In this document: positions 1 to 64,000 of the stretch, in pieces
Layout of the letters: the number at the start of each line of letters is the position of its first letter
Numbering within the stretch: the first letter of the stretch is position 1
Assembly: GCA_036493475.1 (NCBI GenBank)
Contig: DASXPS010000032.1
Location: 1-64,000, forward strand
Length of the DNA stretch: 64,000 nt
DNA from: Sporichthyaceae bacterium
GTDB taxonomy: Bacteria > Actinomycetota > Actinomycetes > Sporichthyales > Sporichthyaceae
Direction of reading: 5' to 3'
Translations under genes and position numbers: made by a program
The notes under the pieces: generated by a model
What the model saw: only the letters and a program-made list of their open reading frames with translations
Told to the model about the DNA's origin: nothing
Databases searched by the model: none

Positions 1-1
1 C

Positions 2-1525
2 ATGTTCGTTCCCCCGACCTTCCCGGTCGACGCCAAGGCGTTGGCCGAGGACATCACCGCGGTGCTCCTGGCACCGTTCCCCACCCGGGCACAGGGCAGC
101 GCGGTCGAGCAGGCGCAGTCCGATGGGTTGACCTACCTCGGGCTGCTCGAGCGGGCCAGTTGGATGCTGGCCGGGGAATCACGTCGGGTGATGGCCGTGC
201 AGGTCAACCTGGCCACCGCCGAACCCGATCCGTTTCTGGACGCCGAGCACGCGGAGTGGTCGGCGTGCGCCGACATCGCGTTGATGCTGCAGGTGGCCTG
301 CCGCAGCGCGGATGCCCGCATCAATGACGCGCGCACCCTTTATGAGCGGTTGCCGTTGACGTTGGCCAGGTTGCGGGCCGGGCACCTGTCGCTGTCCAAG
401 GCGATCGTGCTGGTCGTGGAAACGGCGAACCTCGATGCCCCGGAGTGCGCGCGGGTGGAGGCCGAGGTGCTGGCGAACACCGCGGGCACCCGGCACAACT
501 TTCGCCGCCGGGTGCGCGCCGCGGTGCGGCGCGTGGACCCCGAGGCCGTCGCGCGCAGGCGCGAACAGGCGCGTCGGGAACGTGAAATTGTCACTTTCGA
601 GGCCGATGACGGGCTCAACGCGGTCAACGCGCTGATCCCCGCCGAGGATGCCGCGCGGGTTTGGCAGGTCATCGATGACCATGCCCGGACCCTCAAACTC
701 CCCGGCGATGAGCGCAGCATCGGCGCCCGGCGCGCAGATGCCCTGATCGACCTGATCGTCAACCGCCCCGACGCCACCCCCCGGGTCACCTACCAAGTCC
801 AGGTGATCGTGCCGGTGGGCACCCTGCTCGCCATCAGCGACGATGACGGGCACATCCCCGGCCACGGCCCGATCCCCGCCGCGGTCGCCCGCGAGCTCGC
901 CGAGCAGGCCGCACAGTGCCGGCGGCTGCTCGTGCACCCGGACACCGGCGCGCTGCTCGATGCCACCCCCACCGGCTACCGACCGCGGATCACCAAGCTC
1001 ACCCGGGTCCTCAAACCCGGCGAGCGCGCCACCGGTGAGGACACCCGGGTCCTCAAACCCGGCGAGCGCGCCACCGGTGAGGACACCCGCCTGCGCATCC
1101 CCGGCCACGGCCCACTACCCACCGAGGTCGCCGAACTGATCCTCACCGACCCCGAATGGCAGCGGCTGCTCACCGACCCCGACACCGGCCACCGACTCGA
1201 CGCCCACCCCGACCGCTACAAACCCGGTGACCCCCTGGATCGGTTCATCAAACTACGCGACCAGCACTGCCGCTGGCCCGGCTGCCGGATGCCCGCGGCA
1301 CGCTGCGATGTCGACCACACCATCCCCCACCACCAGGGCGGGCCCACCATCCGCGGCAACCTGGCCTGCTTCTGTCGACGCCACCACCAGATCAAACAAA
1401 TACCCGGCTGGACGATCACCCAGGGCGAGCACGGTGAACTCACCTTCACCACCCCCACCCGGCGGATCTACCGCACCCGACCACCCAACCCCGACGGCAC
1501 AGAACCACCGACCGAGCCCCTGTGA
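2..1525 (+). CDS. DUF222 / HNH endonuclease domain protein (13E12-repeat family)
   Basis: The N-terminal two thirds is the DUF222 region. The C-terminus (about residues 418-460) is an HNH nuclease domain: Cys-x4-Cys zinc ligands in CRWPGC, then CDVDHTIPH, GGPT, NL and CRRHH. Such proteins occur in many copies in actinomycete genomes. Their cellular role is not established. The segment beginning IPGHGP and ending at the YRP/YKP motif occurs twice (about residues 282-326 and 364-405), so the linker before the HNH domain is internally duplicated, and an exact 14-residue tandem repeat lies between the copies. The ATG is at the second base of the window, so the true start could lie further upstream. 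The family assignment is firm; the biological function is unknown. Confidence 0.88.
   Translation: MFVPPTFPVDAKALAEDITAVLLAPFPTRAQGSAVEQAQSDGLTYLGLLERASWMLAGESRRVMAVQVNLATAEPDPFLDAEHAEWSACADIALMLQVACRSADARINDARTLYERLPLTLARLRAGHLSLSKAIVLVVETANLDAPECARVEAEVLANTAGTRHNFRRRVRAAVRRVDPEAVARRREQARREREIVTFEADDGLNAVNALIPAEDAARVWQVIDDHARTLKLPGDERSIGARRADALIDLIVNRPDATPRVTYQVQVIVPVGTLLAISDDDGHIPGHGPIPAAVARELAEQAAQCRRLLVHPDTGALLDATPTGYRPRITKLTRVLKPGERATGEDTRVLKPGERATGEDTRLRIPGHGPLPTEVAELILTDPEWQRLLTDPDTGHRLDAHPDRYKPGDPLDRFIKLRDQHCRWPGCRMPAARCDVDHTIPHHQGGPTIRGNLACFCRRHHQIKQIPGWTITQGEHGELTFTTPTRRIYRTRPPNPDGTEPPTEPL
1001..1084 (+). repeat. Exact 42-bp direct tandem repeat, two units
   Basis: Units at 1001-1042 and 1043-1084 are identical base for base and each begins acccgggtcctcaaacccgg. 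The unit is 14 codons (TRVLKPGERATGED), so copy-number change keeps the DUF222/HNH frame. A third copy is abandoned after its first codons (ACCCGCCTG). Perfect identity points to a recent slippage or recombination event. Confidence 0.95.
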
Positions 1526-1578
1526 GTCCCCGAGCGGACGCGCCGACGCACGATCCTCGGCGTGTCCGCCGGGAAGTC

Positions 1579-1607
1579 GTGGAAAAATCACCCCAGAAGG
1601 GGACAAG
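1579..1607 (+). promoter_or_regulatory. Upstream block shared with the second sortase gene (copy 1)
   Basis: This 29-base block matches the one at 4007-4035 at 23 positions. The common core is GTGGnAAnATCACCnCAGAA followed by nGGGAnAA. It ends about 20 bases before the preferred GTG start of the first class F sortase. Conservation at the same place upstream of both paralogues suggests a shared promoter or operator. The alternative is leftover similarity from gene duplication. Confidence 0.5.
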
Positions 1608-1627
1608 TGGCGTCGGGGGGCGGGGCG

Positions 1628-2290
1628 GTGAGCCGTCGGGAGACCTTTGCGTGGGTGGCCGGCGCGGCACTCGCGCTGCTGGCGGCCGGCGACGTGGGCA
1701 TCGGCATCGCGCACACCGGATACGGCGCAACCGCTGAGGCGGTGGACAACGCGTTGCCCATCCCGCCGCTGCCGGTTGCCCCGATTCTCACCGCGCCCCA
1801 ACCCGCGCCGCCTGCGGCCTGCACCACCGCTCACGGTCCGTTCGTTCCCTCCGAGGTCGCGCTGCCGGGCATCGACCAGCACGTCCCCGTTCTCCCCCTG
1901 CATCGCGACGCCTACAACGTTCCCGGTGTCCCGCCGCTCACCAGCCTGGGCAAGACCGAGATGGCGTTCGACCTGGGCAGCGGCATTCGGCCGGGCGGAG
2001 CGCAGGGCAACGCGCTGTTGAACGCGCACACCTGGCCGGACGGCAGTGCGCTGGGTAACCGGCTGCTCGACCAACTGCACACCGGTGACCAGATCGTGCT
2101 GCAGGGCAGCTCCGGCCGGCTCTGCTACCGGGTGACCGACCGCGTCGAGGTCCCGGCCACCGACCCGGCGAAGCGGTATTTCGCCCTCACCGGTCAACCG
2201 CAGATCGCGCTCGTGGTCTGTTCCGGCCGGCGGTTGGGTCCGGGGCACTGGACCATGCGCACCATCTGGTACGCCTCGCCGATCAGCTGA
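1628..2290 (+). CDS. Class F sortase (paralogue 1)
   Basis: This is a predicted membrane-anchored or secreted transpeptidase of the class F sortase family. From the GTG used here the protein is 220 residues, with one N-terminal hydrophobic segment (about residues 8-30) and a sortase domain. The family triad is visible: His134 in NAHTW, Cys198 in VVCSG and Arg211 in WTMRTIWYA. An in-frame GTG 66 bases upstream is possible, but it would put an arginine-rich stretch before the signal anchor and lie upstream of the conserved promoter-like block. No LPxTG-type substrate is encoded nearby. It is closely related to the sortase at 4073-4768, from which an ATPase and an acyl-CoA dehydrogenase gene separate it. 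Confidence 0.87.
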   Translation: MSRRETFAWVAGAALALLAAGDVGIGIAHTGYGATAEAVDNALPIPPLPVAPILTAPQPAPPAACTTAHGPFVPSEVALPGIDQHVPVLPLHRDAYNVPGVPPLTSLGKTEMAFDLGSGIRPGGAQGNALLNAHTWPDGSALGNRLLDQLHTGDQIVLQGSSGRLCYRVTDRVEVPATDPAKRYFALTGQPQIALVVCSGRRLGPGHWTMRTIWYASPIS

Positions 2291-2301
2291 CCTGCCCTGC
2301 C

Positions 2302-2694
2302 TCAGACGTCGAGGTGGAACCAGACGGTCTTGCCGAAGGAGTCGGTCTTGGTGCCCCACTCGCTGCTCAGCAGGTCGATCAACTGAAGCCCGCGGCCGTC
2401 CTCGGCCTCCACCCCGGCCCGGCGCACCGCGGGCGTCGCGAAACTGGTGTCCCGCACCCGTACCTCGAGGCACTTTTCCCCGACGCACTCCACCGCGACC
2501 TCGATGGGTGGCAGCCCGTGCCGCACGGCGTTGCCGACGAGCTCGGACACCAACAGCTGGGCGTCCTCCAGCACCGTGGCCATGTGCTCGGGACACGACG
2601 CTTCTTCCAAGAATCGACGCGCGGCCCAAGCCGAGGTCGCATCACTGGGCAGCACCCTCCGCCGCTGCGGCATGCTGCATTTCACGGGCTGCAC
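2302..2694 (-). CDS. RsbW-like ATP-binding regulator (anti-sigma factor / HATPase_c)
   Basis: This 130-residue single-domain GHKL ATPase resembles actinomycete RsbW/SpoIIAB-type anti-sigma kinases. The N-box is LLVSELVGNAVRHG (about residues 46-59) and the G-box is EDGRGLQLI (about residues 97-105), followed by a short strand ending FHLDV. The GTG start has a good GAGGAG Shine-Dalgarno 8 bases upstream; an internal ATG at codon 8 does not. In the family these proteins bind or phosphorylate an anti-anti-sigma partner, but no sigma factor or STAS protein is encoded in the window, so its target is unknown. It converges on the sortase gene with 11 bases between. Confidence 0.85.
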   Translation of the reverse strand: MQPVKCSMPQRRRVLPSDATSAWAARRFLEEASCPEHMATVLEDAQLLVSELVGNAVRHGLPPIEVAVECVGEKCLEVRVRDTSFATPAVRRAGVEAEDGRGLQLIDLLSSEWGTKTDSFGKTVWFHLDV

Positions 2695-2806
2695 CGGTGG
2701 TTCTCCTCGGGTCGTGCTGGTTCTCCCTCTCTCTGCTCTGCCCCGCGCGGACAGCTAGCATGCGAGCTCGGGCCGCCCGGACCAGGCGTCGGAGGGATCG
2801 CGAACC

Positions 2807-3961
2807 ATGGAGTTCCAGGAAACCGACGAGCACCGCGCGCTGCGCGAGGCAGTGCGCACCATCACCGCCAAGTTCGGGTCGCAGTACTACGTGGCCAACG
2901 CCGAGGCGGGCCAACCGTGCGACGAGCACTGGGCGGCCATCGGTGATGCCGGCTTCCTCGGCGTCAACCTGCCGGAGGAGTACGGCGGCGGCGGCGCGGG
3001 CATGGTGGAACTGGCCATGGTGCTCGAGGAGTCCGCGGCCGCCGGCTGTCCGTTGTTGCTCCTGCTGGTGGCCGTGGCCATCTCCGGGGAGGTGATCGCC
3101 GAGTTCGGCTCCGCGGAGCAGCGCGCGTACTGGCTGCCGCGCATCGCGAGCGGGCGCAGCAAGGTCGTCTTCGCCATCACCGAGCCCGACGCGGGCTCGA
3201 ACACCCATCGACTGTCCACAACCGCACACCGGGACGCCGACGACTGGCTGATCAACGGCACCAAGTACTACATCTCCGGGGTCGACGGCGCCGAGGCGAT
3301 CCTGGTGGTGACCGCGACCGGTCGCGACGAGCGGACCGGCCGCGGGGAGCTCACCCTCTTCCTGGTGCCCACCGACGCACCCGGCCTGACCATGACGCCG
3401 CTGCCGGTGTCGGCGAAGCTGCCGGAGAAGCAGTTCACCTTGTTCTTCGACGACGTGCGGGTCCCTGCCGGGGCCGTGGTCGGGGACGTCGGTCGCGGGT
3501 TCCAGCAGGTCTTCCACGGGCTGAACCCGGAGCGGATCACCGGCGCGGCGCTGTGTGTCGGCGTGGCCCGGCACGTGCTGCGTCAGGCATCCGATTACGC
3601 CCAGACCCGGGTGGTTTGGGACCTGCCGATCGCGACCCACCAGGCGGTCGCCCACCCGTTGGCCAAGGCGTATATCGAGACCGAACTGGCCGCCCTGATG
3701 ACCTACAAGGCGGCCTGGTTGCACGACCAGGGCCTGCCGGCCGGCTCGGAATCCAACATGGCCAAGTACGCCGCTGCCGAGGCCGCCCTGGCCGCGGTGG
3801 ATGCGGCGATCCAGACGCACGGCGGCAACGGGTTGTCCACCGAGTACGGCTTGCTGCCGTACTGGGGCCTGGCCCGGCTGCTGCGCATCGCCCCGGTCAG
3901 CCGGGAGATGATCCTCAACTTCGTGGCCCAGCACGACCTCGCCCTGCCGCGCTCGTACTGA
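2807..3961 (+). CDS. Acyl-CoA dehydrogenase
   Basis: This is a full-length (384 aa) FAD-dependent acyl-CoA dehydrogenase, which oxidises an acyl-CoA to the 2,3-enoyl-CoA. The N-terminal helical domain, the FAD-contact motif ITEPDAGSNTHR (about residues 125-136) and the C-terminal helical domain with QTHGGNGLSTEYG (about residues 331-343) are all present. The glutamate in STEYG is at the usual catalytic-base position. The start is backed by GGAGGGATC 9 bases upstream. It stands alone among cell-surface and regulatory genes, so its pathway cannot be inferred from context. Confidence 0.92.
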   Translation: MEFQETDEHRALREAVRTITAKFGSQYYVANAEAGQPCDEHWAAIGDAGFLGVNLPEEYGGGGAGMVELAMVLEESAAAGCPLLLLLVAVAISGEVIAEFGSAEQRAYWLPRIASGRSKVVFAITEPDAGSNTHRLSTTAHRDADDWLINGTKYYISGVDGAEAILVVTATGRDERTGRGELTLFLVPTDAPGLTMTPLPVSAKLPEKQFTLFFDDVRVPAGAVVGDVGRGFQQVFHGLNPERITGAALCVGVARHVLRQASDYAQTRVVWDLPIATHQAVAHPLAKAYIETELAALMTYKAAWLHDQGLPAGSESNMAKYAAAEAALAAVDAAIQTHGGNGLSTEYGLLPYWGLARLLRIAPVSREMILNFVAQHDLALPRSY

Positions 3962-4006
3962 GCTGCGGCACGCCGCCGCCGGGTTGCCGGGCTCGCGGCG
4001 GGCCGC

Positions 4007-4035
4007 GTGGGAACATCACCACAGAACGGGAAAAA
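4007..4035 (+). promoter_or_regulatory. Upstream block shared with the first sortase gene (copy 2)
   Basis: This is the second copy of the block at 1579-1607 (23 of 29 bases identical, including ATCACC and CAGAA). It lies 38 bases before the preferred GTG of the second sortase and overlaps an alternative GTG at 4007. Its presence here argues that the upstream GTG is regulatory DNA, not coding. Confidence 0.5.
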
Positions 4036-4072
4036 CGCGGCGCTGGGGGGCGGTCGTGGAGACAATCGCGGG

Positions 4073-4768
4073 GTGGGCCAACATGTGCGCCGGACGGCCG
4101 GGGTGCTGAGCCGTCGCGGGGTGACCGCGCTGGTCGGCGCGGCGACCTTCGGGCTGGGCCTGGCCGTGGCGGTCCCGGTGGCCCGGGCGGACGACCCACC
4201 GCCACCCAGCGGGTCGATCGGGCCGATCCCGATCCCGATCCCGCCGATCCCGCAGATCCCGCTGTTCCCGAGCCCGGAGAAACCGACCCCGGCACGCTGC
4301 AGCAACGCGAGCCAGCCATTCGTGCCCAAGCAGGTCACCATTCCCGGCATTGCCGAGGGGGTTGCGGTGGTGGCCCTGCACCGAGACGCCGCGCGGCACC
4401 CGGGGGTCCCGCCGCTGACCACAGCCGGCAAGGCTGAGATGGCCTTCGACCTGGACAGCGGTATCCGGCCGGGCGCCCGCCAGGGCAACGCCCTGTTCAA
4501 CGCGCACACCTGGCCGGACGGCAGTGCCCTGGGCAACCGACTGCTCGCCGAGCTGCACCCTGGCGATCGCATCCTGGTGTACGGGAAGACCGGTCGGCAG
4601 TGCTACCGGGTCACCGACCGCATCGAGGTCCCGGCCTCGGACAAGGGCAAGCGTTACTACGCAACGACGGGCGACCCGCACTTCGCGCTCGCGGTCTGCT
4701 CGGGCAAGCGGCTCGGCGCCGGGGTGTGGACCAAACGCACCCTGTGGTTCGCCACGCCGGTGCCCTGA
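4073..4768 (+). CDS. Class F sortase (paralogue 2) with proline-rich stalk
   Basis: This is a class F sortase of 231 residues from the GTG chosen. It starts with a basic N-terminus and a hydrophobic signal ending VPVARA-DD. Next comes a proline/isoleucine-rich linker (PIPIPIPPIPQIP, about residues 45-62) that would hold the enzyme away from the membrane. The catalytic domain has His145 in NAHTW, Cys209 in AVCSG and Arg222 in WTKRTLWFA. An in-frame GTG at 4007 would add 22 residues but overlaps the conserved upstream block. The linker distinguishes it from paralogue 1, so the two may act at different depths of the envelope. Confidence 0.87.
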   Translation: MGQHVRRTAGVLSRRGVTALVGAATFGLGLAVAVPVARADDPPPPSGSIGPIPIPIPPIPQIPLFPSPEKPTPARCSNASQPFVPKQVTIPGIAEGVAVVALHRDAARHPGVPPLTTAGKAEMAFDLDSGIRPGARQGNALFNAHTWPDGSALGNRLLAELHPGDRILVYGKTGRQCYRVTDRIEVPASDKGKRYYATTGDPHFALAVCSGKRLGAGVWTKRTLWFATPVP

Positions 4769-4771
4769 CGG

Positions 4772-6067
4772 CTACTCGTAGCGCAGCGCCTCGATCGGCC
4801 GCAGGTCCGCGGCCCGGCTGGCCGGGTACAGGCCGAAGAACAGGCCGGTGAACAGCGACACCGCCAGTGACAGGTAGATCGAGTACGGCGCGATCGAAGG
4901 TTGCACCCCGGCGATCTTGAACCGGGCCGCCCCGATGCCCGCGAACACGCCGAGCACACCACCGACCAGACTCAAAATCACCGCCTCGCCGAGGAACTGG
5001 CCGATGATGTCCAGCCGACCGGCACCGATGGCCTTGCGGATACCGATCTCGCGGGTTCGCTCGGTGACCGAGACCAACATGATGTTCATGACGCCGATGC
5101 CGCCGACGAGCAGCGAGATGCCGGCGACGGCCGCCAGCAGGATGGTCAACGTGTGGTTCGCCGAGCCGGACACGTCGAGCACCTGGGAGGAGTTGAACAC
5201 GATGAAGTCGGCGTGCAGCAGGCTCACGTGGTGGCGGGCCAGCATGATGGCGGTGACCTCGGCCTGCGCGGCCTTGGTGTCCGCACCCGAGGTGGACTCG
5301 ACCGCGATGCCACTGATCGGCCCGGCGCCCGGCGGGTTATAGCCGTACAGCGCGTCCTGCACGGCGCTGCCGACCGCGATCACCCGGTCGTCGAGGTCCT
5401 GCTGGCCGCTGTACCCCTTGCTCTGGATGATCCCGGTCACCGTGAACGACTGGCCGTTGAGCCGGATCTGCTGCCCATTGAGCCCGCACACGTCGCCGTC
5501 GGTCAGGTCCTGTGCCACTGACGTCCCGAGCAGGGCGTAGTGCTTGTGGCTGTCGTAGTCGTCCTGGGTGAACGGCGTCCCGCACATCAGCGGGGAGTTC
5601 TCCACCTCGATGAAGTTCGGGGAGCTGCCGATCAGGATGTTCACGCTGTGCGAGGACGTGCCGTGGGTGGCCTGCACCTGCTGGATCACCACGGCCGGCG
5701 CCACCGAGGCCACGTGCGGCGCGTTGACCGGATCCTTCAATGCGTCCGCGTCCTCGAAGGTCAGTTCCGCGGCGCGGGTCTGGGTGCCGTTCACCGGCGG
5801 GGATTTGATGCCGAGCAGGCGGCGAATCTGGGCGCCGATGCCGCGCCCGGAACCGCCGTTCCCTTCGGGCAGCGGCAGCACGAACAGGGTGTTGGAGCCC
5901 AGTCGACTGATCGACGCCTGCACATCGCGCGAGGAGCCGGTGCCGACGGCCACCAGGGTGATCACCGACGCGACACCGATGAGGATGCCGAGCATGGTGA
6001 GCATTGATCGCATTTTGTTCGCCAGGATGCCCCCGAGGGCGAACCGGACGCTTTCGGTCAGTCTCAT
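4772..6067 (-). CDS. MacB/FtsX-type ABC transporter permease
   Basis: This 431-residue permease has the MacB arrangement: a first membrane helix (about residues 22-45), a large extracytoplasmic MacB_PCD domain, then three C-terminal helices (about 310-420) with GIGVMNIMLVSVTERTREIG, the FtsX signature. It should move a lipid, peptide or drug-like substrate from the outer leaflet or periplasm with a separate ATPase. No ATPase adjoins it; a MacB-type ATPase lies at 10406-11218 in another operon. The start ATG overlaps the stop of a 27-codon open frame, which may be the remnant of a lost upstream partner. Confidence 0.9.
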   Translation of the reverse strand: MRLTESVRFALGGILANKMRSMLTMLGILIGVASVITLVAVGTGSSRDVQASISRLGSNTLFVLPLPEGNGGSGRGIGAQIRRLLGIKSPPVNGTQTRAAELTFEDADALKDPVNAPHVASVAPAVVIQQVQATHGTSSHSVNILIGSSPNFIEVENSPLMCGTPFTQDDYDSHKHYALLGTSVAQDLTDGDVCGLNGQQIRLNGQSFTVTGIIQSKGYSGQQDLDDRVIAVGSAVQDALYGYNPPGAGPISGIAVESTSGADTKAAQAEVTAIMLARHHVSLLHADFIVFNSSQVLDVSGSANHTLTILLAAVAGISLLVGGIGVMNIMLVSVTERTREIGIRKAIGAGRLDIIGQFLGEAVILSLVGGVLGVFAGIGAARFKIAGVQPSIAPYSIYLSLAVSLFTGLFFGLYPASRAADLRPIEALRYE

Positions 6068-6423
6068 GCGGCCTGGCCGGCGGGCTGGTTGTTCACAAAT
6101 GCGACCTTAACTGACGCCCCCGGGGGGTGGTGTACGGGTCCGTACTCTTCCGGTCAAGGTCAGTGCGGGGCCTCGCGGCGCTGTAACAGGTGCCCGGGTG
6201 CAGGCGCATCGGCGCGGTGGTGGAAAATACCGGGAAACGGTCCTGCGGCGACGATGCCGCCAGGCGGCAACCGGGTACGGCCCGGTGCCGACCGGCCTCC
6301 GGAGCACCGGATGTCTTCGGGCATGACCGGGCGCATACCCCGGTCATGGCTGGGCACCAATCCAATACCAACCTCGAGACGGCGTCTCGGTCCACTGCTC
6401 GACGAAAGAGAGGTACCGCAGCG
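6068..6423. other. Intergenic region without a recognisable gene (356 bp)
   Basis: This region separates the divergent MacB-type permease and the hypothetical gene at 6424. No frame has convincing coding character. It holds a C/G run (gacgcccccggggggtgg, 6113-6130) and must contain both promoters. A GTG-initiated 10-codon frame at 6064-6096 (minus) overlaps the permease start as ATGA. It could be a tiny leader or a relic of a lost upstream gene. Confidence 0.5.
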
Positions 6424-6888
6424 ATGCCCGCCAGCGCGTCCGACCTTCTTCCTCAGGACACCTCCGCGGCGGCCCCCGATCCCAAGGTGATTCAAGGGCT
6501 GCTGCAGGCCTGCGAGGAACTGAAGGCCAACGACACCGAACGCCTGGCGCTGTTCCAGGCCGCGATTGTGGCGTCGAACCTGCGCAATGACCGCGCGGAC
6601 GACGACCGGCTCGGGGTGCTCGGCCAGAACGCCTTCTGGGGCCCGGCGCCGGCGCGTCGCGATCCCCGCACCGCGGCCGAGGTGTTCCTGCGCGAGGCAC
6701 GGCGGCTCCGGGAAAGCGGCGGACCGCGCTTCGCGGCCCGCTTGGCGGTTCGCGTGCAGGGCGGCGGTAGCGTGCTGCGGCACCGGATGGCCGGCCGGGC
6801 GGCCAAGCACATTCTCACCGACACCGGTGCCCCGGCGCCGGTCGTCGAGGCCGTGCCGGCCGTCGCCCCGCTCGCTGCCGACGTTTGA
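6424..6888 (+). CDS. Hypothetical protein, 154 aa
   Basis: I do not recognise this family. The start ATG (MPASASDLL) has an AGAGAGG ribosome site 9 bases upstream, which favours it over the longer frame from 6190. The protein is soluble, alpha-helical in character and rich in Ala and Arg. A conserved-looking segment runs from KVIQGLLQACEELKAN through LALFQAAIVASNLRND to GVLGQNAFWGPAP. The C-terminus is basic (RAAKHILTDTG), then Ala/Pro/Val-rich. There is no signal peptide or membrane helix. The next gene is a DUF2231 membrane protein 102 bases downstream. Confidence 0.6.
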   Translation: MPASASDLLPQDTSAAAPDPKVIQGLLQACEELKANDTERLALFQAAIVASNLRNDRADDDRLGVLGQNAFWGPAPARRDPRTAAEVFLREARRLRESGGPRFAARLAVRVQGGGSVLRHRMAGRAAKHILTDTGAPAPVVEAVPAVAPLAADV

Positions 6889-6990
6889 GCGACGCCCCCG
6901 GGTCGATGGTTGACGCGGGGCCCTGCTGCCGGACACGCTGCACGGCGGCCGGCCCCGCATGGCGCGGACCTCGCCGGGTAATCGGGGCGC

Positions 6991-7563
6991 ATGGCGACGA
7001 TTCTCGGGACGAAGAGCCCGCCCAGTCCGCTGTACCGCGCCGCGACGCGCTTGGAGCAGACCTCGGCCCTCGATCCGCTGGTGCACGGCCTGGAACGGGT
7101 GCTGCCCGCGGGTCTGGAGGAAGGGAGGGCGCGGGACCTGTTGGGCGGTCGCTGGCTCGGCCACTCGCTGCACCCACTGCTCACCGACCTCCCGCTGGGC
7201 GCGTGGATGAGCGCGTCCCTGCTGGACGTTCTGCCCGGGCGCAACACCGACGCCGCGGCCCAACGGCTGCTCGGCTTCGGCTTACTGGCCACCGCTCCGA
7301 CGGTGGCCGCGGGCCTCTCGGACTGGTTGTTCGCGGACAATCGGGAACGACGGGTCGGGGTGGTGCATGCGGTGGTCAATACCGGCGCGGCCGCCCTCTA
7401 CGGGGCGTCTTTGGTCGCGCGGCGGCGCGGTCGGCACCGACTCGGCGTCGCCCTGGCGCTCGGCGGTGGGGTGACCGCGATCGCCGGTGGCTTCCTCGGC
7501 GGGCACCTGTCCACGGCGCGGCCGACGGCGCTGCGGGCGAGCGCCAACCTGCTGACGAGCTGA
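6991..7563 (+). CDS. DUF2231 family membrane protein
   Basis: This 190-residue integral membrane protein matches the DUF2231 pattern: the motif GHSLHPLLTDLPLGAW (about residues 57-72), then helices at about 60-80, 90-108, 125-143 and 150-168, with VVHAVVNTGAA and GGFLGGHLS near the end. The paired histidines in GHSLHP and GGHL may bind a metal or haem, but this is not established for the family. It may be co-transcribed with the preceding hypothetical gene. The function is unknown. Confidence 0.8.
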   Translation: MATILGTKSPPSPLYRAATRLEQTSALDPLVHGLERVLPAGLEEGRARDLLGGRWLGHSLHPLLTDLPLGAWMSASLLDVLPGRNTDAAAQRLLGFGLLATAPTVAAGLSDWLFADNRERRVGVVHAVVNTGAAALYGASLVARRRGRHRLGVALALGGGVTAIAGGFLGGHLSTARPTALRASANLLTS

Positions 7564-7595
7564 CCAACACCTCGTCATCCCCGGCTGACAGGCCG

Positions 7596-7838
7596 TCAGT
7601 ACCGGTGGTGTCGGCCGTGGTGGTAGTAACCGTCGTAGGAGTGGCCGTAGTCCCGGCCGTGATCGGTGGGGTAGCCGGAGTACCCGTAACTCTCGCAGCC
7701 GTAGCCGGAATCCCAGTCGCAGTAGTAGTTCTCGGTGTGTGCGGCGGAGGCGGCGGCAGCGGGCACACCCACCATCGCGGCGACCAGGGCCAGCCCAGTG
7801 AGCGGGCGAACAAGGCAACGCAGGACCGAACTGTTCAC
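7596..7838 (-). CDS. Small secreted Tyr/His/Gly-rich peptide
   Basis: This is an 80-residue product with a clear signal peptide ending ASA about residue 32. The mature part of about 48 residues is rich in Tyr, His, Gly and Asp and has two Cys (YYCDWDSGYGCESYGYSGY). The GTG start has a perfect AGGAG 8 bases upstream, which supports real translation despite the odd composition. Tyr/His/Asp-rich tails suggest metal binding or cross-linking at the cell surface. I recognise no family. Confidence 0.6.
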   Translation of the reverse strand: MNSSVLRCLVRPLTGLALVAAMVGVPAAAASAAHTENYYCDWDSGYGCESYGYSGYPTDHGRDYGHSYDGYYHHGRHHRY

Positions 7839-7929
7839 GGTGGTCTCCTGAAGTCGAGCGGGATGTGCTGTGGAGTTCGCACACGTGAATCAATAGGGAT
7901 CGTGGTTACAGGGCCACCCTGATGGCGCG

Positions 7930-9153
7930 TCAGTTCGGGATGAGATCTTCCAACGGCACGTTCGTATCGGCCAGTCGCTCCCGGTCGATGGGCCGGCGCG
8001 AACGCACCATCTGCTGGATCGGGTCGGTGACGTCCCAGACGTTGACGTTCATGCCGGCCAGCACGCGACCGTCCGCGTCCAGCCAGAAGGCGACGAACTC
8101 CCGCTTGCCGGGATCACCGCGGTACACGATCTCGGCGACGTCATCGGGGGAGAACCAGCCGGAGAACTCCAGGCCGACGTCGTACTGGTCGGAGAAGAAG
8201 TACGGCACCCGGTCGTAGGGTTCGCCCTGGCCCAGCATGGAGCGGGCGGCGGCGGGGCCGGCGTTCAACGCATTGGCCCAGTGCTCGACGCGGATCGGCC
8301 GGCCGTACAGCGGGTGGTCGGCGTTCATGCAGTCGCCCGCGGCGTAGATGTCCGGGTTGCGGGTGCTCTGCAGTAGCTCGGTCACCCGGATGCCGTTGTC
8401 CACCTCCAGCTCGGCGAACTGAGCGAGTTCGGTCACCGGACTGATGCCGATACCGATCAGCACCGCATCCGCGGCGAGCTCGTCGCCGGCGGTGGTCACC
8501 ACCACCGGTCCGGGTCGGACCTCGGCCAGACCGACGCCGAGCCGGACATCGACCCCGTGGTCGCGATGCAGGTCGGCGAACATGCCGCCGATCTCCGGGC
8601 CCAACACCCGATTCAGCGGCGCCGCTTCGGGTTCTATCAGCGTGACCTCGCAGCCGTAGTGTCGGGCCGCGGCCGCGCCCTCCAGCCCGATCCAGCCGGC
8701 TCCGACAACCACCACGCGACCGCCGCCGGAGAGCGCCCCGCGCAGGCGGTCGGCGTCGGCGAGACTGCGCAGATAGAACACGCCGTCGAGGTTGGTGTTC
8801 GGGATGCGATTGACCCGCGAGCCCGTGGCCAGCAGCACCTTGTCGTAGCGCTGCCGGGTGCCGTCCAGCAGCCCCACCTCATGGGTGTCCGGGTGTAGCG
8901 CGACGACGGGGACCCCGAGCCGCAACTCGACGTTGTGCGTGTCGTACCAGTCCTCGGCGTGGACGTAGATCTTGTCCTGTGCCTCGGCGCCCTGCAGGTA
9001 GCCCTTGGACAGCGGTGGCCGTTCGTAGGGGCGGTGGGTCTCCTCGCCGTAGAGGATGACCTGACCGGAGAAGCCCGCCTCGCGCAGAGCTTCAGCAGCC
9101 TTGGCGCCCGCCAGGGACGCGCCGACAATGACGAAGGTTCGCTGATCGGACAT
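7930..9153 (-). CDS. Ferredoxin reductase-like FAD/NAD(P)H oxidoreductase (paralogue A)
   Basis: This 407-residue flavoprotein belongs to the ferredoxin/putidaredoxin reductase group, which passes electrons from NAD(P)H through FAD to a small iron-sulphur protein. It has the FAD dinucleotide fold VIVGASLAGAKAAEALR (about 7-23), the NAD(P) fold VVVVGAGWIGLEGAAAA (about 147-163) and the FAD ribityl motif DIYAAGDC (about 269-276). A C-terminal reductase domain follows. It starts 9 bases after the stop of paralogue B with a GGAG site, so the two are co-transcribed downstream of MarR and an ABC ATPase. No ferredoxin is adjacent; the nearest is at 30428-30622. Confidence 0.92.
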   Translation of the reverse strand: MSDQRTFVIVGASLAGAKAAEALREAGFSGQVILYGEETHRPYERPPLSKGYLQGAEAQDKIYVHAEDWYDTHNVELRLGVPVVALHPDTHEVGLLDGTRQRYDKVLLATGSRVNRIPNTNLDGVFYLRSLADADRLRGALSGGGRVVVVGAGWIGLEGAAAARHYGCEVTLIEPEAAPLNRVLGPEIGGMFADLHRDHGVDVRLGVGLAEVRPGPVVVTTAGDELAADAVLIGIGISPVTELAQFAELEVDNGIRVTELLQSTRNPDIYAAGDCMNADHPLYGRPIRVEHWANALNAGPAAARSMLGQGEPYDRVPYFFSDQYDVGLEFSGWFSPDDVAEIVYRGDPGKREFVAFWLDADGRVLAGMNVNVWDVTDPIQQMVRSRRPIDRERLADTNVPLEDLIPN

Positions 9154-9162
9154 GGCTCCACG

Positions 9163-10389
9163 TTAGTCGCCGGTCGGAATCAGGTCCTCCAATGGCACCG
9201 TGGGATCGGCCAACCGCGTGCGGTCGATTCCTCGACGCGAACGCACCATCTTCTGGATCGGGTCGGTCACGTCCCCGACGTTGGCATTCATGCCGGCCAG
9301 TACGCGGCTCTCGGTGTCCAGCCAGAATGCGATGAACTCCCGGCTGGCGAGTTCGCCGCGGTACACCACGTCGGCCTTGCCGGGTTCGAACCACCCGGAG
9401 AACTCCACGCGCAGGTCGTACTGCTCGGAGTAGAAGTACGGCACGCGGTCATAGGGCTCACCCTGGCCGAGCATGGAGCGCGCCGCGGCCGCCCCGCCGT
9501 TCAACGCGTTCGCCCAGTACTCGTTGCGCAACGGTCGCCCGTACAGCGGATGGTCAGCGTTCATGCAGGCACCGGCGGCGTAGATGTCGGGGTCCCGGGT
9601 GGTCTGCAGCTCGGCGGTGACCCGGATGCCGTTGACCACCTCCAGGCCGGCCGCCTCGGCGAGCTCGGTGGCGGGGATGATGCCGACGCCGACGATCACC
9701 GCGTCCGCGGCGATCTCATCGCCGGCCTTGGTAACCACGATCGGTCCCGGTCGGACCTCGTCGAGGCCGACACCGAGGCGGACGTCGACACCGTGGGAGC
9801 GGTGCAGGTCGGCGAACAGGTCCCCGATCTCCGGCTCGAACCTCCGGCTGAGCGGCCGGGGTCCCGGTTCGATCATCGTGACCGGGCAGCCGCGCTGCCG
9901 GGCCACGGCGGTGGCCTCCAGGCCGAGCCAACCGCCGCCGATCGAGACCACCCGGCCGTGGCGGGAGAACACCTCATCGAGTCGGTGGAAATCCTCGAGC
10001 CGACGGAGGTAGAACACGCCGTCCTGGTCGGTGTTCGGCAGCCGGCGTACCACGGCTCCGGTGGCGAGCAGCAGCTTGTCGTAGTGCTGCCGAGAGCCAT
10101 CGGACAGCTCCACCTCGTGCGCGTCCCGGTGGATGGCGGTAACGGTGGTGCCCAGGCGCAGGTCGATGTTGTGCTTGTCGTACCAGTCCTCGGCGTGGAT
10201 GTAGATCTTGTCCCGCCCAGCGGTGTCCAACAGGTAATTCTTCGACAGCGGCAGCCGTTCGTAGGGCCGATGGGTCTCTTCTCCGATGAGCACGACCTGG
10301 CCCTCGAAGCCGGCATTGCGCAGTGCCTCGGCAGCCTTGGCACCGGCGAGGGACGCGCCGACGATGACGAAGGTTCGGGGGTCGGACAT
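9163..10389 (-). CDS. Ferredoxin reductase-like flavoprotein (paralogue B, altered FAD motif)
   Basis: This is a tandem paralogue of the next gene, collinear over its 408 residues and mostly identical. The FAD fold (VIVGASLAGAKAAEALR) and NAD(P) fold (VSIGGGWLGLEATAVA) are intact. In the late FAD motif, however, the aspartate of AAGDC is alanine (DIYAAGACMNADHP, about residues 270-283). In this fold that Asp normally hydrogen-bonds the FAD ribityl chain, so flavin affinity or redox behaviour may differ. The ATG chosen begins MSDPRTFVIVG, parallel to MSDQRTFVIVG in paralogue A. The gene lies 16 bases after the ABC ATPase gene. Confidence 0.9.
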   Translation of the reverse strand: MSDPRTFVIVGASLAGAKAAEALRNAGFEGQVVLIGEETHRPYERLPLSKNYLLDTAGRDKIYIHAEDWYDKHNIDLRLGTTVTAIHRDAHEVELSDGSRQHYDKLLLATGAVVRRLPNTDQDGVFYLRRLEDFHRLDEVFSRHGRVVSIGGGWLGLEATAVARQRGCPVTMIEPGPRPLSRRFEPEIGDLFADLHRSHGVDVRLGVGLDEVRPGPIVVTKAGDEIAADAVIVGVGIIPATELAEAAGLEVVNGIRVTAELQTTRDPDIYAAGACMNADHPLYGRPLRNEYWANALNGGAAAARSMLGQGEPYDRVPYFYSEQYDLRVEFSGWFEPGKADVVYRGELASREFIAFWLDTESRVLAGMNANVGDVTDPIQKMVRSRRGIDRTRLADPTVPLEDLIPTGD

Positions 10390-10405
10390 GGTGCAACGGT
10401 AGCTG

Positions 10406-11218
10406 TCAGATGGTGGGGTCGGTGTGGGCCGCCCGTATCTGTCGTTGTGCGGCTTCGACCCCGTGCAGGCCGCCACCGGCGACCCCCCGGGGCAGGTTCG
10501 GCGCGTCGGAGATGATGCGGCCGTCGCGCATGACCACCATGCGGGCCGCCCGCGAGCCGACTTCGTTCTCGTGGGTGATCACCATGATGGTGCGGCCCTG
10601 GCCGGCCAGTTCATCGAAGAGGTCCAACACATCCTCGGTGGACTTGGAGTCCAACGCACCGGTGGGTTCGTCGGCCAGCAGCAGCACCGGCTCGGTGACG
10701 ATGGCCCGGGCCACCGCGACGCGTTGTTGCTGGCCACCGGACAGCTCCGAGGGCATGTGATGGCGCCGATCCGCGAGGCCGACCTTCTCCAGCGCCGCCA
10801 TCGCGCGCTCCTTGCGTTCCTTCGCGGACACCCGCGCGTAGATCAGCGGCAGTTCCACGTTACTCATCGCCGTGGTGCGCGCAATCATGTTGTAGCTCTG
10901 GAAGATGAAGCCGATCTTGCGGTTGCGGATCACCGAGAGCTGGGCGTCGTCCAGCCGGCGCACGTCCACCCCGTCGAGCAGATATCGGCCGGCCGTGGGG
11001 GCGTCCAGGCAGCCGATGATGTTCATCATCGTCGACTTGCCGGAGCCCGAGGCGCCCATGATCGCCACGTACTCGCCGGGCATCACGGTCATGTCGACGT
11101 GGGCGATGGCGTGCACCGCCATGTCGCCCATGCCGTAGGTCTTGCGGATGCTGTGCAGCGCAACCGTCGGCCGCGGCGCCCTCCGGCCCGGCGCAGGTTG
11201 GGTCCCCCGATTGCTCAT
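10406..11218 (-). CDS. MacB/LolD-type ABC transporter ATPase
   Basis: This 270-residue ATP-binding subunit has a Walker A GASGSGKST (about residues 55-63), Q-loop, signature LSGGQQQRVAVARAI, Walker B VLLLADEPTGALDS and switch His in VITHE. These, with the FQSYNMIARTTAMSNVELPL segment, place it with MacB/LolD-type exporters. A proline-rich N-terminal tail precedes the domain. It overlaps the MarR gene by four bases (ATGA), so the regulator and transporter are coupled. No permease is in this operon; the FtsX-type permease at 4772-6067 is the plausible partner. Confidence 0.93.
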   Translation of the reverse strand: MSNRGTQPAPGRRAPRPTVALHSIRKTYGMGDMAVHAIAHVDMTVMPGEYVAIMGASGSGKSTMMNIIGCLDAPTAGRYLLDGVDVRRLDDAQLSVIRNRKIGFIFQSYNMIARTTAMSNVELPLIYARVSAKERKERAMAALEKVGLADRRHHMPSELSGGQQQRVAVARAIVTEPVLLLADEPTGALDSKSTEDVLDLFDELAGQGRTIMVITHENEVGSRAARMVVMRDGRIISDAPNLPRGVAGGGLHGVEAAQRQIRAAHTDPTI

Positions 11219-11748
11219 TGCGTTTGCTCCTCGAGAAATGGTGTGCGCCCCAGCGCCTGCACGCGCTCGTTGATCGACGGCTTGTCCGGTTCGACGGCGG
11301 CCAGAATCCCCGATGCGATGCGGCGCAACTGCTGCTGTTGGGTGTGGCTCAACGGCTCGAACACCAAGCGGCGTACCTCGTCCAGGTGTCCCGGCATGGC
11401 CGCCCGGAGCTGCTCGGCGCCCTCATCGGTCAGGATGCCCAGCGTGTACCGGCCATCGGTGGGATCCGTCGCGCGCCGCATCCAGCCGCGGTCCTCCAGC
11501 CGGGTCACCGCGTTGGACAACCGCGACAGGCTGCTGGCGGTGAAGTCGGCCAGCTTGCTCAGCCGCGCGCTGTGCTCGGGTGCCAGCGAGAGTCCGACCA
11601 GGATCTGGTACTCGAACAGACTGAAGCCGGAGACCCGCTGCATGCGCACGTCCAGCGCGCCGGGCAGCTGCATCAGCAGATACCCGAACGTCAGCCAGGT
11701 TTGTTGCTCGTCCGGATCGAGCAACCGAGGCTCCGCTCTGTCCTCCAT
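11215..11748 (-). CDS. MarR family transcriptional regulator
   Basis: This 177-residue winged-helix protein of MarR type has helix-turn-helix residues in LSKLADFTASSLSRLSNAVTRLEDRG (about 71-96) and a wing RRATDPTDGRYTLGILTDEG (about 98-117) containing the family's D-x-R-D/G-R pattern. It is the first gene of an operon with an export ATPase and two ferredoxin-reductase paralogues, which is typical of MarR control of efflux or redox genes. Inverted repeats built on GAAGTC lie immediately upstream and probably form its own operator. Confidence 0.92.
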   Translation of the reverse strand: MEDRAEPRLLDPDEQQTWLTFGYLLMQLPGALDVRMQRVSGFSLFEYQILVGLSLAPEHSARLSKLADFTASSLSRLSNAVTRLEDRGWMRRATDPTDGRYTLGILTDEGAEQLRAAMPGHLDEVRRLVFEPLSHTQQQQLRRIASGILAAVEPDKPSINERVQALGRTPFLEEQTQ

Positions 11749-11759
11749 GCCCCAACCTC

Positions 11760-11808
11760 ACTTCAAGACCGAAGTCATTCTAAACCGGGTGACTTAAACA
11801 TTGAAGTC
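11760..11808. promoter_or_regulatory. Probable MarR operator: two inverted repeats of GAAGT half-sites
   Basis: ACTTC-aagacc-GAAGT (11760-11775) is a perfect inverted repeat. GACTT-aaacattG-AAGTC (11791-11808) is a second, imperfect one. The centres are about 32 bases (three helical turns) apart. They occupy the AT-rich space just upstream of the MarR start, between MarR and the end of the PaiB-like gene. Position and symmetry fit autoregulation by MarR. Confidence 0.65.
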
Positions 11809-11833
11809 AGGCAGCTGAGTTCACGGTTAACAC

Positions 11834-12457
11834 TCAGCGGATCCGGGCAGCGCGCACCGCCTCGGCATTGACGACGTCGCCGCGTTCGGTCAGCCCGGCG
11901 ATCACACCGTCCACATCCGCCGTCGGCCGGTTCTGACTCAGCTTGGCCTTGGCCTGCACCCGGCTGATCACCAGCTCCACGCCGACGATCGCGCGCAACT
12001 GACCGGCGATGAACGCGGCGGGCGCCTCGTCCACCGTCCAGGGACGCGCCATCCCGGCCTCGTGTTGCGCGGTCAACCGGTTCACCAGGTCGCCCAGCCA
12101 CACCACGTCGTCATGCACCACCAGCCGGCCGTACACGTGCGCCGTCACGTAGTTCCAGGTGGGCACCACCCGGCCGTGTTCGGCCTTGGACGCATACCAA
12201 CCGGGGGAGATGTAGGCATCCGGTCCGCGCACGATGACCAACGCCTCGCCGAGGATCTCGTGCTGCCAGTGCTCGTTGCTGCGGGCCACATGGCCGAGCA
12301 GAGTGCCGTGCTCGCCGATGCTCGCGTCGTAAAGGAACGGGAGTTGGGTGGCCACCAGCCCGTCCGGCGTGGCGGTGATGAGATCGGTCAGGCCGGTGTT
12401 GCGCAACAGGTCCTGCTCGACGGCGGCATCGACGGCGAAGTGGGCGGGTACGTACAT
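11834..12457 (-). CDS. PaiB-like FMN-binding protein
   Basis: This 207-residue protein belongs to the PaiB / FMN-binding negative regulator family (split-barrel flavin fold). It starts MYVPAHF, typical of the family. Recognisable motifs are LVATQLPFLYD, GTLLGHVARSN, ALVIVRGPDAYISPGWYASK, VPTWNYVTAHVYGRL and the C-terminal AIVGVELVISRVQAKAKLSQNR. The ATG is tightly coupled to the crotonase gene upstream, sharing one base in TGATG. The family name comes from a Bacillus repressor of degradative enzymes; a flavin or haem oxygenase-like activity is as likely here. Confidence 0.88.
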   Translation of the reverse strand: MYVPAHFAVDAAVEQDLLRNTGLTDLITATPDGLVATQLPFLYDASIGEHGTLLGHVARSNEHWQHEILGEALVIVRGPDAYISPGWYASKAEHGRVVPTWNYVTAHVYGRLVVHDDVVWLGDLVNRLTAQHEAGMARPWTVDEAPAAFIAGQLRAIVGVELVISRVQAKAKLSQNRPTADVDGVIAGLTERGDVVNAEAVRAARIR

Positions 12458-13236
12458 CAGCGGCCACGCCAGACCGGGTCGCGGCGTTCGGCGAACGCGG
12501 CTACCCCCTCCGCCGCGTCCTCGGTGGCACGCGCGACCTTGCGCATGGTCTCGCCGAAGCGGATGGCGTCCACCATGGGCAGGTCCGCGCCGCGCACGGC
12601 CATCTCCTTGGTGGCCCGGGCAGCCAACGGCGCTGCCCGGCACAACCGCGTGGCAAGGTCTTGCGCCGTCGCTAGCAGGTCCTCGTGTGGCACCACCCAG
12701 CCGGCCAGGCCGATCTCCTTGGCCCGGGTGGCGTCGATGCGGTCGCCGGTGAGCAGCAACTCCATGGCGTGCTGCCAGCCGATGCGCCCCGGCAGCCGCA
12801 GCGCGCCGACGATGGTTGGGATGCCGACGGTCACCTCGGGATAGGCGAACGTCGCCTTCTCCGAGGCGATGACGAAGTCGCACCAGGTGACCAGGGTCAG
12901 CCCGTAGCCGATGCACGGACCGTTCACCGCGGCGATCAGCGGCTTGAAGATCTCCCAGCCGCTCTCCAGTGAGTTGACGGTGGGCTTTTCCCAGAACGAG
13001 CCCTTGAAGTCACCGGTTGGATCACCGGTCTCCGAGCGCAGGTCGGCGCCGGCGCAGAACGCCGGGTCGGTTCCGGTGACGATGCCGACCCAGGCGTCCT
13101 CGTCATAGCGGAATGTGTCGAACGCCTCGTTGATGTCACGGCGCATGGCGCCATCAATGGCGTTGCGGCGCTGCGGTCGGTCGTAGGTGATGGTCGCAAT
13201 GTGGCTGTCGGTGACCTCGTAGCGCACAGAGTCCAT
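12457..13236 (-). CDS. Enoyl-CoA hydratase/isomerase (crotonase)
   Basis: This 259-residue crotonase begins MDSVRYEVTDSHIATITYDRP. It has the CoA/oxyanion motifs RRNAID and DPAFCAGADL (about residues 56-65) and AAVNGPCIGYGLTLVTWCDFVIAS (about 97-120). Members hydrate or isomerise enoyl-CoA. It is 23 bases downstream of the substrate-binding lipoprotein gene of the Liv-like transporter, so an imported substrate could be CoA-activated and processed here. It is coupled to the following PaiB-like gene. Confidence 0.9.
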   Translation of the reverse strand: MDSVRYEVTDSHIATITYDRPQRRNAIDGAMRRDINEAFDTFRYDEDAWVGIVTGTDPAFCAGADLRSETGDPTGDFKGSFWEKPTVNSLESGWEIFKPLIAAVNGPCIGYGLTLVTWCDFVIASEKATFAYPEVTVGIPTIVGALRLPGRIGWQHAMELLLTGDRIDATRAKEIGLAGWVVPHEDLLATAQDLATRLCRAAPLAARATKEMAVRGADLPMVDAIRFGETMRKVARATEDAAEGVAAFAERRDPVWRGR

Positions 13237-13259
13237 CGGGGCATCGTAGGGATGCTCGC

Positions 13260-14786
13260 TCAGGGCCTGATGGCCACGTCCTGCTGACTGTGCGTCATGC
13301 CGACAGCGGGAGCGGATGAACCGGCTGTCTTGACGCATTGCGCGGCGGGACCTTTCGGGGCGGTCCAGGCGCCGCCCTTGATCTGCACGACGAAGTAGCA
13401 GTTGGCGGGGTTGGCCTTGCCCTTGGTGAAGTCCAGCGCGGTGGTCAGGCCGCCGAGGGTCTCGCCACTGACCTTGTGCGCGGCCTTCATGAGCGTGGCC
13501 GAGGTGAGTTGGTGATCGGCCAGTGCGGCGTTCGTGGCGATCTTCTGGAACAGCTTGGCTGCGGCCCAGCCCAGGCCCTCGGCGGGGCCGGGCTTGCCGC
13601 CCACGTAGGCGGCGAAGTCCCTGGTGTACTCGTCGATCGCCGGGCTGGTCGCGCCCTGGAACGGGAACGCGGTGTTGGCCACGATCAGGTTGTCCAGGCC
13701 GGGCACGCCCGGGGTGTCCTGGGTGGTGGTGATGGACAGCTGCGTGTACTGCGGGTTGTAGCCCTGCCGGGAGCAGGACCGGGCCACCCGGGCGAGGGTG
13801 TTCGGGTCGGCGGCGACGTAGAACAGGTCGACCTTGGCCTCCTGCGCGTTGCGGCACTCGGCGGTGAAATCCACCTGGGTCAGCGAAATCGTCGCCGAAT
13901 AGACCAGGTTGGCGCCGACCGATCTCACGTTGTCCGCGCTGAGCAACGGCAGCTGGCTGGTGCACGCATTGGCCTCACGGCAGGTGAGGTAGCCGAAGTT
14001 CTTCTTCCCGCTGACCTCGACCCCGGCGCGGATCACGTTGACCACCTGGGTCTCGAAGCCGGGGCACTGTGGGAAGAAGCCGGGGTTGTCGAACCACTGC
14101 GGCACCGAACAGTCGGTGCCGATCACCGGTACGCCCTTGCCGTTCAGGTAGGAGATGCCGCCCTTCATGGACAGCGAGGCGCCGTTGCCGACGAAGGCGA
14201 TCGCGCCACGGTTCTCCACCAGGTCCCGCACCGCGGAGGCGTAGCGGGCCGGGTCGCCACCGTCGTCGACCACGATCACCTGGACCTTGCGGCCGAACAG
14301 GCCACCGGTGGCATTGGTCGCGGCGGCCCAGGTCTGCACGCCGCGCGGGATGCCGGCCTGGGCGGCGCCCGCCGGGCCGCTGTAGTTACCGACCGAGCCG
14401 ATCACGATCGGGCCGGTCTGGCCGGGAGTGCTTGCCGCGACGTTCGCCGAGGAGCCGGCGGGTTTCGCGGCCACCGGTTTGCCGGGCTTCGCGGCCACCG
14501 GTTTGCCGGCGGCGGGCACCTGTGCGGCAGTTGTCGCGGCCGGCGCGGCCGGCGCGGCCGGATCCGCGACCGGCGCGTTGCCGGTCGGCTGCGCCGCGGT
14601 CGGGGCGCTGTCGTCCGCGCCGGTGTCGATGAGAGTGCCGTTCGATACCGGGTGCTGGGCGGCGGTGCTGATGCCGTTGGCGGCGCGCACCTCGTCGTCG
14701 GTGTACTGCCCGGCGCAGGCGGACAGCATCAGGACGGCGGTGAGGCCGGCGGTGAGGGCGACGGGGCGGGCGAGGGGGCGGCGCAT
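13260..14786 (-). CDS. Liv-type ABC transporter substrate-binding lipoprotein
   Basis: This 508-residue periplasmic-binding-fold protein has a lipoprotein signal: a basic start, a hydrophobic core, and LMLSAC with the lipidated Cys at about residue 25. Residues about 50-125 are a low-complexity Ala/Pro/Lys/Thr tether with the repeat KPVAAKPG. Then comes a type 1 binding domain (PIVIGSVGNYSGPAG to the end) with several cysteine pairs that could form disulphides. The start is set by AAGGAG 8 bases upstream; a longer frame would begin inside the ATPase gene. It should capture the substrate for the fused permease and LivF encoded just upstream. Confidence 0.9.
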   Translation of the reverse strand: MRRPLARPVALTAGLTAVLMLSACAGQYTDDEVRAANGISTAAQHPVSNGTLIDTGADDSAPTAAQPTGNAPVADPAAPAAPAATTAAQVPAAGKPVAAKPGKPVAAKPAGSSANVAASTPGQTGPIVIGSVGNYSGPAGAAQAGIPRGVQTWAAATNATGGLFGRKVQVIVVDDGGDPARYASAVRDLVENRGAIAFVGNGASLSMKGGISYLNGKGVPVIGTDCSVPQWFDNPGFFPQCPGFETQVVNVIRAGVEVSGKKNFGYLTCREANACTSQLPLLSADNVRSVGANLVYSATISLTQVDFTAECRNAQEAKVDLFYVAADPNTLARVARSCSRQGYNPQYTQLSITTTQDTPGVPGLDNLIVANTAFPFQGATSPAIDEYTRDFAAYVGGKPGPAEGLGWAAAKLFQKIATNAALADHQLTSATLMKAAHKVSGETLGGLTTALDFTKGKANPANCYFVVQIKGGAWTAPKGPAAQCVKTAGSSAPAVGMTHSQQDVAIRP

Positions 14787-14808
14787 CGGTACTCCTTCGT
14801 GGTGCGGC

Positions 14809-15504
14809 TCAGGCGGCGCCGAGATAGCGGGCGGCGAGGGCGTCCGCGTCGAGCTCGCCGGGTTCACCGGCGAAGTCCACGACACCCTTGGTCAGCAGGT
14901 AGACCATGTCGGCGAACGCGAGCGCCTTGGTCACGTACTGCTCGACGAGCAGTAGAGCGGTCCCGCGCGCGGCGAGTCGGCGCAGGAAGTCATAGATCGT
15001 CTCGACCACGATGGGCGCCAGACCCATCGACACCTCGTCGAGCAGGACGTAGCGGGGTCCGGTGAGGTAGGCGCGGGTGAGCGCGAGCATCTGCTGCTCG
15101 CCGCCGCTCATGGTCCCGGCGAGCTGGTCCAATCGCTTGCCCAGTACGGGAAATGCTTCCCGGGCCAGCTCGACGGTGTCCGGGCGTAGTTTGCCGCCGA
15201 CCATCACCCGCAGGTTGTCCCGCACGGTCAGACCGGGGAACACCGCGCGGTTCTCCGGGATGTGGCACAGGCCCCGGCCGGCGAGCTGGTGTGGCCGGGC
15301 GTGGGTGACGTCCTTGCCGGCCAGCGTGATGGTGCCCGCGGTCGGGTGCAGCATCCCGGAGCAGGCGCGCAGCAGCGTGCTCTTGCCGGCCCCGTTCGGG
15401 CCGAGCAGCGCCACCACCCGGCCGGCGGGCACGGTGAGGTCGACGCCGCGCAGCACCGGGGTGCCGCCGTAGCCGGCCTTGATGTTGCGCAGCACCAGAC
15501 TCAT
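14809..15504 (-). CDS. LivF-like ABC transporter ATPase
   Basis: This 231-residue ATPase has Walker A LLGPNGAGKST (about residues 33-43), the LivF-typical CHIPENRAVFPGLTVRDNL, signature MSGGEQQMLALTRA and Walker B YVLLDEVSMGLAP. Its start overlaps the permease stop (ATGA). Canonical branched-chain amino-acid importers use two different ATPases, LivG and LivF. Only the LivF type is present in this operon, so it may act as a homodimer or pair with a LivG encoded elsewhere. Confidence 0.93.
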   Translation of the reverse strand: MSLVLRNIKAGYGGTPVLRGVDLTVPAGRVVALLGPNGAGKSTLLRACSGMLHPTAGTITLAGKDVTHARPHQLAGRGLCHIPENRAVFPGLTVRDNLRVMVGGKLRPDTVELAREAFPVLGKRLDQLAGTMSGGEQQMLALTRAYLTGPRYVLLDEVSMGLAPIVVETIYDFLRRLAARGTALLLVEQYVTKALAFADMVYLLTKGVVDFAGEPGELDADALAARYLGAA

Positions 15505-17426
15505 GCGCGCACCCCCGCCAGTTCGTTCCGGGTGCGCTCGCGGACCGGGCTGCGGCGGATCCGGTCGGCGTGCCGCGGGGCGTCTGCGGCCAGCCACCGG
15601 GACACCGATGGACCGAAGGTGGAGGCGAACACCGCGAGCACGCCGAACGCGATGGTCTGCCACTGCACGGTGTCCGGATCGGTGAAGTAGCTGGGCATGA
15701 CCACGAGCACGAATGCGGCGAGCACCGGGGCGAGCACCGGGCTGCGTCCGACGAAGGACAGCACAGCCAGCCACAGCAGGCTGTTGAACGACACCAGCGC
15801 GGCGGCGCTGGTCCCGGAGCTGGACACCGAACCGGTGACGCCGACGAACAGCGCGCCGCCCACCCCGGCCAGGGCCGCGGAGATGCAAAACACGCCGACC
15901 CGGGTGATGTTCACCGACGCACCGTGGGTGGCCAGCGCAACGGGGGAGTCGGCCAGGGCGTTGAGCAGGCGGCCCAGCCGGGAGCGGCGGATCAGCACCA
16001 CCAGGCCGATCGCGGCGACCCCGAAAACCAGGCAGAGATAGAAATACCCGGTGTCGGTGTTCAGATTGAGCAGGTGCGGGCGGCCGCCCTCGCGCTGCCC
16101 GTAGCGGCCGAACATGACATCGCGGTTGTAGAGCAACTGCTCGACCAGGATGCCGAAGCCGAGCGTGGCCAGCGCCAGGAACAGCCCGGACAGCCGGATC
16201 GCCGGGATGGCCACGAACGCACCGATCGGAATGGCCACCGCGGCTGCGGCCAGCACCCCGAAGCCCCACGGCAGACCCCAGCCGTGCGTGACGTGGCTGA
16301 AGGTCGTCGCGCCGATCGCGACGAATGCGACCTGACACAGCGTCACCTGGTTGGACAGTTCCACCAGCAGGTACAGCGAGGCGTAGATGACGATGAACAC
16401 TGCGCCGAGCGTGTAGACGGGGACCCGGGTGTTGAACACGTGTGGGATGGCGATGGCGCCCGCGGTGGCGGCGAGCAGCAGGGCGCCGTTGACCGGGCGG
16501 GGCAGGCGGATCGGCTCGCGCACGTCGCGGCGCGCGGAGCGTTCGATAAACGAGCCGCTGCGGGTGAACACCAGCACGCAGAACAGCACCAGGAACGGGA
16601 GGCTGGTGTCCAGGTTCGGGAGATCCTTGAGGAACCCGACGTTGCGGGTCACCTTCGGTGCGTGCAGCAGCGCCGCGGCCACGCCGATGGCCAGACCGCC
16701 GATGAAGGTTCGGCCCAGGTGGGTGAATCGGCCCACCGCGGCGGCGCCGAACGCCTGCACCACCACCAGGGTGAGCAGCAACGCGTCCAGCCCGATGGCC
16801 GGTGCGATCAGCAGCCCGGACAGGCCCGCGAACGCCGACCCGATCGCCCACGACTTCACCTGCACGCCCGCCGGTGCGGTGCCCGCAAGGTCGAGCAGGT
16901 CGCTGTTGTCCACCACCGAGCGCATGTGCAGGCCCAGAGTGCTGACCCGGAACAGCAGGCCGAGCGCGAGCACCGCGATGACCGCGATGGCGAAGGTGAT
17001 GGCTTGGTCGTAGCCGATCCGAACGTCGGCGATGGTGAACGTCTTGGTGGGCAGCGGTGTGTCCAACGGGAACGGCGCGATGCCGTACCGCACCTGCAAT
17101 CCGCCCTGGATGGCCAGCACCACGCCGATGGTGGCGACCACCCGTCGCGCGGTGCCGGCATCGGCCAGCCGGGACGCGATCAGCGCCAGTACCAAGCCGC
17201 CCAGTGGGGCCGCGACGCCGACGGCGAGTAGCACGGCCACCCAGGCGGGCAGGCCCTGCCGGTCGCGCAGGTCGTAGAAGATGTAGGCGGTTGCGGCACC
17301 CACCGCGCCGTGCGCGAAGTTGAAGATGCCCGAGGTCTTGTAGGTCAGTACCAGGCCGGCCGCGGCCAGCCCGTAGAGGGAGCCGGCGACCAGGCCGATG
17401 ACGACGAAGGGCAGCAGGTCGGTCAT
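15501..17426 (-). CDS. Fused LivH-LivM ABC permease
   Basis: This 641-residue polytopic permease joins two normally separate subunits. The N-terminal half (about 1-290) is LivH-like: GLVAGSLYGLAAAGLVLTYK and GIFNFAHGAVG. A linker of about 30 residues leads to a LivM-like half (about 310-610) with LRLGLxF-type signatures: IRLSGLFLALATLGFG and RSRLGRLLNALADSPVAL. The C-terminal 30 residues are basic and cytoplasmic. ATG 17426 is preferred over a GTG five codons upstream because it overlaps the preceding stop as ATGA. There are roughly 15-18 membrane helices. Fusion fixes a 1:1 H:M ratio. Confidence 0.92.
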   Translation of the reverse strand: MTDLLPFVVIGLVAGSLYGLAAAGLVLTYKTSGIFNFAHGAVGAATAYIFYDLRDRQGLPAWVAVLLAVGVAAPLGGLVLALIASRLADAGTARRVVATIGVVLAIQGGLQVRYGIAPFPLDTPLPTKTFTIADVRIGYDQAITFAIAVIAVLALGLLFRVSTLGLHMRSVVDNSDLLDLAGTAPAGVQVKSWAIGSAFAGLSGLLIAPAIGLDALLLTLVVVQAFGAAAVGRFTHLGRTFIGGLAIGVAAALLHAPKVTRNVGFLKDLPNLDTSLPFLVLFCVLVFTRSGSFIERSARRDVREPIRLPRPVNGALLLAATAGAIAIPHVFNTRVPVYTLGAVFIVIYASLYLLVELSNQVTLCQVAFVAIGATTFSHVTHGWGLPWGFGVLAAAAVAIPIGAFVAIPAIRLSGLFLALATLGFGILVEQLLYNRDVMFGRYGQREGGRPHLLNLNTDTGYFYLCLVFGVAAIGLVVLIRRSRLGRLLNALADSPVALATHGASVNITRVGVFCISAALAGVGGALFVGVTGSVSSSGTSAAALVSFNSLLWLAVLSFVGRSPVLAPVLAAFVLVVMPSYFTDPDTVQWQTIAFGVLAVFASTFGPSVSRWLAADAPRHADRIRRSPVRERTRNELAGVRA

Positions 17427-17845
17427 GCGCACCACTCGCACGGGACGCGGCCGGCGCTCTGCGGAGTGCCGGGCAGTCGTTCGATGTCCTTACCGGATAA
17501 CAGTTCGCAGCCGCGCCGGTGCGCTCGCACGGTGTTGCGCACGGCGTACCAGGCGGTGTCCACGATGCTCGGGGCGACCCGGGTGGTGACGGGCCGCCGG
17601 GCGCGCAGCACCCGGTGTCGTCGCAGCGCGATGATCCGGTGCGCCCACAGCACCAGGGCCGCGCCGCCGCCCACCGGCAGCAGCATGGCGGCGACTGCCA
17701 GGACCGCCCAGCCGAGTTGAGTGTGCACGTCGGTGGCGTTGGCCGCACCGAGCCAGGACACGGCGATCAGCACGCCGCCGAGGCCGGCGGCGAGAACCAC
17801 GAACCGAATCTGGGCGTGCGACCAGAGGGTCCGGGTCGAGCTCAC
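17423..17845 (-). CDS. Small membrane protein of the Liv-like operon, 140 aa
   Basis: I do not recognise this family. Two membrane helices are evident (about residues 13-35 and 45-70), with a short loop AANATDVHTQL between them. A cytoplasmic basic stretch (RRHRVLRARRP) and a hydrophilic C-terminal tail of about 60 residues with two terminal Cys (GRVPCEWCA) follow. The start is a GTG overlapping the upstream stop (GTGA), and the stop overlaps the permease ATG, so it is translationally linked on both sides. It is probably an accessory or assembly subunit of the transporter. Confidence 0.75.
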   Translation of the reverse strand: MSSTRTLWSHAQIRFVVLAAGLGGVLIAVSWLGAANATDVHTQLGWAVLAVAAMLLPVGGGAALVLWAHRIIALRRHRVLRARRPVTTRVAPSIVDTAWYAVRNTVRAHRRGCELLSGKDIERLPGTPQSAGRVPCEWCA

Positions 17846-18180
17846 CCGGTTCTCGCTTCCGCCCGCTCCGTCGGCAGTACGTCCACGTGATGTACCGCGG
17901 GCTTGGCGGCCGGGCGCTCGATGACGGTCTGGTCGTCGTCGAGGTCGTCGAGCTTGCGCCACTCGTCGCGCAGATCCGCGGACAGCCAGAGAATGCCGCC
18001 CAGGCCGAGCAGGAACAGCCCGCCGATGCCGCCGGAGACCAGGTACGGCAACTGCTGTGCGGTGAGGGCCTCCTTGGACACCCCGTGCCAGCCGAGGATC
18101 AGCGCGATCGCACCGGCGAGCGCGCAGGTGCCGGCGGCGACGCGGTCCCACTGCACCCGGACCCAGCGCAGCAGGTTCAT
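17842..18180 (-). CDS. Small membrane protein of the Liv-like operon, 112 aa
   Basis: This is an unrecognised protein with two membrane helices (about residues 13-30 and 45-66) joined by HGVSKEALTAQQLPYL. A charged C-terminal half (DLRDEWRKLDDLDDDQTVIERP) is predicted to be cytoplasmic. It begins MNLLRWVRVQWDRV. The start ATG overlaps the stop of the surface-protein gene, and its own stop overlaps the next gene. Conserved tight coupling suggests a stoichiometric complex with the neighbouring membrane protein and permease. Confidence 0.75.
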   Translation of the reverse strand: MNLLRWVRVQWDRVAAGTCALAGAIALILGWHGVSKEALTAQQLPYLVSGGIGGLFLLGLGGILWLSADLRDEWRKLDDLDDDQTVIERPAAKPAVHHVDVLPTERAEARTG

Positions 18181-19418
18181 CGTGCCCCCAGCCTTCGAAC
18201 CATGCGGATCCACAGCACCATCGCCAGGCCGGCGATGGGCAGCACCAGGTAGAAGTGGCTGAGGTCCAGCCGGGTCACCAACGCGTTGGGGGAAGCCACC
18301 GGCGCGAAGGTGACAGTGGGGGGTTTCGCCGCGGGTGCGCCCGGCGCAGCGGGCCCGGTCGGCACAACCGGCACGCCGAGGACGGCGCTCGGCGCCACGC
18401 CGGTCGGCGACGGCACGCTGGTGTCGATCCCGGCCGGCGACGTGATCGCCGGGTTGCCCGTTAGGAGCGGCAGGGCACGGTTCTCCACGCTGGCTGCGGT
18501 CTGACCGATCGTCACCTCGGCGATGACCTGTTCCACGCCCGAAGCCAACTGGGACGGGGGATGCTGCACGCTGCGGATGCGCAGCCCGGCACTGGTGATG
18601 CCGTCGGCGGTGCGGATCTCCGGCAGGTAGCTGATGGTGGTGCCGGAAGCCTCCAGCGCCTTGAGCATCGCGGCACCGGCGGCCGAGGTCGCGGTGAGTG
18701 CGCCGTCCGGGCCGGACAACTTCTCCCCGAGCGGCACGCGCTGGCCGGCGATGGTCAGCGCTGCCACGGAGAAGTCCGCGGTGAGCTGCAGCTGCCCGGA
18801 CGGGGCGCGGGTGGCGGTGGCCACGCTGCGCACGCCGTTGATGACCAGCTGGTCGGAGATGGCGATGTCGGTGGCGATGCCCTCGGCGCGGGCGACGAGT
18901 TGCCCGGACGAGGGTTCGTAGTGCACGTCGGCCAGGCCGGTGTTCGCGCCGTTGGCGGTGTGGCCGCGGCTGGACGTTTCCGCGGAGTCGGCCTCCAGAA
19001 CCACCGGACCGGCCTCCACGCGCTGCTCGGGCTGGGTCGGGTTGCTGCTCGACGCGATCAGCGGATAGTTCGGGATGACCTGCGAGGTCTGGCCGTTGGA
19101 CAGGCCCGCGATCAGGCCGGGCGCGAGCACCGCGGACTGGCTGGGGTACGGGTCGGAGGCGAACGCGGTGGAGGTGCCCAGCGAGGTCAGCTCGGCCTGC
19201 ACCACAGACGCGCCGCCGTCGATGAGTTGGCCGAACACCACCGCGGGCTCGGCGGTGAAGTTGACCGCGATCAGCCGGGCGTCGGCCAGGCCGCTGTAGG
19301 TGGAGTCGGCCCGGGCGGGCGGCGACCCAACCACGCTCAGGACCACGGCACCCGCGGACGCCAGCAACCCGACCGGGCTTGCCAGTCGATTGCGTCGCCC
19401 CGGGACTGAGGTCACCAT
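18177..19418 (-). CDS. Secreted, C-terminally membrane-anchored surface protein
   Basis: This 413-residue protein has a signal peptide (about residues 1-37, ending ARA-DS) and a large extracellular Ser/Thr/Ala-rich domain. A Pro/Ala-rich stalk (about 330-380) follows, then a single C-terminal helix (FYLVLPIAGLAMVLWI) with a basic tail RMVRRLGAR, giving a type I anchor. There is no LPxTG motif, so it is not an obvious sortase substrate. As first gene of the Liv-like operon it may be a surface receptor or structural part of the importer. The start MVTSVPGRR is preferred over an upstream codon 33 bases earlier. The family is not recognised. Confidence 0.78.
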   Translation of the reverse strand: MVTSVPGRRNRLASPVGLLASAGAVVLSVVGSPPARADSTYSGLADARLIAVNFTAEPAVVFGQLIDGGASVVQAELTSLGTSTAFASDPYPSQSAVLAPGLIAGLSNGQTSQVIPNYPLIASSSNPTQPEQRVEAGPVVLEADSAETSSRGHTANGANTGLADVHYEPSSGQLVARAEGIATDIAISDQLVINGVRSVATATRAPSGQLQLTADFSVAALTIAGQRVPLGEKLSGPDGALTATSAAGAAMLKALEASGTTISYLPEIRTADGITSAGLRIRSVQHPPSQLASGVEQVIAEVTIGQTAASVENRALPLLTGNPAITSPAGIDTSVPSPTGVAPSAVLGVPVVPTGPAAPGAPAAKPPTVTFAPVASPNALVTRLDLSHFYLVLPIAGLAMVLWIRMVRRLGAR

Positions 19419-19560
19419 GCCATTCAGCCTCCGAAACACCCCCTGTGTCAAGGAAATCGATGCCTGATTTTCCGCGTCGCGGAGGCGTGATTCCCGTTCA
19501 GGGGTGGGTAATCGGCAGCGGAAGGAGCGATCTGGCGGCCGTCCGTGGCCGGAAACCGGT

Positions 19561-20853
19561 TCAGGCCACGCGTCGGCCTGCGATGAAGGTGGCCACCGTG
19601 TGTTCGCCGGGGCTGCGCAGGACCAGGTCGGCGGGACAGCCCACGGTGATCCGGCGCGGTGGACCGCCGGGATCCTCGGGCGGCGCCAGGTAGCCGGCCA
19701 GCGCGGTGGCGTGGTCCAGGCATTCGGCGGGACCCAGCGCCTCGCCGTCCGGGGTGCGTCGGGTGACCGCGGCGTCGATCACCGCCCACGGGTCCAGCGG
19801 GCCGTTTGGGGCGTCGCTGGACAACGCAACCGGGATGCCCGCGGCGTGCAACGAGGCGCAGCGGTAGAGGTCTTGCTGGTCGGCCGCGGGCACGTCGCGG
19901 CGGTAGTCGTGGCCGCGGTCGGCGAGGAAACCGGGTTGGGTGACCACCCGGAGGCGGTGCTTGACCAGCAGGGGGATGGCTTCGGCGGGCACGATGGCGG
20001 CGTGCTCGAGGCGGTCGCCGGGGCGGGTGCCGACGGTGTCGAGGGCGGCGAGCAGCAGCGCGAGGGCCTCGCGGGTCACGCAGTGCACGGCCACGGCCCG
20101 GTCGGTGTCGTGCGCGGCGTCGATGCGGTTGGCGAGCTCGTCGAGGTCGGGCAGGGCGCCGTCGGCGAGCACGAGCTTGTAGGGCCCGACGCTGACGCCC
20201 GGCGGGGGGTGGCTCCCCGGGCCGATGCCCAACGCGGTGACGTGCTGGGGGAGTGCGCCGGCGTCGAGGGTGTCCAGATCTGGGGTGGCGTCGGTGACGG
20301 CGGTGATGCCGTGGCTCGCCAGCAGGGCACCGACCGGGGTGAGGTCCGGCGGGGTGGCGGGTAATCGGCTGCGCAGCCAGGGATCCGCGCGCCAGAGCCG
20401 GCCGGTGGGGGCACCGACCGGGTCGCGTTCGATGCCGGGGTGGTCGGCGGTGGCCAGGCCGAGGAGGTGCGCGCCGAGGGTGTTCACGCTCCACAGCGCG
20501 CCGCTGCGGTGCTGGACGCGGACCGGGCGCTGGGCGTGCAGGGTGTCGAGGGTGGCGGCGTCGAGGTCGTCGGCGCTGCCGGTGGCGCGGATCCAGCCGT
20601 GCGCGTCGGGGGTCGCTGCGCCAAGCGCCGTGCGGGCGGCGGTGTGGTCGAGGCCGGCCAGACAGACCGAGGTCAGTGCTGCGGCGAGGGCGTGCAGGTG
20701 CAGGTGGTGGTCGACCAGGCCGGGCAGCACGGTGGCGCCCACGGCGTCGAGGACTTCTTCGCCGCGCAGGTCGCTGCCGATCTCGGTGACGCGGCCCTGC
20801 GCCAGTCGCAGGTCGACGACGCGGCCGTCCAGCGTGGCGTTGCGGATCAGCAT
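19561..20853 (-). CDS. Amidohydrolase (metal-dependent, YtcJ/imidazolonepropionase-like)
   Basis: This 430-residue amidohydrolase-superfamily enzyme has the first metal motif in PGLVDHHLHLH (about residues 46-56), a possible carbamylated-lysine region GPYKLVLADG, metal-ligand histidines in AVHCVT and EHAAI, and the catalytic Asp in ALSSDAPNGPLDPW (about 355-368). The N- and C-terminal strands form the usual composite beta-sandwich. It would hydrolyse a C-N or C-O bond in a small cyclic or acyl substrate. The ATG has AAGGAAA upstream and overlaps the end of the CoA-transferase gene by seven bases, so both are one operon. Confidence 0.88.
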   Translation of the reverse strand: MLIRNATLDGRVVDLRLAQGRVTEIGSDLRGEEVLDAVGATVLPGLVDHHLHLHALAAALTSVCLAGLDHTAARTALGAATPDAHGWIRATGSADDLDAATLDTLHAQRPVRVQHRSGALWSVNTLGAHLLGLATADHPGIERDPVGAPTGRLWRADPWLRSRLPATPPDLTPVGALLASHGITAVTDATPDLDTLDAGALPQHVTALGIGPGSHPPPGVSVGPYKLVLADGALPDLDELANRIDAAHDTDRAVAVHCVTREALALLLAALDTVGTRPGDRLEHAAIVPAEAIPLLVKHRLRVVTQPGFLADRGHDYRRDVPAADQQDLYRCASLHAAGIPVALSSDAPNGPLDPWAVIDAAVTRRTPDGEALGPAECLDHATALAGYLAPPEDPGGPPRRITVGCPADLVLRSPGEHTVATFIAGRRVA

Positions 20854-22010
20854 CCGATTTCCTTGCGGACGGTCTCGGTGTCCGCGCCGGAGGTCGGTGC
20901 GTCGCCGCGCGGGGTGCGTGCGCGTGGCGCGGCGAGGTCGCCGGTGGCGATTACTGTCGGCTCGGCGTCGATCAGCGTGCTCGCGATCACGTCGTGCATG
21001 GACACCTCGACCAGGCTGCCCGGTGCCGCGCTGACCGCGCGGGCGGCCGCGGTGAGGCCGGCCAGCGGATCCGCGATGGCATCGCCGACGAACACCGGCC
21101 CGTGCGCGTCGGTGGCGACCAGGCCCGCGCCGGCGGCGACGTCGTCGCCGAAGCCGATGCGGTTGCTGTGGCGGCCGGCCGCCGTGATGGACACCCAGGT
21201 GGCGTGCGTGGATTCGGGTCCTAGGCCCCACGCGGCCAGTGCTCGCGGGCGGGATGCCTCGATCACGATGTCGGCTCGTTCGACCAGGGCGTGCAGCAGG
21301 CGTTGACCGTCGGGATCTGCCGGATCGGCGACCACCGAGCGGTGCCCGGCGTGCAGCAGGCGGTAGAACTCCGCGTTGCCGTAGCGAGCGCCGTCCGGGC
21401 GGTCCGGCGTCTCGACCTTGATGACCTGCGCCCCGGCCAGGCCGAGCAGGTGCGCGCACAGCGGCCCCGCCCACAGCGCGCTGAAGTCGACCACCAGCAG
21501 CCCCGGCACCGACCGCGCTGCCGCCCAATCTGTCGTTGCGTCCGAAGAAGAGTGTCCGGGCACCCGCACTTCTTCGGACGCTACGGCAGTGGCGGCGACG
21601 CCGAGGAGCGCGGCGCGCTCGGCGAGGTCGGCGGCGGGGCGTTCGCGCAGCCAGGCGCCGACTGCCGGCCACGGGTCGCCGACCACCTCTCGGCCGATGA
21701 GTGCGCCGAGCAGGGCCGGGTCGTCGGGCCGGGTGCAGGACACGGCCGCCCAGCCGTGGGCGGTGGGCAGCAGTCGGCAACTGCCGCCGAGCGAGATGGC
21801 GCCGTTGCGTCGATGGCCGGTGAATGCGGCCCGCTCGGCCAGCAGCCCCGCGCCGTCCACGCCGAGGTACTCGCCGAGTTGGCGCGCCCGGCTCGCGGCG
21901 TCGCCGGGGGGGATCAGTGCCGGGCCACCCTGACGCCCCGTCAGGTGTGCGATTCCGCCGGCCAGCCAATCGGTGATGCGCTGTCCGGCCGGCACCGCGC
22001 GACCATACAC
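20847..22010 (-). CDS. Family III CoA transferase (CaiB/BaiF) with permuted segment order
   Basis: This 387-residue family III CoA transferase does not open with the usual N-terminal motif. That motif appears only at about residues 168-195 (LLVVDFSALWAGPLCAHLL, then QVIKVETPDRPDGAR). Residues 1-150 resemble the small domain and return segment that usually come later (GGSCRLLPTAHGWAAV, LLGALIG). The catalytic Asp is probably in FVGDAIADPLAGL. A 16-residue insert (ASEEVRVPGHSSSD and flanks) sits at the junction between the halves and is encoded by the palindromic repeat listed separately. The GTG start leaves nine bases to the divergent crotonase gene. Confidence 0.85.
   Translation of the reverse strand: MYGRAVPAGQRITDWLAGGIAHLTGRQGGPALIPPGDAASRARQLGEYLGVDGAGLLAERAAFTGHRRNGAISLGGSCRLLPTAHGWAAVSCTRPDDPALLGALIGREVVGDPWPAVGAWLRERPAADLAERAALLGVAATAVASEEVRVPGHSSSDATTDWAAARSVPGLLVVDFSALWAGPLCAHLLGLAGAQVIKVETPDRPDGARYGNAEFYRLLHAGHRSVVADPADPDGQRLLHALVERADIVIEASRPRALAAWGLGPESTHATWVSITAAGRHSNRIGFGDDVAAGAGLVATDAHGPVFVGDAIADPLAGLTAAARAVSAAPGSLVEVSMHDVIASTLIDAEPTVIATGDLAAPRARTPRGDAPTSGADTETVRKEIGC
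21535..21584. repeat. 50-bp palindromic repeat inside the CoA-transferase gene (copy A)
   Basis: Inverted arms GCGTCCGAAGAAG and CTTCTTCGGACGC flank an 18-base centre. Read on the coding (minus) strand, it matches copy B at 43253-43302 at nearly every base and in the same frame, giving VASEEVRVPGHSSSDA. It sits in the linker between the two halves of the enzyme. Confidence 0.9.
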
Positions 22011-22019
22011 TCGGCGCCC

Positions 22020-22928
22020 GTGAGCGCTCGGCAGGCCGTGATGGTGGGCAAGCTCGCGATGGCGTTCGTCCCGCGGGGTGCGGAGAGCTCGCCCGACGAG
22101 ATCGGCGTTGACCACCTGCGGCACGTCGCGCGGCACCTCGATGAGGTGAACCGGGTCCACCCCGGCGCCGTCGCCGCCGTGGTGGACGTGCTGGACCAGA
22201 CCCTGGCCCTCGACGTCGAGGCCGCGCTCGAGCTCGAGTCGCGGGCCTACTCGGCTCTGTTGGCCGGGCCCGAATTCGCGCGTTGGCTGGACAACCGCGG
22301 CCCCCGCCCACTGCCCCCGCTGGTCGATGACCCGGTGCTGCTGCGCCGCGACCGTGACGTTCTGTACGTCACGCTCAACCGGCCCGAACGCCGCAATGCC
22401 TACGGCGCGCAACTGCGCGACGCCCTGGTCGCTGCGCTCGACGTGGCACTGCACGACCCCGACGTGCGGGTGGTGCTCGACGGCGCCGGCCCGTGCTTCT
22501 GTGCCGGCGGCGACCTGGCCGAGTTCGGCACCGCGCCGGACCTGGAGACGGCGCACCTCATCCGGACCCGGCACGGCGCCGCCCGACCGCTGCACGCGCT
22601 GGCCGAGCGCACCGAGGTGCGGCTGCACGGGCCGTGCATCGGCGCGGGCATCGAGCTCGCCGCGTTCGCCGGGCGGGTCCTTGCCGCGCCGGGCACGACC
22701 TTCCGGCTGCCCGAGATCGGTATGGGGCTGATCCCCGGCGCGGGCGGCACGGTCAGCATTCCGCGACGCATCGGGGTGCCCCGCACGCTCTATCTCGCGC
22801 TGAGCGGGGTCGACCTCGACGTCCAGACCGCGCTGGCGTGGGGTCTCGTCGACGAGATCAGCCCGGACTTAGCACATCGAGCACGCCCGTGCGGACCAGC
22901 TCGGCCCGGCAGGATTCCCGGTCGGTGA
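22020..22928 (+). CDS. Crotonase-family protein with permuted-looking segment order
   Basis: This 302-residue enoyl-CoA hydratase/isomerase homologue has its core at about residues 118-295: VLYVTLNRPERRNAYG, PCFCAGGDLAEFG and RLHGPCIGAGIELAAFAG. Residues 60-90 (VEAALELESRAYSALLAGPEFARWL) look like the helical C-terminus of a crotonase placed at the N-terminus. The gene ends just after GLVDEIS, where that C-terminal part would normally follow, which suggests circular permutation. The last 20 residues are low-complexity and overlap the convergent HAD gene by 71 bases, so the original stop may have been lost. Starts at GTG 22020 or ATG 22041 are possible. Confidence 0.8.
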   Translation: MSARQAVMVGKLAMAFVPRGAESSPDEIGVDHLRHVARHLDEVNRVHPGAVAAVVDVLDQTLALDVEAALELESRAYSALLAGPEFARWLDNRGPRPLPPLVDDPVLLRRDRDVLYVTLNRPERRNAYGAQLRDALVAALDVALHDPDVRVVLDGAGPCFCAGGDLAEFGTAPDLETAHLIRTRHGAARPLHALAERTEVRLHGPCIGAGIELAAFAGRVLAAPGTTFRLPEIGMGLIPGAGGTVSIPRRIGVPRTLYLALSGVDLDVQTALAWGLVDEISPDLAHRARPCGPARPGRIPGR

Positions 22929-23478
22929 ACAGGATCGGGTGCAGGCCCAACGCGGCGGCGGCGTCGGTGTTGCGCGGTAGGTCGTCGACGAAGGCGACCT
23001 CGGCGGGGTCCTTGCCGAGCCGCTCGCACAGCGCGAGATAGATGCGCGGGTCGGGCTTGCGCACGCCGACCTCGCTGGAGTCCAGCACCACGTCGAACAG
23101 CTCGAAGCGGAACGTCTCCCGCCACCCGGCGTCGGCCACGTTGTTGGTGACCAGCGCCACCGGGCAGGACTTCCGCACCTCTTCGACGAGGTCGAGCATG
23201 AGCGGGTCGAGCCGCTCGCCCTCGCCCGCGGCCAGCGCCAAGCGGCGGATGTCGATGCGTTGGCCGTGCCGCCGCTCGGCGTCGGTGCACACGTACTTGA
23301 AGAACTCCCGCGAGCTGATCTCGCCGATCTCCAGCCGCGCCATCTCCGGGTCGTCGCGGAAGTAGCCGACCAGGGCCGCCGCGGGCAGCCCGAGCTCGTC
23401 GCCGTAGGTGGCCAACCCGCCGAACGAGGTGTAGGTCAGCACCCCACCGAAGTCGAACGCCACCGCGGTTACCGTCAC
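22858..23478 (-). CDS. HAD-superfamily hydrolase
   Basis: This 206-residue HAD-type phosphatase or dehalogenase has motif I AFDFGGVLT with the nucleophile Asp near residue 8, motif II VALVTNNV (about 104-111) and motifs III/IV KPDPRIY followed by VAFVDDLPRNTDAA. The cap is a small helical insertion (about 20-80). It resembles the N-terminal phosphatase domain of mammalian soluble epoxide hydrolase and related bacterial HADs. GTG 23478 is preferred; a TTG two codons earlier is possible. No Shine-Dalgarno is seen and an AT-rich motif lies 9 bases upstream, so the mRNA may be leaderless. Its 3' end overlaps the convergent crotonase gene. Confidence 0.88.
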   Translation of the reverse strand: MTVTAVAFDFGGVLTYTSFGGLATYGDELGLPAAALVGYFRDDPEMARLEIGEISSREFFKYVCTDAERRHGQRIDIRRLALAAGEGERLDPLMLDLVEEVRKSCPVALVTNNVADAGWRETFRFELFDVVLDSSEVGVRKPDPRIYLALCERLGKDPAEVAFVDDLPRNTDAAAALGLHPILFTDRESCRAELVRTGVLDVLSPG

Positions 23479-23486
23479 CGCCAAAA

Positions 23487-23502
23487 CATAGAACGATTTA
23501 TT
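23487..23502 (-). promoter_or_regulatory. Island motif, site 1 (upstream of HAD hydrolase)
   Basis: On the minus strand this reads AATAAATCGTTCTATG, one of six copies of an AT-rich motif found only upstream of island genes. It lies 9 bases before the HAD start, where a leaderless promoter -10 would be. With site 2 it flanks the HAD / CoA-transferase divergent promoter region. Confidence 0.6.
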
Positions 23503-23547
23503 GCCTTTCGCCAGGACGTCGATGGTGCACCCGCTCGCGCTACGGCA

Positions 23548-23563
23548 AATAATTCGTTACAGT
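23548..23563 (+). promoter_or_regulatory. Island motif, site 2 (upstream of CoA transferase)
   Basis: AATAATTCGTTACAGT lies 31 bases before the GTG of the CoA-transferase gene, in an AT-rich patch that also contains AGTATTTAG. It matches the motif at about 11 of 16 positions. The location fits an operator overlapping the promoter. Confidence 0.6.
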
Positions 23564-23594
23564 ATTTAGCGACTTCAAGACAGGGAGGTCGTCC

Positions 23595-24827
23595 GTGGCG
23601 GGTCCGATGGCGGGCGTGCGCGTGCTGGAGGTCGCGCAGTACACCTTCGTGCCCGCGGCCGGCGCGGTGCTGGCCGACTGGGGCGCGCAGGTCGTCAAGG
23701 TCGAGCACGCCGAACGCGGCGACGCGCAGCGCGGCATCGTGAAACTGCTCGGGCATGACCTGTACAGCCAGGGATCGTCGTTCTTCCCGGTGATGGAGGG
23801 TCCGAACCGTGGCAAGCGCAGCATCGGTCTGGCGCTGGACAACCCCGCGTCGCGGCCGGTGCTTTCCGAGCTCATTCGGCGCAGCGACGTGTTCCTCACC
23901 AACTACCTGCCCGCGGCGCGGGCCAAGCTCGGCATCGACCTTGCCGACGTGCGCGCGCTCAACCCGGACATCGTCTATGTGCGCGGCAGCGGTTTTGGCC
24001 AACGCGGGCCGGAGGCGGACAAGGGCGGCTACGACAGCACCGCGTTCTGGGCCCGCGGCGGGTCTGCGGCCGGCGCGACGGCACCCGGCGCGGAACAGCT
24101 GGTGCGCATGCCGTCGGGCGCTTATGGGGACTGCACCGGCGGCATGACCATCGCGGGCGGCATCGCCGCCGCGTTGTTCAAGCGGGCGATGACGGGGGAG
24201 ACGTCGGTGGTCGACGTGTCGCTGCTCGGTGTGGGCGCGTGGACCACGCAGTTCACCGTCAACTTGGCGCTGATGAACGGCGGCCCGTTGCCGCAGAACA
24301 ACCGGCCCAAGAACGGGTCGGCGGCCAACCCGCTGTCCGGTTCCTATCGCACCGCCGATGACCGGTGGTTGGAACTGACGATGCTTCAGCCGGGTCGGTA
24401 CTGGCCGGAGTTCTGCGCGGCGGTGGGGCGGCCGGAGCTGGCCGCGGATGCGCGGTTCGCCGATACCGCTGGGCTGATGGCCAATGCCGGGGCGGCTGCC
24501 GAGTTGGTCGCGGAGCTCCTCGCGTCGCGCCCGTTGGCCGAGTGGATTGACATCCTGGGCAAGGTTGCGGGGCAGTGGGCGGTGGTGCAGAACTCCTGGG
24601 AGGTCGCGCAGGACTCCTCGCTGCGCGCCAACGGCGGCATCGGTGCGGTGGTTGACGCCGAGGGCGTCACCCGCGAGCTGGTCACCAACCCGGTGCAGTT
24701 CGACGAGACCGCGCCGAGCTTGACCCGCGCCCCGCAGTTCGCCGAGCACACCGACGAGGTGCTGCGCGAGCTCGGGCTGTCCGACGAGGAGCTGATCACG
24801 TTGAAGATCGTCGGAGCGGCCACGTGA
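23595..24827 (+). CDS. Family III CoA transferase (CaiB/BaiF)
   Basis: This canonical 410-residue family III CoA transferase moves CoA between carboxylic acids. The N-terminal motif is VRVLEVAQYTFVPAAGAVLADWGAQVVKVEH (about residues 8-38, described here in part), and the Asp of the acyl-aspartyl intermediate is Asp179 in AYGDCTGG. The NKRS-like segment NRGKRSIGLAL and the C-terminal SLTRAPQFAEHTDEVL are typical. GTG 23595 has GGGAGG 7 bases upstream. The gene overlaps the next by GTGA. With the small protein and AMP ligase that follow it forms a CoA-activation operon controlled by site 2. Confidence 0.93.
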   Translation: MAGPMAGVRVLEVAQYTFVPAAGAVLADWGAQVVKVEHAERGDAQRGIVKLLGHDLYSQGSSFFPVMEGPNRGKRSIGLALDNPASRPVLSELIRRSDVFLTNYLPAARAKLGIDLADVRALNPDIVYVRGSGFGQRGPEADKGGYDSTAFWARGGSAAGATAPGAEQLVRMPSGAYGDCTGGMTIAGGIAAALFKRAMTGETSVVDVSLLGVGAWTTQFTVNLALMNGGPLPQNNRPKNGSAANPLSGSYRTADDRWLELTMLQPGRYWPEFCAAVGRPELAADARFADTAGLMANAGAAAELVAELLASRPLAEWIDILGKVAGQWAVVQNSWEVAQDSSLRANGGIGAVVDAEGVTRELVTNPVQFDETAPSLTRAPQFAEHTDEVLRELGLSDEELITLKIVGAAT

Positions 24828-25132
24828 AGGCGGGCATCGGCCAGACATTGGCCAGCGCAGTGGATGCCACCACGGTGGTCGTGGTGCGCTGGCCGGATGT
24901 CGATCTGGAGCTGACCTGCGGTGGCGCGGCGATGGTGGACGCCAAGGATCCGGCGACGGGCAGTGGTACCCCCGACCCGGCGCACGCGGCGGGTTCGCAA
25001 CTCGGCAAGCGTTATGTGGATGCCTCCGGTGGCGTGGAACTGCTGTGCACCAAGGCGGGCACCGGCACCCTCGCGGTGAACGGCGAGCCTCTGACCATCA
25101 AGGCCGCGCAGGCCCTGCCCGCGTCGGACTGA
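24824..25132 (+). CDS. Small conserved-looking protein between CoA transferase and acyl-CoA ligase
   Basis: This 102-residue soluble protein was not recognised. Two segments look folded: TTVVVVRWPDVDLELTCGGA (about residues 16-35) and RYVDASGGVELLCTKAGTGT (about 64-83). The Cys residues in TCGG and LLCTKAG could form a pair or bind metal. It starts at a GTG overlapping the CoA-transferase stop, and the acyl-CoA ligase begins 7 bases after its stop. The coupling argues for a real accessory subunit of one of these enzymes. Confidence 0.75.
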   Translation: MKAGIGQTLASAVDATTVVVVRWPDVDLELTCGGAAMVDAKDPATGSGTPDPAHAAGSQLGKRYVDASGGVELLCTKAGTGTLAVNGEPLTIKAAQALPASD

Positions 25133-25139
25133 GGTCGCC

Positions 25140-26543
25140 GTGCACCTGAGCATGCTGCTCGACATGGCCGTCGACGGCTTCGGCGACCGGGTGGTGGTCG
25201 GACCACGCGCCGGTGGTCTGACGCCTACTCAGCTGCAGCGATTGGCCCGCGGGGGCGCCCGTCTGGCCGCGGACGCCGACGCGATCGTGTACCTGGCGGT
25301 GAGCGGCCCGGCGTTCCCGGTGGCGCTGTTCGCCGCGGCGTATGCCGGGGTGCCGCTGGTGCCCATCAACTACCGGCTCGGCGCCCAGCAGCTGGCCGAC
25401 CTGCTGGGCCGGCACCCGCGGGCGTTGGTGATCGCGGACGACACCTCGGAGAAGTTCCTTGTCCATGCGGCGAGCGCGGACCCGGTCGATGCGCCCGCGG
25501 ACACCGACGCGCCCGCGGTGGTCATCTACACCTCCGGGACCACCTCGGCGCCCAAGGGCGTGCTGCTGCGCCACGCGAATCTGGTCTCCTACGTGTTCGG
25601 CACGGTGGAGTTCGCCGCCGCCGATGCCGACGAGGCGGCGTTGATGAGTGTCCCGCCGTACCACATCGCCGGGGTCTCCAACGTGCTCAGCAATCTGTTC
25701 GCGGGCCGCCGGGTGGTGTCGTTGCCCGCGTTCGAGCCGGTGGAGTGGCTGGCCACCGTGCGCGCGGAGGGCGTCACCAACGCGATGGTGGTGCCGACCA
25801 TGCTGGCCCGCATCATGGCCGTCCACGGCGACCGTTGCGTGCCGTCGCTGCGCACCTTGGCCTACGGCGGTGCGGCCATGCCGCCGCGGGTCATCGAGGC
25901 CGCGCTACGCCAGTGGCCACACGTCGGCTTCGTGAACGCCTACGGTCTGACCGAGACCTCGTCGACGGTGTCGGTGCTCGGCCCGGACGACCATCGCGCC
26001 GCGCTGTCCTCGGACGATCCCGAGGTGCGCGCCCGGCTGCACTCGGCGGGCCGCCCCGTGCCCGGCGTCGAGGTGGAGATCCGTCACGGCCGCATCTGGA
26101 TCCGTGGTGAGCAGGTGTCCGGGGAGTACGCCGGCGCCGGCCCCGCGGTGGACGCCCGCGGCTTCTTCGACACCCGCGACTCCGGCCGCCTGGACGACGC
26201 GGGCTTTCTGTTCGTCACCGGGCGCGTCGACGACACCATCATCCGCGGCGGGGAGAACATCGCCCCGGCGGAGATCGAGGACGTGCTGCTGCGGCATCCC
26301 GACGTCGTCGACGCCGCAGTGGTCGGTGTCCCCGACGAGGAGTGGGGCCAGCGACTGGAGGCCGTCGTCGTCTGCACCCCCGGTCCGACCCCGGACCCCG
26401 AGGACCTCCGCGCCCACGTCCGCGCCGCCCTGCGTTCGTCCAAGACCCCCGACCGCATCGTGTTCCGCGCTCAGCTGCCGCGCACCCCGACCGGCAAGCT
26501 GCTCCGCCGCGACGTCGTTTCCGACCTCGTCACCGCCCACTGA
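25140..26543 (+). CDS. AMP-forming acyl-CoA synthetase
   Basis: This 467-residue ANL-superfamily ligase activates a carboxylic acid to acyl-CoA using ATP. It has the P-loop-like A3 motif IYTSGTTSAPKG (about residues 121-132), A5 NAYGLTETSS, A7 (RD-like) in FFDTRDSGRLDDAGFLFVTGRVDDTII and the catalytic lysine in TPTGKLLRRD near residue 457. It is shorter than most members because the N-terminal region is trimmed. The GTG start (MHLSMLLDM) lies 7 bases after the small upstream gene. It belongs to the operon beginning with the CoA transferase. Confidence 0.92.
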   Translation: MHLSMLLDMAVDGFGDRVVVGPRAGGLTPTQLQRLARGGARLAADADAIVYLAVSGPAFPVALFAAAYAGVPLVPINYRLGAQQLADLLGRHPRALVIADDTSEKFLVHAASADPVDAPADTDAPAVVIYTSGTTSAPKGVLLRHANLVSYVFGTVEFAAADADEAALMSVPPYHIAGVSNVLSNLFAGRRVVSLPAFEPVEWLATVRAEGVTNAMVVPTMLARIMAVHGDRCVPSLRTLAYGGAAMPPRVIEAALRQWPHVGFVNAYGLTETSSTVSVLGPDDHRAALSSDDPEVRARLHSAGRPVPGVEVEIRHGRIWIRGEQVSGEYAGAGPAVDARGFFDTRDSGRLDDAGFLFVTGRVDDTIIRGGENIAPAEIEDVLLRHPDVVDAAVVGVPDEEWGQRLEAVVVCTPGPTPDPEDLRAHVRAALRSSKTPDRIVFRAQLPRTPTGKLLRRDVVSDLVTAH

Positions 26544-26606
26544 CGTTCCCGCGGTAACGCTTTCTGTCGCGTACGGGGACAAGCTCCAACTCGGCTACAC
26601 CGTCGC

Positions 26607-26639
26607 GCTGTTGTGCGACGGGGAACGACGCAACGCAGC
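26607..26639. terminator. Possible hairpin between convergent genes
   Basis: GCTGTTGTGCG and CGCAACGCAGC (11-base arms, 8 paired, 11-base loop) lie in the 113-bp gap between the convergent acyl-CoA synthetase and thiolase genes. There is no T-run, which is usual for actinomycete terminators. The pairing is imperfect, so this is a weak call. Confidence 0.3.
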
Positions 26640-26656
26640 AAGCCTCAACTGACCGA

Positions 26657-27844
26657 TCAGCGGTCGCGGGTGAGCAGCAGGGCGCCGGCGATGGGGCCGC
26701 CCCCGTTGCTCACCAGGGCCACCTCGGCGTCGCGCACCTGACGCGCGCCGGCGGCGTGCCGCAGCTGGGCGATGGCCTCCTGGATCAGCCCGTAACCGTG
26801 CAACCGTCCGCCGGAGAGCTGCCCGCCGTTGGTGTTCAGCGGGAGCCGTCCGTCCAGTGCGATGTTCGCGCCGCCCTCCAGGAACGGGCCGGCCTCGCCG
26901 TGGCCGCAGAAACCCAACGCCTCCAGCCAGACCAGCGCCAGAATGGAGAACCCGTCGTAGAGCTGGGCCACATCCACGTCGGTGGGGCGCAGGTCGGTGC
27001 GGCTCCACAGGTGGTCGGACGCACCCTGCGCGGCCATCGAGGTCAGATCTGCGTACTGGTCCCAGGACAACCGACCCCGTGCCGCGGTGCCCACCGCCTC
27101 GATGCGCACCGCTCCGTTCGGGGTGTTCGGTGCATGCGCGGCGGTGGACACGATCAGTGCGGTGCAGCCGTCCACCGGCACATCGCAGTCCAGGAGGCAC
27201 AGCGGGGTGGAGATCATCCGCGCGGCCAGGTATGCCTCGAGGCTCAGCGGGGCGGTGAACACTGCTGCCTCGGGGTCCAGCGCGGCGTGCCGGCGGAAGG
27301 TCACTGGCAGCTGGCCGAGTTGCTCGCGGGTGGTGCCGAACTCGTGCATGTGTCGCATCGCCACCGGGGCCAGCCAGTTCACCGGCGAAGTGCCACCGAA
27401 CGGCGCGCTCCACACGCCGTAGCTGTGGGCGCGTTCCGACCCCAGCACCGCAGCGCGTCCGCCGCTGCCCTGGGCAGAGGACTCGGTCACCGTCCGGTAC
27501 ACCAGCACGTGTCGGCACAGGCCGGTGGACACCGCCATCGCCGCGGCCACCACCGCCCCGAGTTGGCCGGGAAGCTCCGCACTGCCCTGAAACCACGTCA
27601 GATTCAGTCGCAGCGCGTCCTGTACCTCCTGCGGCGGTGGGCCCGCGTAGCCGAAGGTGACATCGGCCGAGCCGCCCGGGTAGGTGCAGATGCCGTCGAT
27701 GTCGCCCCGGGCCAACCCGGCGTCGGCGATCGCAGCGCCCGCGGCGTCCACGGTGAGGTCCAGGGCGGAGCGTCCCAGCCGGCGGCCGATCGCGGAGCGC
27801 GCGACGCCGCTGATCACCGCGTCGTGTTCGAACTTGTCGCTCAC
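26657..27844 (-). CDS. SCP-X/Ltp-type thiolase-fold protein (probable retro-aldolase)
   Basis: This 395-residue thiolase-superfamily protein belongs to the lipid-transfer-protein group. The nucleophilic Cys of degradative thiolases is missing: the usual NCAS-type motif corresponds to GSAELPGQLGAVVAAAM (about residues 89-105). The C-terminal NTNGGQLSGGRLHGYG and SNGGGPIAGALLL motifs are kept. In steroid side-chain degradation, Ltp2-type proteins of this kind act as aldolases with a DUF35 partner, and a DUF35 gene directly precedes this one (ATGA overlap). Aldol cleavage of a beta-hydroxyacyl-CoA is therefore the best guess. Confidence 0.88.
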   Translation of the reverse strand: MSDKFEHDAVISGVARSAIGRRLGRSALDLTVDAAGAAIADAGLARGDIDGICTYPGGSADVTFGYAGPPPQEVQDALRLNLTWFQGSAELPGQLGAVVAAAMAVSTGLCRHVLVYRTVTESSAQGSGGRAAVLGSERAHSYGVWSAPFGGTSPVNWLAPVAMRHMHEFGTTREQLGQLPVTFRRHAALDPEAAVFTAPLSLEAYLAARMISTPLCLLDCDVPVDGCTALIVSTAAHAPNTPNGAVRIEAVGTAARGRLSWDQYADLTSMAAQGASDHLWSRTDLRPTDVDVAQLYDGFSILALVWLEALGFCGHGEAGPFLEGGANIALDGRLPLNTNGGQLSGGRLHGYGLIQEAIAQLRHAAGARQVRDAEVALVSNGGGPIAGALLLTRDR

Positions 27845-28254
27845 GTCGCCTCCGGGACGAACACCGGGTAGTAGGCGTCATTGCGGTCAACGAAGGCGAC
27901 CCGGACCTGCTGGCCGATACGCACCTCGTCGATCGGGCAGCCGACGACGTTCGTGGTCAGCCGCAGGCCGTCTTGCTCGGGGAACTCCACGATCGCGTAG
28001 ACGTAGGGCTCCTGGCCCGGCGTCCACGGCTGCACGTTGATGGTGAACGTGTGCACGGTCGCGCGCCCGGACACCGGCTGCGGCGCGACGTTCGCCGACA
28101 GGCACTGTGGGCAGCGGGAGGACGGCGGATGCAGCCAGTACCCGCAGTCGCCGCAGCGCAGGAAGCGCAGCACGCCATCGGCACCGGACTGCCAGAAGAA
28201 CCGGCCCAGCGGGTCGTCCGAGGGGGCCGGTCGGTGCAGCAGTGGATCCTGCAT
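27841..28254 (-). CDS. DUF35 zinc-ribbon/OB-fold protein, partner of the thiolase-like protein
   Basis: This 137-residue protein starts with a short helix (DDPLGRFFWQSGADG). A zinc ribbon with four cysteines in CGDC...CPQC (about residues 34-52) and an OB-fold follow (GRATVHTFTINVQPW, LRLTTNVVGCPIDEVRIGQQVRVAF). DUF35 proteins bind acyl-CoA and complex with Ltp-type aldolases or MaoC hydratases. It overlaps the thiolase-like gene (ATGA), and its own start is coupled to the SDR remnant (TGATG). A two-subunit aldolase is strongly suggested. Confidence 0.9.
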   Translation of the reverse strand: MQDPLLHRPAPSDDPLGRFFWQSGADGVLRFLRCGDCGYWLHPPSSRCPQCLSANVAPQPVSGRATVHTFTINVQPWTPGQEPYVYAIVEFPEQDGLRLTTNVVGCPIDEVRIGQQVRVAFVDRNDAYYPVFVPEAT

Positions 28255-28367
28255 CAGGGTCGGAAGTCCGCGACGTTGAGGTACCCACCGGCGTCGATGC
28301 GCAGCTGGGCGCCGCCGGTGATCAGCGCGACCTTGCCCGATACTCGGCCGGTCCGAGCCTGCGTCAT
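28254..28367 (-). pseudogene. Internally deleted SDR remnant (37 codons, still open)
   Basis: The frame reads MTQARTGRVSGKVALITGGA, an SDR N-terminus with the start of the glycine-rich NAD motif. It passes directly into QLRIDAGGYLNVADFRP, which looks like an SDR C-terminus (compare LRVDGGY). About 220 middle codons are missing without loss of frame. Joining occurs at the ITGGA/TGAQ sequences common to both ends of SDR genes, which suggests deletion between short repeats. Start and stop remain coupled to the GntR gene (2-base gap) and to DUF35 (TGATG). It cannot be an active dehydrogenase. Confidence 0.75.
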
Positions 28368-28369
28368 GC

Positions 28370-29128
28370 TCAGTCCATCAGGTCGAGCACGGACCGCGCG
28401 CCGGGTGCGGAGAGCAGGTGCGCGTCGCCTGCCTCCAGGTGACGGCGCCACAGCGATTCGGCACCGGCCACGTCCCGCGCGGCGATCAGGTCGATGAGCT
28501 TGCGGTGCGCGCGGTGCGCGACCTCCAGGCCCTCACGGGTGCTGGCCTCGGTGCCGTGCGCGGCGAGGAAGCGGTCGGCCTGCACCTGGATGATCCGGTT
28601 GGTTACCGAGGTGAGCACGTCGTAGGTCATGCACCCGGTGAGCTGCACCACCAAGTGGTGGAAACGCCCGTGCGCGCGGCTGGCCTGCGCCGGGTCGTCC
28701 ATCGCCGCGGCCTCCTCGGCCAGCGCGCCGCGCAACACCGCGACGATCTCCGGGGTGCCGCGCTCGGCGAGCAGACCGGCGGCCGGCGCCTCGAGCATGA
28801 CCCGCGCGTGATGCACGTCGGCGAGCGTCGCACCCTCGTACTGCAGCAGCAGCCCGATGTAGCGGGACACCATCGGCACCGCCGGGGTCCGGATGCGTGC
28901 CCCGCCGCCCGCGCCGCGGCGCACCACCAACAGCCCCTCGGACTCCAGGATGCGCAGCGCCTCCCGCACCGTGGTGCGCGCGACCCTCATCTCGGCCATC
29001 AACTGGTCCTCGGGCGGCAGCGGGTCGTCGGCCTCGAGTTCCCCGGTGACGATCTTGCGGCGCAGCGTGCGGGCGACGATCTCCGCGGCCTTGGGCAGCC
29101 GGATTGCCTCGAGCTTGGGGGTCGCCAC
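28370..29128 (-). CDS. GntR/FadR-type transcriptional regulator (FCD domain)
   Basis: This 252-residue regulator has an N-terminal winged helix (about residues 10-75: VARTLRRKIVTGEL, LMAEMRVARTTVREALRILESEGLLVVRRGAGGG, cited in part) and an all-helical FCD ligand domain with metal-type His residues (RAHGRFHHLVVQLTG, AHRAHRKLIDLIAARD). The GTG start follows GAGGAG. It leads an operon with the SDR remnant, DUF35 and thiolase-like genes, and is divergent from an acyl-CoA dehydrogenase gene; motif site 3 lies between them. It is a reasonable candidate for the protein that reads the six-site motif, with an acyl-CoA or acid as effector. Confidence 0.92.
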   Translation of the reverse strand: MATPKLEAIRLPKAAEIVARTLRRKIVTGELEADDPLPPEDQLMAEMRVARTTVREALRILESEGLLVVRRGAGGGARIRTPAVPMVSRYIGLLLQYEGATLADVHHARVMLEAPAAGLLAERGTPEIVAVLRGALAEEAAAMDDPAQASRAHGRFHHLVVQLTGCMTYDVLTSVTNRIIQVQADRFLAAHGTEASTREGLEVAHRAHRKLIDLIAARDVAGAESLWRRHLEAGDAHLLSAPGARSVLDLMD

Positions 29129-29151
29129 GGCCGCTCCTCGGTGATTGGCGA

Positions 29152-29167
29152 AATAAATCGTAACAGG
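29152..29167 (+). promoter_or_regulatory. Island motif, site 3 (GntR / acyl-CoA dehydrogenase divergent promoter)
   Basis: AATAAATCGTAACAGG lies in the 53-bp gap between the divergent GntR and acyl-CoA dehydrogenase genes, ending 14 bases before the latter's GTG. It matches the island motif at about 12 of 16 positions. The position would allow one protein to control both directions. Confidence 0.62.
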
Positions 29168-29181
29168 ATTAGGCTATTTCC

Positions 29182-30273
29182 GTGTCGACCCCCGCTGAGG
29201 ACCTGCGCGCCACGTTGACGACCCTGCCGGCGCAGCTGCGCCGCGGGTCCGACGCCTCGTTCGAGGAGGCCTTGGAGGCCCAGCGATGGCTGGCCTCGGT
29301 CGGCTGGGCCGCGCCCGGCTGGCCGGTCGAGCACGGTGGGCGCGGCCTCGGCGTCGGCGACCGGATTGCCTGCGACCGCGAGTTCTCCGCCGCCGACGTG
29401 CCGCTGCCCGCGGGCATTCTCGGCCTGGCCAACGTCGGCCCGGCGCTGATGGAGTTCGGTACCCCGGAGCAGCGCGCGAGCCTGCCGCGGATCCTGGACG
29501 GCAGCGAGATCTGGTGCCAGGGATTCAGTGAGCCGGATGCGGGCAGCGACCTGGCCGGGCTGCGCACCCGAGCCCGGCTCGACGACGATGACTTCGTGAT
29601 CGACGGTCAGAAGGTGTGGACCTCGCACGGCATGTGGGCCACCCACTGCATGCTGCTCGCCCGCACCGACCCGAATGCGCCCAAGCACAAGGGCATTTCC
29701 GTGCTGCTGGTGCCGATGGACACCGCCGGCATCGAGCGACGGCCGATCCGGATGATCTCCGGTGACTCGGAGTTCGCCGAGGTGTTCTTCACCGACGTGC
29801 GGGTGCCGCGTTCGGCGCTGATGGGACCGTTGCACGGCGGTTGGGGCGTCACCGTGCGCACCCTGGTACACGAACGCACCGGCGTGCTGACCCGGGCTGC
29901 GGCGCTGGCGGACCGAGCGCGCCGGATTGCCGCCGGCAGCGGCGATCCGGCCCCGTTGGACCGCGACGAACTGGTGCGCCGCTACGTCGACGCACGAGTG
30001 CTCGGTCAGCTGGGTCGGGCGACGTTGGCCCGCGGTGAGGCGGGGGAGGAGACGTCCGGCCTGCAGACGCTGATCAAGCTGTCCTGGGGCATCACCGACC
30101 GCGCCCTGGCCGAGACCGCACTCGACCTCGGCGGCCTGCCCGCCGTCACCGGCCTGCGCGAGGACCTCGCCTACCGCTGGCTGTTCACCCGCTGCTCGAC
30201 GATTGCCGCGGGCACTACCGAGGTGCTCAAGGACCTCGTCGCCGAACGCGTCCTCGGCCTGCCCCGCGCCTGA
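29182..30273 (+). CDS. Acyl-CoA dehydrogenase
   Basis: This 363-residue acyl-CoA dehydrogenase has the FAD-contact motif GFSEPDAGSDLAGLRTRA (about residues 114-131), KVWTSHG and the C-terminal STIAAGTTEVLKDLVAERVLGLP. The GTG start lies close behind site 3 without a clear Shine-Dalgarno, so the mRNA may be leaderless. It belongs to the long-chain/steroid-type group common in actinomycete catabolic clusters, where such proteins often pair as heteromers. It is monocistronic here, ending before the 120-bp palindrome. Confidence 0.92.
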   Translation: MSTPAEDLRATLTTLPAQLRRGSDASFEEALEAQRWLASVGWAAPGWPVEHGGRGLGVGDRIACDREFSAADVPLPAGILGLANVGPALMEFGTPEQRASLPRILDGSEIWCQGFSEPDAGSDLAGLRTRARLDDDDFVIDGQKVWTSHGMWATHCMLLARTDPNAPKHKGISVLLVPMDTAGIERRPIRMISGDSEFAEVFFTDVRVPRSALMGPLHGGWGVTVRTLVHERTGVLTRAAALADRARRIAAGSGDPAPLDRDELVRRYVDARVLGQLGRATLARGEAGEETSGLQTLIKLSWGITDRALAETALDLGGLPAVTGLREDLAYRWLFTRCSTIAAGTTEVLKDLVAERVLGLPRA

Positions 30274-30287
30274 GGCGCGCTTCCGGC

Positions 30288-30407
30288 TTGCTCATTCATG
30301 AGCGCAGCGGTGACTGTCATACGCAGGGCGTCATTTCCGCGCCCGGTTTGTCCAGGTTCTGTGACGCCTCGGGTATGACAGAGCGCGCTCAGATCATGAA
30401 TGAGCAA
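30288..30407. repeat. 120-bp three-tier symmetric inverted repeat
   Basis: Three nested perfect arms pair: TTGCTCATTCATGA (30288-30301) with 30394-30407; CTGTCATAC (30314-30322) with 30373-30381; and GGCGTCA (30327-30333) with 30362-30368. Unpaired spacers are equal on both sides (12 and 12, then 4 and 4 bases) around a 28-base centre. It fills the gap between the convergent acyl-CoA dehydrogenase and ferredoxin genes. It could be a bidirectional terminator, a MITE-like element or a protein-binding palindrome. Confidence 0.9.
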
Positions 30408-30427
30408 CCGAGCGGCGCCCTCGTGCG

Positions 30428-30622
30428 TCAGTCGAAGAACACCGTGATGGCGCGCTCCGGGCACTCGCCGGCACCGCGAAACGCGGCCTCGGCAAGCTCC
30501 TCGGGGATCTCGAACTCGCCGCCGACGTTGTAGCCGTCGTCGTCGAGGGTGTACACCTCCGGCGCCGTGGCGAAGCAGCGGGCGTTGCCCTGGCAGACCG
30601 CCCGGTTGACCTTCACACGCAC
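30428..30622 (-). CDS. Ferredoxin of the P450-partner type
   Basis: This 64-residue ferredoxin has three cluster cysteines: Cys10 and Cys16 in CQGNARC, and Cys54 in ECPERA. The second ligand position of a 4Fe-4S cluster is replaced by Asn13, so a 3Fe-4S cluster is expected. Such ferredoxins feed electrons to actinomycete P450s. The GTG start has GAGGAG upstream. It directly follows the SDR pseudogene on the same strand, and the P450 gene is 1.6 kb away in the divergent operon. Its reductase may be one of the flavoproteins at 7.9-10.4 kb, but that is inference. Confidence 0.92.
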   Translation of the reverse strand: MRVKVNRAVCQGNARCFATAPEVYTLDDDGYNVGGEFEIPEELAEAAFRGAGECPERAITVFFD

Positions 30623-30632
30623 GACAAGCTCC

Positions 30633-30805
30633 TCACTTCGGGGCCATCCGGATCACGCCGTCGAGGCGGACGGTCTCGCCGTTGAAGTACGAGTTGGTGA
30701 GCATCTCCAACGCCAGGGAGGCGAACTCGGCGGGTCGCCCGGGCGCTTGGGGAACGGGACGCCGGCGCCCAGCGACGCCGCCACCCGGGGTCGTTCACCG
30801 GCCGC
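30633..30805 (-). pseudogene. SDR pseudogene (3' end of a type II 3-hydroxyacyl-CoA dehydrogenase-like gene)
   Basis: Two reading frames together give an SDR C-terminus. One carries ASLGAGVPFPKRPG; after a one-base deletion near 30737 the other continues RPAEFASLALEMLTNSYF and then NGETVRLDGVIRMAP. This is the usual end of HSD17B10-like 3-hydroxyacyl-CoA dehydrogenases (PFPxRLGxPxEYA ... NGExIRLDGAxRM). Everything upstream of about residue 200 is gone, replaced by the promoter region of the divergent operon. The TGA stop is followed by the ferredoxin ribosome site, so the intact gene once preceded the ferredoxin gene. Confidence 0.78.
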
Positions 30806-30822
30806 TCCCGTCTTGCCGTAGA

Positions 30823-30838
30823 AAGAATTCGTTATAAG
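30823..30838 (+). promoter_or_regulatory. Island motif, site 4 (start of the nine-gene operon)
   Basis: AAGAATTCGTTATAAG lies 34-43 bases before the two candidate starts of the amidohydrolase gene. It is the most divergent copy but keeps AATTCGTTA, and its right end TATAAGAT could serve as a -10 box. It would control the largest operon of the island. Confidence 0.55.
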
Positions 30839-30872
30839 ATAAAGCGACCAAAGCGCCCGGAGCAATCACGAG

Positions 30873-32027
30873 GTGAGCCGAATGCCGCTGCGGGACGACA
30901 TGCAGCTGATCTCGGTCGACGATCATCTGGTCGAGCCCCCGCACGTCTGGCAGGACCGTCTGCCCGCCGCGCTGCGCGACGCGGGCCCGCGCATCGTGCG
31001 CGAGGGCGGGCCGCAGGGCGCCACCGACGTGTGGGTCTACGAGGGCCGGCGCTACCCGCAGATCGGGCTGAACGCGGTGGCGGGACGCCCTCCGGAGGAG
31101 TTCGGCACCGAGCCGATGCGCTACTCCGACATGATCCCTGGCTGCTACGAGCCCGAGGCCCGGATCATCGACATGGACCTCGACGGCGTGCAGGCCGCGA
31201 TCTGCTTCCCGTCGTTCCCGCGTTTCGCGGGCACGGTGTTCCTGCAGGCCGAGGACTTCAAGCTGGCGCTGCTCTGCGTGCAGGCCTGGAACGACTTCAT
31301 GATCGACGAGTGGTGCGCGGCCGCAGCGGGGCGCTTCATTCCCATCGCGATCCTGCCGCTGTGGGACGTGGCGGCCTGCGTCGCGGAGATCCAGCGCACC
31401 GCGGCCAAGGGCGTCAAGGCGATCTCGTTCACCGAGAACCCGGTGCCGCTGGGCCTGCCGTCGTTCCATACCGACCACTGGGACCCAGTGTTCGCTGCCG
31501 CGCAGGAGGCGAACCTGCCGCTGTCGATGCACTTCGGCACCTCCGGCCAGGCGCCCACCACCGCGCCGGACGCCCCGTTCGCGGTGACGATCACTCTCTT
31601 CGGCTGCAATTCCATGTTCGCTGCCGCCGACCTGATCTTTTCGCCCGTCTTCCACAAGTTCCCGAACCTCAAGGTTTCCCTCGCCGAGGGCGGCATCGGG
31701 TGGGTGCCTTACCTGCTCGAGCGCGCGGACTACGTGTGGGACCGGCACCGCTGGTACCAGAACGTGAACCAGGATGTGCCACCCTCGGAGCTGTTCCGCC
31801 GGCATATCTGGGGCTGCTTCATCGACGACGTGCACGGGCTGAACAGCCGTTACGAGATCGGCATCGACCACATCACCTGGGAATGCGACTACCCGCACTC
31901 GGACTCCAACTGGCCGAACAGCCGCAAGCGGGCGATCGAGGTGTTTGCCGAGATCCCGGACGACGAGGTGCACCGGATGGTCGAGTGGAACAGTCGCGAG
32001 CTGTTCAACTTCCCGCGGGCCATCTGA
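30873..32027 (+). CDS. Amidohydrolase-2 family protein (TIM-barrel metal hydrolase/decarboxylase type)
   Basis: This 384-residue member of the amidohydrolase-2 group includes decarboxylases and hydrolases of ring-cleavage products. The N-terminal metal motif is degenerate (SVDDHLVEPP, about residues 14-23), with a central histidine in SMHFG and the C-terminal catalytic Asp in WECDYPHSDSNWP (about 336-348). Similar proteins are common in mycobacterial steroid- and terpenoid-type clusters, with unproven activity. GTG 30873 is the longer start; ATG 30882 has the better-placed ribosome site (GAGGTGA). It is first of nine coupled genes through 40026. Confidence 0.9.
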   Translation: MSRMPLRDDMQLISVDDHLVEPPHVWQDRLPAALRDAGPRIVREGGPQGATDVWVYEGRRYPQIGLNAVAGRPPEEFGTEPMRYSDMIPGCYEPEARIIDMDLDGVQAAICFPSFPRFAGTVFLQAEDFKLALLCVQAWNDFMIDEWCAAAAGRFIPIAILPLWDVAACVAEIQRTAAKGVKAISFTENPVPLGLPSFHTDHWDPVFAAAQEANLPLSMHFGTSGQAPTTAPDAPFAVTITLFGCNSMFAAADLIFSPVFHKFPNLKVSLAEGGIGWVPYLLERADYVWDRHRWYQNVNQDVPPSELFRRHIWGCFIDDVHGLNSRYEIGIDHITWECDYPHSDSNWPNSRKRAIEVFAEIPDDEVHRMVEWNSRELFNFPRAI

Positions 32028-32257
32028 TGCCGCGGCCGGCGGAGAACGCCTCCGATTGGTCCGACCTCGACCTGCTCACCGTCGAGGAGGCCACCGAACG
32101 TCTCACCGCGGAAATCGCCGCCACCACCGAGGAACTGACCGGGCTGCCCGACGGTCCTGAGCGCTCGGCCGCCCAACATCGCCTCGGGCTGTTGGCGAAG
32201 GCCAAGGAGCGCGCCGCCCGCGGCGCAAGCCGCCCGCTCTATGGGGAGCAGACGTGA
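32027..32257 (+). CDS. Small acidic helical protein, 76 aa
   Basis: This protein is not recognised. It is predicted to be wholly helical, with heptad-like spacing from LLTVEEATERLTAEIAATTE to RSAAQHRLGLLAKAKERAARG, possibly a short coiled coil. The start ATG overlaps the amidohydrolase stop (TGATG), and its stop overlaps the P450 GTG (GTGA). A tightly coupled small helical protein here could be an adaptor or stabiliser for a neighbouring enzyme. Confidence 0.75.
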   Translation: MPRPAENASDWSDLDLLTVEEATERLTAEIAATTEELTGLPDGPERSAAQHRLGLLAKAKERAARGASRPLYGEQT

Positions 32258-33447
32258 CCGCCGCGCCTCCCGATCACGTGCCGGCCGAGTTGGTCCGGGA
32301 CGTCGACCACGTGTTCGGCGCGGACTTTCTCGCCGACCCGTTCGCCGCGTTCCGCACCCTGCGCGACCAGCACGTGCTGTGGAGCCCACACCACGGCGGC
32401 TACTGGATCCTCACCCGCGCCGAGGACATCCGCGCCGCGCTGCAGCAGCCCGAGTTGTTCTCCTCGGTCGCCACCGGCATCCCGGCGCATGTCGCCCGCA
32501 AGGAGAAGTTGGCCCCGTTGGAGCTCGATCCGCCGGAGCACACCGCCTACCGACGGGTGATCGCGCCGTTGTTCGCGCCGAAGGCGGTGACCGTCCGTAC
32601 CGCGGCGATCTCCGACACCTGCGTCGGTCTCATCGACGGGTTTTCCGACCGCGGGCGCGCGGAGTTCGTAACTGAGTTCGCCGAGCCGTTCCCCACCCGG
32701 ATCTTCACCAACATCCTCGGTCTGCCGGCCGCCGAGGCGCCGCGTTTTGTGCAGTGGAACGCCAAACTGCTGCACAGTCAGGACCAGCCCGAGGTCCGCC
32801 GCGAGGCCGGTATCGAGATCAACGACTACCTGCGCGAACTGATCGCCGCCCGGCGCGCGGCCCCGCGTGACGACGTGGTCTCCGCGCTGCTCGGCGGCGA
32901 GATCGACGGCCGGCCGATCTGCGACGACGAGGTGCAGAACATCTGTTTCCTGCTGTTTGTGGCCGGGTTGGACACCGTCACCGCGGCATTGACCTGGTGC
33001 TTCCACTTCCTCGCGCAGAATTCCGACCACCGGCGGCAGCTCGTCGCCGACCCGGCGATCCTGCCCGGCGCGGTGGAGGAACTGCTGCGGGTGCACTCGT
33101 TCATCAACCCCGCCCGCACCGTCACCCGAGACCTGGAGTTCGCGGGGGTGTCGATGCGCAAGGGCGAACGGATCCTGCTGTCCACGGTGTTGGCCGCGCA
33201 GGATCCCGAGGAGTTCCCGGACGAGGCGCAGGTGCGCTTCAACCGTACCGCCAACCGGCATCTGGCTTTCGGGGCCGGGCCGCACCGCTGCGCGGGGTCG
33301 CATTTGGCGCGTGACGAGATCGGTACCGCGCTCGCGCAATGGCACGCCCGCATCCCGGACTACGCGATTGCTGAGGGCGCTGAGCTCTCCATTCACGCGG
33401 GCGGTGCCATGGGCATCGACCGCCTGCCCCTGGTGTGGTCGGCATGA
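32254..33447 (+). CDS. Cytochrome P450
   Basis: This 397-residue soluble bacterial P450 has the I-helix oxygen-activation motif LFVAGLDTVTAAL (about residues 233-245), the ExxR motif in EELLR, the PERF-region equivalent VRFNRTANRHLAFG, and the haem loop FGAGPHRCAG with the cysteine ligand near residue 346. It should hydroxylate a hydrophobic island substrate. The electron partner is probably the 3Fe-4S ferredoxin at 30428-30622. The gene overlaps both neighbours by four bases. Confidence 0.95.
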   Translation: MTAAPPDHVPAELVRDVDHVFGADFLADPFAAFRTLRDQHVLWSPHHGGYWILTRAEDIRAALQQPELFSSVATGIPAHVARKEKLAPLELDPPEHTAYRRVIAPLFAPKAVTVRTAAISDTCVGLIDGFSDRGRAEFVTEFAEPFPTRIFTNILGLPAAEAPRFVQWNAKLLHSQDQPEVRREAGIEINDYLRELIAARRAAPRDDVVSALLGGEIDGRPICDDEVQNICFLLFVAGLDTVTAALTWCFHFLAQNSDHRRQLVADPAILPGAVEELLRVHSFINPARTVTRDLEFAGVSMRKGERILLSTVLAAQDPEEFPDEAQVRFNRTANRHLAFGAGPHRCAGSHLARDEIGTALAQWHARIPDYAIAEGAELSIHAGGAMGIDRLPLVWSA

Positions 33448-34640
33448 CCGATCGCCCGGACCGCAACGGTCTGTCCGCGGACGAGCTCGCCGCCGAACTG
33501 CGCGTGTTCCTCGCCGAGCACCACCCTGGCCGCACCCCGCCGGCCACAGTCCCGACGGCGGCCGCGGAACGCCTCGCGTTCCAGCGCACTTGGCAGGCCA
33601 CGCTATTCGATCATGGCTGGGCCGCGCCCGGCTGGCCGCGGCGCTGGGGCGGCATGGGGCTGCCGCTGCGGCTGCAGGCCGTGCACCACCGGGAGATGGC
33701 GCTGGCCCGGACCCCGGTGGCGCCGTCCCGCATCGGCTACATCGTCGGGCCCTCGCTGCTCGCCTACGGCACCGAGGCGCAACTGGAACGCTTCCTGCGG
33801 CCACTGATCCGCACCGACGAGCTGTGGTGCCAGGGATTCTCCGAACCCGACGCGGGATCTGACCTGGCGTCACTGCGAACCAGAGCTGTGCTCGACGGCG
33901 ACGTTTACCGGGTAACCGGACGCAAGGTGTGGACCTCCGGTGCGCAGTTCGCGGACTGGATGCTGTGTCTGGCCCGCACCGGACCGGCCGGTTCCGGGGC
34001 GGCGGGCATCACCGCGCTGGCACTGGACATGCACGCGCCCGGCGTCAACGCTCGCCCGCTGCGGGACATGACCGGCGGCGCGCACTTCGCCGAGGTGGAA
34101 CTCGACGACGTGCGGGTACCCGTTGCGTACCGGGTCGGTGATGAGAACGCCGGTTGGGCGGTTGCCCGCGCCACGTTGGGCCACGAACGGTCCACCTCGC
34201 TGGCCTCGGCCGGCATGCGCTATCGCCGGGTGACCGGTGACCTGTTGGAGCTCGCGCAACGCCGCGGCCGCACGGACGACCCTTACGACCGCGATGCCCT
34301 GGCCCGTGCGGTGACCGATGCCCGGCTGTTGGAGTGGAGCGGGCAGCGGGTGCTCGGCCGGGTGTTGGAGGGTGGCGAGCCCGGGCCGTTGGCCTCGGTG
34401 ATCCGGCTGCAGCACGCTCTGTTCGAGCAGGGGCTGCACGAACTGGCCACCGACCTGCTCGGCCCGCACGCCGCGCTGGCCGCGTCCGAGGCACACCTGG
34501 CCGCGGGCGGCAAGCAGGACGGCGCCTGGCTGCGCGGCTTCCTGCGCACCCGGGCCAGCACGATCGGGGCGGGCACCGCCGAGATCCAACGCACCACCAT
34601 TGCCGACAAGGTTCTCGGGCTTCGGGAGGTAGGACGATGA
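33444..34640 (+). CDS. Acyl-CoA dehydrogenase (possible alpha or beta subunit of a heteromer)
   Basis: This 398-residue acyl-CoA dehydrogenase has GFSEPDAGSDLASLRTRA (about residues 136-153), KVWTSGAQ and the C-terminal FAD-contact region ASTIGAGTAEIQRTTIADKVLGL. The start ATG overlaps the P450 stop. The next gene encodes a second, dissimilar acyl-CoA dehydrogenase joined by ATGA. Side-by-side unequal pairs of this kind form alpha2beta2 enzymes in actinomycete steroid degradation (ChsE-type), so a heteromer is likely. Confidence 0.92.
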   Translation: MTDRPDRNGLSADELAAELRVFLAEHHPGRTPPATVPTAAAERLAFQRTWQATLFDHGWAAPGWPRRWGGMGLPLRLQAVHHREMALARTPVAPSRIGYIVGPSLLAYGTEAQLERFLRPLIRTDELWCQGFSEPDAGSDLASLRTRAVLDGDVYRVTGRKVWTSGAQFADWMLCLARTGPAGSGAAGITALALDMHAPGVNARPLRDMTGGAHFAEVELDDVRVPVAYRVGDENAGWAVARATLGHERSTSLASAGMRYRRVTGDLLELAQRRGRTDDPYDRDALARAVTDARLLEWSGQRVLGRVLEGGEPGPLASVIRLQHALFEQGLHELATDLLGPHAALAASEAHLAAGGKQDGAWLRGFLRTRASTIGAGTAEIQRTTIADKVLGLREVGR

Positions 34641-35779
34641 GCGCCGTCGACGTTGAGAGCAGCGCGATGTTCGTGTTCAGCGACGAGCAGAACGCGCTGC
34701 GCGCCACCGTGCGCCGCTTCCTCGCCGAGCGGTCGCCGGAGACCGAGGTGCGTCGGCTGATGGAGACCGAAACCGGGTATGACACCGCGGTCTGGCAGCT
34801 GATGGCGGGTCAGCTCGGCCTGCAGGGCCTGGCGCTGCCGGAGAAGTTCGGCGGGTCCGGGTTCGGCTTCGTGGACCTGCAGATCGTGCTGGAGGAGATG
34901 GGTCGCGCGCTGCTGTGCGCGCCGTTCCTGTCCGGCGTGGTACTCGCCGCCAACGCGGTGCTGCTCTCCGGCGACGAGGCAGCCTGCGCGCAGTACCTGC
35001 CGGGCATCGCGGAGGGCGGCACGATCGCCGCGCTGGCGGTCACCGAGGCCTCGGGCAGCTGGCGCGCCGGCGACGTCACTACCGCGGCCACCGCGGTCGT
35101 CGGCGGCTACGCACTGAGCGGGGAGAAACTATTCGTGCCCGACGGGCACGTCGCCGACCTGTTGTTCGTGCTGGCGCGCACCGCGGTCGGTCCGTCGCTG
35201 TTCGCCGTCGACCCCGCGGCGGGCGGCGTCACCCGCGAGCCGATGGGCACCCTGGACGCCACCCGCAAGCAGTCCCGCCTGACCTTCGACGGGGCCCGGG
35301 CACGCCTCATCGGCGAGGACGGCGGCGCCGAGCGCCCGCTGTCCCAGACGTTGGACCTGGCCGCCGCCGCGTTGGCCGCCGAGCAGGCCGGCGGTGCCCG
35401 CCGGGTGCTGGAGATGGCCGTCGAATACGCCAAGGTGCGCGAGCAGTTCGGCCGGCCCATCGGCTCCTTCCAGGCCATCAAGCACAAGTGCGCGGACATG
35501 CTGCTCGCGGTGGAGTCGGCGACCTCCGCGGCCTACGCGGTGGGTTGGGCCATCGACGAGGGCAGCGACGAGGTCGGGGTGCTGGCCAGCCTGGCGAAGG
35601 CGTTCTGCTCGGAGGCCTACACGCACTGCACCGCGGAGAACATCCAGATCCATGGCGGCATCGGGTTCACCTGGGAGCACCCCGCGCACCTGTACTTCAA
35701 GCGGGCGAAAAGCACGGAGATCCTGTTCGGCAACCCGCGCTATCACCGCGCCCTGCTCGCCGACCGGCTCGGCATCTGA
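34637..35779 (+). CDS. Acyl-CoA dehydrogenase (partner subunit with catalytic Glu)
   Basis: This 380-residue acyl-CoA dehydrogenase has its N-terminal domain starting FVFSDEQNALRATVRRF, a degenerate FAD-contact motif (VTEASGSWRAGDV replacing the usual SEPxAGSD), and an intact C-terminal region IQIHGGIGFTWEHPAHLYFKR with the expected catalytic Glu in TWEH. Loss of the FAD motif here and its presence in the preceding subunit support a shared active site in a heterotetramer. The start overlaps the preceding stop; the gene ends two bases before the aldehyde dehydrogenase. Confidence 0.92.
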   Translation: MSAVDVESSAMFVFSDEQNALRATVRRFLAERSPETEVRRLMETETGYDTAVWQLMAGQLGLQGLALPEKFGGSGFGFVDLQIVLEEMGRALLCAPFLSGVVLAANAVLLSGDEAACAQYLPGIAEGGTIAALAVTEASGSWRAGDVTTAATAVVGGYALSGEKLFVPDGHVADLLFVLARTAVGPSLFAVDPAAGGVTREPMGTLDATRKQSRLTFDGARARLIGEDGGAERPLSQTLDLAAAALAAEQAGGARRVLEMAVEYAKVREQFGRPIGSFQAIKHKCADMLLAVESATSAAYAVGWAIDEGSDEVGVLASLAKAFCSEAYTHCTAENIQIHGGIGFTWEHPAHLYFKRAKSTEILFGNPRYHRALLADRLGI

Positions 35780-35781
35780 GG

Positions 35782-37215
35782 ATGGACGCCACCGCCGCGC
35801 GGGCGCTACTGCCGGGCAGCACGTGTTGGGTCGGTGGTGGCCTCGTGGAGGGCACCGGGCAGAGCCGCACCTACGTGCACCCCGGCGACGGCAGCGTCAC
35901 CGGCGAGTCCCGCCTCGCCGGGCCGGACCAGGTGGAACACGCGATCGCGGCCGCGCGCAAGGCGCAACCGGACTGGGCGGCCAACGCCGCCACCCGCCGG
36001 GACGCACTGTTCGGCGCGGCGCTGACGATCCGTCAGCATGCCGACGAGCTGGCCGCGCTCACCACGCTGGAGATGGGCATGCCGCTGCGTGCGGCGAAGG
36101 CGGGCGTGCTGCACGCGGCGGAGTGGTTCGCGCACTACGCGGGCTGGGCGGACAAGCTCGGGGGTGCGGTTGCCCCGGTGGGCGGTGAGGTACTCGACTA
36201 CACCGTGCCGTCGCCGCACGGGGTGGTCGGCGCGATCATCCCGTGGAACGGACCGGTGATCGCCGCGGCGCTCAAGCTCGCGCCGGCGCTCGCGGCGGGC
36301 AACGCCGTGGTGCTCAAGCCATCCGAGCTCGCGCCGTTCGCCGCGGTGCGCCTGGCGCAGTTGCTCGATCTGCCCGACGGTGTGCTCGGCGTGCTGGGTG
36401 GTGCCGGTGATGTCGGCGCCGCTCTGGTCGACTCGGTCGACATGGTCAGCTTCACCGGCGGGGAGACCGCGGGCCGCGCAGTGTCCGTCGCCGCCGCCAC
36501 GCAGTTCATTCCGTGCGTGTTGGAACTGGGCGGCAAGTCCGCATCGGTGGTCTTCGATGACGCCGACCCGGCACGGGTCGGCAAGCTGGGTGTGCTCCTC
36601 GGCGCGGTGCAGAACAGCGGCCAGGGCTGCTTCCTGCCCACCCGCTTGCTGGTCCATCGCGGCATCTATGACGCCGTGCTCGAAGCCGCGGTGGCCGCCG
36701 CGGGCAGCGTGCGCCTCGGCGACCCGTACGACCGGGCCACCGGGATGGGCCCGGTCGTCGACATCGCGGCGGCCAACCGCATCCTCGCCGTGATCGAGCA
36801 GGCGCAGGGAAATGCCGAGGGCCGCCTGGTCGCGGGTGGGGGGCGCGGACCGGGCGAGGCCTACGTGCAGCCCACCGTGTTCGCCGACGTCGACCCGGCC
36901 AGTTCCCTGGCCCAAAAAGAAATCTTCGGCCCTGTGTTGGCCGTCACGCCGTTCGACTCCGAGGACGAGGCGGTGGAGATCGCCAACGGCACCCGCTACG
37001 GGCTGGCCGGATACGTGTGGACCGCCGACGTCGCCCGCGCCCATCGCGTGGCCGGTCGCCTGGACGCCGGGTACGTGTCGGTGAATGGCCTGGCGGGGCT
37101 GCCGCCCGCCGCACCGTTCGGCGGCTGGAAGGCCAGCGGCCGCGGCACCGAGGGAGGACCGCAGGGCCTCCGCGAGTTCCTCAAGGTCAAGAACATTCAC
37201 GTGGGTCTCGCATGA
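35782..37215 (+). CDS. Aldehyde dehydrogenase
   Basis: This 477-residue NAD(P)-dependent aldehyde dehydrogenase has the cofactor loop IIPWNGP, FTGGETAGR, the general-base Glu in LELGGKSA and the nucleophile Cys283 in NSGQGCF. The C-terminal motif QKEIFGPVLAV follows. It would oxidise an aldehyde to the acid, for example after P450 oxidation of a methyl group. The ATG is two bases after the preceding stop. Confidence 0.94.
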   Translation: MDATAARALLPGSTCWVGGGLVEGTGQSRTYVHPGDGSVTGESRLAGPDQVEHAIAAARKAQPDWAANAATRRDALFGAALTIRQHADELAALTTLEMGMPLRAAKAGVLHAAEWFAHYAGWADKLGGAVAPVGGEVLDYTVPSPHGVVGAIIPWNGPVIAAALKLAPALAAGNAVVLKPSELAPFAAVRLAQLLDLPDGVLGVLGGAGDVGAALVDSVDMVSFTGGETAGRAVSVAAATQFIPCVLELGGKSASVVFDDADPARVGKLGVLLGAVQNSGQGCFLPTRLLVHRGIYDAVLEAAVAAAGSVRLGDPYDRATGMGPVVDIAAANRILAVIEQAQGNAEGRLVAGGGRGPGEAYVQPTVFADVDPASSLAQKEIFGPVLAVTPFDSEDEAVEIANGTRYGLAGYVWTADVARAHRVAGRLDAGYVSVNGLAGLPPAAPFGGWKASGRGTEGGPQGLREFLKVKNIHVGLA

Positions 37216-38420
37216 CTCCCGACGAGTTCGAGGCCGAGGTCGTCGAATTCCTCTCCGCTCGGGTGTCCCGGCGCGGCCCGGTGTCCACCGAGTGGGGGCA
37301 CGGCGAAGAAGGTCTCGCGCTGTTCCACGAGACCACCGACGCGCAGGAACGTGCCGAGGCCAACGCCGCGCTGGCCTGGCAACGGGAGCGCTGGGCCGGC
37401 GGCTTCGGCTGGATCACCGGACCTGTCGCCCACGGCGGCGCCGGGCTGCCGGTGTTCTACGACCGGCTCTACCGCACGCTCGAGGCGCAGTTCGACATCC
37501 CCGACATGAGCCCGCTGCGCATCGGCCTCGGGACGCTGAGCCACGCCCTGCTCAGCAACGGCACCGACGACCAACTCGCCGCGCACGCCCTGCCGCTGCA
37601 CCGCGGCGAAACCATCGGCTGCCAGTTGTTCTCCGAACCGGACGCCGGGTCAGACCTCGCCGGCGTGCGCACCCGCGGTGTCCGGGACGGCAACACCTGG
37701 CGCATCGACGGACAGAAGGTGTGGACCTCCAACGCCACCTTCGCCGACCTCGGCCTGGCGTTGGTGCGTACCGACCCGGACGCCCCCAAGCACCGCGGCA
37801 TGACCATGTTCCTGATGCCGATGAACACCCCCGGGGTCGAGGTCCGGCCGTTGCGCCAACTCACCGGCGGCGCCAGCTTCTGCGAAACCTTCCTCACCGA
37901 CGTGGTGCTCGACGACGCGCTGCGTCTGGGCGACGAGGGCGCCGGCTGGGCCGTCGCCACCGCCGCACTCGCCGGCGAACGCAGGGCGGTCGGTGATCGC
38001 TCGCACGAGGCCAACGCGCGCGCCATGGCACTGCTGCGCACCCTCGTGCAGCGCAACGGCCAGGCCGCCGACCCGGTGGTGCGCGACGCCTGGGCCGATC
38101 TGCACACCCGACTGCGGGTCGCGCGGTTCCAACAGCAACGCATGCAGGCGCTGCCCGAGGAGTCGATGTCCGGCGCGGAACGGGCGATGGACAAGGTACT
38201 GCTGGCGAGTAATCAGAAGCGCATCGGTGACCTGGCCGCGCAACTGCTGGGCCCGGCGTTCGTCGCGGACACCGGGGACTGGGGCACGTTCAATTGGAAC
38301 CGCTGGCTGATGGGCAGTATGGGCTACCGCATCGCCGGCGGCACCGAGGAAATCCTCAAGACCATGCTCGCCGAGCGCGTGCTGGGGCTGCCCCGTGAAC
38401 CGAAGGAGACCAAACGGTGA
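37212..38420 (+). CDS. Acyl-CoA dehydrogenase
   Basis: This 402-residue acyl-CoA dehydrogenase has LFSEPDAGSDLAGVRTRG (about residues 139-156), KVWTSNATFADLG and a C-terminal MGYRIAGGTEEILKTMLAERVLGLP. An insertion (TGDWGTFNWNRWLMG) precedes the last motif. It is the third dehydrogenase in this operon and of the same broad group as the gene at 29182. It overlaps the aldehyde dehydrogenase gene (ATGA) and the crotonase gene (GTGA). Confidence 0.92.
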   Translation: MTPDEFEAEVVEFLSARVSRRGPVSTEWGHGEEGLALFHETTDAQERAEANAALAWQRERWAGGFGWITGPVAHGGAGLPVFYDRLYRTLEAQFDIPDMSPLRIGLGTLSHALLSNGTDDQLAAHALPLHRGETIGCQLFSEPDAGSDLAGVRTRGVRDGNTWRIDGQKVWTSNATFADLGLALVRTDPDAPKHRGMTMFLMPMNTPGVEVRPLRQLTGGASFCETFLTDVVLDDALRLGDEGAGWAVATAALAGERRAVGDRSHEANARAMALLRTLVQRNGQAADPVVRDAWADLHTRLRVARFQQQRMQALPEESMSGAERAMDKVLLASNQKRIGDLAAQLLGPAFVADTGDWGTFNWNRWLMGSMGYRIAGGTEEILKTMLAERVLGLPREPKETKR

Positions 38421-39193
38421 GCGAGTACAACACCGTGCTGTTCGCCCTCGCCGAGGGCGTCGCGACCATCACACTGAACCGACCCGAGGTGCTCAACAGT
38501 TTCAACCAGCAGATGCTCGATGAGTTCTGCGACATCTGGAAGCGATGCCGGGTCGACGACGAGGTGCGGGTCATCGTGCTGCGCGCCGCGGGCGGCCGCG
38601 CGTTCTCCACCGGCGTGGACCGCAAGGCCGGGCGCACCCGCCACCCCAACCCGTGGAGCGCGGATGACCCCGGCTTCTTCCTCGGTGCCAAGCAGAACCG
38701 GGTGTGGAAGCCGCTGATCTGCGCGGTCAACGGCATGTGCGCAGGCGGGGCGTTCTACTGGATCAACGAGGCCGACGTGGTGATCTGCTCGGCCGACGCC
38801 ACCTTCTTCGACCCGCACACCACTTACGGCATGCTCTCCGCGCTGGAGCCCGCCGGGCTGGCCCGGCGCATCCCGCTGGGCGAGGCGATGCGCATCGCAT
38901 TGTTCGGCCTCGACGAACGCATGGGCGCCGAACGGGCGTACTCCATCGGCCTGGTCAGCGAGATCGTCGTCGGTGGTGAGGCGGAGCTGTGGAACCGCGC
39001 GCAGGTGCTGGCGGAACGGCTCGCCGAGAAACCACCGCTGGCCATCCAGGGCACGGTGAAGGCGGTGTGGGACTCGCTGTCCATGTCTCCGCACGCTGCC
39101 CGCGAGGTGCCGCTGGTGTACCCGCAGTTGTCGAATCCGTTGTCCCAGACAGATTTCACGCCCGGCAAGGGCGGGGAACCGGAGATCCGATGA
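38417..39193 (+). CDS. Enoyl-CoA hydratase/isomerase
   Basis: This 258-residue crotonase begins YNTVLFALAEGVATITLNRPEVLNSF. It has an oxyanion segment AGGRAFSTGVDRK and the second motif CAVNGMCAGGAFYWINEADVVICS. The FDPHTTYGMLSALEPAGL segment replaces the acidic active-site loop of classic hydratases, so the reaction (hydration, isomerisation or ring opening) is uncertain. The GTG start is coupled to the preceding stop; AAGGAG lies 11 bases upstream. Confidence 0.92.
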   Translation: MSEYNTVLFALAEGVATITLNRPEVLNSFNQQMLDEFCDIWKRCRVDDEVRVIVLRAAGGRAFSTGVDRKAGRTRHPNPWSADDPGFFLGAKQNRVWKPLICAVNGMCAGGAFYWINEADVVICSADATFFDPHTTYGMLSALEPAGLARRIPLGEAMRIALFGLDERMGAERAYSIGLVSEIVVGGEAELWNRAQVLAERLAEKPPLAIQGTVKAVWDSLSMSPHAAREVPLVYPQLSNPLSQTDFTPGKGGEPEIR

Positions 39194-40026
39194 GCGGACG
39201 GTTGGCGGGCAAGGTCGCATTCATCACCGGCGCGGCCCGCGGTCAGGGTCGCAGTCACGCGCTCACGCTGGCCAAGGAGGGTGCGGACATCATCGCCGTC
39301 GACCTGTGCGCCGACGTCGACACTGCGCCCTACCCGATGGCCACCGGAGAGGACCTCGCCGAGACGGTGCGATTGGTCGAGGCCACCGACCGGCGCATCG
39401 TCGCCGAACGTGCCGACGTGCGGGACCTGCCCGCGCTGCAGAAGGTGCTGGAGACCGGCGTCGGCGAACTCGGCCGGTTGGACATCGTGCTGGCCAACGC
39501 GGGCATCGCGCAGTACGCGCCCGCCGTCGACCTGACGGCGGATCAGTGGACCACGATGATCGACGTCAACCTCACCGGGGTGTTCTTCACCGTCAAGGCG
39601 GCGCTGCCGCACTTGATCGCCGGGGGCAACGGTGGCTCGATCGTGCTCACCAGCTCGGCGGCCGGGCTGCGCGGTATCGCCAACTGCGTGCACTACTGCG
39701 CGGCCAAGCACGGCCTGGTCGGCATGATGAAGGGCCTGGCGCTGGAACTCGGCCCGCACCGCATCCGGGTCAACACCGTGCACCCGACCACGGTGAACAC
39801 CGACATGGTGCACAACGACTCGACCTACGAACTTTTCCTGCCCGGCAAGGACAACCCAACGACCGAGCAGTTCGCGCGCATCGCGCAACGGCTCAATGTG
39901 CTGCCCGAGCCGTGGGCGGAGCCGGCAGATGTCAGCGCCGCGATCGCCTTTCTGTGCTCGGACGAGGCCCGGTTGGTTACCGGGGTGAGCTTCCCGGTCG
40001 ACGCGGGCATGGCTGTCCGCTGGTGA
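39190..40026 (+). CDS. Mycofactocin-type SDR oxidoreductase
   Basis: This 278-residue classical SDR has the NAD motif ITGAARGQGRSHA (about residues 13-25) and VDLCADVDTAPYPMATGEDLAETV, the insert that marks the mycofactocin-coupled group. It also has the NAG motif LANAGIA, catalytic Ser in SSAAGL and YCAAK. Enzymes of this group hold NAD tightly and exchange electrons with mycofactocin, not free NAD. It would oxidise an alcohol formed by the P450 or a hydratase. It is the last gene of the nine-gene operon. Confidence 0.92.
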   Translation: MSGRLAGKVAFITGAARGQGRSHALTLAKEGADIIAVDLCADVDTAPYPMATGEDLAETVRLVEATDRRIVAERADVRDLPALQKVLETGVGELGRLDIVLANAGIAQYAPAVDLTADQWTTMIDVNLTGVFFTVKAALPHLIAGGNGGSIVLTSSAAGLRGIANCVHYCAAKHGLVGMMKGLALELGPHRIRVNTVHPTTVNTDMVHNDSTYELFLPGKDNPTTEQFARIAQRLNVLPEPWAEPADVSAAIAFLCSDEARLVTGVSFPVDAGMAVRW

Positions 40027-40047
40027 GTCGCCGCGAAATCGACTATA

Positions 40048-40063
40048 TATAGAACGATTTATT
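40048..40063 (-). promoter_or_regulatory. Island motif, site 5 (upstream of the hotdog dehydratase)
   Basis: On the minus strand this reads AATAAATCGTTCTATA, with ATATAG continuing beyond. It is nearly identical to site 1 and lies 17 bases before the dehydratase ATG in the 54-bp gap after the nine-gene operon. The flanking TATATATAG suggests an overlapping -10 box. Confidence 0.65.
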
Positions 40064-40080
40064 TCGGCGAAGGAGCGCGC

Positions 40081-41358
40081 ATGACGACGATGGAAATCCC
40101 CGGGTCGGTCGAGGCCGAGGACGAGGAGGCCTTCGGTCGGCTCACCGCCGCCGGCATCGAACGGTTCCGGGAGAAGATCGGCCTGGACTGGCCCTATGAC
40201 CGCTGGACCACCTGGAACGAGCAGGCCGGCCGGGACGGCATCCGCCACTACGCGCATGGCTTCGGCGACGACAACCCGCTGTACACCGACCCCGAGCACG
40301 CCGCCCGCAGCCGCTGGGGTGCGGTGATCGCCCCGCCCGGCTTCCTGGAGGGCGCCGGGCTCACCCCGGAGATTCCCCGCCGCCCGCAGGACAAGGGCCG
40401 CGGCAAGGGCGCGCTGTCCGGCGTGCACATGTTCTGGGCCGGCGACGCCATCCGCTACTTTGCGCCGGTGCGCGAGGGCGACCGGCTGTGGGTGCGGCGG
40501 TTCTACGTCTCCATCGACGAGAAGGAATCCCGGTTCGGCGGGACGTCCGCGTACTCGGTGCGCCGCCGCGTCTACTGGAACGACGCGGGCGAACTCATCG
40601 CGATCTGGGACGCCAACTTCGTGCACACCGAACGGGACACCGCGGCCAAGCGCAACAAGACGCAGACCGAGCCGCCCGCTCAGCACATCTACACCGAGAA
40701 CGAACTGGCCGAGGTGGACGCGCACTACGTCGCGGAGATCACCCGTGGCGCGGACCCGCGTTACGTCGAGGACGTCGTGGTGGACGAGGAACTGACGCCG
40801 CGTTACCGCGGTCCGATGGTCATCGGCGACATCATCGCCTGGCTGCAGGGCAACGGCCGGCACGAGATCTACCCGTACAAGCTCAATCACCGCAACCGCT
40901 CGCGGATGGGCGGGTTCTACTCGCGGAACTCCGACGGGGCCTGGGATTCCGCGATGCGAGTGCACTGGGATGACGAGTTCGCCCGCTCCGTGGGGGCGCG
41001 GCGCGCCTACGACTACGGCATGCTGCGCAACGCCTGGATGGCGCACGCGGTCACCGACTGGATGGGCGACGACGCCATCCTGGTCAGCTGCGACGACCGG
41101 ATTACCGGGTTCAACACTCTCGGCGACCTGACCCGCATCACCGGATCGATCACCGAGGTGGACAGCACGGGGGATTGGCCCGAGGTCGGGGTCAGCGTGG
41201 CCTGCCACAACCAGTTCGACGAGCGCACCGCGCACGGCACGTTCCGGGTGCGGCTGCCCTCGCGGGAGCGCGGCCTGCCGGAGTTCCCTGCCGCGCCGGC
41301 CGACCATGGTTTGCTGCCCGGCATGCCGACCCCGATCAGCGGCCCGTGGGCGAACTGA
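40081..41358 (+). CDS. Double-hotdog MaoC-like dehydratase/hydratase
   Basis: This 425-residue protein has two hotdog halves. The N-terminal half (about 1-170) is of the FAS1-dehydratase/MaoC type: HYAHGFGDDNPLYTDPEHAARSRWG with the D-N-P-x-H core, then PPGFLEGAG. The C-terminal half (about 220-400) is more divergent. It would add water to an enoyl-CoA. The start has AAGGAG 8 bases upstream. It leads a second operon with an aldehyde dehydrogenase and an acyl-CoA ligase, and is preceded by motif site 5. Confidence 0.88.
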   Translation: MTTMEIPGSVEAEDEEAFGRLTAAGIERFREKIGLDWPYDRWTTWNEQAGRDGIRHYAHGFGDDNPLYTDPEHAARSRWGAVIAPPGFLEGAGLTPEIPRRPQDKGRGKGALSGVHMFWAGDAIRYFAPVREGDRLWVRRFYVSIDEKESRFGGTSAYSVRRRVYWNDAGELIAIWDANFVHTERDTAAKRNKTQTEPPAQHIYTENELAEVDAHYVAEITRGADPRYVEDVVVDEELTPRYRGPMVIGDIIAWLQGNGRHEIYPYKLNHRNRSRMGGFYSRNSDGAWDSAMRVHWDDEFARSVGARRAYDYGMLRNAWMAHAVTDWMGDDAILVSCDDRITGFNTLGDLTRITGSITEVDSTGDWPEVGVSVACHNQFDERTAHGTFRVRLPSRERGLPEFPAAPADHGLLPGMPTPISGPWAN

Positions 41359-42854
41359 GCACCCCGCCGACCCCGGCGCTGCCCTGTGCGGCCGCGGGGT
41401 TCGTCGACGGCGCTTGGGTTTGCGGGGACGCGGACGTCGAGCAGGTGCTCGACCCGGCGACGGGTGCGGTGCTCGGCGCGGTGCCGCACGCCACGCCCGC
41501 GCAGGTCGCGTCCGCGGTGGCCGCCGCGCGTCGGGCCGCGGACGGGGCGTGGGGTCGCGAGACGCCGGCCGGGCGCAGTGCGCTGCTGCGCCGACTGCTG
41601 GACACCCTTGCCGCCGAGGCCGACCGCATCCTCGAGGTGGTTGTCGCCGAGACCGGCTGCCCGGTTACCCTGGCCCGCGGTCAGCAGGTCGGGTTGCCGC
41701 TGCAGCACCTGGCGTACTGGGCGGACGCCGCGCTGCGCCCCGAACTCGACCCACGCCCGCCGGTCGTCACGACGCGCTCGGACGGCTCCGGCGTGGTCGG
41801 GAACTGGGTGGTGCGCCGCGAGCCGTACGGCGTGGTTGCCGCGATCACCCCGTACAACTTCCCGTTCTTGGAGAACGTGATGAAGCTCGGCCCGGCACTG
41901 GCCGCCGGGAACGCCGTGGTGCTCAAACCCTCGCCGTACACGCCGTTCTCGGGGCTGCTGCTCGCCGAGGCGTGGCAACGCGCGGACCTGCCGCCGGGTG
42001 TGCTGAACGTGGTCACCGGTGGCGCGGAGGTCGGCGTCCCGCTCACCTGCGACCCGGGGGTGGACCTGATCTCGTTCACCGGCGCGGATGCGGTCGGCGC
42101 CGCGATCCTCGCCGCTGCCGCACCGCGGCTGACCAAGGTGTTGCTCGAACTCGGCGGGAAATCCGCGCTGATCGTCCGCGCCGACGCCGACCTCGAACTC
42201 GCCGCGCGGCTGGGCGCGGCCGGCGTGACCACGCACGCGGGGCAGGGCTGTGTGCTGACAACCCGTCACCTGGTTTATCCATCGGTGCGCACCGAATACC
42301 TGGATCGAATGGCGACGCTGCTGAGCAAGGCCGTGGTCGGCGACCCACGCGACCCGGTCACCACCATGGGCCCGCTCATCCGCACCGTGGCCCGGGACCG
42401 GGTGGAGGATTATGTGGCCGGGGCGCTCGCGCAGGGCGCAAGGGTGGTGCACGGCGCCGCCCGTCCGGACAACCTGCCGGCTCATCTCGGCGGCGCCTAC
42501 TACCTGCCGACCGTGTTAGCCGAGGTCGACAACACCTGGCCGGTGGCCCGCGAGGAGATCTTCGGCCCGGTCGCCGTGGTGATCGAGGTGGCCGACGACG
42601 ACGAGGCCATCGAGGTCGCGAACGACTCGCCCTACGGCTTGGGCGGGCACATTGTCGGCCGGGACACGGCCGCCGCGTTCGCGATGGCCAACCGACTGCG
42701 GGTGGGCAGCGTCGACCTCAACGGCGGACCCGGCTGGACCAACCCCGCGGTGCCGTTCGGCGGCATGAAGCGCTCCGGGCTCGGCCGGGAGAACGGACCC
42801 GAGGGCCTGGACGAATACACCCAACTCAAGACGATCAAGTTTCCGGCCCGATGA
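41346..42854 (+). CDS. Aldehyde dehydrogenase
   Basis: This 502-residue aldehyde dehydrogenase has the cofactor loop AITPYNFPF, FTGADAVGAA, base Glu in LELGGKSA and nucleophile Cys302 in HAGQGC. The C-terminal REEIFGPVAVV and PFGGMKRSGLGRENG motifs are typical. The GTG at 41346 lies within the last 13 bases of the dehydratase gene; no stronger start is seen downstream. It is about 40% similar in layout to the one at 35782, so the pathway may have two separate aldehyde steps. Confidence 0.92.
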   Translation: MGELSTPPTPALPCAAAGFVDGAWVCGDADVEQVLDPATGAVLGAVPHATPAQVASAVAAARRAADGAWGRETPAGRSALLRRLLDTLAAEADRILEVVVAETGCPVTLARGQQVGLPLQHLAYWADAALRPELDPRPPVVTTRSDGSGVVGNWVVRREPYGVVAAITPYNFPFLENVMKLGPALAAGNAVVLKPSPYTPFSGLLLAEAWQRADLPPGVLNVVTGGAEVGVPLTCDPGVDLISFTGADAVGAAILAAAAPRLTKVLLELGGKSALIVRADADLELAARLGAAGVTTHAGQGCVLTTRHLVYPSVRTEYLDRMATLLSKAVVGDPRDPVTTMGPLIRTVARDRVEDYVAGALAQGARVVHGAARPDNLPAHLGGAYYLPTVLAEVDNTWPVAREEIFGPVAVVIEVADDDEAIEVANDSPYGLGGHIVGRDTAAAFAMANRLRVGSVDLNGGPGWTNPAVPFGGMKRSGLGRENGPEGLDEYTQLKTIKFPAR

Positions 42855-44395
42855 GCGACCGTATCCCCGGCGGTTCGCTGGCGAAGCTGCTCGCTTGGCG
42901 CGCGGCGGAGAATCCCGACGCCGGCTTCGTGTTCGTCGAGGACGACGGCCCGTGGACCTATGGGCAATTGGCCGCGGCCGCGTCTCGCATCGCCACTCAG
43001 CTCACCGTCACCCCCGGCGACCGGGTGATCGTCCGCGTTGGAAACGACGAACGCTTTCTGCCCGCGCTGTGTGCGGTGTGGCTGCGCGCGGCCGCCGTCG
43101 TCCCCATGCACCCCGCAGCACCCGCGGCCGAGGTCACGCGGGTGGTCGAGGCACTGGACGTCAGCGCCGTCATCGCCGACCCCGACGACCCATGCCGCAT
43201 CGAGGTCGCCGTCCCCGTCACCCCCTTCCCCCGCATCCCCCTCACCACCCCCGTTGCGTCCGAAGAAGTGGGGGTGCCCGGACCCTCTTCTTCGGACGCA
43301 AGGCAGGGGGTGGGGTCGCAGCCGGCGCTGGTATTGCTCACCTCGGGGACGACCGGTGCGCCGAAGGGTGTGGTGCTCACTCACGACAATGCCTGGTCCA
43401 ATGTGCGCGCCACGGTTTCCGCGTTCCGCAGCGACACCACGCCGACCCCGCTCGCCGCCGAGGACAAGCCGCCGAACCTCATCGCGAACCCGCTCTCGCA
43501 CACCGCGGGCGTGGTGCGGCTGATCTTCGCGCTCTACGTCGGGCGGCGCGTCGTGTTGCTGCGCAAGTTCGACGGCCGCACCACCAAACGACTACTGGAC
43601 CGGCACGGCATCGACGCATTGACGTTGAACCCGACGATGCTGCGGATTCTGCTCGACGCCCTGGAACCCGGTGCGGACCTCGGCCGGGTGCGCTACGTCG
43701 GGTCGGGCACCGCGCCGTTGCCGCCCGCGCTGCGCGAGGAGTTCGAGGCGCGGTTCAAGGTGCCGGTGCTGCAGGCCTACGGGCAGACGGAGGCGTTCGG
43801 CGGCATCACGGTGGAGAGCGTCAAGGACGTGTTGGCCGGCCGCCGCCGGCCGGGCTCGGTGGGCCGCGCGCTGCCCGGCGTCGAACTGCGCATCGTCTGC
43901 GCCGACGGCTCCGCTGCCGCGCCCGGCGAGCAGGGCGAGATCCAGGCCCGCAGCAGATCCTGCACGGCCGGCTACCTCGGCGCGGAGCCCGGCGCCGGCC
44001 CGCTGGATGCCGACGGCTGGCTGCGCACCGGTGACCTCGGGCACCTCGACACCGACGGTTACCTCTACATCACCGGCCGGTTGAAAAACACCATCATTTG
44101 CGGCGGTTTCAACGTCATCCCCGAGGAGGTCGAGGCCGCCCTGGAGGAAGACCCACGGGTGCGCGAGGCGGTCGTGGTGCCGCTGCCCGACGACAAACTC
44201 GGCGAGATCCCGGTTGCCGTGGTGGAGGCCGACGCCACTCCCGCCGACGTGTTGGCCGCGGTGGCACCGCGGTTGGCGCCGTACAAGCGGCCGCGGCAGG
44301 TGTTCGTGGTGACGCAGCTACCCCGGGTGCCCAACGGCAAGGTGGACCGGCCCGCCGCGCAGGCGATGGCCAAGGGCGCGGCGAGCACGCTGTGA
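42851..44395 (+). CDS. AMP-forming acyl-CoA synthetase containing the palindromic insert
   Basis: This 514-residue ANL ligase has the A3 motif LLTSGTTGAPKG (about residues 162-173), A5 QAYGQTEAFGG, A7/A8 GWLRTGDLGHLDTDGYLYITGRLKN and the catalytic Lys in VPNGKVDRP near residue 499. Just before A3, at about residues 135-151, is a 16-residue insert (VASEEVGVPGPSSSDA) encoded by the palindromic repeat; it occupies a surface linker and need not affect catalysis. The ATG overlaps the aldehyde dehydrogenase stop. Confidence 0.93.
   Translation: MSDRIPGGSLAKLLAWRAAENPDAGFVFVEDDGPWTYGQLAAAASRIATQLTVTPGDRVIVRVGNDERFLPALCAVWLRAAAVVPMHPAAPAAEVTRVVEALDVSAVIADPDDPCRIEVAVPVTPFPRIPLTTPVASEEVGVPGPSSSDARQGVGSQPALVLLTSGTTGAPKGVVLTHDNAWSNVRATVSAFRSDTTPTPLAAEDKPPNLIANPLSHTAGVVRLIFALYVGRRVVLLRKFDGRTTKRLLDRHGIDALTLNPTMLRILLDALEPGADLGRVRYVGSGTAPLPPALREEFEARFKVPVLQAYGQTEAFGGITVESVKDVLAGRRRPGSVGRALPGVELRIVCADGSAAAPGEQGEIQARSRSCTAGYLGAEPGAGPLDADGWLRTGDLGHLDTDGYLYITGRLKNTIICGGFNVIPEEVEAALEEDPRVREAVVVPLPDDKLGEIPVAVVEADATPADVLAAVAPRLAPYKRPRQVFVVTQLPRVPNGKVDRPAAQAMAKGAASTL
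43253..43302. repeat. 50-bp palindromic repeat inside the acyl-CoA ligase gene (copy B)
   Basis: Perfect 15-base arms TTGCGTCCGAAGAAG (43254-43268) and CTTCTTCGGACGCAA (43287-43301) flank an 18-base centre that itself contains GGGTGCCCGGACCC. The element shares the copy A sequence and frame. It lies in the linker before the ATP-binding A3 motif. Confidence 0.92.
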
Positions 44396-44409
44396 CAGCT
44401 GACGGACGC

Positions 44410-45156
44410 TCAGATCTCCAGGTCGAGCACGCTGGCGGTGTCCACGGTGGCGGCCAGCCGGTTGTGGATGAACTCCAGGTGCTCCCGCCACACCCGAGCC
44501 GCCGCGGCGAAGTCGCCGGCTTCGATCAGGGTGACCACCTGGTCGTGCGCGTCCAGCGACTCCTTGGACCGCGACGGCTCCCGGGTGCGCACCCGCTGGT
44601 TCTCGAACCGCGCCGCGTGCGCATCGATGAGCTGCTGCACCAGTTCCTGGAACAGGGTCAGCGCGGGGCTGCCCGCCAACGCGACCAGTTCGGTGTGGAA
44701 CCGGCCGCCGACGGCGCACAGCTGCGCGAAATCCAGGTCCTGTCGGGTCTGCGCCACCAGGTCGCGCAGCACCGCGATCTGCTCGGCGTTGGGCGGGCGG
44801 TGGGCCAGCTCGCTGATCGCCGCCGGCTCCAGCAGCAGCCGCGCGGTGTGTACGTCGTCCAGCGACGTGACGTGGAACATCAGCACGTTGCCCAGGTAGC
44901 GCCCGGCCACCTTCGCCGAGGGCCGGTTCACCCGGGTGCCGCCGCGCCGGCCGCGCTGCACGGTGACCAGCCGCTCCGTCTCCAGGATGCGCAGCGCCTG
45001 ACGCAAGGTCGGCCGGGACACCTCCAGCTCGGCGGTCATCTCCGCCTCGGGCGGCAGCATCTCGCCCTCGGCGCGCGTGCCCAGCACGATCTCCCGGCGC
45101 AACTGCGCCGCGACGACCTCGGCCGCCTTGAGCACCACGGGCGCCGCATCGGTCAT
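44410..45156 (-). CDS. GntR/FadR-type transcriptional regulator (FCD domain)
   Basis: This 248-residue regulator has a winged helix (about residues 8-75: VVAAQLRREIVLGTR, MTAELEVSRPTLRQALRILE, LVTVQRGRRGGTRV) and an FCD helical domain with His residues (GGRFHTELVALAG, DAHDQVVTLIEAGD). ATG 45156 gives the standard N-terminus; a start 12 codons earlier would collide with the divergent oxidoreductase gene. It converges on the acyl-CoA ligase gene. It is the second FadR-like regulator in the island and another candidate for the six-site motif. Confidence 0.92.
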   Translation of the reverse strand: MTDAAPVVLKAAEVVAAQLRREIVLGTRAEGEMLPPEAEMTAELEVSRPTLRQALRILETERLVTVQRGRRGGTRVNRPSAKVAGRYLGNVLMFHVTSLDDVHTARLLLEPAAISELAHRPPNAEQIAVLRDLVAQTRQDLDFAQLCAVGGRFHTELVALAGSPALTLFQELVQQLIDAHAARFENQRVRTREPSRSKESLDAHDQVVTLIEAGDFAAAARVWREHLEFIHNRLAATVDTASVLDLEI

Positions 45157-45190
45157 GCCGGCGATGGTAACCGCCCGGCGGGGTGCTGAC

Positions 45191-46186
45191 ATGCGCGTGT
45201 CCGTGCGTGTTCGCTACGCGGCACCCGCCGCCCTGGAACCGCTGCTGGTCGCCGCGGAAGACTTCGGCTACGACGGGTTCTGGATCAGCGAGCCGTGGGG
45301 CGTGGACGCGTTCGCGGTACTGGGCTGGTGCGCGGCCCGCACCCGTCGCATTCCGCTCGGCACGCACGTCGCATCGGTGTTCGCCCGCACCCCGGCGGCC
45401 ACCGCGGCCGCGGCGGCCACCGTGGCGAGCTTGTCGGGGGGCCGGTTCCGGTTGGGGCTGGGCACGTCCGGGCCGAACGTGGTCGAGGGCTGGCATGGGG
45501 TGCCGTTCGACGCGCCGGTGGAGCGCACCCGGGACACCATCGCCGTGCTGCGGGCGGTGCTGTCCGGCGAGAAGGTGGCGCACGACGGGGCCACCGTTTC
45601 GGTGCCGCTGGGCGAGCGCCGTGCGTTGCGTACCGCGCTGGCCGATGAGGTGCCGCCGGTGCCGGTGTACCTGGGCGCGCTCGGACCGCGCAATCAGCGG
45701 CTCACCGCGGACGTGGCCGACGGCTGGACGCCGACCCCGTACTCACCCGACTTCGACGCGGGTTCGGCCGGACCGCTGCGGGAGCGCCTGGCCGGCAACG
45801 GGCGCACCGTCGCGGTGGCACCCACGTGTCCGGTGGCGATCGGCGCGGACCTGAGTGCGCTGTGGGAACTGGAGCGCGGCTGGTCCGCGCTGTACCTCGG
45901 CGGCATGGGCGAGTTCTACGCGACCGCGGCCCGGGCCATGGGGCAGGACGCGATGGTGGAGCGGATCCGCGAGCGCTGGGCGGCCGGTGACCGACGTGCC
46001 GCCAAGGCCGCGGTGGGCGACGACTACGCCGACGCCATCGGGCTTTTCGGGTCGGCCACCCGCATCGGCGAGCGGGCTGCACGCTACGTCGCGGCCGGGG
46101 TGGACGAGTTGGTGCTCGAACTGCGCAAGCCGGACCTCGAGGACCAGCTCGCCGACCTGCGTGCGGTGCGGGAGGCGTTGTCGTGA
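45191..46186 (+). CDS. LLM-class (F420-type) flavin oxidoreductase
   Basis: This 331-residue TIM-barrel oxidoreductase of the luciferase-like class begins MRVSVRVRYAAPAALEPLLVA. It has GFWISEPWGVDAFAVLGW, RIPLGTHVASVFARTP and the characteristic LSGGRFRLGLGTSGPNVVEGWHG. Such enzymes use F420 or FMN to reduce or dehydrogenate an organic substrate. It is divergent from the GntR gene (34 bases apart) and 12 bases ahead of a crotonase, with which it is probably co-transcribed. Confidence 0.9.
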   Translation: MRVSVRVRYAAPAALEPLLVAAEDFGYDGFWISEPWGVDAFAVLGWCAARTRRIPLGTHVASVFARTPAATAAAAATVASLSGGRFRLGLGTSGPNVVEGWHGVPFDAPVERTRDTIAVLRAVLSGEKVAHDGATVSVPLGERRALRTALADEVPPVPVYLGALGPRNQRLTADVADGWTPTPYSPDFDAGSAGPLRERLAGNGRTVAVAPTCPVAIGADLSALWELERGWSALYLGGMGEFYATAARAMGQDAMVERIRERWAAGDRRAAKAAVGDDYADAIGLFGSATRIGERAARYVAAGVDELVLELRKPDLEDQLADLRAVREALS

Positions 46187-46198
46187 CGAGGAGGTGCG

Positions 46199-47032
46199 AT
46201 GCAGTCGGGTGAGTTCACCGAGCTCACGTACGCGGTGAACGCGGGTGTGGCCACCGTGACGCTGAACCGGCCGGACCGGCGCAACGCCTGGTCGGGCCGC
46301 ACGGCGGTGGAGTACCGCTGGGCGCTGCATTATGCGGACATCGACCCAACAGTGCGGGTGGTGGTGCTCGCCGGAGCCGGCCGCGACTTCTGCATCGGCG
46401 CCGACTCGGGCGCGTTGGATGCCATCACCTCGGCCGACGGCGCCTACACACCGGCGAAGCTGCCACTGCCGCCTTACCCCGACGGCGCGCCCAACGGCAT
46501 GCAGCGCAATCACCTGATGCCGTTGCTGATCTCGACCCCGGTCATCGCCGTGCTGCACGGCGCCTGCGCCGGAGCGGGCTTCGTGCTCGCCACCTACGCC
46601 GACTTCCGATTCGCCGCCAAGGACGCCCAGATCACCACCTCGTTCGCCAAGCTCGGCCTGCCCGCGGAGTACGGCATCGGGTGGCTGCTACCCCGCCAGA
46701 TCGGGCTGATCAACGCCGCGCAGCTGCTGTACACCGCCGAGGTCTGCGACGGCGACCGGGCCCGCGAGCTGGGCTGGGTGCAGCAGGTACACGACGCCGA
46801 CGCGGTGCTGCCCGCCGCGCAGTCCTTTGCCCACGAGTTGGCCCGGCACAGTTCGGGAGAGTCACTGCGCATGATGAAGCGTCAGTTGATGGTGGACGCC
46901 TGGGGGTCGTTCGACGACGCCTACACCCGCTCCGTCGAGGACATGAACGCGGCCCTGAAACACCCCGACATGCGGGAGGGATTGGCGGCGCTGACGGAGA
47001 AGCGGCCGACGGATTTCCTGCGCGGTCGGTAA
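46199..47032 (+). CDS. Enoyl-CoA hydratase/isomerase
   Basis: This 277-residue crotonase has AGVATVTLNRPDRRNAWSG, GAGRDFCIGADSGA (about residues 60-73), AVLHGACAGAGFVLATYADFRFA and KLGLPAEYGIGW with the catalytic-side Glu. The ATG has GAGGAGG 5 bases upstream. It follows the LLM oxidoreductase gene and converges, with no gap, on the SDR gene. Confidence 0.92.
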   Translation: MQSGEFTELTYAVNAGVATVTLNRPDRRNAWSGRTAVEYRWALHYADIDPTVRVVVLAGAGRDFCIGADSGALDAITSADGAYTPAKLPLPPYPDGAPNGMQRNHLMPLLISTPVIAVLHGACAGAGFVLATYADFRFAAKDAQITTSFAKLGLPAEYGIGWLLPRQIGLINAAQLLYTAEVCDGDRARELGWVQQVHDADAVLPAAQSFAHELARHSSGESLRMMKRQLMVDAWGSFDDAYTRSVEDMNAALKHPDMREGLAALTEKRPTDFLRGR

Positions 47033-47818
47033 TCAGCGGTTATTCAGCCCGAGGAACACGAGGTCCTGCAGCGTGCTCGGCAGATTTCGAATGGTCACCG
47101 CGCCGCCCAGGCGTCGCGGGATGGTTACCACGCGCGCGTCGCGTTCCACGGCGTCGGTGAGTTGACGGGCCACGTCCGCAGGCGTCAGCACCGGCAGCAC
47201 CCGGGCCAGCCGTGCAGACACCGCGGCGATCTTCTTCGACTGCCGGGCCTGCTCCATCATGTGCGTCCCGGCCACCTCACCGAAGGTGGCCAGCGTGGTG
47301 CGCACGCCGGTGCCCTTCAGATCGCGCTGCAGCACCGAGGTGTAGTGGTGCAACGCCGCCTTGCTGGCCCCGTAGAGCGCCAACTCCGGCACCGCGCTGA
47401 CCGCGGCCAGCGTGGACACGTTCACCAGGTGGCCGCGGCGGCGGGCGATCATGCCGGGCAACGCCTGCCGGCACAGTTCCATCGGCGCGACCGCGTTCAC
47501 GTCCATCAGCAACTTGGCGTTGCCCGCTACCGCATCCTGGGCGGGCGAGACAGCGGTGAGCGCGGCGTTGTTCACCAGCACGTCCAGCGGTCCCAGCCCG
47601 GACTCCACCTCGGCCAGCAGATTGCGCAGCCGATCCGGATCGGCCAGATCGGCGACCACCGGGCGGGCCCCGAGTTCCTCCGCCACCGAGGTCACTCGCT
47701 CTTTGTCCCGACCCAGCACGGTGAGTCGAGCGCCGCGCCGGCCGAACTCGCGGGCGATCTCCACCCCGATCCCGTGCGAGGCTCCGGTGATCAGCGCGTG
47801 CGCCCCGGCCAGTTGCAC
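47033..47818 (-). CDS. Short-chain dehydrogenase/reductase
   Basis: This 261-residue classical SDR has ALITGASHGIGVEIA (about residues 8-22), VNNAALT, catalytic Ser in VNVSTLAAVSA and YGASK (about 150-154). The tail LGGAVTIRNLPSTLQDLVFLGLNNR resembles SDRs of actinomycete lipid clusters. The GTG start has GAGGAGG. It is divergent from the swivelling-domain gene, with motif site 6 between. Confidence 0.9.
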   Translation of the reverse strand: MQLAGAHALITGASHGIGVEIAREFGRRGARLTVLGRDKERVTSVAEELGARPVVADLADPDRLRNLLAEVESGLGPLDVLVNNAALTAVSPAQDAVAGNAKLLMDVNAVAPMELCRQALPGMIARRRGHLVNVSTLAAVSAVPELALYGASKAALHHYTSVLQRDLKGTGVRTTLATFGEVAGTHMMEQARQSKKIAAVSARLARVLPVLTPADVARQLTDAVERDARVVTIPRRLGGAVTIRNLPSTLQDLVFLGLNNR

Positions 47819-47865
47819 GGCGCCCTCCTCAAACTGTGGTGGCCCTCAACGGCTTACCGCTATAT

Positions 47866-47881
47866 TAGGTAGCGATTTATG
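47866..47881 (-). promoter_or_regulatory. Island motif, site 6 (SDR / swivelling-domain divergent promoter)
   Basis: On the minus strand this reads CATAAATCGCTACCTA, continuing ATATAGCGG. It ends 23 bases before the ATG of the gene at 47905. TATATTAGGT on the plus strand could supply a -10 box. The core ATAAATCG is identical to sites 1, 3 and 5. Confidence 0.58.
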
Positions 47882-47904
47882 GCTGCGGGAAGGGTATCGA
47901 CTCG

Positions 47905-49575
47905 ATGAGCGAGGACGCGGCACTGCAGCGCTACCAGGAGCAGCTCGACGACGAGCTGTGCACGTGGCCGCGCGAGCCCGCCCTGTACACCCGGGCCAAC
48001 GCCAACGACCAGTGGCCGCGCCCGATCACCCCGCTGACCCAGGACCTCATCGCGCTGCCGCAGGAACGTGGCCTCGGCGTCGCGTTCGCCGACGAGCTCG
48101 GCGTCGCGCCCGACCACGGCCCGTGGACGTGGAACGCGGTGTTCTACGGCTGGTACACCTACGCCGTCGAACCGGCCGCGGCCATGGCCGACAACCTGCC
48201 CGGCTACTCACGCACCGGCGTCTACGGCGACTACTTCGGGGTGGTCGAGGACCCGGACGCGCCGAAGACCGCCGCCGGCAAGGGTGCCGGGCCGCTGACC
48301 CTGGCGAGGATCGGCATCAACTTCGTCCGTGCATTGCGCAGCTATCCCAAACGTTCGCAGCGCTACCGCGCCGAGGCGCACGCCCGGCTGCGCCGCGACC
48401 TCGCCCGCGACTGGACCGCCGCCGCCGATGCCGAACTCACCGACCGGCTGCGCGCCCACCATGACGAGGCCGTGCGTTACCGGGTGCCGCACGTGCTGGC
48501 CAGCGTCATCTCCGCACCGCTGTTCAAACAGGTCAACGAAACCGCCGCGAAGTTCGCCGGTCCCGGTGCCACCGGCATGGTCACCGCTGCGGTCACCGGC
48601 CTGGGCGGCATCCACATGCAGGAGGCCACCGCCGCGCTCGGGAAGGTCGCCCGTGGCCGGACGACCCGCGCGGATTTCCTCGACCAATTCGGCTTCCGGG
48701 GCTTCAACGAGTTCGAACTCGCCGCCAGGCCGTGGCGCGACGACCCGACCACCGTGGACCGGCTGGTCGCCGGTGCCGCCGTGGGCGACCGCGCCGAGCA
48801 GACCGCGAAGACCCGCGCGGAGGCGCGGGCCGCGCTGCAGCAGAAGGCCGGGCGACGCTGGTTGATGTTCGGTCGGCTGCTCACCATGGCCGAGACGCAC
48901 ATTCGCTGGCGGGAGAACGGCAAGGTGCCGATGGCCCTGGCCACCCACTCGATCCGGCTGATCGTGCGGGAGTCCGGCCGCCGGCTGGCCGCGGCGGGTC
49001 GGTTGGCCGGCGCCGACGAAGTGTACTTTCTGCGGCTTGCCGAACTGCTCGACGAACTCGACGGCCACCCGGTGCCCGACCTCGCCGAGCGCATCGCCCG
49101 CCGCCGGCGCAACCACGAGCTCGCCGCGGATCTGCCGCTGCCGGAGATGATCGACGCCAAGCACGGCGCCATCTCGGTGATCGCCGCGGAACGCTGGCGG
49201 TCCCTCGGTGTGCTGCCGCCGGCGGCGTCGCAGACGGCGAGCGACCGCCTGGTCGGCGCGGCCGGGTCGCCGGGCCGGGTCACCGGCCGTGCCCGCATCG
49301 TCGCCGACCCCGACGCGGTCGAACTCGACGACGGGGACGTGATCGTGGCCTACGGCACCGACCCCGCGTGGACCGCGCTGTTCTTCCAGGCCGCCGCCGT
49401 CGTGGTGGACGTCGGCGGCCCCATGTCGCACTCCGCGATCGCCGCCCGGGAGATCGGCATCCCGTGCGTGGTCAACGTCAAGCACGGCACCACGCTGATC
49501 CAGGAGGGTCAGCAGATCACCGTGGACGGCGACACCGGCGAGGTGCTGATCGCCTCGGCGGCATCAGCGGCCTGA
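47905..49575 (+). CDS. PEP-utilising enzyme mobile (swivelling His) domain protein
   Basis: In this 556-residue protein the C-terminal 90 residues are the phosphohistidine swivelling domain: GRARIVADPDAVELDDGDVIVAYGTDPAWT, then GGPMSHSAIAAREIGIPCVVN (cited in part) with the phospho-accepting His in MSHSA near residue 512. The N-terminal 440 residues are helical, with no ATP-grasp domain and no PEP-binding barrel. The middle part (DFLDQFGFRGFNEFELAARPW) matches the central region of rifampicin-phosphotransferase-like proteins. A partner providing phosphate is not encoded nearby. Motif site 6 places it in the island regulon. The reaction is unknown. Confidence 0.85.
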   Translation: MSEDAALQRYQEQLDDELCTWPREPALYTRANANDQWPRPITPLTQDLIALPQERGLGVAFADELGVAPDHGPWTWNAVFYGWYTYAVEPAAAMADNLPGYSRTGVYGDYFGVVEDPDAPKTAAGKGAGPLTLARIGINFVRALRSYPKRSQRYRAEAHARLRRDLARDWTAAADAELTDRLRAHHDEAVRYRVPHVLASVISAPLFKQVNETAAKFAGPGATGMVTAAVTGLGGIHMQEATAALGKVARGRTTRADFLDQFGFRGFNEFELAARPWRDDPTTVDRLVAGAAVGDRAEQTAKTRAEARAALQQKAGRRWLMFGRLLTMAETHIRWRENGKVPMALATHSIRLIVRESGRRLAAAGRLAGADEVYFLRLAELLDELDGHPVPDLAERIARRRRNHELAADLPLPEMIDAKHGAISVIAAERWRSLGVLPPAASQTASDRLVGAAGSPGRVTGRARIVADPDAVELDDGDVIVAYGTDPAWTALFFQAAAVVVDVGGPMSHSAIAAREIGIPCVVNVKHGTTLIQEGQQITVDGDTGEVLIASAASAA

Positions 49576-49582
49576 CGCTGCC

Positions 49583-50491
49583 TCAGTCCGCCGGTTCGGG
49601 GTCGCGCCACTGCTGCAGCGCGTCCACCGAGGGCACCACGTAGTAGGCCCCGGTCAGCGGCGTGGTGTACCGGGTGAGCGCATCCCGCACCCCGTCACCG
49701 ACGCCGGCCATCCGCTCGAGCATCAGGTGCAGCACCCGCTGGCGTGCGCAGAAACCGACGAACATGGTGCCGTGGTCGGTGACACCGCCGTAGGGGGTGT
49801 TGCGGCGGAAGATCTCCAGCTCCACGCCGTTCTCCTCGATCACGTTGCGCGCCACGTGCGAGTCCGGTGGCATCTCGGTCTCGTCCAGCTCGATGCTGTC
49901 GGTCTTGGTGCGCCCGATCACCAGCTCCTGGGCGCGGGTTTCCAGGGCAAGCCACGCGGTGTCGTGGGTCCACTGCTGCACCAGCACCACGCTGCAGCCG
50001 GCGCCCGGTTCGCCGTCCGGCACCGCGACCACACCCGGCGCGTCGACAAGTGGCGGATTCTCCGTGCCGTCGATGAAGCCGGTAAGGTCGCGCAGCCGGC
50101 GATAGGGCCAGCCGTTCACCTCGGTCACCGGGTGCGCCACGGATGCCACGTCGTTCAGCGCGGACATCGCGACGTCGAAGACCAGATCCTGCGTCGGACC
50201 GGAGACCCACACCCAGGCATCGTGCTGGGTGGCAGGCATGGTGAACCCGTCCGGGCCGACGACCGGTGCGAGGAAATCCCGCACGCCGAAGGCATCCGCC
50301 GGAGCCGCCGCCGCCCACAACGACGGGCGGATGCCAATGACCACATTGGCGCCGCCCAGGGTCGCCGCCGGCTCGTCGAAGTTCGCCAGCGCGTGTACCA
50401 ACGCCACCGGATCCGCGCCGGACGCCAGGTCGAACTCCAGATAGGACTGCGCCGCGGTGCCGAGCGCGAAGATGCCGGGCTGAGGAGTCAC
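49583..50491 (-). CDS. DyP-type haem peroxidase
   Basis: This 302-residue dye-decolourising peroxidase has the GxxDG motif in LTGFIDGTENP (about residues 137-147), the proximal haem His in SHVARN and the distal Arg in IFRRNTPYG (about 223-231). There is no Tat signal and no encapsulin-targeting tail, so it is predicted to be cytoplasmic. The GTG start lies 17 bases after the SDR stop, in an operon with an acyl-CoA dehydrogenase and an SDR. It converges on the swivelling-domain gene with 7 bases between. Confidence 0.92.
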   Translation of the reverse strand: MTPQPGIFALGTAAQSYLEFDLASGADPVALVHALANFDEPAATLGGANVVIGIRPSLWAAAAPADAFGVRDFLAPVVGPDGFTMPATQHDAWVWVSGPTQDLVFDVAMSALNDVASVAHPVTEVNGWPYRRLRDLTGFIDGTENPPLVDAPGVVAVPDGEPGAGCSVVLVQQWTHDTAWLALETRAQELVIGRTKTDSIELDETEMPPDSHVARNVIEENGVELEIFRRNTPYGGVTDHGTMFVGFCARQRVLHLMLERMAGVGDGVRDALTRYTTPLTGAYYVVPSVDALQQWRDPEPAD

Positions 50492-50508
50492 CGCGTCATC
50501 AAATCAGG

Positions 50509-51249
50509 TCACCAGGTGCCGGCTGTCGATCCTCCGTCCACGGTCATGATCGAGCCGGTGACGTAGCCGGAGTCGGTCAGGTACTGCACCGCGTTCACCA
50601 CGTCCTGCGGCACGCCGGTCTTGCCGTTGGGCGCGAACGTGCGCAGGAACGCCCAGGTGCCCTCGTCCCGCGGGAACATCGGGGTGTCGATGACGCCCGG
50701 CGCCACCGCGTTGACCTGGACCCCGGTCTGCGCCAACTCGATGGCCAGCGCCTGCACCGCGTGATTGAGACCGCCCTTGACCAGCGCGGTCATCGAGCAC
50801 GGCAGCTTGGCGTTCGGCTGCATGGCAATGCACGCGGTGATCGCGATGATGTGACCCGCCCCGTTCGCGGTCATGTGCTTGGCGGCGGCCTGCGCCGGAT
50901 AGAAGAAGCCCCGCAGGTTGGTGTCGATGAGTGAGTTCACCTCGTCCTCGGTGAACTCGGTGATCGGCTTGCCGATGAAGACGCCGGCATTGGCGATGAG
51001 TACGTCCACCCGGCCGAACGCCTCGATCGCCCGGTCGAACAGCGTGGTGGCGGTCTGCGGCCTGCCGATGTCCCCCTCGACCAGCAGGAAGTTCTCCGGG
51101 CTGCCGATGGAGGCCGCGGCCTCCTGCAACCGGGCCATGGTGCGGGCGTTGCCGACCACGTTGTCCCCGCGCTTGAGGTAGGCCTCGGCCAGCGCCAGTC
51201 CGATGCCGCTGGACGCTCCGGTCACGATGACCGTCTTGGCTGACGTCAT
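50509..51249 (-). CDS. Short-chain dehydrogenase/reductase
   Basis: This 246-residue classical SDR has VIVTGASSGIGLALAEA (about residues 8-24), IANAGVF and the catalytic region. The usual YxxxK is replaced by a CSMTALVKGG segment (about 150-159), where Tyr is absent but Lys is kept. The Ser position reads ITACIAMQP. Loss of the Tyr makes normal dehydrogenase chemistry doubtful. The C-terminus VTGSIMTVDGGSTAGTW is typical. It lies between the acyl-CoA dehydrogenase and DyP genes with 6- and 17-base gaps. Confidence 0.88.
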   Translation of the reverse strand: MTSAKTVIVTGASSGIGLALAEAYLKRGDNVVGNARTMARLQEAAASIGSPENFLLVEGDIGRPQTATTLFDRAIEAFGRVDVLIANAGVFIGKPITEFTEDEVNSLIDTNLRGFFYPAQAAAKHMTANGAGHIIAITACIAMQPNAKLPCSMTALVKGGLNHAVQALAIELAQTGVQVNAVAPGVIDTPMFPRDEGTWAFLRTFAPNGKTGVPQDVVNAVQYLTDSGYVTGSIMTVDGGSTAGTW

Positions 51250-51255
51250 GTCAGA

Positions 51256-52494
51256 TCACCCTTCTGCTGCGGTCAACGGGTCATAGTCCGGGTTCTGCAG
51301 CAGCGCGTGCAGCGCCTTGCGTCGCACGCCCATGTTGCCGCCGGAGAACAGCGGCAACACCAGTGCGTCCTGCAGCAGCCCGTTGAGCGGGTCGAGGTCG
51401 TCATAGCTGTCCACGCCGACCACCCGCATCAACTCGGTGATCACCCGCACCGCGGTTTCCGAGCCGAAGATCTTCGAGTAGTTCGCCAGTTCGGCGGTGG
51501 CCGGGTGCCCGGCGTCCACCGCGGCGCAGGCCCGCAGGGCCAGTGATCGCGCCGCCTCGATGTTCATCTTGGCGTCGGCCAGTGCGTAGCCGACCGCTTG
51601 GTGAGCGAGGATCGGCGCGGTGCCGCCGCGGTGCTCGGTCCTTGCGAAGCGCAACGTGTGGTCGAACGCCGCGCGCATCAGTGCCACGCTGAGGATGCCG
51701 ACGAGCGCGGTCGCGCCGGTGAAGGCGGCCCCGGCCAACCTCAGGCCACCGCCCTGTTCACCGAGCAGGTTCTCCTCCGGCGCGGCGAGGTCGTGCAAGG
51801 AGAACTCCGGCAACAGGTGACAGCGATAACCGGGGGAGTCGATCACCCGGTCCAGCGTGACGCCGGAGGTCGGCCTCTCCACCGCGATCATCGAGATGCC
51901 CAGCCCCGGCGCAGCGTCGGGGTCGGTGCGGGCGACGATGCACAGCAGGTCGGCGCCGTCGCGCTGCCAGCCGGTCGCCGAGGACACCCACTTCTTGCGG
52001 CCGTTGATCAGCCATTGCCCGTCGACCCGCACCGCCCGGGTGCGTACGCCCTCGCCCGGCGGCGGCGAGGCGGGGTTCGCGCTGCCGCCGGGCTCGGTGG
52101 AACAGAACGCGGCCAGCGGCGCCCCGGTGGTCTCCAGGAACGGGGCCAGCATTCGCTTGCGCTGCTCGGGTGAGCCGCCCACCAACACCGGCTGGCACCC
52201 GAGCACCGTGGCCAGCAGCGTCAACGCGACGCTCGGGTTCTGGCAGTACAACTCCTCCATCAGCACCGCGGTGTCGAGCAGGCCCTCGTTCTCGCCGCCG
52301 TCCGAGGTGGGGATGCACGCACGCAAAAACCCGTCGGCGACCAGACGCTGGTACGCGGGCTTGGTGGCGAGGAACCGCTCCTCGGGCGTGGGCAATCGTT
52401 CCGCGGTGGTCTTCGCGTCGCGGAGTACATCCCGGGCGAAGGTCCGGGCTTTCCCGCGCAGCGCACGTTGCCGGTCGGTGAGGTCGATCGTCAC
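51256..52494 (-). CDS. Acyl-CoA dehydrogenase
   Basis: This 412-residue acyl-CoA dehydrogenase family protein has an N-terminal domain from TIDLTDRQRALRGKARTFARD and FCSTEPGGSANPASPPP (about residues 134-150) replacing the common SEPxAGSD. It also has KKWVSSATGW and the C-terminal GVDSYDDLDPLNGLLQDALVLPLFSGGNMGVRR. The N-terminus starts at a GTG (MTIDLTDRQ) without a strong ribosome site. It leads an operon with the SDR and DyP genes. The substrate is unknown. Confidence 0.88.
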   Translation of the reverse strand: MTIDLTDRQRALRGKARTFARDVLRDAKTTAERLPTPEERFLATKPAYQRLVADGFLRACIPTSDGGENEGLLDTAVLMEELYCQNPSVALTLLATVLGCQPVLVGGSPEQRKRMLAPFLETTGAPLAAFCSTEPGGSANPASPPPGEGVRTRAVRVDGQWLINGRKKWVSSATGWQRDGADLLCIVARTDPDAAPGLGISMIAVERPTSGVTLDRVIDSPGYRCHLLPEFSLHDLAAPEENLLGEQGGGLRLAGAAFTGATALVGILSVALMRAAFDHTLRFARTEHRGGTAPILAHQAVGYALADAKMNIEAARSLALRACAAVDAGHPATAELANYSKIFGSETAVRVITELMRVVGVDSYDDLDPLNGLLQDALVLPLFSGGNMGVRRKALHALLQNPDYDPLTAAEG

Positions 52495-52690
52495 CTGTTC
52501 AGTCTCGGCACGAACGGCGGCGCCGGCTCGAACGATTCTGCGTCCGCGGTGGAACGAGACTGCACCCCGCACGGACACCGGGCATTCATCTGCGGGATAG
52601 CCAACTCCCGGGTTGTCGAAAGCTCGGGGCCGGCGCAGGGACAGCTGTGCCGGGCAGGCTGCCTGCATGATTCGATCCCGAACGCTCGAC

Positions 52691-53398
52691 ATGTCCCGAT
52701 TCACCCGCCGCGCGGCCGCGTGTGCCGCATTCGGTGTCCTGGTCCTGACCCTGTCCGCGTGCGGGTCGCAGCAGAGTGCCGGCACCGCAGCGGCACCCGC
52801 GCCTGCGGCGAGTACCGTCGACCCCTCTCTGCAGCCCACCCCGGACGCCACGCCCGGCCCGACGGGCACCGGCGCCGCGTACGAGGTGTTCCCCGCCGCG
52901 GTGCCCGCCGACAACTGGGAGATCACCGACGCCGCGCGTAAGGACGACCCGGCGACCGTCGACGACCTGCAAGAGGTGGCGGGCCTGGACTGGTCGGCGC
53001 AGTACCAGGACGGCAGCGTCGACGACGAGACCACGGCGCCCTACGTCATGGTCTCCGGCTACAGCGCCACCTTCGACGACGTGGTCAACGACGTCGCGGG
53101 CGACGGCGCGCAGAAGACCACCGGTGATGTCAACGGCCACAAGGCGGCCTGGGGCACGCTGACCGGGGCGGACGCCGGCGACACCAACACCTTCGTGATC
53201 TTCGAACAGACTCCCGGCCACGCCGTGGAGTTGGACGGCGCGAACCTGACCGTGGACACCCTGAAGACCTACGCGGGCATGCTGCAGCCCGCCTCCGAGC
53301 AGGACTGGGCGCAGGTGCACGCCAATGCGGCCACCAACGACGACGACAGCGACGCCACCGACGACCCGGAGCCGGACGGCTCCACTACCGATCAGTAA
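52691..53398 (+). CDS. Putative lipoprotein, 235 aa
   Basis: This is a lipoprotein by sequence: basic MSRFTRRAA, a hydrophobic core and lipobox LTLSAC with Cys near residue 25. A Pro/Ala/Thr tether follows, then a compact domain (EVFPAAVPADNWEITDAARKDD and onwards). The C-terminus is very acidic (NDDDSDATDDPEPDGS). I recognise no family. ATG 52691 gives the correct signal peptide; an ATG eight codons earlier is possible. It converges on the small secreted gene with a 7-base overlap. Confidence 0.75.
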   Translation: MSRFTRRAAACAAFGVLVLTLSACGSQQSAGTAAAPAPAASTVDPSLQPTPDATPGPTGTGAAYEVFPAAVPADNWEITDAARKDDPATVDDLQEVAGLDWSAQYQDGSVDDETTAPYVMVSGYSATFDDVVNDVAGDGAQKTTGDVNGHKAAWGTLTGADAGDTNTFVIFEQTPGHAVELDGANLTVDTLKTYAGMLQPASEQDWAQVHANAATNDDDSDATDDPEPDGSTTDQ

Positions 53399-53583
53399 AC
53401 GGAGGCGGGCGGCCGCGGCAGCGGAATCACCTCGACGGTGGGGTGGGAGGGCCCGAGCGGCCCGCAGTACCGCACTGCACAAGCTCCGGGTGGCAGCGGG
53501 GATTGCGGTGAAACAGCGGCGGCGCCCGCCGCCGTCGGCGTCAGCACGACGGTGGCCAGCGCAACAGCTGCGACCCATCTCAT
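53392..53583 (-). CDS. Small secreted proline-rich peptide
   Basis: This is a 63-residue product with a signal peptide MRWVAAVALATVVLTPTAAGA and a mature peptide of about 42 residues rich in Pro with two Cys (ACAVRYCGPLGP). The ATG is 11 codons inside a longer frame, and the shorter start gives the better signal. It overlaps the convergent lipoprotein gene. The signal peptide is the only strong support, so the call is tentative. Confidence 0.45.
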   Translation of the reverse strand: MRWVAAVALATVVLTPTAAGAAAVSPQSPLPPGACAVRYCGPLGPSHPTVEVIPLPRPPASVY

Positions 53584-53627
53584 GCCTGTCGCATACCCCT
53601 GAAGACGGTCGACCACACCGATCCCGG

Positions 53628-54773
53628 TCAGCTCTCGGTAACCGCCATCTGGTCGGAGCTGGGGAAGTCCTCCAGCGGTCCGCGTCGGTGTTCATCCCAA
53701 TCCGCGAAGGTCAGGTCGCTCTGCACGTAGGCCGCGACGAGTTCGGCGGTACTGCGGATCGCCTGCACCGTGGTGCGTTCGTGTCCGTGCGTGGCGTCGG
53801 TGCCGAAGCCGACCAGTGCGGCGCGCATCTCCGCACCGGCCTCGATCGCCGCGGCCGCATCGGAGCGGTAGTAATGGAAAACATCGCGCACGTGGTCGAT
53901 GTCCAGTTGCCGGCACAGCGTGGCCAGCCGGCGGGTCAGGTGGTAGTCGAACGGGCCGGTCATGTCCTGCATGGCCAGCGTCACCGCGTTCTCCCGGGAC
54001 TCCTGGCCCGGCGCCACCACCGCGGTGTCAATGGAGACCATCTCGGCCACGTCCTTGTGCAGGCCGTGCGAAGCGCCCTGGCCGACCTCCTCGGCGATGG
54101 TGATCAGCAGATGGGTGGTTACCGGCAGGTCCACACCGGCCTCGACGACGGCCTTGAACGCGGCCAGTGCGGCGGCGATGCCGCCCTTGTCGTCGAGATG
54201 CCGGGACTTCACGTAGCCGCTGTTGGTGATCTCCGCTAGCGGGTGGTGCGCGACGAAGTCGCCGACCTCGATGCCCAGTGCCCGCACGTCCGCAGCGGAG
54301 TGCACCAGTTCGTCGACGCGGATTTCCACGTGCTCCCAGCCCACGCCCTGGGTGTCGACCGCCTCGCCATAGGCATGCCCGGAGGCCTTCAACGGCAACA
54401 CCGTGCCGGAGTAGGACACCTGCGGGTCGTCGGTGAAGATGGTGACCCGCGCGCCCTCGGAGAACCGGGCGCTGTGCGAGCCGATCGGCTCCGGTTGCAG
54501 TCGGCCGTCGACCTTGATCCGCCGCACCGACATGCCGATGGTGTCCGCGTGCACCACCACCGCGCGGGCGGGCACCGTGCGCAGCCCGCGCAGCGTGGCC
54601 AACAGGGCGCCGCGCCGGGTCAGCTCGAACGGGATCTTCAGCTCGGTCAGAGTTTCCCCGAGGAACTGCATGATCTGGTCGGTTCGACCGGTGGGGCTGG
54701 GGATCTCCAGCAGAGCGAGCAGGATGTTCCGCATCCATGTCTCGTCGACGGGCAGTCTTTCGACGTCGCTCAC
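53628..54773 (-). CDS. M42-family peptidase of the NAGGN osmoprotectant operon
   Basis: This 381-residue metallopeptidase of the M42 type is found with the N-acetylglutaminylglutamine amide (NAGGN) genes. Metal ligands appear in VVHADTIG (about residues 72-79), KSRHLDDKGG (about 193-202), AEEVGQGASHG (about 226-236) and the late DATHGHERT. It may turn over the dipeptide when osmotic stress ends, which is proposed for the family but unproven. The GTG start overlaps the upstream gene's stop (GTGA), and it is last of three coupled genes. Confidence 0.92.
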   Translation of the reverse strand: MSDVERLPVDETWMRNILLALLEIPSPTGRTDQIMQFLGETLTELKIPFELTRRGALLATLRGLRTVPARAVVVHADTIGMSVRRIKVDGRLQPEPIGSHSARFSEGARVTIFTDDPQVSYSGTVLPLKASGHAYGEAVDTQGVGWEHVEIRVDELVHSAADVRALGIEVGDFVAHHPLAEITNSGYVKSRHLDDKGGIAAALAAFKAVVEAGVDLPVTTHLLITIAEEVGQGASHGLHKDVAEMVSIDTAVVAPGQESRENAVTLAMQDMTGPFDYHLTRRLATLCRQLDIDHVRDVFHYYRSDAAAAIEAGAEMRAALVGFGTDATHGHERTTVQAIRSTAELVAAYVQSDLTFADWDEHRRGPLEDFPSSDQMAVTES

Positions 54774-56491
54774 CCGATCGCCTGCACCAGGTGATCCGCG
54801 CCCTTGCCGGTCAGCCCCGGGTCCCAGGGTTGCGGCAACGGACGGGTGGCCGGGAACAACAGGTCGATGAACCGGGCCGCGGTGGGTTGCGGCTCGTGGT
54901 TGGCCAGGCCGGGGCGCTCGTTGGCCTCGATGAAGTAGAAATCCGGACCATCCACCCGGGGCACCATCAGATCCAATCCGACCACCGGGATGTCCAGCAC
55001 CTGCGCGGCCCGTCGCGCGGCGGTGGCCAGCTCGGGGTGCAGCATCTCGGTGACGTCGTGGATGGTCCCGCCGGTATGCAGGTTAGCCGTGCGGCGCACG
55101 GTGAGCTGATGATCGGCGGGTAGCACGTCGTTCATCTCCCACCCCGCCGCCGCCACCACCGCGCGGCAGGCGTCGTCGATCGGGATCCGGGACTCACCGC
55201 CGGTGGCCGCCGCGCGGCGGCGGCTCTGCGCTGCGATCAATTCCCGCACGGTGTGCCGGCCGGTACCGGTCACCCGGGCCGGGCGACGCACCGCCGCGGC
55301 GACCACCTCGGAATCGATCACCACCACGCGCAGGTCCTGGCCCGCGACCAGTTCCTCGATCAGCACGTCCGGGCAGTGCTGCCGGGCCTCGGCCACCGCC
55401 GATGCGAGCTCCGGCGGGGTGCGCACGCCGACGGAGATGCCGCGGCCCTGCTCACCGCGGGCGGGCTTGACCACGACCTCGCCGACCGCGGCGAGGAATG
55501 CCTCGTCCGCAGCGACGTCCTCCGGCGGGCCGGCCGAGCGGCCACGGGGCACCGGAAGTCCGGCGTCGGAGAGAATGCGCCGGGTCACCCGCTTGTCGTC
55601 ACAGCGGCTCATCGCCACCGCACTGGTCAGTTCGGACAGCGACTCGCGAGTCAGCACCCGCCGCCCGCCGTGGGTCAACCGCAGCTCGCCCCATTGCGGG
55701 TCGAGCACCTCGACGTGGATGCCGCGCCGGATCGCCTCGTCGGCGATGATCCGCGCGTACGGGTTGCACCGGGCCAGGTCATCGGCGGCCGGCACGAACA
55801 ACGGCTCGTTGATCGGATTCTTGCGTTTCACGCAGAACACCTGCGCGCGGCTGAAACCCAGCTTCTCGTACAGCGCGATGGCCGGGGCGTTGTTGTACAG
55901 CACCGACAGGTCCAGGTGCGCGGCCCCCGCCGTGGCCAGTCGCTCGGCCAGCGCTACTACCAGGGCCTCCCCGACGCCGGGTCGCTGCGACTGCGGGTCC
56001 ACTGCCAGGCACCACAAGCTGGACCCGGCTTCGGGATCGCCGAAGGCTGCCCGGTGATCGACGCCGGTCACCGTGCCCAACAACCGTCCGGTACCGGCCT
56101 CCTCGGCGACCAGATAGGTGAAGACATCGCTGCGTTGATTGGCGATCAATGTCTGCGGGTCGACGGTGAGCATGCCGGCGCCGGCGTAGAGCCGGTTGAC
56201 CGCGTCGGCGTCGGCCGGCCCCGCCAGCTCGCGCACCCGGATGCCCTGCGTGTCGGGCAGCGCCGGGCGAACCTCGGCGGACAGCGGGAGTCGGTAGGTC
56301 ACCGACGGATCGATGAACAGTTCGTCGGGCGCCAGGCCGACCAGGACCTGCGGTTCGTGCACGTACATGCAGATGTCGCGACGGCCGGGCGCCTCCCGAC
56401 GCAGTACCGCCAACAGGTCGGTGTGATCGGTGAAGGTGTGGCCCATGATCAGCCGGCCCCACCCGCATTCCAACGCGACGTCAGATGCCAT
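54770..56491 (-). CDS. ngg: N-acetylglutaminylglutamine synthetase (GNAT + ATP-grasp)
   Basis: This 573-residue two-domain enzyme makes N-acetylglutaminylglutamine. The GNAT acetyltransferase domain (about residues 80-230) has LWCLAVDPQSQRPGVGEALV and the NNAPAIALYEKLGF motif. The ATP-grasp ligase domain (about 270-570) has VVKPARGEQGRGISVGV, EELVAGQDLRVVVI and FYFIEANERPGL. The architecture is diagnostic for the NAGGN pathway. It overlaps the asnO-type gene by 11 bases and the peptidase gene by four. Confidence 0.93.
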   Translation of the reverse strand: MASDVALECGWGRLIMGHTFTDHTDLLAVLRREAPGRRDICMYVHEPQVLVGLAPDELFIDPSVTYRLPLSAEVRPALPDTQGIRVRELAGPADADAVNRLYAGAGMLTVDPQTLIANQRSDVFTYLVAEEAGTGRLLGTVTGVDHRAAFGDPEAGSSLWCLAVDPQSQRPGVGEALVVALAERLATAGAAHLDLSVLYNNAPAIALYEKLGFSRAQVFCVKRKNPINEPLFVPAADDLARCNPYARIIADEAIRRGIHVEVLDPQWGELRLTHGGRRVLTRESLSELTSAVAMSRCDDKRVTRRILSDAGLPVPRGRSAGPPEDVAADEAFLAAVGEVVVKPARGEQGRGISVGVRTPPELASAVAEARQHCPDVLIEELVAGQDLRVVVIDSEVVAAAVRRPARVTGTGRHTVRELIAAQSRRRAAATGGESRIPIDDACRAVVAAAGWEMNDVLPADHQLTVRRTANLHTGGTIHDVTEMLHPELATAARRAAQVLDIPVVGLDLMVPRVDGPDFYFIEANERPGLANHEPQPTAARFIDLLFPATRPLPQPWDPGLTGKGADHLVQAIG

Positions 56492-58259
56492 GGGCCTGCA
56501 ACCACATCTCGAGCAGTCCGAGTTGCCAAAGTCTGTTGCCGCGCAGCGGTGTCAGCTCGGCATTGGGGTCGGCGAAGTGGTGGCGTAGCTCCGTGCTGGT
56601 GAACAGGGCGCGGTCCCGCGCGGCTTGCGTGTGCAGCGCATCGCGGACGAGTTCCAGCACCGGGCCGGACAGGTGCTTGAGGGCGGGTACCGGGAAATAG
56701 CCCTTGGGGCGATCGATCACCGCGTCCGGGATCACCCGGCGGGCGGCCTCCTTGAGCACACCCTTGCCGTCGTCGGCCAACTTGAGCTCGGGCGGGCAGG
56801 TCGCCGCCAGTTCGACCAGTTCGTGGTCCAGGAACGGCACCCGGGCCTCCAACCCCGCTGCCATCGTCATGTTGTCCACCCGTTTGACCGGGTCGTCGAC
56901 CAGCATGACCGTGGTGTCGCAACGCAACGCCTGATCCACCGGCCCGTCCGCGCCCGGACGGGCGAAGTGCGCCTCGATGAACTCCCGGCTGACGTCGTGC
57001 GGCAACCGATAGTCCTCGCCGACCGCGGCGTTGCGGGCGGCGGAGTCGGCGTCGAAGAACGCGGTCGCGTAGGTGCCCACCGGGTCCCGGCCGGCGTGTT
57101 GCATCGGGGGGTACCAGTGGTAGCCGGCGAACACCTCATCGGCACCCTGGCCGGACTGCACCACCTTGACGTGGCGAGCGACCTCCCGGGAGAGCAGGTA
57201 GAAGGCCACCGCGTCGTGGCTGACCATCGGTTCGCTCATCGCCGCGATGGCCCGGGGCAGCGCCGGGAGCATGTCATCGGTGGGCACCCGGATCTGGTGG
57301 TGGTCGGTGCCGAATTCGCGGGCGATGACGTCGGAGTACTTGAATTCGTCGCCGTCCTCGCCGCCGGCGGCCTCGAAGCCGATGCTGAAGGTGGCCAGCC
57401 CGGTCTGTCCCTCCTCCGCGAGCAGACCCACCACCAAACTGGAGTCCAGCCCGCCGGACAGCAGCACGCCGACCGGCACGTCGGCCACCAGTCGGCGGCG
57501 CACGGCGGTACGCACCGCGTCGAGCACTGCGTCCTGCCAGTCCCGGGCGCTCCAGCCCGCCCGGTCCGCCACCCGGGTGAACGACGGTGTCCAGTACTCC
57601 CGCTCGCGCAGCGTGCCGTCGGACTCGAAGATCAGCATGGTGGCCGGCGGTATCTTCCGTACGCCCAGCAGGATGGTGCGCGGCGCGGGCACGATGCTGT
57701 GGAAGGTCAGGTAGTGGTGCAGCGCGATGGGGTCGATGTCGGTGTTCACCCCGCCGCCGGCCAACAGCGCGGGCAATGTGGAGGCGAATCGGACCCGCCC
57801 CGGGCGTTCGCTGAGATAGAGGGGTTTGATGCCCAGGCGGTCGCGGACCAGCAGGGTACGACCGGTATCGCGGTCGGCAATGCAGATCGCGAACATGCCG
57901 GCCAGCCGATCGACGAAGTCCTCGCCCCAGGCCCGGTACGCCTTCGCGATCACCTCGGTGTCACTGCTGGAGAAGAACCGGAAGCCGGCCTGCTGCAGTT
58001 CCTCGCGCAGTTGCCGGTAGTTGTAGATGCAGCCGTTGAAGACCACGGTCACGCCGAGTTCGGCATCGACCATCGGCTGGGCCCCGGCCTCGGACAGGTC
58101 GATGATCTTCAGGCGCCGATGCGCCAACGCGATGCGGTCGTTGGACCAGCTCCCCGCCGCGTCCGGGCCGCGATCACCCATGGTCGCTGCCATGCGCGCC
58201 ACCGCGACCAGGTCAGGCGAGCCTCCACGCGGGCATAGTTCGCCGGCAAATCCACACAT
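56481..58259 (-). CDS. asnO: N-acetylglutaminylglutamine amidotransferase (asparagine-synthase type)
   Basis: This 592-residue class II glutamine amidotransferase carries the nucleophile Cys2 (start MCGFAGEL). This fixes the ATG: a start three codons earlier would bury the Cys. The glutaminase domain (about residues 1-210) has RGPDAAG and FNGCIYNY. The synthetase domain has the PP-loop LLSGGLDSSL (about 268-277) and KGYFPVPAL near the end. It amidates the dipeptide to the osmoprotectant amide. It is first of three coupled genes, with 45 bases to the divergent molybdoenzyme. Confidence 0.93.
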   Translation of the reverse strand: MCGFAGELCPRGGSPDLVAVARMAATMGDRGPDAAGSWSNDRIALAHRRLKIIDLSEAGAQPMVDAELGVTVVFNGCIYNYRQLREELQQAGFRFFSSSDTEVIAKAYRAWGEDFVDRLAGMFAICIADRDTGRTLLVRDRLGIKPLYLSERPGRVRFASTLPALLAGGGVNTDIDPIALHHYLTFHSIVPAPRTILLGVRKIPPATMLIFESDGTLREREYWTPSFTRVADRAGWSARDWQDAVLDAVRTAVRRRLVADVPVGVLLSGGLDSSLVVGLLAEEGQTGLATFSIGFEAAGGEDGDEFKYSDVIAREFGTDHHQIRVPTDDMLPALPRAIAAMSEPMVSHDAVAFYLLSREVARHVKVVQSGQGADEVFAGYHWYPPMQHAGRDPVGTYATAFFDADSAARNAAVGEDYRLPHDVSREFIEAHFARPGADGPVDQALRCDTTVMLVDDPVKRVDNMTMAAGLEARVPFLDHELVELAATCPPELKLADDGKGVLKEAARRVIPDAVIDRPKGYFPVPALKHLSGPVLELVRDALHTQAARDRALFTSTELRHHFADPNAELTPLRGNRLWQLGLLEMWLQAHGI

Positions 58260-58304
58260 TGCCGGCACCTACCCGGCCGGCGGCGCTCACACCCCTCGGG
58301 CATC

Positions 58305-60581
58305 ATGAACTTTATGACTGCCGGGCGCACGGCCGTGCGCACCTGTCCGCTGTGCGAGGCCACCTGCGGGTTGGAGATCACCCTGCGGCCGCGCACCGAC
58401 GGCGGTGAGGAGGTCGTGCGGGTCCGCGGTGATCGGGCCGACGTGTTCAGTCGCGGCTTCATCTGTCCCAAGGGTTCGACATTGGGCCAGTTGCATGACG
58501 ATCCCGACCGGCTACGCCAACCGCTGGTCCGCGACGAGCACGGGCAGCTGGTTGAGGCGTCCTGGGCCCGGGCGTGGACCGCGGTGGACCGCGGGCTGCG
58601 CAGCGTCATCTCCCGGCACGGACGCGAGGCGGTGGGCCTGTTCTTCGGCAACCCGACCGCGCACAACCTCGGTCCGATGCTCTATCTGCGCCACCTGGCG
58701 CGCTCGGTCGGCTCGCCGCACCTGTACTCGGCATCGACGCTCGACCAGCGGCCGAAGGAGATAGCGGCGGCGCTCATGTTCGGTTCCAACGCCACGGTGC
58801 CCGTGCCCGACGTGGACCGCACGGATTTCCTGCTGGTACTCGGGGCGAACCCGTTCGTTTCCAACGGCAGCCTGGCCACTGCCCCGGACTGGCCGGGGCG
58901 GCTGAAGTCGCTGCGCGCCCGCGGCGGGCGGCTGGTGGTCGTCGACCCACGGCGCAGCCGGACCGCGGAGCTGGCCGATTCCTGGATCCCGATCCGGCCG
59001 GGCACCGACGCGCACCTGCTGGCCGCGATCGTGCAGGTGTTGTTCGCCGAGGACCTCGTCGACCTCGGCACCGTGGCCGATCACCTGGCGGGTCTGGCGG
59101 AGGTCCGCACCGCGCTGGCGACGTTCACTCCCGAAGCGGTGGCCGGGGCGACCGGGGTGGCCGCGGCCACCACCCGCGAGCTGGCCCGGCAGTTGGCCGC
59201 GGCACCGACCGCGGCGGTGTACGGGCGGATCGGCACCACGACCCAGACCTTCGGCACGCTGGCCAGCTGGCTGGTCGACGTGCTGAACACGCTCACCGGC
59301 AATCTGGACCGCCCCGGCGGGGTGATGTTTCCCAAGCCCGCGCTGGGCTCGCCCAACACCCGCGGTCCCGGCGGCCGCGGACCGGGCACCGTGATTCATC
59401 GGCGGCACACCCGGGTGCGCGGCCTGCCCGAGTCCTTCGGTGAGTTCCCGGCGCCGGCGCTGGCCGAGGAGATCGACACCCCCGGCGCCGGGCAGATCCG
59501 GGCGCTGGTCACCGTGGCCGGAAACCCCGTGGTGTCCGCGCCCAACGCGCAGCGGCTGGATGCCGCCCTGGCCGGGTTGGACTTCCTGGTCGCGGTGGAC
59601 GTCTACGTGAACGAGACGACCCGGCACGCCGACGTGATCCTGCCGGTGCCCTCGACGCTGGAGAAGGAGCACTACGACGTGTTCCTTTATCCGTTCGCGC
59701 TGCGCAACGTGGCGAACTGGTCCGAGGCGGTGCTGGCCAAGCCGGTGGGACAGCCCGAGGAATGGGAGGTGATCGCCAAGCTGGCGCTGATCGCCGAGGG
59801 CAAGGACCCGGACGCCGACCCCGCCGAGTTCGACGACGCCACCTATGCCTCCCTGGCCCGCCACGCACCGCCGGATGTCCTCGAGGCCGTGGCCGCCACC
59901 GGCCGCCGCGGCCCGGCCCGCACCATCGACCTGCTGCTGCGCACCGGTCCGTACGGGCTGAGCCTGGACGAGCTGCTGGCCAACCCGCACGGCATCGACC
60001 TGGGTCCCCTGCAGCCGCGGCTGCCCGAGGCGTTGCGCACGCCGAGCGGCTGCATCGAACTGGCGCCGCCGCTGCTCCTGGCCGACATGGACCGCCTGCG
60101 CGCGGACCTGCACGCCGACACCGCGGTCCGGCCGCTGCTGCTCATCGGCCGCCGCCACCTACGCAGCAACAACTCCTGGATGCACAACCTGCCCGCGTTG
60201 ATGAAGGGCAGCCTGCGGTGCACGGTGTTGGTGCACCCCGAGGATGCCGCGCGGCACGGCCTGGTCGACGGTGAACTCGCCCGGGTGGCCGGGCGGGTAG
60301 GTGACGTGCTGTTGCCGGTGGAGATCACCGACGACATCAGCCCCGGCGTGGTGAGCATCCCGCACGGCTGGGGCCACGACGCCCCGGAGGTGCGGCTGCG
60401 AGTGGCCGGCCGCAACGCCGGCGTGAACAGCAACGTGCTCGCCGATGAGCAGGTGGTTGAGCCGATCAGCGGCAACGCGGTGTTCAACGGCATCCCGGTG
60501 ACCGTGACCCACGTCGGCGGGCGGCTGCCCACCCCCCGTCCTGACGGGATCTCAGAAACGTTCCCCGCCGCCGTGGACTGA
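58305..60581 (+). CDS. Molybdopterin oxidoreductase (stand-alone, formate-dehydrogenase/nitrate-reductase type)
   Basis: This 758-residue enzyme has an N-terminal 4Fe-4S motif Cys-x2-Cys-x3-Cys (CPLCEATC, about residues 14-21) with the fourth Cys in GFICPKG (about 51-57). The molybdopterin domains follow (FGNPTAHNLGP, LLVLGANPFVSNGS, VVDPRRSRTAELADSWIPIRPG), and a C-terminal MGD-binding domain ends NSNVLADEQ. No ferredoxin, NAD or membrane subunit is adjacent, so the electron donor is unknown. The Mo-coordinating residue is not obvious; the region reads SASTLDQRPK. It is divergent from the NAGGN operon. Start ATG 58305 or 58314. Confidence 0.9.
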   Translation: MNFMTAGRTAVRTCPLCEATCGLEITLRPRTDGGEEVVRVRGDRADVFSRGFICPKGSTLGQLHDDPDRLRQPLVRDEHGQLVEASWARAWTAVDRGLRSVISRHGREAVGLFFGNPTAHNLGPMLYLRHLARSVGSPHLYSASTLDQRPKEIAAALMFGSNATVPVPDVDRTDFLLVLGANPFVSNGSLATAPDWPGRLKSLRARGGRLVVVDPRRSRTAELADSWIPIRPGTDAHLLAAIVQVLFAEDLVDLGTVADHLAGLAEVRTALATFTPEAVAGATGVAAATTRELARQLAAAPTAAVYGRIGTTTQTFGTLASWLVDVLNTLTGNLDRPGGVMFPKPALGSPNTRGPGGRGPGTVIHRRHTRVRGLPESFGEFPAPALAEEIDTPGAGQIRALVTVAGNPVVSAPNAQRLDAALAGLDFLVAVDVYVNETTRHADVILPVPSTLEKEHYDVFLYPFALRNVANWSEAVLAKPVGQPEEWEVIAKLALIAEGKDPDADPAEFDDATYASLARHAPPDVLEAVAATGRRGPARTIDLLLRTGPYGLSLDELLANPHGIDLGPLQPRLPEALRTPSGCIELAPPLLLADMDRLRADLHADTAVRPLLLIGRRHLRSNNSWMHNLPALMKGSLRCTVLVHPEDAARHGLVDGELARVAGRVGDVLLPVEITDDISPGVVSIPHGWGHDAPEVRLRVAGRNAGVNSNVLADEQVVEPISGNAVFNGIPVTVTHVGGRLPTPRPDGISETFPAAVD

Positions 60582-60584
60582 GGA

Positions 60585-61220
60585 TCAGCCGGCGGAGGAC
60601 TCGCCGCCGAGGATCCGGCGCAGACCGTGGAGGAACTGGTCCTCGTTGGGCGGGGTCGCGAGCAGATCGGCGATCTGCGTGGTGTGCGGGTAGGCCGTGG
60701 GGTCCAGGTCGGCGATCCAGCGCGCCCGGGGCCGTCCCGGTCCGCCCGGCCCGGCGAGGGCGAGTTGGGCGAAGCCGCTGGTGTAGGTGCCCAGCGCGCG
60801 TTGCAGCTCGAACGCTTCGGTGGGCTCGAAGCCGGCCTCGGCCAGGCGCGCGAGCACGGACTCCAGGATCTCGGCCCTGGCCCGCCCGAACGCGGGGGAG
60901 TTGGCGATCAGCCGGGTGACCTCACCATGTCCGACCAGGCGGCGGTAGATCGCCACGTGTAGGTCTTCCAGCGCGTCGGCCGGCGGCTGTTCCGGCGCCG
61001 TGGTCGGCAGGTCCGCGAACAGCAGATCGGGCAACATGTTGACGATCTCGTCCTTGGATTCGGCATACCCGTACAGCGTCATCGCGCCCACGCCGAGCTC
61101 GGCCGCGAGGCGGTTCATGGTCAGCGCCGCGCCGCCCTCGGCGTCGACGAGATCGAAGGCTGCCCGGGCGATCTGATCCCGCGTCAGCAGGGCCGGTCGG
61201 CCACGGCGGGTGCGCTCCAC
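60585..61220 (-). CDS. TetR family transcriptional regulator
   Basis: This 211-residue regulator has a TetR helix-turn-helix (about residues 10-56: RDQIARAAFDLVDAEG, LTMNRLAAELGVGAMTLYGYAESKDEIV) and a helical ligand domain. The GTG start shares one base with the LLM oxidoreductase stop (TAGTG), so it is last in its operon and probably controls it. The C-terminal domain is rich in Pro and Gly (AGPGGPGRPRA). Confidence 0.92.
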   Translation of the reverse strand: MERTRRGRPALLTRDQIARAAFDLVDAEGGAALTMNRLAAELGVGAMTLYGYAESKDEIVNMLPDLLFADLPTTAPEQPPADALEDLHVAIYRRLVGHGEVTRLIANSPAFGRARAEILESVLARLAEAGFEPTEAFELQRALGTYTSGFAQLALAGPGGPGRPRARWIADLDPTAYPHTTQIADLLATPPNEDQFLHGLRRILGGESSAG

Positions 61221-62317
61221 TACTGGTCGCGGTCCCGCCACGCGGCGACCAGCTTCGCGTTCTGCGCCGGGGTGCTGCCGTAGGTGACGATCTCGTCGGC
61301 GCCCGCGTCGATGAACCGGCGCAGGTTGCTCACGCACTCGTCCACGGTGCCGAAGGCACTGCAGTCCGCCATGTATTCGTCGGGAATCTGGGCGGCGACG
61401 TCGAGCATCTGATGGCGTTGGAACTCGCGGTCGGCGATCTGGGTGATGTCCGCGAACTTCTTGTGGTTGCGGATCTTGTCCAGGATCGCGGGGTCCCAAC
61501 CGTTGGCCGCGCACACCGCTTCGCCATAGCCGGGGTAGACGAGATAGGTGACCATGCGGCCGTGCGCGATCGCCCGGGTCTCGTAGTCGGACAGATCCGG
61601 CGCGGTGACGACCAGCGCGCCCACCCGGATCTCCGACGGGTCGCGGCCGATCTTGGCGCAGGCGTCGACGATGCGCTGCTTGGCCGCGGCGATCGCGGTG
61701 GGGTTCATCATCGGGATGAGGATGACGCCGTCGCACTTCTCCGCCGCGAATTGGGCACCGCGCGGGTGGCAGAACCCGCCGAACCAGACCGGGGGCGGGT
61801 TGCCGTGATAGGCCTCGGCGAACGACATGTCCTCGAAGGTGCCCACCGGTCCGTCGTAGTCCACGTGCTTGCCCGCCCACAGCTGCCGCAGAATGTCGAC
61901 GTAGTCGTCCATCTGACGGTACGTCGCCATCTCGATGCCGCTGCCCTTGAAATATCCGTTCTCGCCGCGTCCGAGCCCCAGCACGAATCGCTCGCCGTAG
62001 CAGCACTGCATGGTGGCGGCCATCGCCGCGAGCGTCCAGGGGTGCCGGGTGGTCGGGTCGACGGTCCCGGTGCACACCTCGAGCCGCGAGGTCCGGGCCG
62101 CGATCCCGGACAGGATGACGTCGGCCCACTTGATGTCGATGCGCTCGGACAGCCACACCCGGCGAAAGCCGAGACGTTCGGCCTCCACGCCGTCCTCGAT
62201 GCCCTGCGCCGGAGTGCGGGACACCGTCTCGTACTCGCTGTCCTCGCGCTGCGAGGTCACTGCACCGGCGATGATGAAGGCGCTCATGTCCTCCGCGACG
62301 GGGGCGAGCTCTGTCAT
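61220..62317 (-). CDS. LLM-class (F420-type) flavin oxidoreductase
   Basis: This 365-residue luciferase-like oxidoreductase has RRVWLSERIDIKWADVILSGIAA, EVCTGTVDPTTRHPWTLAAMAATM, FVLGLGRGENGYFKG and VWFGGFCHP as family landmarks. The ATG has AAGGAG 8 bases upstream; longer frames into the neighbouring gene are spurious. It lies between the phosphotransferase (11-base gap) and the TetR gene. In this class F420 is the usual cofactor, with FMN the alternative. Confidence 0.9.
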   Translation of the reverse strand: MTELAPVAEDMSAFIIAGAVTSQREDSEYETVSRTPAQGIEDGVEAERLGFRRVWLSERIDIKWADVILSGIAARTSRLEVCTGTVDPTTRHPWTLAAMAATMQCCYGERFVLGLGRGENGYFKGSGIEMATYRQMDDYVDILRQLWAGKHVDYDGPVGTFEDMSFAEAYHGNPPPVWFGGFCHPRGAQFAAEKCDGVILIPMMNPTAIAAAKQRIVDACAKIGRDPSEIRVGALVVTAPDLSDYETRAIAHGRMVTYLVYPGYGEAVCAANGWDPAILDKIRNHKKFADITQIADREFQRHQMLDVAAQIPDEYMADCSAFGTVDECVSNLRRFIDAGADEIVTYGSTPAQNAKLVAAWRDRDQ

Positions 62318-62328
62318 CTGATGCTCCT

Positions 62329-63408
62329 TCAGAGAAGTACGGATGCGGCGGACAGGTCGGCGGCCAGGGCGGCGGACCGGGCGACCAGGGCGGCGAACAT
62401 GGCGTCGCCGCGCTCGGACTGTTGCAGGGTCAGCGACATCGGGACGCCGAGCAGCAGCGGCCACAGCACACCGGCGGCCACACTCGCGACGGCGTCGTCG
62501 CGACTGAACCCGGTGACCCCGCCCGCGAGCAGGCACTGGTGCCAACCCGTGATCAGGTCGTCCTGCTGGGCGCGGCGGGTGTCCGGGTCCATGCTGGTGG
62601 CCAGCCAGATCGCCACGTCGATGCCGGGCGGCCCGAGCCGCAGCCCCTGCCAGTCCAGGATCGTCGCGGCCAGGGCGTCGCCATCCGGCGCGAACAGCAC
62701 GTTGTCCAGCCGGAAGTCCCCGTGGGTGACGACCAGCGGGCCCTGCCAGGCGCGCGCCGGGTAGGTCGCGCCGAGCGGGCAGAGCTGTTCGATCAGGGCA
62801 ACCGCGTCCGGCGACAGGTGCGGCGCGAAGCGCGCCAGGAACGGCTCGACGGCGCCGGCGACGGTGTCGAAGAGCATCTGGGTCCGCGCCGGTGCCGACA
62901 GCCACGCCGGCTCGCGCAGGTCCGGGGTGTCCCACAGGTCGGCCTGCAGCCGGGCGATTTCGGCCAGTGCCGCGCGGTTCTGCGCGGAGGAGGAGCCGGC
63001 CATCATGTCCCCGACCTGCCAACTGCCGGTGAGGTCCTCCAGGACCAGCGTGACCCGGCCGGTGCCGGGTTCGAACGAGGTCCAGTACGGGCGCGGCACA
63101 CGCATCGACGTGCGTGGCGCGATCTCTTGGTAAAAGCGCACCTCGCCCTCGTAGGCGCCCATCGCGACGCCGAGCCCGCGGCTTCCGGGGTCGTGCGAGG
63201 GCAGCTTGATGATGACCGAGGCCGGTCCCTCTCCGCCGTCGTAGGTCAGTTCGGCCCGGCCGACCAAGCCCAACTGGCCGGTGCCGTAGAGGGCGGCAGT
63301 CGCGGTGGTCACCGTGGTCTCCGGCTTGATCGCGCCGCCGTCGTGCAGCGCGGCGGTGAACCATTGCGGGGTCAGGTCCGCGAGGGAGTCGGCGAGCGTC
63401 GCAGTCAT
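62329..63408 (-). CDS. Phosphotransferase of the aminoglycoside/choline kinase fold
   Basis: This 359-residue APH-fold kinase has the catalytic motif VVTHGDFRLDNVLF (about residues 226-239) and the metal site ILDWQGLRLGPPGIDVA (about 249-265). An N-terminal ATP lobe has VIIKLPS. The ATG has GAGGAGG 8 bases upstream. Such kinases in acyl-CoA-type operons phosphorylate an alcohol or hydroxy acid; the target here is unknown. It is the second complete gene of this operon. Confidence 0.9.
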   Translation of the reverse strand: MTATLADSLADLTPQWFTAALHDGGAIKPETTVTTATAALYGTGQLGLVGRAELTYDGGEGPASVIIKLPSHDPGSRGLGVAMGAYEGEVRFYQEIAPRTSMRVPRPYWTSFEPGTGRVTLVLEDLTGSWQVGDMMAGSSSAQNRAALAEIARLQADLWDTPDLREPAWLSAPARTQMLFDTVAGAVEPFLARFAPHLSPDAVALIEQLCPLGATYPARAWQGPLVVTHGDFRLDNVLFAPDGDALAATILDWQGLRLGPPGIDVAIWLATSMDPDTRRAQQDDLITGWHQCLLAGGVTGFSRDDAVASVAAGVLWPLLLGVPMSLTLQQSERGDAMFAALVARSAALAADLSAASVLL

Positions 63409-63418
63409 GGCGGCCTCC

Positions 63419-64000
63419 TCAGCCCAGCATTCGGCGGCTGATCGGCAGCCACACCGACGTCGGCAGGTGCCGGCAGATCCAGGTGAAGACCCGCGCCTGC
63501 GGCAGTGGGCAGACCTTGCGTTGGCCCTTCTCCAGCGCGGTCAGGCCGGCGGTGGCGCATTGCTCGGCGCTGGCCAGCATGAACCTCGGCTGGCGCTTCT
63601 CCTGCCGGGCTGCCTCGGCCACCGCGGAGAACTCGGTGGCCACCGCGGCCGGCGCGAGCACCGAGACGGTGACCCCGTGCGGCTTGAGCTCACAGTGCAG
63701 TGCCTCGCCGAGAGACGAAACCGCTGCTTTGGTCGCGGCGTACGGCGCGAAGCTCGGCATCGGTTGGTCACCGGCCATCGAGGACACGAACAGCACCGCG
63801 CCGCGGCGGCGGGCCACCATCGCCGGGGTGAGCGCTCGGGCCAGTGTCATCGTGGACTCGACGTTGGTCCGCACCATCTGCAGGATGCGGTCCGGGTCGT
63901 TGTCCAGGTAGGGCCCGACCATTCCGAACCCCGCGCACAGCGCGAGCACCTCGACATCGACGTCGAGCGCTTCGAGTTCGCGCAGCATCCGGTCCCGGTC
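63419..64000 (-). CDS. Short-chain dehydrogenase/reductase (5' end beyond the window)
   Basis: Only the C-terminal 193 residues lie in the window. They include LALCAGFGMVGP (NAG-like motif region), FVSSMAGDQPMPSF with the catalytic Ser, and YAATKAAVSSLGEAL with the Tyr and Lys. The tail ARVFTWICRHLPTSVWLPISRRMLG is typical of SDRs acting on lipids. The frame is open to the last base; the NAD motif is outside. It is 10 bases ahead of the phosphotransferase gene, so it is probably in the same operon. Confidence 0.88.
   Translation of the reverse strand, partial: DRDRMLRELEALDVDVEVLALCAGFGMVGPYLDNDPDRILQMVRTNVESTMTLARALTPAMVARRRGAVLFVSSMAGDQPMPSFAPYAATKAAVSSLGEALHCELKPHGVTVSVLAPAAVATEFSAVAEAARQEKRQPRFMLASAEQCATAGLTALEKGQRKVCPLPQARVFTWICRHLPTSVWLPISRRMLG

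Follow-up and report, generated by a model that had tools for sequence, protein, structure and literature searches.

Many bacteria carry short palindromic repeats; we know of no enzyme responsible for any of their classes other than those served by RAYT, which is a HUH tyrosine transposase. The closest described systems are the CGTC REPs, which include RPE-4 and RPE-6 of Rickettsia and dRS3 of Neisseria; these are short dispersed palindromes starting with CGTC, in which CGTC is an unpaired tag, the stem of 8-9 bp starts with AT, and a short CCA tail is present (Di Nocera 2013, PMC3733652). They lie mostly less than 20 bp past the 3' ends of genes, in convergent and unidirectional contexts, and some of them lie in genes; no Y1 transposase is associated with them, a dedicated enzyme is said to be lacking, and the survey that describes them names no Actinobacteria (PMC3733652). 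Intrastrand triplex motif repeats of the CCCTCTCCC..GGGAGAGGG type have also been described, with no mobility genes near their E. coli copies (Holder 2015, PMC4666352).

The window, i.e., the whole stretch of 64,000 nucleotides that was analysed, contains two palindromic elements inside the genes of unrelated enzymes (Table 1). Both were found where the preliminary description had placed them and encode the peptides that it had read from them; compared in the coding sense they are equal at 46 of 50 bases, with 4 mismatches, and the inverted arms of 13-15 bases around an 18-base centre were confirmed as well.

Table 1. Palindromic elements of the window and the genes that contain them.
Feature	Position	Strand	Remarks
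Palindromic element, copy 1	43253..43302	+	Inside acyl-CoA ligase gene; encodes VASEEVGVPGPSSSDA
Arms of copy 1	43254-43268 and 43287-43301		Perfect 15-nt arms, 18-nt centre
Palindromic element, copy 2	21535..21584	-	Inside CaiB/BaiF-like CoA-transferase gene; encodes VASEEVRVPGHSSSDA
Host gene 1, acyl-CoA ligase, 514 aa	42851..44395	+	84% identity to its orthologue in G001, the sister genome
Host gene 2, ORF with CoA transferase	20847..22628	-	Orthologues align over about 20850-21975 only

The arms of copy 2 are perfect over 13 nt (left GTAGCG, right CGCAAC), and imperfect pairing reaches out to 21530-21589. In the ligase, the element occupies the linker directly preceding the LLTSGTTGAPKG motif, and in the CoA transferase a linker ahead of the GLLVVDFSALWAGP segment. 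No other hairpin in the window is as strong as these two copies. Their arm core, CCGAAGAAG, occurs four times in the window, in all cases in the arms of these copies, versus 0.32 occurrences expected, and a perfect 15+15 inverted pair at one fixed spacing would be expected about 6e-5 times per 64 kb if bases were uniform. The idea that the core is an uptake signal was dropped, as it was never found singly within the window. Two further repeats were seen in the window. A long imperfect intergenic inverted repeat (30277-30418; 57-nt arms, 74%, 28-nt gap) directly follows a gene ending at 30273 and holds TGTCATAC...GTATGACA, which resembles the CGTCATAC palindromes of other genomes, and a 42-nt exact tandem duplication at 1000-1083 repeats 14 residues (TRVLKPGERATGED) in frame in the ORF 2-1525.

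The genome from which the window comes (G000; a draft of 4.27 Mb in 217 contigs) contains 23 copies of GCGTCCGAAGAAG-N18-CTTCTTCGGACGC at no more than 3 mismatches, with no match to reversed-pattern controls. A search for exact CGTCCGA-N28-TCGGACG returned 29 matches, of which at least one (C165:42141) is chance-like, and again none in controls; thus, the repeat is a dispersed palindromic family, and the two copies of the window are not alone. The length of the repeat is fixed, as allowing gaps of 14 to 44 gave only few further, chance-like matches. It consists of a 42-bp core in a full palindrome of about 50 bp, whose arms often reach CCCCGTTGCGTCC...GGACGCAACGGGG, and it had no match in Rfam. 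All copy counts are minima, since such hairpins seem to break assemblies, and masked or unresolved bases (N runs) fall in the palindromes of some slots. At two slots of the draft genome G003 (L130 and L152), the N runs lie exactly within the palindromes.

Five genomes of the order were compared (G000-G004), of which G001 is a sister genome of the same genus and G002 is a single contig. The outer arms are common to G002 (60 copies), G003 (20 copies), and G004 (42 copies), and the centres are lineage-specific (TGGCTGCWATWGCAGCCA in G002 and G003, GAGCGCTATAGCGCTC in G004). The sister genome had no copy of the CGTCCGA-type family, its sole match to the pattern being non-palindromic. When 84,980 named species were scanned, a set from which records close to the window's own genome may be missing, exact 12+12 arms turned up in Kribbella only (14 loci), a genus of another order with the same arms. 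A close arm variant was seen in one genome of family f26.

Genes were called around 88 sampled copies by a simple codon-usage method, which makes the following assignments approximate: 67 copies are intergenic, 15 lie in genes, and 6 extend over gene ends. The 65 intergenic copies that could be classified were in convergent (30), unidirectional (30), and divergent (5) contexts. Where a 3' end was adjacent, 49 of 60 copies lay at most 20 nt from it, versus 349 of 2844 random placements, i.e., possible positions between genes of the window. The preliminary description had likened the repeat to the protein-inserting palindromes of Rickettsia. This comparison fits how the repeat works, as its behaviour is RPE/REP-like, but not what it mainly does, as most copies lie between genes, mostly just past stop codons, and inserted peptides account for no more than a part of what is seen.

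The shared frame of the two window copies, noted initially, extends to the family: among the 15 in-gene copies, 13 have the reading xCG TCC GAA GAA ... TCT TCG GAC GCx (p = 3e-5 versus one third), with several in-gene copies so near C-termini that their status may hinge on the gene call. Either selection for a tolerated peptide or frame-biased mobility had been offered as the cause. Among 176 element strands, stops occurred in 71 in frame 0, 10 in frame 1, and 3 in frame 2. As stops are common in frame 0 only, their avoidance accounts for part of the bias, and the remainder is probably due to the polar peptide. Selection for a tolerated peptide is thus sufficient, and frame-biased mobility is not needed, given the frame-0 stops and the small, polar, flexible peptide that the preferred frame provides.

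The two enzymes do not have clean 16-residue insertions. The CoA transferase of the sister genome carries, in the same position and frame, a perfect 50-bp palindrome of a different family, GTTGCGTCAGCGAAACCGTGCGCTGCAGTGCACGGTTTCGCTGACGCAAC, and its acyl-CoA ligase carries a CGTCAGCG element in the same position and frame as the window copy; these two are the sole CGTCAGCG-type copies in 400 kb of G001, in which CGTCCGA-type copies numbered 0. The element is absent from the G002 and G003 orthologues of both enzymes. An unrelated linker takes its place in the g2 orthologues and is 6 residues shorter in the ligase. The precise absence of the 16 residues that had been anticipated for orthologues was therefore not observed, and an insertion of that kind was rejected. 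Neither of the two outcomes named in the preliminary description as fatal to it, i.e., the two copies being the only ones in the genome, or palindrome-free orthologues having the same peptide by descent, came true.

Changes of family were also seen between genes. The slot between PhoH and fumC holds at least three palindrome arm types over the five genomes, and in the sister genome the L011 slot is occupied by an ordinary GC hairpin in place of the palindrome. Sites that are empty or altered relative to G000 were found at the L013, L040, and L012 slots. At L013, a clean gap in G001 suggests that about 66 bp are extra in G000, exceeding the palindrome. Most of the empty sites differ in the surrounding intergenic bases too, which blurs the boundaries and makes target duplication undefinable at the sister-genome sites; a clean target-site duplication was dropped for the blurred boundaries at these three slots. 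As slots are empty in G001 and shared slots hold other families, we conclude that copies are gained and lost, and that existing slots change family.

The main new point of the analysis, which lies outside what the preliminary description had claimed, is that a cognate nuclease gene is flanked by the same palindromes. In Kribbella sindirgiensis, as in G000 (contig C50), G002, and G003, copies lie on either side of one homologous gene. Its product, of about 310 aa and with 43-98% identity among these genomes, has a C-terminal domain of the DUF559 type (Vsr-like PD-(D/E)XK), with 21 of 39 members matching PF04480. The nuclease profile matched PDB 3hrl (E 1.3e-5) and PvuRts1I (E 0.008), and its comparison by hhalign with a set of YcjD-like DUF559 proteins gave 96.9% and E 1.8e-10. 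Across 39 homologues, residues E217, D248, E259, G262, and H265 do not vary, as would be expected of an active PD-(D/E)XK enzyme. The N-terminal part, of about 200 residues, has weak AbiEi-like similarity (weak AbiEi_4 matches in 8 of 39 members). No relatives of the nuclease were present in the viral contigs and PLSDB plasmids searched; this indicates that the gene is not highly mobile, and a phage or plasmid origin was rejected on the same ground. A RAYT/Y1 transposase (PF01797) as the enzyme behind the window repeat was rejected as well, since it was found in 0 of 8 genomes tested, Kribbella included.

In G000, G002, and G003, the palindrome-nuclease-palindrome unit has fumC and the PEPCK gene as its neighbours; in G001, it is missing from the same syntenic place. 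The loss of the nuclease accompanies the loss of its palindrome family, as both are absent from the sister genome. The CGTCAGCG-type family is present there, and no nuclease homologue was found at E<1e-25 among the five candidates scored. In G004 (C227; L203 and L127), a partial nuclease match, spanning model positions 133-312, lies between PEPCK and fumC. It is apparently a decaying copy, and about 42 palindromes persist in this genome.

Homologues of the nuclease were found at E<1e-25 in 101 of 395 Actinomycetes genomes, with five candidates scored per genome. When both sides of each locus were compared by their best ungapped match within 300 bp, matching palindromes flanked 41 of 50 homologue loci and none of 141 control genes (56 of the window and 85 of Kribbella; Fisher 2.6e-33), the criterion being a match above the control maximum. 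What matched were palindromes of about 42-50 bp, with arms that vary by nuclease; the arm types comprise CGTCCGAAG, CGTCATACG, CGTCATAGG, CGTCCTACGG, CGTCAGCG, GTTCGAAGAAG, GATCTTGGAAG, TTGTCAG, GGTCGAGG, and GGGGGTG, among others. Paralogues within a genome have unlike arms (L080 versus L108; L078 versus L110 versus L111): in G000, the arms are CGTCCGAAG at C50 and CGTCCGCTCG at C49, and in G002 they are CGTCCGAAG, CGTCCGTGG, and CGTCAGCG. The second paralogue of G000 (L108, G000:C49:11156-13676) is flanked by its own type, CGTCCGCTCGAC...GGCGGACG. Related nucleases tend to have similar arms (Mantel r -0.42, p 0.0005, n 36, shared species history included). This correspondence between arms and protein is not strict, as the same arms are shared by Kribbella and the window's genome though the nucleases are only about 43-46% identical.

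In the f26 family, genomes with the nuclease have 2-53 CGTCMT palindromes (median about 17; 4-53 in all but one), versus 0-6 in all but one of the genomes without it (p 0.0004). One genome, G135, has 21 CGTCMT palindromes and no nuclease match at E<1e-25 among the five candidates scored; either a diverged nuclease was missed or the family is a relic.

Beyond Actinomycetes, plasmid records queried with E. coli YcjD yielded short YcjD-like DUF559 genes of alphaproteobacteria, Neisseria, Deinococcus, and cyanobacteria, of which 11 of 14 were flanked by matching palindromes, mostly of the CCCTCTCCC..GGGAGAGGG type. Some of the proteobacterial and cyanobacterial ORFs run into the flanking palindromes and end in tails such as NPSPEGEG or SPVGEGPGV (L186, L195, L197). 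The ycjD gene of E. coli K-12 (L184, 1908-2261) has at one end a hairpin of about 45 bp with perfect pairing (TCACCTCATTCTGACA...TGTCAGAATGAGGTGA), with no matching copy on its other side. Taken together, these results leave us with little doubt that the nuclease-palindrome pairing is real, and it appears to recur in many bacteria. The pairing is new in that we found no earlier report of it: the open-access literature, to which our search was confined, contained nothing connecting DUF559 to palindromic repeats.

On balance, we favour the reading that the window copies are dispersed hairpin repeats kept and spread by the nuclease encoded elsewhere in the genome, on contig C50. The best description of the whole is probably a REP/RAYT-like system in which an unrelated enzyme maintains, spreads, and overwrites its own palindromes, with catalysis and mobilisation as its predicted activities. 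Once its own palindrome is extruded as a hairpin or cruciform, the nuclease would recognise the arms and nick or cut this palindrome, and repair would then copy the sequence in from another copy, so that older palindromes would be overwritten in place and new sites seeded occasionally. Copies at 3' ends may persist because they do least harm or because they help as bidirectional terminators, as many of the palindromes probably do. In proteins, copies would survive only in linkers, and mostly where the reading frame yields a small polar peptide (ASEE...SSSDA).

The termination function could also be the whole explanation, with the palindromes being host terminators or mRNA-end hairpins that are selected and homogenised by gene conversion, and the nuclease insulated by two of them by chance. 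Strong hairpins (-30 to -46 kcal/mol) beside stop codons, the convergent genes around 30 of the 65 classified intergenic copies, the slots kept between genomes though their sequences differ, and the ordinary GC hairpin in the sister genome all accord with such hairpins. However, a U-tract is absent, and this explanation, which we consider rather unlikely, accounts neither for the matching on both sides of the nuclease loci (41/50 versus 0/141), nor for arms that depend on the nuclease, nor for the in-gene copies. A terminator role can coexist with the nuclease-driven explanation.

It is also unlikely that the nuclease and its palindromes are a defence or repair unit, in which the nuclease is directed at hairpins or at foreign DNA and the palindromes are regulatory or self-protection sites rather than spreading copies. 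The Vsr/PvuRts1I-type fold, the weak AbiEi_4 matches, and the chromosomal, partly syntenic position of the gene are consistent with this, but the tens of copies dispersed in the genome, their lineage-specific amplification, and their presence inside enzymes resemble spreading and not regulation, and no methylase or other partner gene was found beside the nuclease loci examined. That some ordinary transposase moves the palindromes as MITEs or REPs, with the nuclease as a frequent passenger between copies, seems quite improbable: the REP-like size, the 3'-end placement, and in-gene copies as in GTAG/CGTC REPs (PMC3733652) agree with it, but the genomes tested lacked the Y1 (RAYT) transposase, and one nuclease family lies between cognate copies in many genera, with arms changing with the nuclease. 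Chance palindromes or an assembly artefact, conceivable in a draft of 217 contigs, can be dismissed, as they are refuted by the absence of control matches and by the single fixed length, and the same arms recur in G002, which is a single contig, and in an independent genus.

If palindromes are indeed propagated by their nucleases, it may be, and we offer this tentatively, that nucleases of the DUF559 type act throughout bacteria as selfish or domesticated 'palindrome converters', each recognising its own hairpin and propagating it by cutting and overwriting palindromic slots, many of which are terminators, and not by transposition. If true, repeats would spread in a way that is new to the literature, and several classes of short palindromic repeats would gain the enzyme that they have lacked. 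The recurrence of nuclease-specific palindromes on either side of DUF559 genes makes DUF559 a concrete candidate enzyme for such repeats. The pairing also offers a function for a widespread family of 'unknown function', and a testable explanation for the concerted evolution of gene-end hairpins and for peptides grafted into enzymes.

Compared with known systems, the window family resembles the CGTC REPs in that its copies all start with CGTC and have the same 3'-end placement. Unlike in those REPs, CGTC here is paired with the GACG that closes a near-perfect palindrome of 42 bp, and a nuclease is linked to the palindromes; the stem and tag that define CGTC REPs are not those of the window family, AT follows CGTC only in f26 families, and other nucleases go with arms such as GATCTTGG, TTGTCAG, and GTTCGAAG. 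The triplex-motif repeats differ in sequence from the window palindromes, and palindromes like them (PMC4666352) flank the DUF559 genes of Proteobacteria, Deinococcus, and Cyanobacteria. As in the Rickettsia palindromic elements, the in-gene copies are translated in frame inside unrelated proteins, but here the repeats are about 50 bp long, mainly intergenic, GC-rich, and found in Actinomycetes. As regards MITEs, which have terminal inverted repeats in common with an autonomous element as well as a target-site duplication, palindrome-nuclease-palindrome units exist here, and target duplication was undefinable at the sister-genome sites. The nuclease shares its catalytic domain with DUF559/YcjD/3hrl and Vsr-like proteins, to which it belongs by profile similarity and by the conserved D...E-x-x-G..H core; unlike YcjD-type DUF559, the actinomycete proteins add the N-terminal part. 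Finally, as in GTAG REPs/REPINs with RAYT, a gene is flanked by dispersed palindromes and each enzyme has its own type, here at 41 of 50 loci and with a different enzyme: in contrast to RAYT-REP, there is no GTAG tag at the ends and no Y1_Tnp, but a PD-(D/E)XK (DUF559) nuclease. The window family thus works like a RAYT-REP system without being a member of it.
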